From Candidatus Sumerlaeota bacterium (GTDB taxonomy: Bacteria; CG03; SLGR01), in assembly GCA_007136585.1 (NCBI GenBank), contig SLGR01000062.1, positions 1 to 12,472 on the forward strand: 12,472 nt of DNA. Reading direction: 5' to 3'. Position 1 is the first letter of the stretch. The number at the start of each line of letters is the position of its first letter. A program made the position numbers and the translations under genes. Below, piece by piece: positions 1 to 12,472 of this stretch. The notes under the pieces are model-generated. The model had not been told where the DNA came from and made no database searches. It saw only the letters and a list, made by a program, of their open reading frames with translations.

Positions 1-27
1 ATTTAGTAAAATAAAAAGGAGTTAAAA

Positions 28-465
28 ATGAAGAAAAGACAAATATCAGCATCAAATGTTCTTAATGAGGCTTATAAGTACGGATCTTCTTTTTCCAGGG
101 GAATGGCAGTTGAGTTTCCCCAGTATACTATGCTTTATATATCCGGCACAGCAAGTGTTGATGAGAAAGGAGATACCTATAAACCTTATGATTTTGATGC
201 TCAGGTTGAAAGAACCTACCTGAATATAACAAAACTTCTGGAATCGGAAAATGCTACCTGGCATGATGTGGTTTTTACGACAGTCTACATAAAAGATATG
301 TCAGATTACAGCAAATTTAATGATTACAGGACCGAGTTTTTCAAGAAAAACAATGTTTTCCCATTTCCGGCCAGTGTTTGCGTGCAGTCCCGTCTCTGTC
401 GTGATGATCTTCTGGTTGAGATTGAAGCGCAGGCGGTAGTGGAAAAAAAAGAAAACTCCGACTAG
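28..465 (+). CDS. Rid-family (YjgF/YER057c/UK114-like) protein lacking the conserved Arg
   Basis: This 145-residue protein has the Rid fold signature: LYISGTASVDEKG near residues 36-48, QVERTYLNITKLL near 59-71, VVFTTVYIKDM near 81-91, and a C-terminal VEIEAQAVV near 130-138. It is slightly longer than the usual 125-130 residues because of short tails at both ends. Canonical RidA hydrolyses reactive enamine/imine intermediates such as 2-aminoacrylate and has PAR(S/T)xV, whose Arg binds the substrate carboxylate. Here the aligned stretch is PASVCV and the Arg position is Ser116. The protein therefore resembles the Rid subfamilies that lack this Arg, and imine deaminase activity should not be assumed. 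The glutamates of EIE (131, 133) are kept. The ATG at 28 follows AAGGAG (16-21) at a good distance. The gene is AT-richer than its neighbours and is separated from panB by a probable terminator, so it is likely transcribed separately. Family assignment is secure; function is not. Confidence 0.9.
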   Translation: MKKRQISASNVLNEAYKYGSSFSRGMAVEFPQYTMLYISGTASVDEKGDTYKPYDFDAQVERTYLNITKLLESENATWHDVVFTTVYIKDMSDYSKFNDYRTEFFKKNNVFPFPASVCVQSRLCRDDLLVEIEAQAVVEKKENSD

Positions 466-495
466 TTTTTTAAAACATCAAATTAAAAAACGGAG
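456..495 (+). other. AT-rich inverted repeat spanning the Rid-gene stop codon
   Basis: GTTTTTTAA (465-473) is exactly complementary to TTAAAAAAC (483-491) around a 9-nt loop. Just outside, CTCCG (456-460) can pair with CGGAG (491-495) if a few bases bulge. The hairpin overlaps the TAG stop (463-465). It is mostly A-T, so it would be weak as a classical terminator, but it may protect the 3' end of the mRNA or act with the second hairpin downstream. It could also be chance in AT-rich DNA. Confidence 0.3.
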
Positions 496-525
496 CTGTC
501 TTACTCTGGCCTTCTTGAGAGTTAT

Positions 526-560
526 AATCGGTTGTATTCGTCTTTGGAACCGGTTTTTTT
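526..560 (+). terminator. Probable rho-independent terminator after the Rid gene
   Basis: AATCGGTT (526-533) pairs with AACCGGTT (548-555) over 8 bp with one G-T wobble, across a 14-nt loop. The right arm runs straight into a block of seven T (554-560). This has the layout of an intrinsic terminator and lies about 60 nt after the only upstream stop codon. The loop is longer than usual and the stem is only half G-C, so confidence is moderate. Confidence 0.5.
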
Positions 561-629
561 ACACCTCCATATCTGCTAAAATTTACTCAATGAGGTTTTG
601 GAGTCATCTCAAATTAACGGGATGAGACA

Positions 630-665
630 TATTTTAATATTTTTTAAATTTCTTATAATGTATAT
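630..665 (+). promoter_or_regulatory. panBp: Predicted sigma70-type promoter of the pan-nad operon
   Basis: A perfect TATAAT sits at 654-659, about 36 nt before the panB start and in an AT-rich stretch (631-660) that contrasts with the GC-rich genes downstream. There is no good TTGACA at the right distance: 630-637 is only a T/A run. Transcription would be expected to begin near 666, giving a leader of about 30 nt. The -10 match, the upstream terminator and the start of the operon support the call. The missing -35 box is the weakness. Confidence 0.45.
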
Positions 666-688
666 TGCTGTTTTACAGCAGGAGGAAG
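666..688 (+). promoter_or_regulatory. panB leader hairpin abutting the ribosome binding site
   Basis: TGCTGT (666-671) and ACAGCA (675-680) form a perfect 6-bp stem with a TTT loop. Its last base is directly followed by GGAGGAAG (681-688), the Shine-Dalgarno sequence of panB, which lies 7 nt before the GTG start. If transcription starts about 7 nt after the -10 box, the hairpin would form the very 5' end of the operon mRNA. There it could protect the transcript or leave the ribosome site single-stranded. The pairing is read directly from sequence; the role is inferred. Confidence 0.5.
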
Positions 689-695
689 AACCAAA

Positions 696-1493
696 GTGAA
701 GAAAATCACCACCGTTACTTTAAAAGAAATGAAGTCCTCCGGCAGGAAGATAACCGCCCTGACCTGTTACTCGTACTCTATGGCGAAGATCCTTAACGGC
801 GCGGATGTGGATATCCTGCTGGTAGGAGATTCCCTGGGTATGGTTGAACTGGGGTACGAGAATACGCTCCCGGTAACCGTAGAGGAGATTCTCTACCATA
901 CAAAAGCTGTTAAAAGGTCATCACCCCGGGCGCTTCTTGTATCGGATATGCCCTTTCTGAGCTACAATATTTCCCGCCGTCAGGCGCTCCGGCAGGCCGG
1001 AAGGATAGTAAAGGAAGGCGGGGCCGCAGCGGTAAAGCTTGAGGGAGCCGGGCGCACAGCCCGGACGGCAGCTTTCCTGGTAGAAAACAATATCCCGGTT
1101 ATGGGTCACCTCGGGCTCACCCCCCAGTCCGTGCACCGTATGGGGGGGTACCGGGTGCAGGGAAGGGAAAAGGAAGCTGCCGGGGTAATCCTCCGCGAGG
1201 CAAAGAGACTGGAAGAAGCTGGGGTCTTTGCCATTGTCCTTGAGGGGGTGCCGGCGGAGCTGGCAGGAGAGATTACTTCCGGCGTCTCAGTTCCTACCAT
1301 AGGAATAGGAGCCGGTCCCCGATGTGACGGGCAAATACTTGTGATAAACGATATGCTTGGAATGGATCCGGAGTTTAATCCCAGATATGTGCGGAGGTAT
1401 GAAGACCTCCACACCAGGATACTGCAAGCCGTTAATAAGTATTCCGGAGATGTGAAGAACGGCAGCTTCCCTTCCGGAGAAGAAGGGTACTGA
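696..1493 (+). CDS. panB: 3-methyl-2-oxobutanoate hydroxymethyltransferase
   Basis: PanB adds a hydroxymethyl group from 5,10-methylene-tetrahydrofolate to alpha-ketoisovalerate, making ketopantoate, the first committed step to pantothenate and CoA. The 265 residues match the family's usual length and show its whole signature: LTCYSYSMAKI (22-32), LLVGDSLGMV (41-50) with metal-ligand Asp45, VSDMPFLSY (82-90) with Asp84, VKLEGA (113-118) with Glu116, GHLGLTPQS (137-145), VLEGVP with catalytic Glu183, and GIGAGP (203-208). The start is GTG at 696, chosen because GGAGG (681-685) is well placed before it and the protein then begins at the expected KKITTVTLKEMK. It is the first gene of the panB-panC-nadA-nadB operon. 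Its TGA shares one base with the panC ATG, so translation is probably coupled. Nothing unusual is seen in the active site. Confidence 0.97.
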   Translation: MKKITTVTLKEMKSSGRKITALTCYSYSMAKILNGADVDILLVGDSLGMVELGYENTLPVTVEEILYHTKAVKRSSPRALLVSDMPFLSYNISRRQALRQAGRIVKEGGAAAVKLEGAGRTARTAAFLVENNIPVMGHLGLTPQSVHRMGGYRVQGREKEAAGVILREAKRLEEAGVFAIVLEGVPAELAGEITSGVSVPTIGIGAGPRCDGQILVINDMLGMDPEFNPRYVRRYEDLHTRILQAVNKYSGDVKNGSFPSGEEGY

Positions 1494-2347
1494 TGGAAGT
1501 ACTCAAGACAGCGGATTCCGCTCGCAGGTGGAGGGCCAGCGCGGCGGAGGCTCCCGCCCTTGTGCCCACGATGGGGGCGTTGCACGCGGCCCATCGCTCC
1601 CTTATGCGAAGGGCGGCCGCGGAAAACCCTCTCTACGCTGTCTCGATCTTTGTAAACCCGGCCCAGTTCGGACCGGGAGAGGATTACCTCTCTTACCCAA
1701 GGTCTCAGGAGGAAGATATTGAGATATGCCGTGAGGAAGGGGCCTCCGCGGTTTTTATTCCTGCTCCCGGGGAGATGTACCCGGAAGGGTTCTCTACTAG
1801 AGTTAACATTGATTCTCTAACGGAGACGATGTGCGGGGCTTTACGTCCAGGGCATTTCTCCGGGGTAGCTACTGTGGTGGCTAAACTCTTTAACCTTCTA
1901 AGCCCCGGGAAGGCTTACTTCGGAGAGAAGGATTTCCAGCAGTTAAGGGTGGTGCAGCAGATGTCCCGGGACCTTGATTTCGGGGTGGAGGTCGTTCCCT
2001 GCCCCACTCTGCGGGAAGATGATGGGCTGGCTGTATCCTCCCGTAACCGCTATCTTTCTCCCGGGGAGAGGTCCCGCGCCGGCTGGATATACAGAGCCCT
2101 CGAGATGGCCGGGGAAATGGTTCTGGAAGGAGAGAGAGACGGTAAGGCTATAAGCCGGGAGTTAAAGGATTTAATAGAGAAAGAGATACCGGAAGCCGAA
2201 GTGGAGTATGCCGGGGTTTACGACCCGGTAACTTTGAAAGAGCTTGGCTCCGTAAGAATTCCCGCGCTTGCGGCGGCGGCCGTACGCCTGGGGAAAGCAA
2301 GGCTGATAGACAATATTCTGATAAATGATGATAAAAAAAAGGATTGA
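1493..2347 (+). CDS. panC: Pantoate--beta-alanine ligase (pantothenate synthetase)
   Basis: PanC joins pantoate and beta-alanine with ATP, through a pantoyl-adenylate, to form pantothenate in the cytoplasm. The 284-residue length is typical. Motifs in order: PTMGALH (25-31), FVNPAQFGPGEDYLSYPR (53-70), HFSGVATVVAKLFNL (121-135), YFGEKDFQQL (142-151) and REDDGLAVSSRNRYLS (174-189), which carries the KMSKS-equivalent. One oddity: the nucleotidyltransferase HxGH box reads HAAH (31-34), with Ala for the normally conserved Gly. The ATG at 1493 overlaps the panB TGA by one base (TGATG), with AAGGG (1483-1487) upstream. The 3' end overlaps nadA by 23 bases through an A8 run. PanC needs ketopantoate reductase and aspartate decarboxylase upstream in the pathway; neither gene is in this window. 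Confidence 0.97.
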   Translation: MEVLKTADSARRWRASAAEAPALVPTMGALHAAHRSLMRRAAAENPLYAVSIFVNPAQFGPGEDYLSYPRSQEEDIEICREEGASAVFIPAPGEMYPEGFSTRVNIDSLTETMCGALRPGHFSGVATVVAKLFNLLSPGKAYFGEKDFQQLRVVQQMSRDLDFGVEVVPCPTLREDDGLAVSSRNRYLSPGERSRAGWIYRALEMAGEMVLEGERDGKAISRELKDLIEKEIPEAEVEYAGVYDPVTLKELGSVRIPALAAAAVRLGKARLIDNILINDDKKKD

Positions 2348-3224
2348 AGAACTTAAAAAGAAACTTAACGCGCTGGTTATAGTTCATAATTACCAGCCCC
2401 CCGGGATACAGGAGCTCGGTGATTTCTGCGGGGACTCACTTGAGCTTTCAAGAAAGGCCGCCGGCAGCCGGGCAGAGGTTATTGTTTTCTGCGGGGTTGA
2501 TTTTATGGCCCAGACCGCAAAGATCCTGGCCCCTGACAGGAAAGTGATACTTCCCGCGGGGGATGCCACCTGCCCGATGGCTGAAATGATCACCCCCGGG
2601 GAGCTCAGCGAATTTAAAAATGATAACCCCGGCGCCGCGGTTGTGACATACGTAAACTCGACCGCTGATGTCAAGGCACTTAGCGATGTATGCTGCACCT
2701 CTTCAAACGCCCTGAAGATAGTTAATTCCCTCAGCGCCGAAAGGGTAATATTTACTCCCGACCGGAACCTTGCCCACTATGTTTCTCTTCATACGGAAAA
2801 AGAAATAATCCCGTGGCATGGTTTCTGTCCGGTACACGAAAATATTACTGTTGATGAGGTCGCCTCTTCCAGGGAAAAATACCCTGATGCCGCTTTTATG
2901 GCTCATCCCGAGTGTCGCCCGGAGGTTCTTGAACTGGCGGACCATATTGTTTCTACCGGGCAGATGTTTGAGGTTGCGCAGAAAGACCCGAGAAAAATAT
3001 TTTTACTGGGCACTGAAACGGGGATGGTATACCCTCTGAAAAAAAGGATTCCCGGAAAGGAGTTTATACCTGTCAGCAGCGAAGCCGTCTGCCCGAATAT
3101 GAAAAAAATAACCCCACAAATCCTTCTTGATTCCCTTGAGTCTCTCTCTCCCGAGGTAACGGTTCCGGAAAAGTACGCGGTTCCGGCCCGGGAGGCTCTG
3201 GAGAAAATGCTCCGGACGGGATAA
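2325..3224 (+). CDS. nadA: Quinolinate synthase (4Fe-4S)
   Basis: NadA condenses iminoaspartate with dihydroxyacetone phosphate to give quinolinate, the de novo precursor of NAD, using a [4Fe-4S] cluster with one open iron site. The three expected cluster cysteines are visible: Cys83 in ATCPMA, Cys197 in HPECRPE and Cys256 in VCPNMKKIT. Substrate residues of the family are also present: HNYQ (21-24), YVNST (109-113), GFCPVH (166-171) and the His194/Glu196 pair. The 299 residues match the short (Thermotoga-type) form rather than the longer E. coli form. The start lies inside panC, 23 bases before its stop; a second ATG follows at once at 2328, so the exact first codon is uncertain. No clear Shine-Dalgarno is seen, so translation probably depends on ribosomes finishing panC. 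nadB follows after 1 nt, matching the channelled handover of unstable iminoaspartate. Confidence 0.96.
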   Translation: MMIKKRIEELKKKLNALVIVHNYQPPGIQELGDFCGDSLELSRKAAGSRAEVIVFCGVDFMAQTAKILAPDRKVILPAGDATCPMAEMITPGELSEFKNDNPGAAVVTYVNSTADVKALSDVCCTSSNALKIVNSLSAERVIFTPDRNLAHYVSLHTEKEIIPWHGFCPVHENITVDEVASSREKYPDAAFMAHPECRPEVLELADHIVSTGQMFEVAQKDPRKIFLLGTETGMVYPLKKRIPGKEFIPVSSEAVCPNMKKITPQILLDSLESLSPEVTVPEKYAVPAREALEKMLRTG

Positions 3225-3225
3225 G

Positions 3226-4827
3226 ATGCCCCCCGGTATAATAGAGAGCGATCTCCTTATTATAGGCACGGGGGCCGCCGGCCTGGCTCTGGCGCTTTAC
3301 CTGGAAGACGACCTGAAAGTAACCCTTATAAGTAAATCTCAGCCAAGCGATACCTCAAGCTTCAGGGCTCAGGGAGGGATAGCCTGTGTTACCGCTGCCA
3401 ATGATACGTTTGAAAAACATATATCCGATACGCTGAACGCCGGAGACGGTCTCTGCGACAGGGATATCGTGGAGTCCGTGGTGAGGTCCGCCCCCGCCGC
3501 GATTGAGAACCTTAAAAAATGGGGGGTGCGTTTTTCCGGCGGTAATTCCGAACCGGAACTCGGGCGCGAGGGGGGGCATTCCCGCAGGAGGATACTTCAC
3601 AGGGACGATAAGACCGGCGAGGAACTTGAGATGCGCCTGCTTGAGCGGGTGGAGGCGAAAAGGAAGATCTACCGTAATCATACCGCCGTAAACCTTATAA
3701 CTGACAGGAACGGGTGCGGCGGGGCATACGTCCTTGATAACAGCACACTGAAGGTAAAAACCTTTACCGCGCGGGCGGTTATACTTGCCACAGGCGGGTG
3801 CGGGAAGGCCTACCTTTATACTTCAAACCCTGATATAGCCACAGGTGACGGGCAGGCTCTGGCATACAGGGCCGGGGCGACCGTGGCGAATATGGAATTC
3901 ATACAGTTTCATCCCACCTGCCTTTACTCCCCGGTGGAACACTCGTTTCTTATTACCGAGGCAATGAGGGGCGAGGGAGCGGTCCTGGTGGATACATCCG
4001 GACGGAGTTTTATGAAGGATTACGATCCCCGCGGAGATCTTGCCCCGAGGGATATAGTCGCCCGGGCCATAGACAGCCAGATGAAAAAAGAGGGGGTAAA
4101 ACACCTCTACCTTGACATACATACCCGGAGGAGCCCCGGGTTCATAAAAAAGAGGTTCCCGGCCATATACGCTAAGCTTGCTGAGCTGGGCATAGATATC
4201 ACAAGAGAAAATATTCCCGTGGTGCCGGCGGCCCATTACTGCTGCGGGGGTATCCATACCGATGCCTGGGGGTTTACGGATATTCCGGGTCTTCTTGCCG
4301 TGGGGGAGGCGGCCCATACCGGACTTCACGGGGCGAACCGGTTGGCATCAAACTCCCTTCTCGAGGCCCTGGTCTTTGCTTCCCGCGCCGCGGAGAAAAT
4401 CCCTTCAGCTATCTCAGGGAGAAAATTTATTAAGCCGGATAGGTGGGAATATACAGGGAGCAGGCTTCCGGAAGAGAAGGTTTTTATTGAACATAACTGG
4501 GAGTCTGTAAGACGAATAATGTGGAATTACGTGGGTGTGGTTAGGAACGATTACAGGCTGAAGGAAGCGGAGAAAAGATTGAAAATAATTGAAAAGGATG
4601 TTAATTTTCACTACTGGCGCTATCTGATAACCCCCGGGCTGATAGAGACAAGAAACCTTGTTGAGACTGCAAAGATCATTGTTAGAAGCGCCGCGTTCAG
4701 AAAGGAGAGCCGCGGGCTTCATTTTAACCTTAACCACCCCGGAAAAAAAGAAAGGTTCAGGAGAAACACTTATATTTCCAGGGGAGAAAATCCGACAGGG
4801 CGTCATCCCGGCGCCTCCGGCACCTGA
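3226..4827 (+). CDS. nadB: L-aspartate oxidase
   Basis: NadB is a cytoplasmic FAD enzyme that oxidises L-aspartate to iminoaspartate, the substrate of NadA. The 533-residue length is typical (E. coli about 540). Visible features: the FAD dinucleotide box IGTGAAGL (13-20), SSFRAQGG (44-51), ILHRDDKTGEEL (123-134), ATGGCGKAYLYTSN (188-201), QFHPTCLY (227-234) with His229, ITEAMRGEGA (243-252), DLAPRDIVARA (271-281) with Arg275, AAHYCCGGI (335-343) with His337, and GANRLASNSLLEAL (369-382) with Arg372. The C-terminal helical domain ends in the family motif ESRGLHFNL (494-502). The start is one base after the nadA stop; the upstream Shine-Dalgarno is weak, so coupling is likely. The succinate dehydrogenase/fumarate reductase flavoproteins are relatives, but the length and neighbour nadA settle the call. 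The usual third gene, nadC, does not follow. Confidence 0.97.
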   Translation: MPPGIIESDLLIIGTGAAGLALALYLEDDLKVTLISKSQPSDTSSFRAQGGIACVTAANDTFEKHISDTLNAGDGLCDRDIVESVVRSAPAAIENLKKWGVRFSGGNSEPELGREGGHSRRRILHRDDKTGEELEMRLLERVEAKRKIYRNHTAVNLITDRNGCGGAYVLDNSTLKVKTFTARAVILATGGCGKAYLYTSNPDIATGDGQALAYRAGATVANMEFIQFHPTCLYSPVEHSFLITEAMRGEGAVLVDTSGRSFMKDYDPRGDLAPRDIVARAIDSQMKKEGVKHLYLDIHTRRSPGFIKKRFPAIYAKLAELGIDITRENIPVVPAAHYCCGGIHTDAWGFTDIPGLLAVGEAAHTGLHGANRLASNSLLEALVFASRAAEKIPSAISGRKFIKPDRWEYTGSRLPEEKVFIEHNWESVRRIMWNYVGVVRNDYRLKEAEKRLKIIEKDVNFHYWRYLITPGLIETRNLVETAKIIVRSAAFRKESRGLHFNLNHPGKKERFRRNTYISRGENPTGRHPGASGT

Positions 4828-4924
4828 GAGCGCACAAGGTAAATAAAAGAATTATGGAGACAAAAAAGTGCGAATAAGCGTAAAAATTTTCGTCCCTGCA
4901 CCGCCTGGAACTTTAAATGTATTT
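4828..4924 (+). other. Gene-free spacer after nadB, with a possible decayed repeat end
   Basis: No coding region, clear terminator or convincing promoter is seen here, and base composition drops to AT-rich. The last part (about 4890-4924) contains CACCGCCTG followed shortly by the unit boundary at 4925. This resembles the right end of the next repeat copy (CAGCGCCTG, then the boundary at 5106), so it may be the worn right end of an earlier unit. The match is short and the spacing differs, so this is only a suggestion. Confidence 0.3.
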
Positions 4925-5105
4925 GAGGGTATTTTCAGGTGAAACGTTTATGAGTAGAAACTCACAAAAAGAAATGAAAATGCTTCTTCAGCCTCTGCCG
5001 GCATCTGTTTTCTCATTCTCGCAACCTGCGGTTGCTCCGAGGGGTTCTTCCCTGCCCTCAGAACAAACCCGAAAACAGATACCGTCAGCGCCTGAGGGTG
5101 TGCCA
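4925..5105 (+). repeat. Structured tandem repeat, copy A (181 bp)
   Basis: The unit opens with a 23-bp boundary (4925-4947, starting GAGGGTATTTTCAGG) that is repeated without change at 5106-5128. ACTCACAAAAAG, ATGAAAAT and CTCATTCTCGC also recur exactly 181 bp later. It can fold into two adjacent stems. Stem I pairs 4927-4937 with 4975-4985 around a small TGAGT/ACTCA hairpin. Stem II pairs 4986-5012 with 5071-5097, with 23 of 27 positions paired (one wobble), including 10 unbroken pairs at its inner end. The loop of stem II contains a perfect GCAACC/GGTTGC hairpin (5021-5035). This is an ERIC- or MITE-like palindromic element or a structured RNA; I do not recognise the family. Short open frames inside it are not credible genes. 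Confidence 0.8.
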
Positions 5106-5268
5106 GAGGGTATTTTCAGGTGAAACGTCCATGATTATATACTCACAAAAAGGCATGAAAATATCCTGGCAGCCGCTGCCTACATCCGTTTACTCATTCT
5201 CGCTTCGCTCCGAGGTCGACCCTGTCGAAATCCGTAAACATATGTCGGCAGCGTCTGTGGATGTATGC
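5106..5268 (+). repeat. Structured tandem repeat, copy B (163 bp)
   Basis: This is the second, diverged copy. Its left 100 bp align with copy A without gaps at a fixed offset of 181 bp and its right end at an offset of 163 bp, so one net 18-bp difference lies in the loop of the long stem. Stem I pairs 5108-5118 with 5156-5166. Stem II pairs 5169-5193 with 5234-5258, with 21 of 25 positions paired (one wobble). The loop holds TCGAC/GTCGA (5216-5220/5224-5228). Several differences from copy A occur on both sides of a pair, so the pairing is kept. The right end leads into the uvrA start. Function is unknown. Confidence 0.78.
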
Positions 5269-5290
5269 GTAGGTATTTTGAGATGAAAAA
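5269..5290 (+). repeat. Third, degenerate repeat boundary carrying the uvrA start codon
   Basis: GGTATTTT at 5272-5279 followed by GAGATGAAA matches the GGTATTTT CAGGTGAAA of the two earlier boundaries. The GTG of the repeat corresponds to the ATG at 5283 that opens uvrA. TATTTT (5274-5279) can pair with AAAATA (5290-5295), which would place the start codon in the loop of a weak A-T hairpin. AGG (5271-5273) is the best Shine-Dalgarno candidate, 9 nt before the ATG. It appears that the end of the repeat array supplies the translation start region of uvrA. Confidence 0.55.
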
Positions 5291-8147
5291 AAATATTGAG
5301 ATAAGGGGGGCAAGAGAACATAACCTTAAAGGGATAAATATTGACCTGCCTCTTAACAGGTTCATAGTTGTTTCGGGTGTTTCCGGTTCAGGAAAATCCT
5401 CACTTGCTTTTGATACGGTATACGCCGAGGGTCAGAGAAGATACGTGGAGTCGCTCTCCGCATACGCCCGGCAGTTTCTGGGGCAGATGAAGAAACCCAG
5501 GGTTGATTCAATTTCGGGTATCCCTCCGGCCGTAGCCATACAGCAGAAGGGGCCGGGGTATAACCCGAGGTCAACGGTAGGCACCCTTACGGAAATAAAC
5601 GATTATCTTCGTCTTCTCTTTGCCAGGGTGGGGATACCGCACTGCACATCATGCGGCAGGCGCATACAGGCTCAGTCTGTAACTCAGGTTGTTTCCAGGA
5701 TCATAGATGCCGGTATGGGTAGAAAGATAACCATAAACTCCCCTGTCGTAAGGGGGCGTAAGGGAGCTTTCCGGGAGCTTATGGACCGCCTCAGGGGGGA
5801 GGGGTTCGTAAACCTGGAGATAAACGGCCGGGTTTATTCCCTTGAGGAGGAGATAAACCTTGACCCTAAAAAAAGATACGATATCAGCGTTATGATTGAC
5901 AGGATAGAGGTTACGGGAAGCCAGGAGAATGCCGAGCGCATAAACGATTCGGTGGAGCTTGCCCTGAAGCGTTCGGGAGGTGTAATAGAGGTTTCCGGGC
6001 TGGGAAAGAAGACGGAGGTGTTTTCCATACATTACTCCTGTCCGGTCTGCGGGATAAGCATAGGGGAGATGGAACCGAGGACCTTCTCGTTTAACTCGCC
6101 TTACGGGGCCTGTCCCGAGTGTTCAGGGCTCGGTCTCCGGCTGGAGGTTGACGAATCCCTTGTTATCCCGGACGACTCTCTTTCCCTGAGCCGCGGCGCG
6201 GTCAGGCCCTGGGCCGAACCGGTCACAGGGCGCAGGAAAAGGTGGGAGACAGCTGCCAGGAAGTACAGGACTCAGATGGTTCAAACCCTGGCCGGGGAGA
6301 TGGGGTTTTCACTTGATACGGAGTTCAGGAAGCTTCCTCTTAAGGTCAGAAAGGCCCTGCTTTACGGAACCCGGAAGGAGTTTGATTTTGTGCTGACCCG
6401 GAGCGGGCGGACCTATAAGAAGCGGGCCCGGTTTGAAGGGGCAGTGGAGGAGCTCCGGCGCAGGCACCTTCAGACAGATTCGGATTATGTCAGGGAGAAG
6501 ATTCAGAAGGAGTATATGAGGGAGAAGACCTGTCACGGGTGCGGCGGGGCGCGTCTCAGACCGGAATCCCTGGCTGTTACCGTAGGGAAAAAGAATATAG
6601 CCGAACTTTCCCTTATGGGAGCGGCGGAGCTCAGGGAATTCCTGGAAGCGGTGAGTTTCTCGGAATATGAAGAGACCGTCTCCGTAAGGATCATTCGTGA
6701 GCTTAAGGCAAGGCTTGGTTTTCTCATCGATGTCGGGGTGGATTACATATCCCTTGACAGGAGCGCTTCTTCCCTATCATCCGGAGAGGCCGAGAGGATA
6801 CGCCTGGCCACGCAGATAGGGTCTTCCCTTGTGGGGGTGGCTTATATACTTGACGAGCCTACCGTGGGTCTTCATGCCCGGGATACCGCCCGGCTCATAG
6901 GCTCCCTTAAGAGGCTCCAGGAGCTGGGAAACACCCTTGTTGTTGTGGAACACGATTCCGCCACGCTGGATGCCGCCGATTATGTAGTTGACCTGGGCCC
7001 GGAGGCCGGATCATCCGGGGGCAGCGTTGTTTATGCCGGAACACGGGGAGGGTTCAGGAGGGATAAAAAATCCCTTACCTCCGGGTACTATACCGGGAGG
7101 ATGAATGTCCCCGCCCCGGAGAAACCGCGGAAACCGGGGCCGGGCAAGATTGTGATTGAGGGGTGCTCACAGTATAATCTTAAGAATATTAGGGCGGAGT
7201 TTCCACTGGGGGTTCTCATATGTGTTACGGGCGTATCGGGGTCGGGTAAAAGCACCCTTGTGGAAGAGATACTCTATAAGTCCCTGGTCTCAATGATAAA
7301 TCCCCGCTCGGATATCCGTCCCGGGGCTCACAGGAAAATTTCCGGGTACAGTAAAGTTAAACGTGTCATCAATATAGACCAGACCCCTATCGGGCGCACC
7401 CCGCGATCCAACCCGGCTACGTATACCGGACTTCTGACCCCCGTGAGGGAAATATTCGCCTCTCTTCCGGAGAGCAGGGCCCGGGGGTACCGTCCCGGAA
7501 GGTTCTCGTTCAACGTAAAGGAAGGGACCTGCCGCAGATGCAGAGGGCAGGGTGAGATAAAGCTTGAGATGCATTTTCTGCCTGATATCTATGTCCCGTG
7601 CGAATCCTGCGGAGGAAAGAAGTTCACGGAGGCTACGCTGCAGGTAAAATTCAAGGGAAAGAATATCTACGAGGTTCTGGAGATGACTGTGGATACCGCA
7701 TCCGAGTTTTTCTCAGGGATCCCTTCTATAAAGAGGATACTCGAGACACTTCAGAAAGTAGGGCTTGGATATATAAAGCTCGGCCAGGCCTCAACAACAC
7801 TTTCCGGAGGCGAGGCCCAGCGTATAAAACTGGCCCGGGAGCTCTCCAAGAAGACATCTTCTGATACGCTTTACATACTTGACGAACCCACCACGGGGCT
7901 TCATCCCCACGATATAAAGCACCTTCTTTCGGTCCTGCACTCGCTGGTGGATAGAGGAAGCACTGTGGTGGTGATAGAGCACAATATGGATGTTATAAAG
8001 AACGCTGACTGGATCATAGACCTGGGCCCCGAAGGCGGGGATAAGGGGGGCGAGATACTTGTTTGCGGAAACCCCACCAAGTTGATAAAATACCCCGAAA
8101 GTTATACGGGAGAGTACTTGAAAAAATACATTAAACCGGAGAGATAA
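5283..8147 (+). CDS. uvrA: Excinuclease ABC subunit A
   Basis: UvrA is the DNA damage-sensing ATPase of nucleotide excision repair; as a dimer it loads UvrB on lesions. Domains over 954 residues: Walker A GVSGSGKSS (32-40), Q-loop AIQQK (85-89), a UvrB-binding region with CTSC (about 121-250), zinc pairs CPVC/CPEC (253-280), CHGC (417-420), first signature LSSGE (498-502), Walker B YILDEP (521-526), second Walker A GVSGSGKST (650-658), the DQTPIGRTPRSNPATYTG block (699-716), zinc module C750/C753/C773/C776, second signature LSGGE (840-844), Walker B YILDEPT (864-870) and H-loop EH (899-900). The UvrB-binding domain argues for UvrA1, not UvrA2. I chose ATG 5283 over the in-frame ATG 5265 because MKKNIEIRGAREHNLK is the usual family start and AGG precedes it. 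The first signature has Ser for the usual second Gly. No LexA box was recognised upstream. The downstream TPR gene starts at once. Confidence 0.97.
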   Translation: MKKNIEIRGAREHNLKGINIDLPLNRFIVVSGVSGSGKSSLAFDTVYAEGQRRYVESLSAYARQFLGQMKKPRVDSISGIPPAVAIQQKGPGYNPRSTVGTLTEINDYLRLLFARVGIPHCTSCGRRIQAQSVTQVVSRIIDAGMGRKITINSPVVRGRKGAFRELMDRLRGEGFVNLEINGRVYSLEEEINLDPKKRYDISVMIDRIEVTGSQENAERINDSVELALKRSGGVIEVSGLGKKTEVFSIHYSCPVCGISIGEMEPRTFSFNSPYGACPECSGLGLRLEVDESLVIPDDSLSLSRGAVRPWAEPVTGRRKRWETAARKYRTQMVQTLAGEMGFSLDTEFRKLPLKVRKALLYGTRKEFDFVLTRSGRTYKKRARFEGAVEELRRRHLQTDSDYVREKIQKEYMREKTCHGCGGARLRPESLAVTVGKKNIAELSLMGAAELREFLEAVSFSEYEETVSVRIIRELKARLGFLIDVGVDYISLDRSASSLSSGEAERIRLATQIGSSLVGVAYILDEPTVGLHARDTARLIGSLKRLQELGNTLVVVEHDSATLDAADYVVDLGPEAGSSGGSVVYAGTRGGFRRDKKSLTSGYYTGRMNVPAPEKPRKPGPGKIVIEGCSQYNLKNIRAEFPLGVLICVTGVSGSGKSTLVEEILYKSLVSMINPRSDIRPGAHRKISGYSKVKRVINIDQTPIGRTPRSNPATYTGLLTPVREIFASLPESRARGYRPGRFSFNVKEGTCRRCRGQGEIKLEMHFLPDIYVPCESCGGKKFTEATLQVKFKGKNIYEVLEMTVDTASEFFSGIPSIKRILETLQKVGLGYIKLGQASTTLSGGEAQRIKLARELSKKTSSDTLYILDEPTTGLHPHDIKHLLSVLHSLVDRGSTVVVIEHNMDVIKNADWIIDLGPEGGDKGGEILVCGNPTKLIKYPESYTGEYLKKYIKPER

Positions 8148-8150
8148 GTG

Positions 8151-11030
8151 ATGAATAAATTTTTGCTGGCAATGGTATTATCGGCGTCGCTCATGTCGGC
8201 TGTTTACGGGGTGCCGGCCCCGGAGGACAGCTCCGGGGAGCTTTTCAGTTTTGCCTACAGTCTTTACAGGGACGGAAACTACCGGATGGCCGAAGACAGG
8301 TTCCGCGCCTACACTGAGCAGTTCCCCCGCGGTCCGCGTATAGCTAAAGCGAGGTTTTTTCTGGGTAAGACCCTTATGCGGACCGCCTCGTACAGCAGGG
8401 CTTTTGATGAGTTTCAGAAGATTGCCGCGGAGTATCCGGGAACCCCTGAAGCCCTTGAGGCCGCCCTGCTTATGGCCGATGCCAGGTTCTACGGTTCCAG
8501 GTACCGTGAAGCCGCGGTCCTCTACAGGGATTTCCTGGAGCGGTACCCGGACTCTGACCTGGCCCCGGATACCCTGTATTACCTGGCCGAGAGCCTTTAC
8601 GGCGGTGGAGATTACAGCGAGGCCGCGGGTAAGTTCGGGGAGTTTTTGGAGAGATACCCCGAGAGCCAGTACGTCCCCTACGCTAAGCTCTCTGCTGCTC
8701 TAAGCCATTACAATCTCCAGGAATACGAGCGGGCCTCCGGGCTGCTGGATGATATTGTTTCTCTGGAAGATACACCTCAAGAGGTGCTTCACGAGGCGCT
8801 TTATTACGGCGGACAGGTCAATATAGACGCCGGGCGTTTCTCCCGCGCTAGGGAATTTCTTTCCAGACTGATTGAGAAAGCCCCTTCAGAGCTTTATTAT
8901 CCGGCACGGCTTCTCTTTGCCGGGAGTTTTCTGGAAGAAGGAGATTATGACCGGGCCCGGGAACTTTACTCCGGGATAGCCGGGGATGAGGATGCTCCCG
9001 GGAGCGTAAGGAAGGACGCTTTTTTTCAGGTGGGTGAGGCCCATTACTCTGAAGGAAATTACGCCCTTGCTCTCAGAAGCTGGGAAGAACTTATTGAGAA
9101 ATTTCCCGGAACCTCACGGGCTGAAGACGGGTTTTTTTCATCGGGGTGGAGCCTGCTCAAGCTGGAGGAACACCTGCGCGCAGCCAGGAAGTTCAGCGCC
9201 TTCATCCAGGAATACCCGCACTCTGACCGCGCCCCCTCGGCTCAGTTCCTGGTGGCGCATTCCTATTATCACCTGGAAGAATACACCCGGGCGGCATCCG
9301 AGTACGAAAGGGTCATAAGTTTCTACCCCCGAAGCCGTTACGCCCCGCGGGCCGCGTACTGGAGGGGTGTCTCGTATTTCAGGATGGGGGAGTTCGAAAG
9401 GAGCCTGGAGCTGCTGGACGAGTTTATCGCGGAATACCCGGACCACTTTCTTGTAAAGAGGGCCCTCTACCATAAGGCCCGGGCTCTTTTTGAGCAGGAC
9501 AACTTCGCAGCATCAAGACGCAATTTCAGGGAACTGGTAAGAGAGTTTCCCGGCACTGTGGAGCATGACCAGGCCCGGCTGGGAATAGCCGATACTTTTT
9601 TTGAGGAAGGGGATTACGGGTCGGCCCTGGAATCATACAGGGAGGTCTACCAAAAGGCCGGGGATGACCGGGTGAGGCGCCGTTCAAGGCTGGGAGAGGG
9701 TAACGCCCTGCTCAGAAAAAGGAGGTACGCGGAGGCGGTAGAGGCCTATCTCTCCGTTGAGGAGACCCCGGCTGTCAAGTTTCAGGTAGGGTACGCTTAC
9801 TACCGCGGCGCGGACCATGAGAACGCCCGCGACACGATGAGAGAGCTGCAGGAGAAGTATCCGGATTCCGAGTTCAGCGTAAGAGCTCTTTACTACGAGG
9901 CATGGAGTGATTTCAGGCTTGGGGATTTTGAATCCTCCCGCAGGAACTTCACAAGATTTTATGAGGAGAATCCCCGCCACGAGCAGGCTCCTGACGCTCT
10001 TCTCAGGGTAGGGGATACATATTATAACCAGGGCTCCTATGATGAGGCTATTGAAGTCTACAGGGAGGTAATATACGAGTATCCCGATACGGCAAGCGCT
10101 ATGTTTGCCCTGTATAATATAGGATGGACCTACCAGACTTCCGGAGACCGGGACCAGGCCCTGGAGACCTATGAGGAGTTTCTTGAAAGGTACCCGGATG
10201 CGGAGCTTGCCGATGAGGTTTATTACAGGCTGGGCGGGTTTTACTACCGTGCCGGTGAGTACGCCGAGGCGGCCGGGTACTACCGCGAACTCTATAATAC
10301 AAGCCGCGACCCCTCAACCCGCGCAGACGCGCTTTACTGGTCCGCCTGGAGTTTATTCCGCGCCGGAGACGGGGACGGGGCCCTTGAGGGGTTCCGGAGC
10401 CTTATAGAAGATTACCCTGATTTTGAACTTGCCGATGAGGTATACTACCGGATGGGGATGATATATACGGATATGCGAAGGCTGGACGAGGCGGTGGAGT
10501 ATTTCGGCAGGGTTTCCCGGGATTTCCCGGATTCCTCATTTGCCCCGGATGCCCTGTACAGAATGAGCCAGGCCCTGAAAGAAACGGACCGGGAGGAACG
10601 GGCCAGGGATATAGAAGAACAGATCAAGGAGAGGCACCCCAGGTCCGAGGCCGCGGCAAGGGTCCTTCTTGACCGGGGTATAACACTCCAGCGGGAAGGT
10701 GAGTATGAGGAGGCCCTTGATATCTTTGAACGAGTCGCTTCGGTCTCCACATCCAGACCTGCGGCTGAGGCGATAAAGCGTACGGGTGATATTTACTTTG
10801 CCGGAAATAATTATTCACGGGCCGCGGAAGAATACCTTAAAGCGGTCCTGAACTACGGAAGTTTTACCGATATAGCCGCCGAGGCCCGGTATATGGCCGG
10901 AAGGAGTAAACACCTTGAAGGGGATATTGAGACCGCCCTGGTAAATTACCGGAGAGTGGTGGAGGATTTTCCCGGAACAGGATGGGAGGATAAAGCCCGC
11001 GCCATGATAGAGGAAATTGAGGAGCAATGA
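8151..11030 (+). CDS. Exported protein of about 25 TPR repeats
   Basis: The protein has 959 residues. A signal peptide is evident: MNK, then a hydrophobic run FLLAMVLSASLMSAVYG, then VPAPED. There is no lipobox and no Cys at all in the protein, which suits a soluble periplasmic protein. From about residue 29 to the end it is made of helical pairs of 34-38 residues. I count about 25, each with small residues and Tyr/Phe at TPR positions and most closing with (F/Y)P(D/G/E)(S/T), as in FLERYPDSDLAPDTLYYLAE. These BamD/YbgF-like repeats usually act as protein-binding scaffolds in envelope assembly or Tol/TonB systems; the partner here is unknown. ATG 8151 is preferred, with GGAG at 8138-8141; GTG at 8148 would add one residue. 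It lies directly after uvrA, and its stop overlaps the next gene's start (ATGA), so it is probably co-translated with the beta-barrel protein. No enzyme motif is seen. Confidence 0.9.
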   Translation: MNKFLLAMVLSASLMSAVYGVPAPEDSSGELFSFAYSLYRDGNYRMAEDRFRAYTEQFPRGPRIAKARFFLGKTLMRTASYSRAFDEFQKIAAEYPGTPEALEAALLMADARFYGSRYREAAVLYRDFLERYPDSDLAPDTLYYLAESLYGGGDYSEAAGKFGEFLERYPESQYVPYAKLSAALSHYNLQEYERASGLLDDIVSLEDTPQEVLHEALYYGGQVNIDAGRFSRAREFLSRLIEKAPSELYYPARLLFAGSFLEEGDYDRARELYSGIAGDEDAPGSVRKDAFFQVGEAHYSEGNYALALRSWEELIEKFPGTSRAEDGFFSSGWSLLKLEEHLRAARKFSAFIQEYPHSDRAPSAQFLVAHSYYHLEEYTRAASEYERVISFYPRSRYAPRAAYWRGVSYFRMGEFERSLELLDEFIAEYPDHFLVKRALYHKARALFEQDNFAASRRNFRELVREFPGTVEHDQARLGIADTFFEEGDYGSALESYREVYQKAGDDRVRRRSRLGEGNALLRKRRYAEAVEAYLSVEETPAVKFQVGYAYYRGADHENARDTMRELQEKYPDSEFSVRALYYEAWSDFRLGDFESSRRNFTRFYEENPRHEQAPDALLRVGDTYYNQGSYDEAIEVYREVIYEYPDTASAMFALYNIGWTYQTSGDRDQALETYEEFLERYPDAELADEVYYRLGGFYYRAGEYAEAAGYYRELYNTSRDPSTRADALYWSAWSLFRAGDGDGALEGFRSLIEDYPDFELADEVYYRMGMIYTDMRRLDEAVEYFGRVSRDFPDSSFAPDALYRMSQALKETDREERARDIEEQIKERHPRSEAAARVLLDRGITLQREGEYEEALDIFERVASVSTSRPAAEAIKRTGDIYFAGNNYSRAAEEYLKAVLNYGSFTDIAAEARYMAGRSKHLEGDIETALVNYRRVVEDFPGTGWEDKARAMIEEIEEQ

Positions 11031-12472
11031 GGGTTTTTTCCGCTTTTTTACTTCTCATAGTTGCTGCCGGCGCCTCCCCGTCCCGCGGAGGCGAACTGGA
11101 TCTCGGAGAGGTGTTTATATGGGGGCAGGACAGGTCGGTCCTCCCCGGGCTGGAAGAGGAGGGGCTCTTTCTGTATCCGCATCTTTCTAAATCCGCTTTT
11201 CTCCCCCCCCTCGCCCCGGGGTTTACCGGTAAATCGCTCCCTGATGCGGGGCTTTTCCCTTGTGGCGGCAGGTTGCTGCTCCGGGGCGGCGCCGGGTCTC
11301 CCGGAGGGTATATCCTTGACATATCGCAATCCCGGTTCAGCACCCCGGGCGGGTATTATTACTGGCAGGCCGGGGGAAAGCAGGATAATATTGACGGGTA
11401 CAGCGGAGACCTATCCCGGGTCAGTATAAGGGCCGGGGCTGGGCGCGCAGGGAGCGCCCTGGACTGGGAATCCGCGGCATCGTGGGATGCTTCATCTCAT
11501 TTTTTTGACCGTACCGCCTGGAAAGCCGGCGGCGGAATACTGGGTGAGGGGCCCGGATTTACCGCTTCCGCGGAGGGTTTCGCTTCAGGCGTAAACGCGG
11601 ATACCTCCGGATACAGCGCCGCCGTTACCCTGGAAGGCTCCGGGGTTTTCTTCTACCGGCACAGATTAATTGCTGAAATTGAAGCCGGAAGGACCGGTAT
11701 GGATGATGAGAGCAGGAACTGGATGAGACCGTATCTTACATATGTAAATACTACCTTTAGCGGTTTTTCTTTTGAGGCGGGCGCAGGGGGCGGTTCGGGG
11801 GGGCGGTATTGCTGGCATTTTTCAGTTTCCGGGGAGCTTCCCAGGGTCGGGTTCCGTCTCTTTGCTCTCCGGGAGGAGAGGGAACCGGAGCTCTACCCGT
11901 TTTTTGAAAGTTTCCGGCTCCTTTCTCCCGGAGATCTCTTTGACGCTCCGGTCCGCAGTGCCTGGGGCGGACGGGTATCAGGAAATATTTACTGTACAGA
12001 ACTTTCCGCCGCGGCGGATTTTGAATCAGTGGACGGGCATCTGACTTTTATAAAGGACGGAAGAAGGTACCGGCCGGTAAATCTGCCCGGCAATACCATT
12101 CTTCAGGAGGTGAGGATAAGCGCCGGCAGAGGCCCGGCGGAGCTTACGGCGTCTTTTCCGGCCGGTGGGGATAGGGTTCCGGACCGTCCCTCCAGCGTAG
12201 AGGGACGGGTTTTCTTTTCCCCGTTTTTGCCGGAGATGGAGGCAGAACTCCGGATTGAGCATACAGGGTCTACCAGAAGATGGCTCAATCCTGAGGGAAC
12301 CCTGACCGAGAAGTATCCGTCTTCAGTATCAGCAGGAATAGATTTCAGGTACCCCCTCACAGATACTATGAAGATTAGAATCGGGGGTAGTAATCTTTTT
12401 TCTTCCAGTGTGAGAAAGCCGGCTTCTTTTACCGAGACCACTTCCCGGTATTATATGATCCTTGAGGCGGGG
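11027..12472 (+). CDS. Predicted outer-membrane beta-barrel protein (partial, runs off the window)
   Basis: An open frame of 482 codons starts at the ATG overlapping the TPR stop and has no stop up to the window end, so the 3' end is missing. The N terminus MRVFSAFLLLIVAAGASPSRGG looks like a signal peptide. The rest is rich in Gly, Ser, aromatic residues and alternating polar/hydrophobic stretches such as GGYYYWQAGG and LRIEHTGSTRRW, as in outer-membrane barrels. LDLGEVFIWGQDR just after the signal recalls the GEVVVTGxR onset of TonB-dependent receptors, but no plug domain follows. The last part (KIRIGGSNLFSS, then RYYMILEAGG) resembles the final strands of such receptors, so the end may be only a few codons beyond the window. 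AGGAAA (11011-11016) is the best ribosome site; GAGGAG (11019-11024) is too close. The specific transporter or porin family is not recognised. The pairing with the TPR gene suggests a shared envelope job. Confidence 0.75.
   Translation, partial: MRVFSAFLLLIVAAGASPSRGGELDLGEVFIWGQDRSVLPGLEEEGLFLYPHLSKSAFLPPLAPGFTGKSLPDAGLFPCGGRLLLRGGAGSPGGYILDISQSRFSTPGGYYYWQAGGKQDNIDGYSGDLSRVSIRAGAGRAGSALDWESAASWDASSHFFDRTAWKAGGGILGEGPGFTASAEGFASGVNADTSGYSAAVTLEGSGVFFYRHRLIAEIEAGRTGMDDESRNWMRPYLTYVNTTFSGFSFEAGAGGGSGGRYCWHFSVSGELPRVGFRLFALREEREPELYPFFESFRLLSPGDLFDAPVRSAWGGRVSGNIYCTELSAAADFESVDGHLTFIKDGRRYRPVNLPGNTILQEVRISAGRGPAELTASFPAGGDRVPDRPSSVEGRVFFSPFLPEMEAELRIEHTGSTRRWLNPEGTLTEKYPSSVSAGIDFRYPLTDTMKIRIGGSNLFSSSVRKPASFTETTSRYYMILEAG

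Follow-up and report, generated by a model that had tools for sequence, protein, structure and literature searches.

Probable mobile palindromes with operon-adapted ends at stop/start junctions of a Candidatus Sumerlaeota genome

Among repeats that tolerate translation, the nearest precedent for the sequence described here is provided by the Rickettsia palindromic elements (RPEs), palindromes of ~150 nt with an open frame compatible with coding, which are present in many copies in unrelated genes and are described as inserted inside genes to form in-frame fusions (PMC10969869). We studied a repeat between nadB and uvrA in genome G000 of a Candidatus Sumerlaeota bacterium, on a 12,472-nt stretch of DNA (hereafter the window). 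As compared by description, it resembles the RPEs in being a palindrome whose open frame is maintained from copy to copy, but differs from them in lying between stop and start codons, and its peptide is not conserved in frame. The region probably represents two copies in tandem, and the remnant of a third, of a non-autonomous mobile palindromic element with operon-adapted ends and a bridging frame at stop/start junctions.

A dispersed repeat at stop/start junctions

The order in the window is nadB, a truncated copy (~4896-4938), copy A, copy B and uvrA, with unit limits fixed by RTGA at 4939, 5120 and 5283. A repeat search of the window shows that copies A and B are direct repeats at 181-nt spacing, with identities of 88% (first 57 nt) and 85% (4989-5022). 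The features are as follows:

3226-4827, plus strand: nadB, the upstream gene, ending 111 nt before copy A
4896-4938, plus strand: third, older copy, truncated, 3′ end only (CTGCACCGCCTGGAACTTTAAATGTATTTGAGGGTATTTTCAG), matching the 3′ end of other copies
4939-4953, plus strand: copy A leader GTGAAACGTTTATGA, with the RTGA junction and a 4-codon frame (V K R L stop), read from the sequence
4950-5123, plus strand: copy A bridging ORF, 57 aa, MSRNSQKEMKMLLQPLPASVFSFSQPAVAPRGSSLPSEQTRKQIPSAPEGVPEGIFR; its stop TGA overlaps the GTG of the copy B leader
4988-5095, plus strand: copy A palindromic body (inverted repeat; covariation over 25 copies; covariance-model match at 4994-5091)
4988-5012 and 5071-5095, plus strand: copy A outer stem, enclosing hairpin 1 and the hairpin 2 region
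5018-5041, plus strand: copy A hairpin 1, with a 3-nt bulge TCC
about 5043-5069, plus strand: copy A hairpin 2 region
5120-5134, plus strand: copy B leader GTGAAACGTCCATGA, read from the sequence
5131-5286, plus strand: copy B bridging ORF, 51 aa; its stop TGA (5284-5286) overlaps the uvrA start
5170-5257, plus strand: copy B palindromic body including the outer stem (cross-phylum covariance-model match at 5175-5254, E 3e-15, copy B being a member of the training set)
5193-5198, plus strand: copy B CTCATT (core alignment)
5199-5214, plus strand: copy B hairpin 1 (core alignment)
5216-5228, plus strand: copy B hairpin 2, TCGACCCTGTCGA (core alignment)
5228-5234, plus strand: copy B AAATCCG (core alignment)
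5283-5286, plus strand: RTGA junction, the uvrA ATG overlapping the stop TGA of the copy B ORF, the same in nearly all copies

The leader, which is conserved in the alignment of family copies, ends in copy A with a TGA overlapping the ATG of the bridging ORF. At its 3′ end nadB (4780-4827) encodes a C-terminus about 14 residues longer than in the related genomes G002 and G006, as though remodelling of the junction had removed the original stop. Directly after uvrA, with no gap, lies a gene for a 960-aa protein of tetratricopeptide-like repeats (8148-11030) with internal DNA repeats.

BLAST yielded 33 matches to the region in G000 (best paralogue E = 1.8e-64) and the covariance model 32, so that we are dealing with a dispersed family of about 30 copies, and not with a local duplication; 30 of the ~33 matches were parsed, and all these counts derive from searches of a 1.88-Mb draft in 257 contigs, 88% complete and with many contig ends. 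Side-by-side comparison of the copies gives a unit of ~180 nt, composed of RTGAAA, CGTCC-ATGAGTATATACTCACAAAAAG-ATGAAAATA, the 5′ arm of the outer stem, CTCATT, hairpin 1, a single G, hairpin 2, AANCCG, the 3′ arm of the outer stem, GGGTATTTTCAG and RTGA. Its conserved core runs from CTCATT through hairpin 1 with the TCC bulge, G and hairpin 2 to AANCCG, and is closed by the long covarying outer stem. There are also leaderless copies, which start with ATGAAAAT, and one diverged copy with the same architecture was found in the relative G007, which belongs to the same taxonomic order. Two loci on contigs C246 and C238 (L028/L064 and L020/L081) have ~40 nt upstream of the element in common (ACTCCCGGGCGTACTCTTCTCCCATTTCTTT), which may reflect an extended 5′ end or else an artefact of assembly. 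On contig C155 (L010, ~1430-1490), two TGTTTCACGTGAAACA palindromes directly precede two element copies and rsmG, and the second shares bases with the element leader GTGAAACATC; we take these palindromes to match the ParB-binding parS sequence.

In nearly all parsed copies without a tandem follower, the last three bases of the element (ATG, GTG or TTG) serve as start codon for a long downstream ORF in the same direction, which is only begun in three copies ending at a contig edge. The exceptions are C44b, in which trpA starts some 30-45 nt further, C227, and C196, in which the start lies 6 nt further. The element is always in sense orientation to the downstream gene, and the upstream gene is co-directional wherever it is visible, its stop codon coinciding with the 5′ RTGA of the unit, or lying no more than about 20 nt from it, in about ten copies. 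Since the 5′ end begins with RTGA, the upstream stop can overlap the start of the element, and since the 3′ end is TATTTTCAG-RTGA, the final bases of the element provide the start of the downstream gene. The genes downstream were identified from their sequences and are unrelated to one another; they comprise uvrA, aroK, aroA, trpA, trpG, pdxA, tsaD, purQ, nnrE, mltG, rnr, rsmG and others.

Conserved fold and bridging reading frame

The long stem and the inner hairpin covary across 25 copies. In the 34-pair structure, 12 pairs have changes on both sides in the 25-copy alignment, and two-sided changes with pairing kept occupy 51 cells versus 21.1 +/- 4.0 in shuffles, although the copies are related and these counts do not represent independent events. 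The covariation score is 0.165, compared with 0.024-0.065 for slid partners, and slid versions of the structure yield 0-8 pairs with two-sided changes; RNAalifold alone predicts 21 pairs, 7 of them covarying, which make up the outer stem and hairpin 1. In copy A, the long stem is a 25-nt inverted repeat with 84% complementarity.

The original prediction, made on copies A and B only, had taken two two-sided changes in the long stem to suggest selection on pairing, and both are present in the bases: T5011-A5072 in A is A5192-T5235 in B, and G5001-C5082 in A is A5182-T5245 in B. Covariation was retained in the larger alignment, and its excess over the shuffles, together with the BLAST matches in the genome, disposes of the fallback reading of a local duplication of unselected sequence. 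The additional “stem I” of that prediction fared less well: its bases are as described (T4930-G4982 in A, T5111-A5163 in B) and do pair, but they join the 3′ end of one unit (TATTTTCA) to the beginning of the next (TGAAAAT), and by eye no covariation was seen at these unit ends.

The covarying three-way junction, its conserved core and the direct RTGA repeats at both ends could also be read as a structured RNA in the 5′ UTR of the downstream gene, whether a regulator, a ribozyme or a self-excising intron-like element, precise excision of which would restore the gene overlap. We consider this very improbable: Rfam yielded no match at the gathering score in the window and, with the limit relaxed to E = 5, nothing relevant for five named loci, the downstream genes share no common pathway, and excision of RNA would give no reason for an open frame.

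Such a frame is present in most copies, extending for ~50-60 codons from an internal ATG to a TGA overlapping the downstream start (RTGA). It is stop-free in 25 of 30 copies, and over these 30 copies there are 7 stops in the bridging frame versus 79 and 43 in the other two frames. Because this contrast partly reflects common ancestry, we simulated neutral evolution from an open consensus along the FastTree tree of the copies (1000 runs, gamma or site-specific rates). The frame is open beyond the neutral expectation: the 23 full copies contain 1 stop against 23.4 +/- 9.2 expected, and 22 of them are open against 8.3 expected, with none of the 1000 simulations as extreme; counting was by aligned codons, so that C44b and C244 were scored as open despite their frame-breaking indels. 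In the other 21 of the 23 full copies indels preserve the frame, and random reassignment of substitutions gives 20.8 +/- 4.2 stops where 2 are observed. Among unique substitutions placed in the consensus context, depletion of stops was not significant (6 versus 7.4 expected), and several of these substitutions sit in codons with further changes, yielding no real stop; the openness result therefore rests on real codons and on the tree-based null.

The last test would be in keeping with an ordinary REP- or MITE-like intergenic palindrome, with a functionless open frame that goes back to a single ancestral unit, as would the cores from Nitrospirota, Patescibacteria and Gemmatimonadota described below, which in the cases inspected are intergenic, variously oriented and uncoupled. 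This explanation appears unlikely, as stops are strongly under-represented given the divergence of the copies, indels in the full copies keep the frame, copies with reshuffled middles are still open in new frames, and a neutral intergenic repeat would not be expected exactly at start codons. The reshuffled cases are the G007 copy and the second C11 copy, in which the core is read in another frame, still open to the next start.

The encoded peptide itself shows little sign of constraint. Substitutions are distributed nearly evenly over codon positions (233/208/263), so the amino acid sequence is apparently little constrained; no match for the bridging peptide was found in Pfam or NCBIfam, and a peptide-profile search of the phylum yielded two weak matches outside G000 (in G013 and G015). 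Conservation of an MSxxSQK...GIFR peptide within G000 might point to a family of real small-protein genes of ~55 aa, duplicating with their own start and stop. We find this most improbable in view of the database searches and the flat codon-position pattern, the different frames used for the core in G007 and C11B, the palindromic fold, which accounts for the sequence, and the copies in other phyla, which are without such an ORF in the cases read. The sequence comparisons rather suggest that in the bridging frame it is openness that matters, and not the amino acids. Selection acting on a few source copies, and not on each insertion, could also keep the frames open.

Empty sites and a core shared across phyla

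Insertion can be followed at the level of orthologous junctions. We compared the downstream genes of seven occupied junctions, and uvrA, in the relatives G001-G007, and found eight gene pairs, each adjacent in five or more of these genomes, with no element in any of the junctions read: tyrA-aroA, aroC-aroK, acpS-nnrE, trpB-trpA, the rarA-like gene and mthfs, pdxA and tsaD each with its upstream neighbour, and nadB-uvrA. For every pair, at least one relative has a 4-nt gene overlap (tyrA-aroA in G001, G002 and G005; aroC-aroK in G003; acpS-nnrE in G002, G004 and G006; trpB-trpA in G001 and G002; the rarA-like gene and mthfs in two relatives, the pdxA pair in one and the tsaD pair in three). In six relatives nadB and uvrA are neighbours with no element between them, and in two of these, G002 and G006 (loci L371 and L373), they overlap by 4 nt. 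The remaining relatives have short gaps at these junctions and, in a few cases, other insertions. These empty sites indicate that the element arrived in the G000 lineage, at tight or overlapping junctions; together with the further copies in the genome, they bear out the earlier suggestion of a palindromic mobile element. That interpretation, sound as to pairing and mobility, had missed the ORF, the abutment on the uvrA start, the stop/start insertion and the cross-phylum core.

RTGA is present at both ends of the element and once in many empty sites. In about a third of single copies the two ends do not agree in its first base, and it may represent either a target-site duplication or a part of the element itself. 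Placement at RTGA may reflect a preference of the insertion enzyme, or survival of such insertions only. Unrelated spacers have been inserted at some of the same junctions in G003 and G005 (L231, L238, L244 and L369), such as ~300 nt between acpS and nnrE and a repeated CCGAGTAAA between trpB and trpA.

The core extends well beyond this lineage. The pattern CTCATTCTCGC-N(0-14)-GCTCCGAGG was found in at least 107 stretches from named genomes, and the matches listed are mostly from Nitrospirota, with others from Patescibacteria (Magasanikbacteria, Giovannonibacteria, Terrybacteria and others), Gemmatimonadota, Latescibacterota and Nitrospinota; a few single matches, for example in Holophagales and Planctomycetota, look like chance occurrences. 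Core flanks belonging to a single copy pair with a mean of -26.0 kcal/mol, versus -14.6 for swapped flanks, even though the stems differ in sequence. A covariance model built on 21 cores, the invariant letters of which were partly fixed by the search pattern, detects 99, 71, 45, 44 and 22 copies in five genomes, the maximum being in Nitrospirota, and in the phylum of G000 it matches G000 and G007 only. Viral contigs did not match the core, and the open-access full-text literature searched yielded no description of the core sequence as a repeat, the hits coming from unrelated fields, and none of repeats with translational coupling.

In the other phyla the core is intergenic and variously oriented, and the coupled ends are absent in the cases read, which makes the coupled form a local specialization of a wider class; the end pieces that would make the core safe inside operons are present in G000 and one relative. 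In two Nitrospirota loci (L113 and L158), apparently orthologous cores are told apart by an additional palindrome (CCCCCCTCAATCCCCCC...GGGGGG), inserted into the hairpin 2 loop; the core thus seems to act as a landing site for other repeats.

Judging from the arrangement of stops and starts, the bridging frame probably preserves translational coupling rather than breaking the operon. Ribosomes finishing the upstream gene would re-initiate at RTGA and translate first the short leader and then the bridging ORF, and those leaving this ORF would re-initiate on the downstream gene, which would also receive a purine-rich GGAGGG-like stretch from the element. Coupling would thereby be kept, and an untranslated spacer RNA, a possible cause of polarity, would be avoided. 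The fold, as RNA or as single-stranded DNA, may be recognized by a putative mobilizing machinery. We tentatively propose, as a possibility somewhat short of an even chance, an undescribed cross-phylum class of mobile palindromes with a three-way-junction core, one lineage of which would have acquired adapter ends targeting RTGA overlaps and a coupling-preserving bridging frame, and would have colonized operons of essential genes at little cost.

Overlapping genes in compact bacterial operons should be poor insertion sites, because coupling is broken. The family described here occupies such junctions, with the frame open across trpBA, tyrA-aroA, aroC-aroK, nadB-uvrA and others, and may offer a natural series for gauging the strength of in vivo selection on coupling, as well as a candidate neutral linker for operon design in laboratory strains. 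The core, which reaches 99 copies in a genome and occurs in several poorly known phyla, constitutes an abundant repeat class without an Rfam match.

Relation to known repeat systems

In being palindromic, intergenic and present in tens to about 100 copies per genome, the element resembles REP/REPIN sequences, which are associated with RAYT transposases (Y1, TnpA-REP), and G000 has one Y1 gene; it differs in consisting of a three-way-junction unit of ~90-180 nt, as opposed to a short single hairpin. The sole Y1 gene of G000 (L209, contig C230) codes for a 313-aa protein with a C-terminal DnaA-C-like helix-turn-helix, and similar proteins are encoded at L210 and L212. We considered Y1/RAYT as a mobilizer, searched the phylum and 12 carrier genomes, and found no support for it: PF01797 (Y1) had no match in the draft carrier genomes G066, G068 and G069, the genomes without detected Y1 being two with 44 and 22 copies and one with 7, and no core was found next to a Y1 gene in the Y1 loci examined, among them the single one in G000. 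Two hallmarks of REP/RAYT systems, Y1 in every carrier genome and a repeat flanking the transposase gene, are thus lacking here.

With miniature inverted-repeat transposable elements (MITEs) the element shares its short, dispersed and repeated nature, self-complementary ends (TGAAAATA ... TATTTTCA) and the lack of a transposase gene of its own. It differs from them in that no autonomous partner or parent transposase was seen in the loci read, and in the bridging ORF, which would couple the flanking genes. The element fits the MITE category in the broad sense, with insertion shown, as a further likeness, by empty sites at eight syntenic pairs; RTGA would be its target-site duplication if it is not part of the element.
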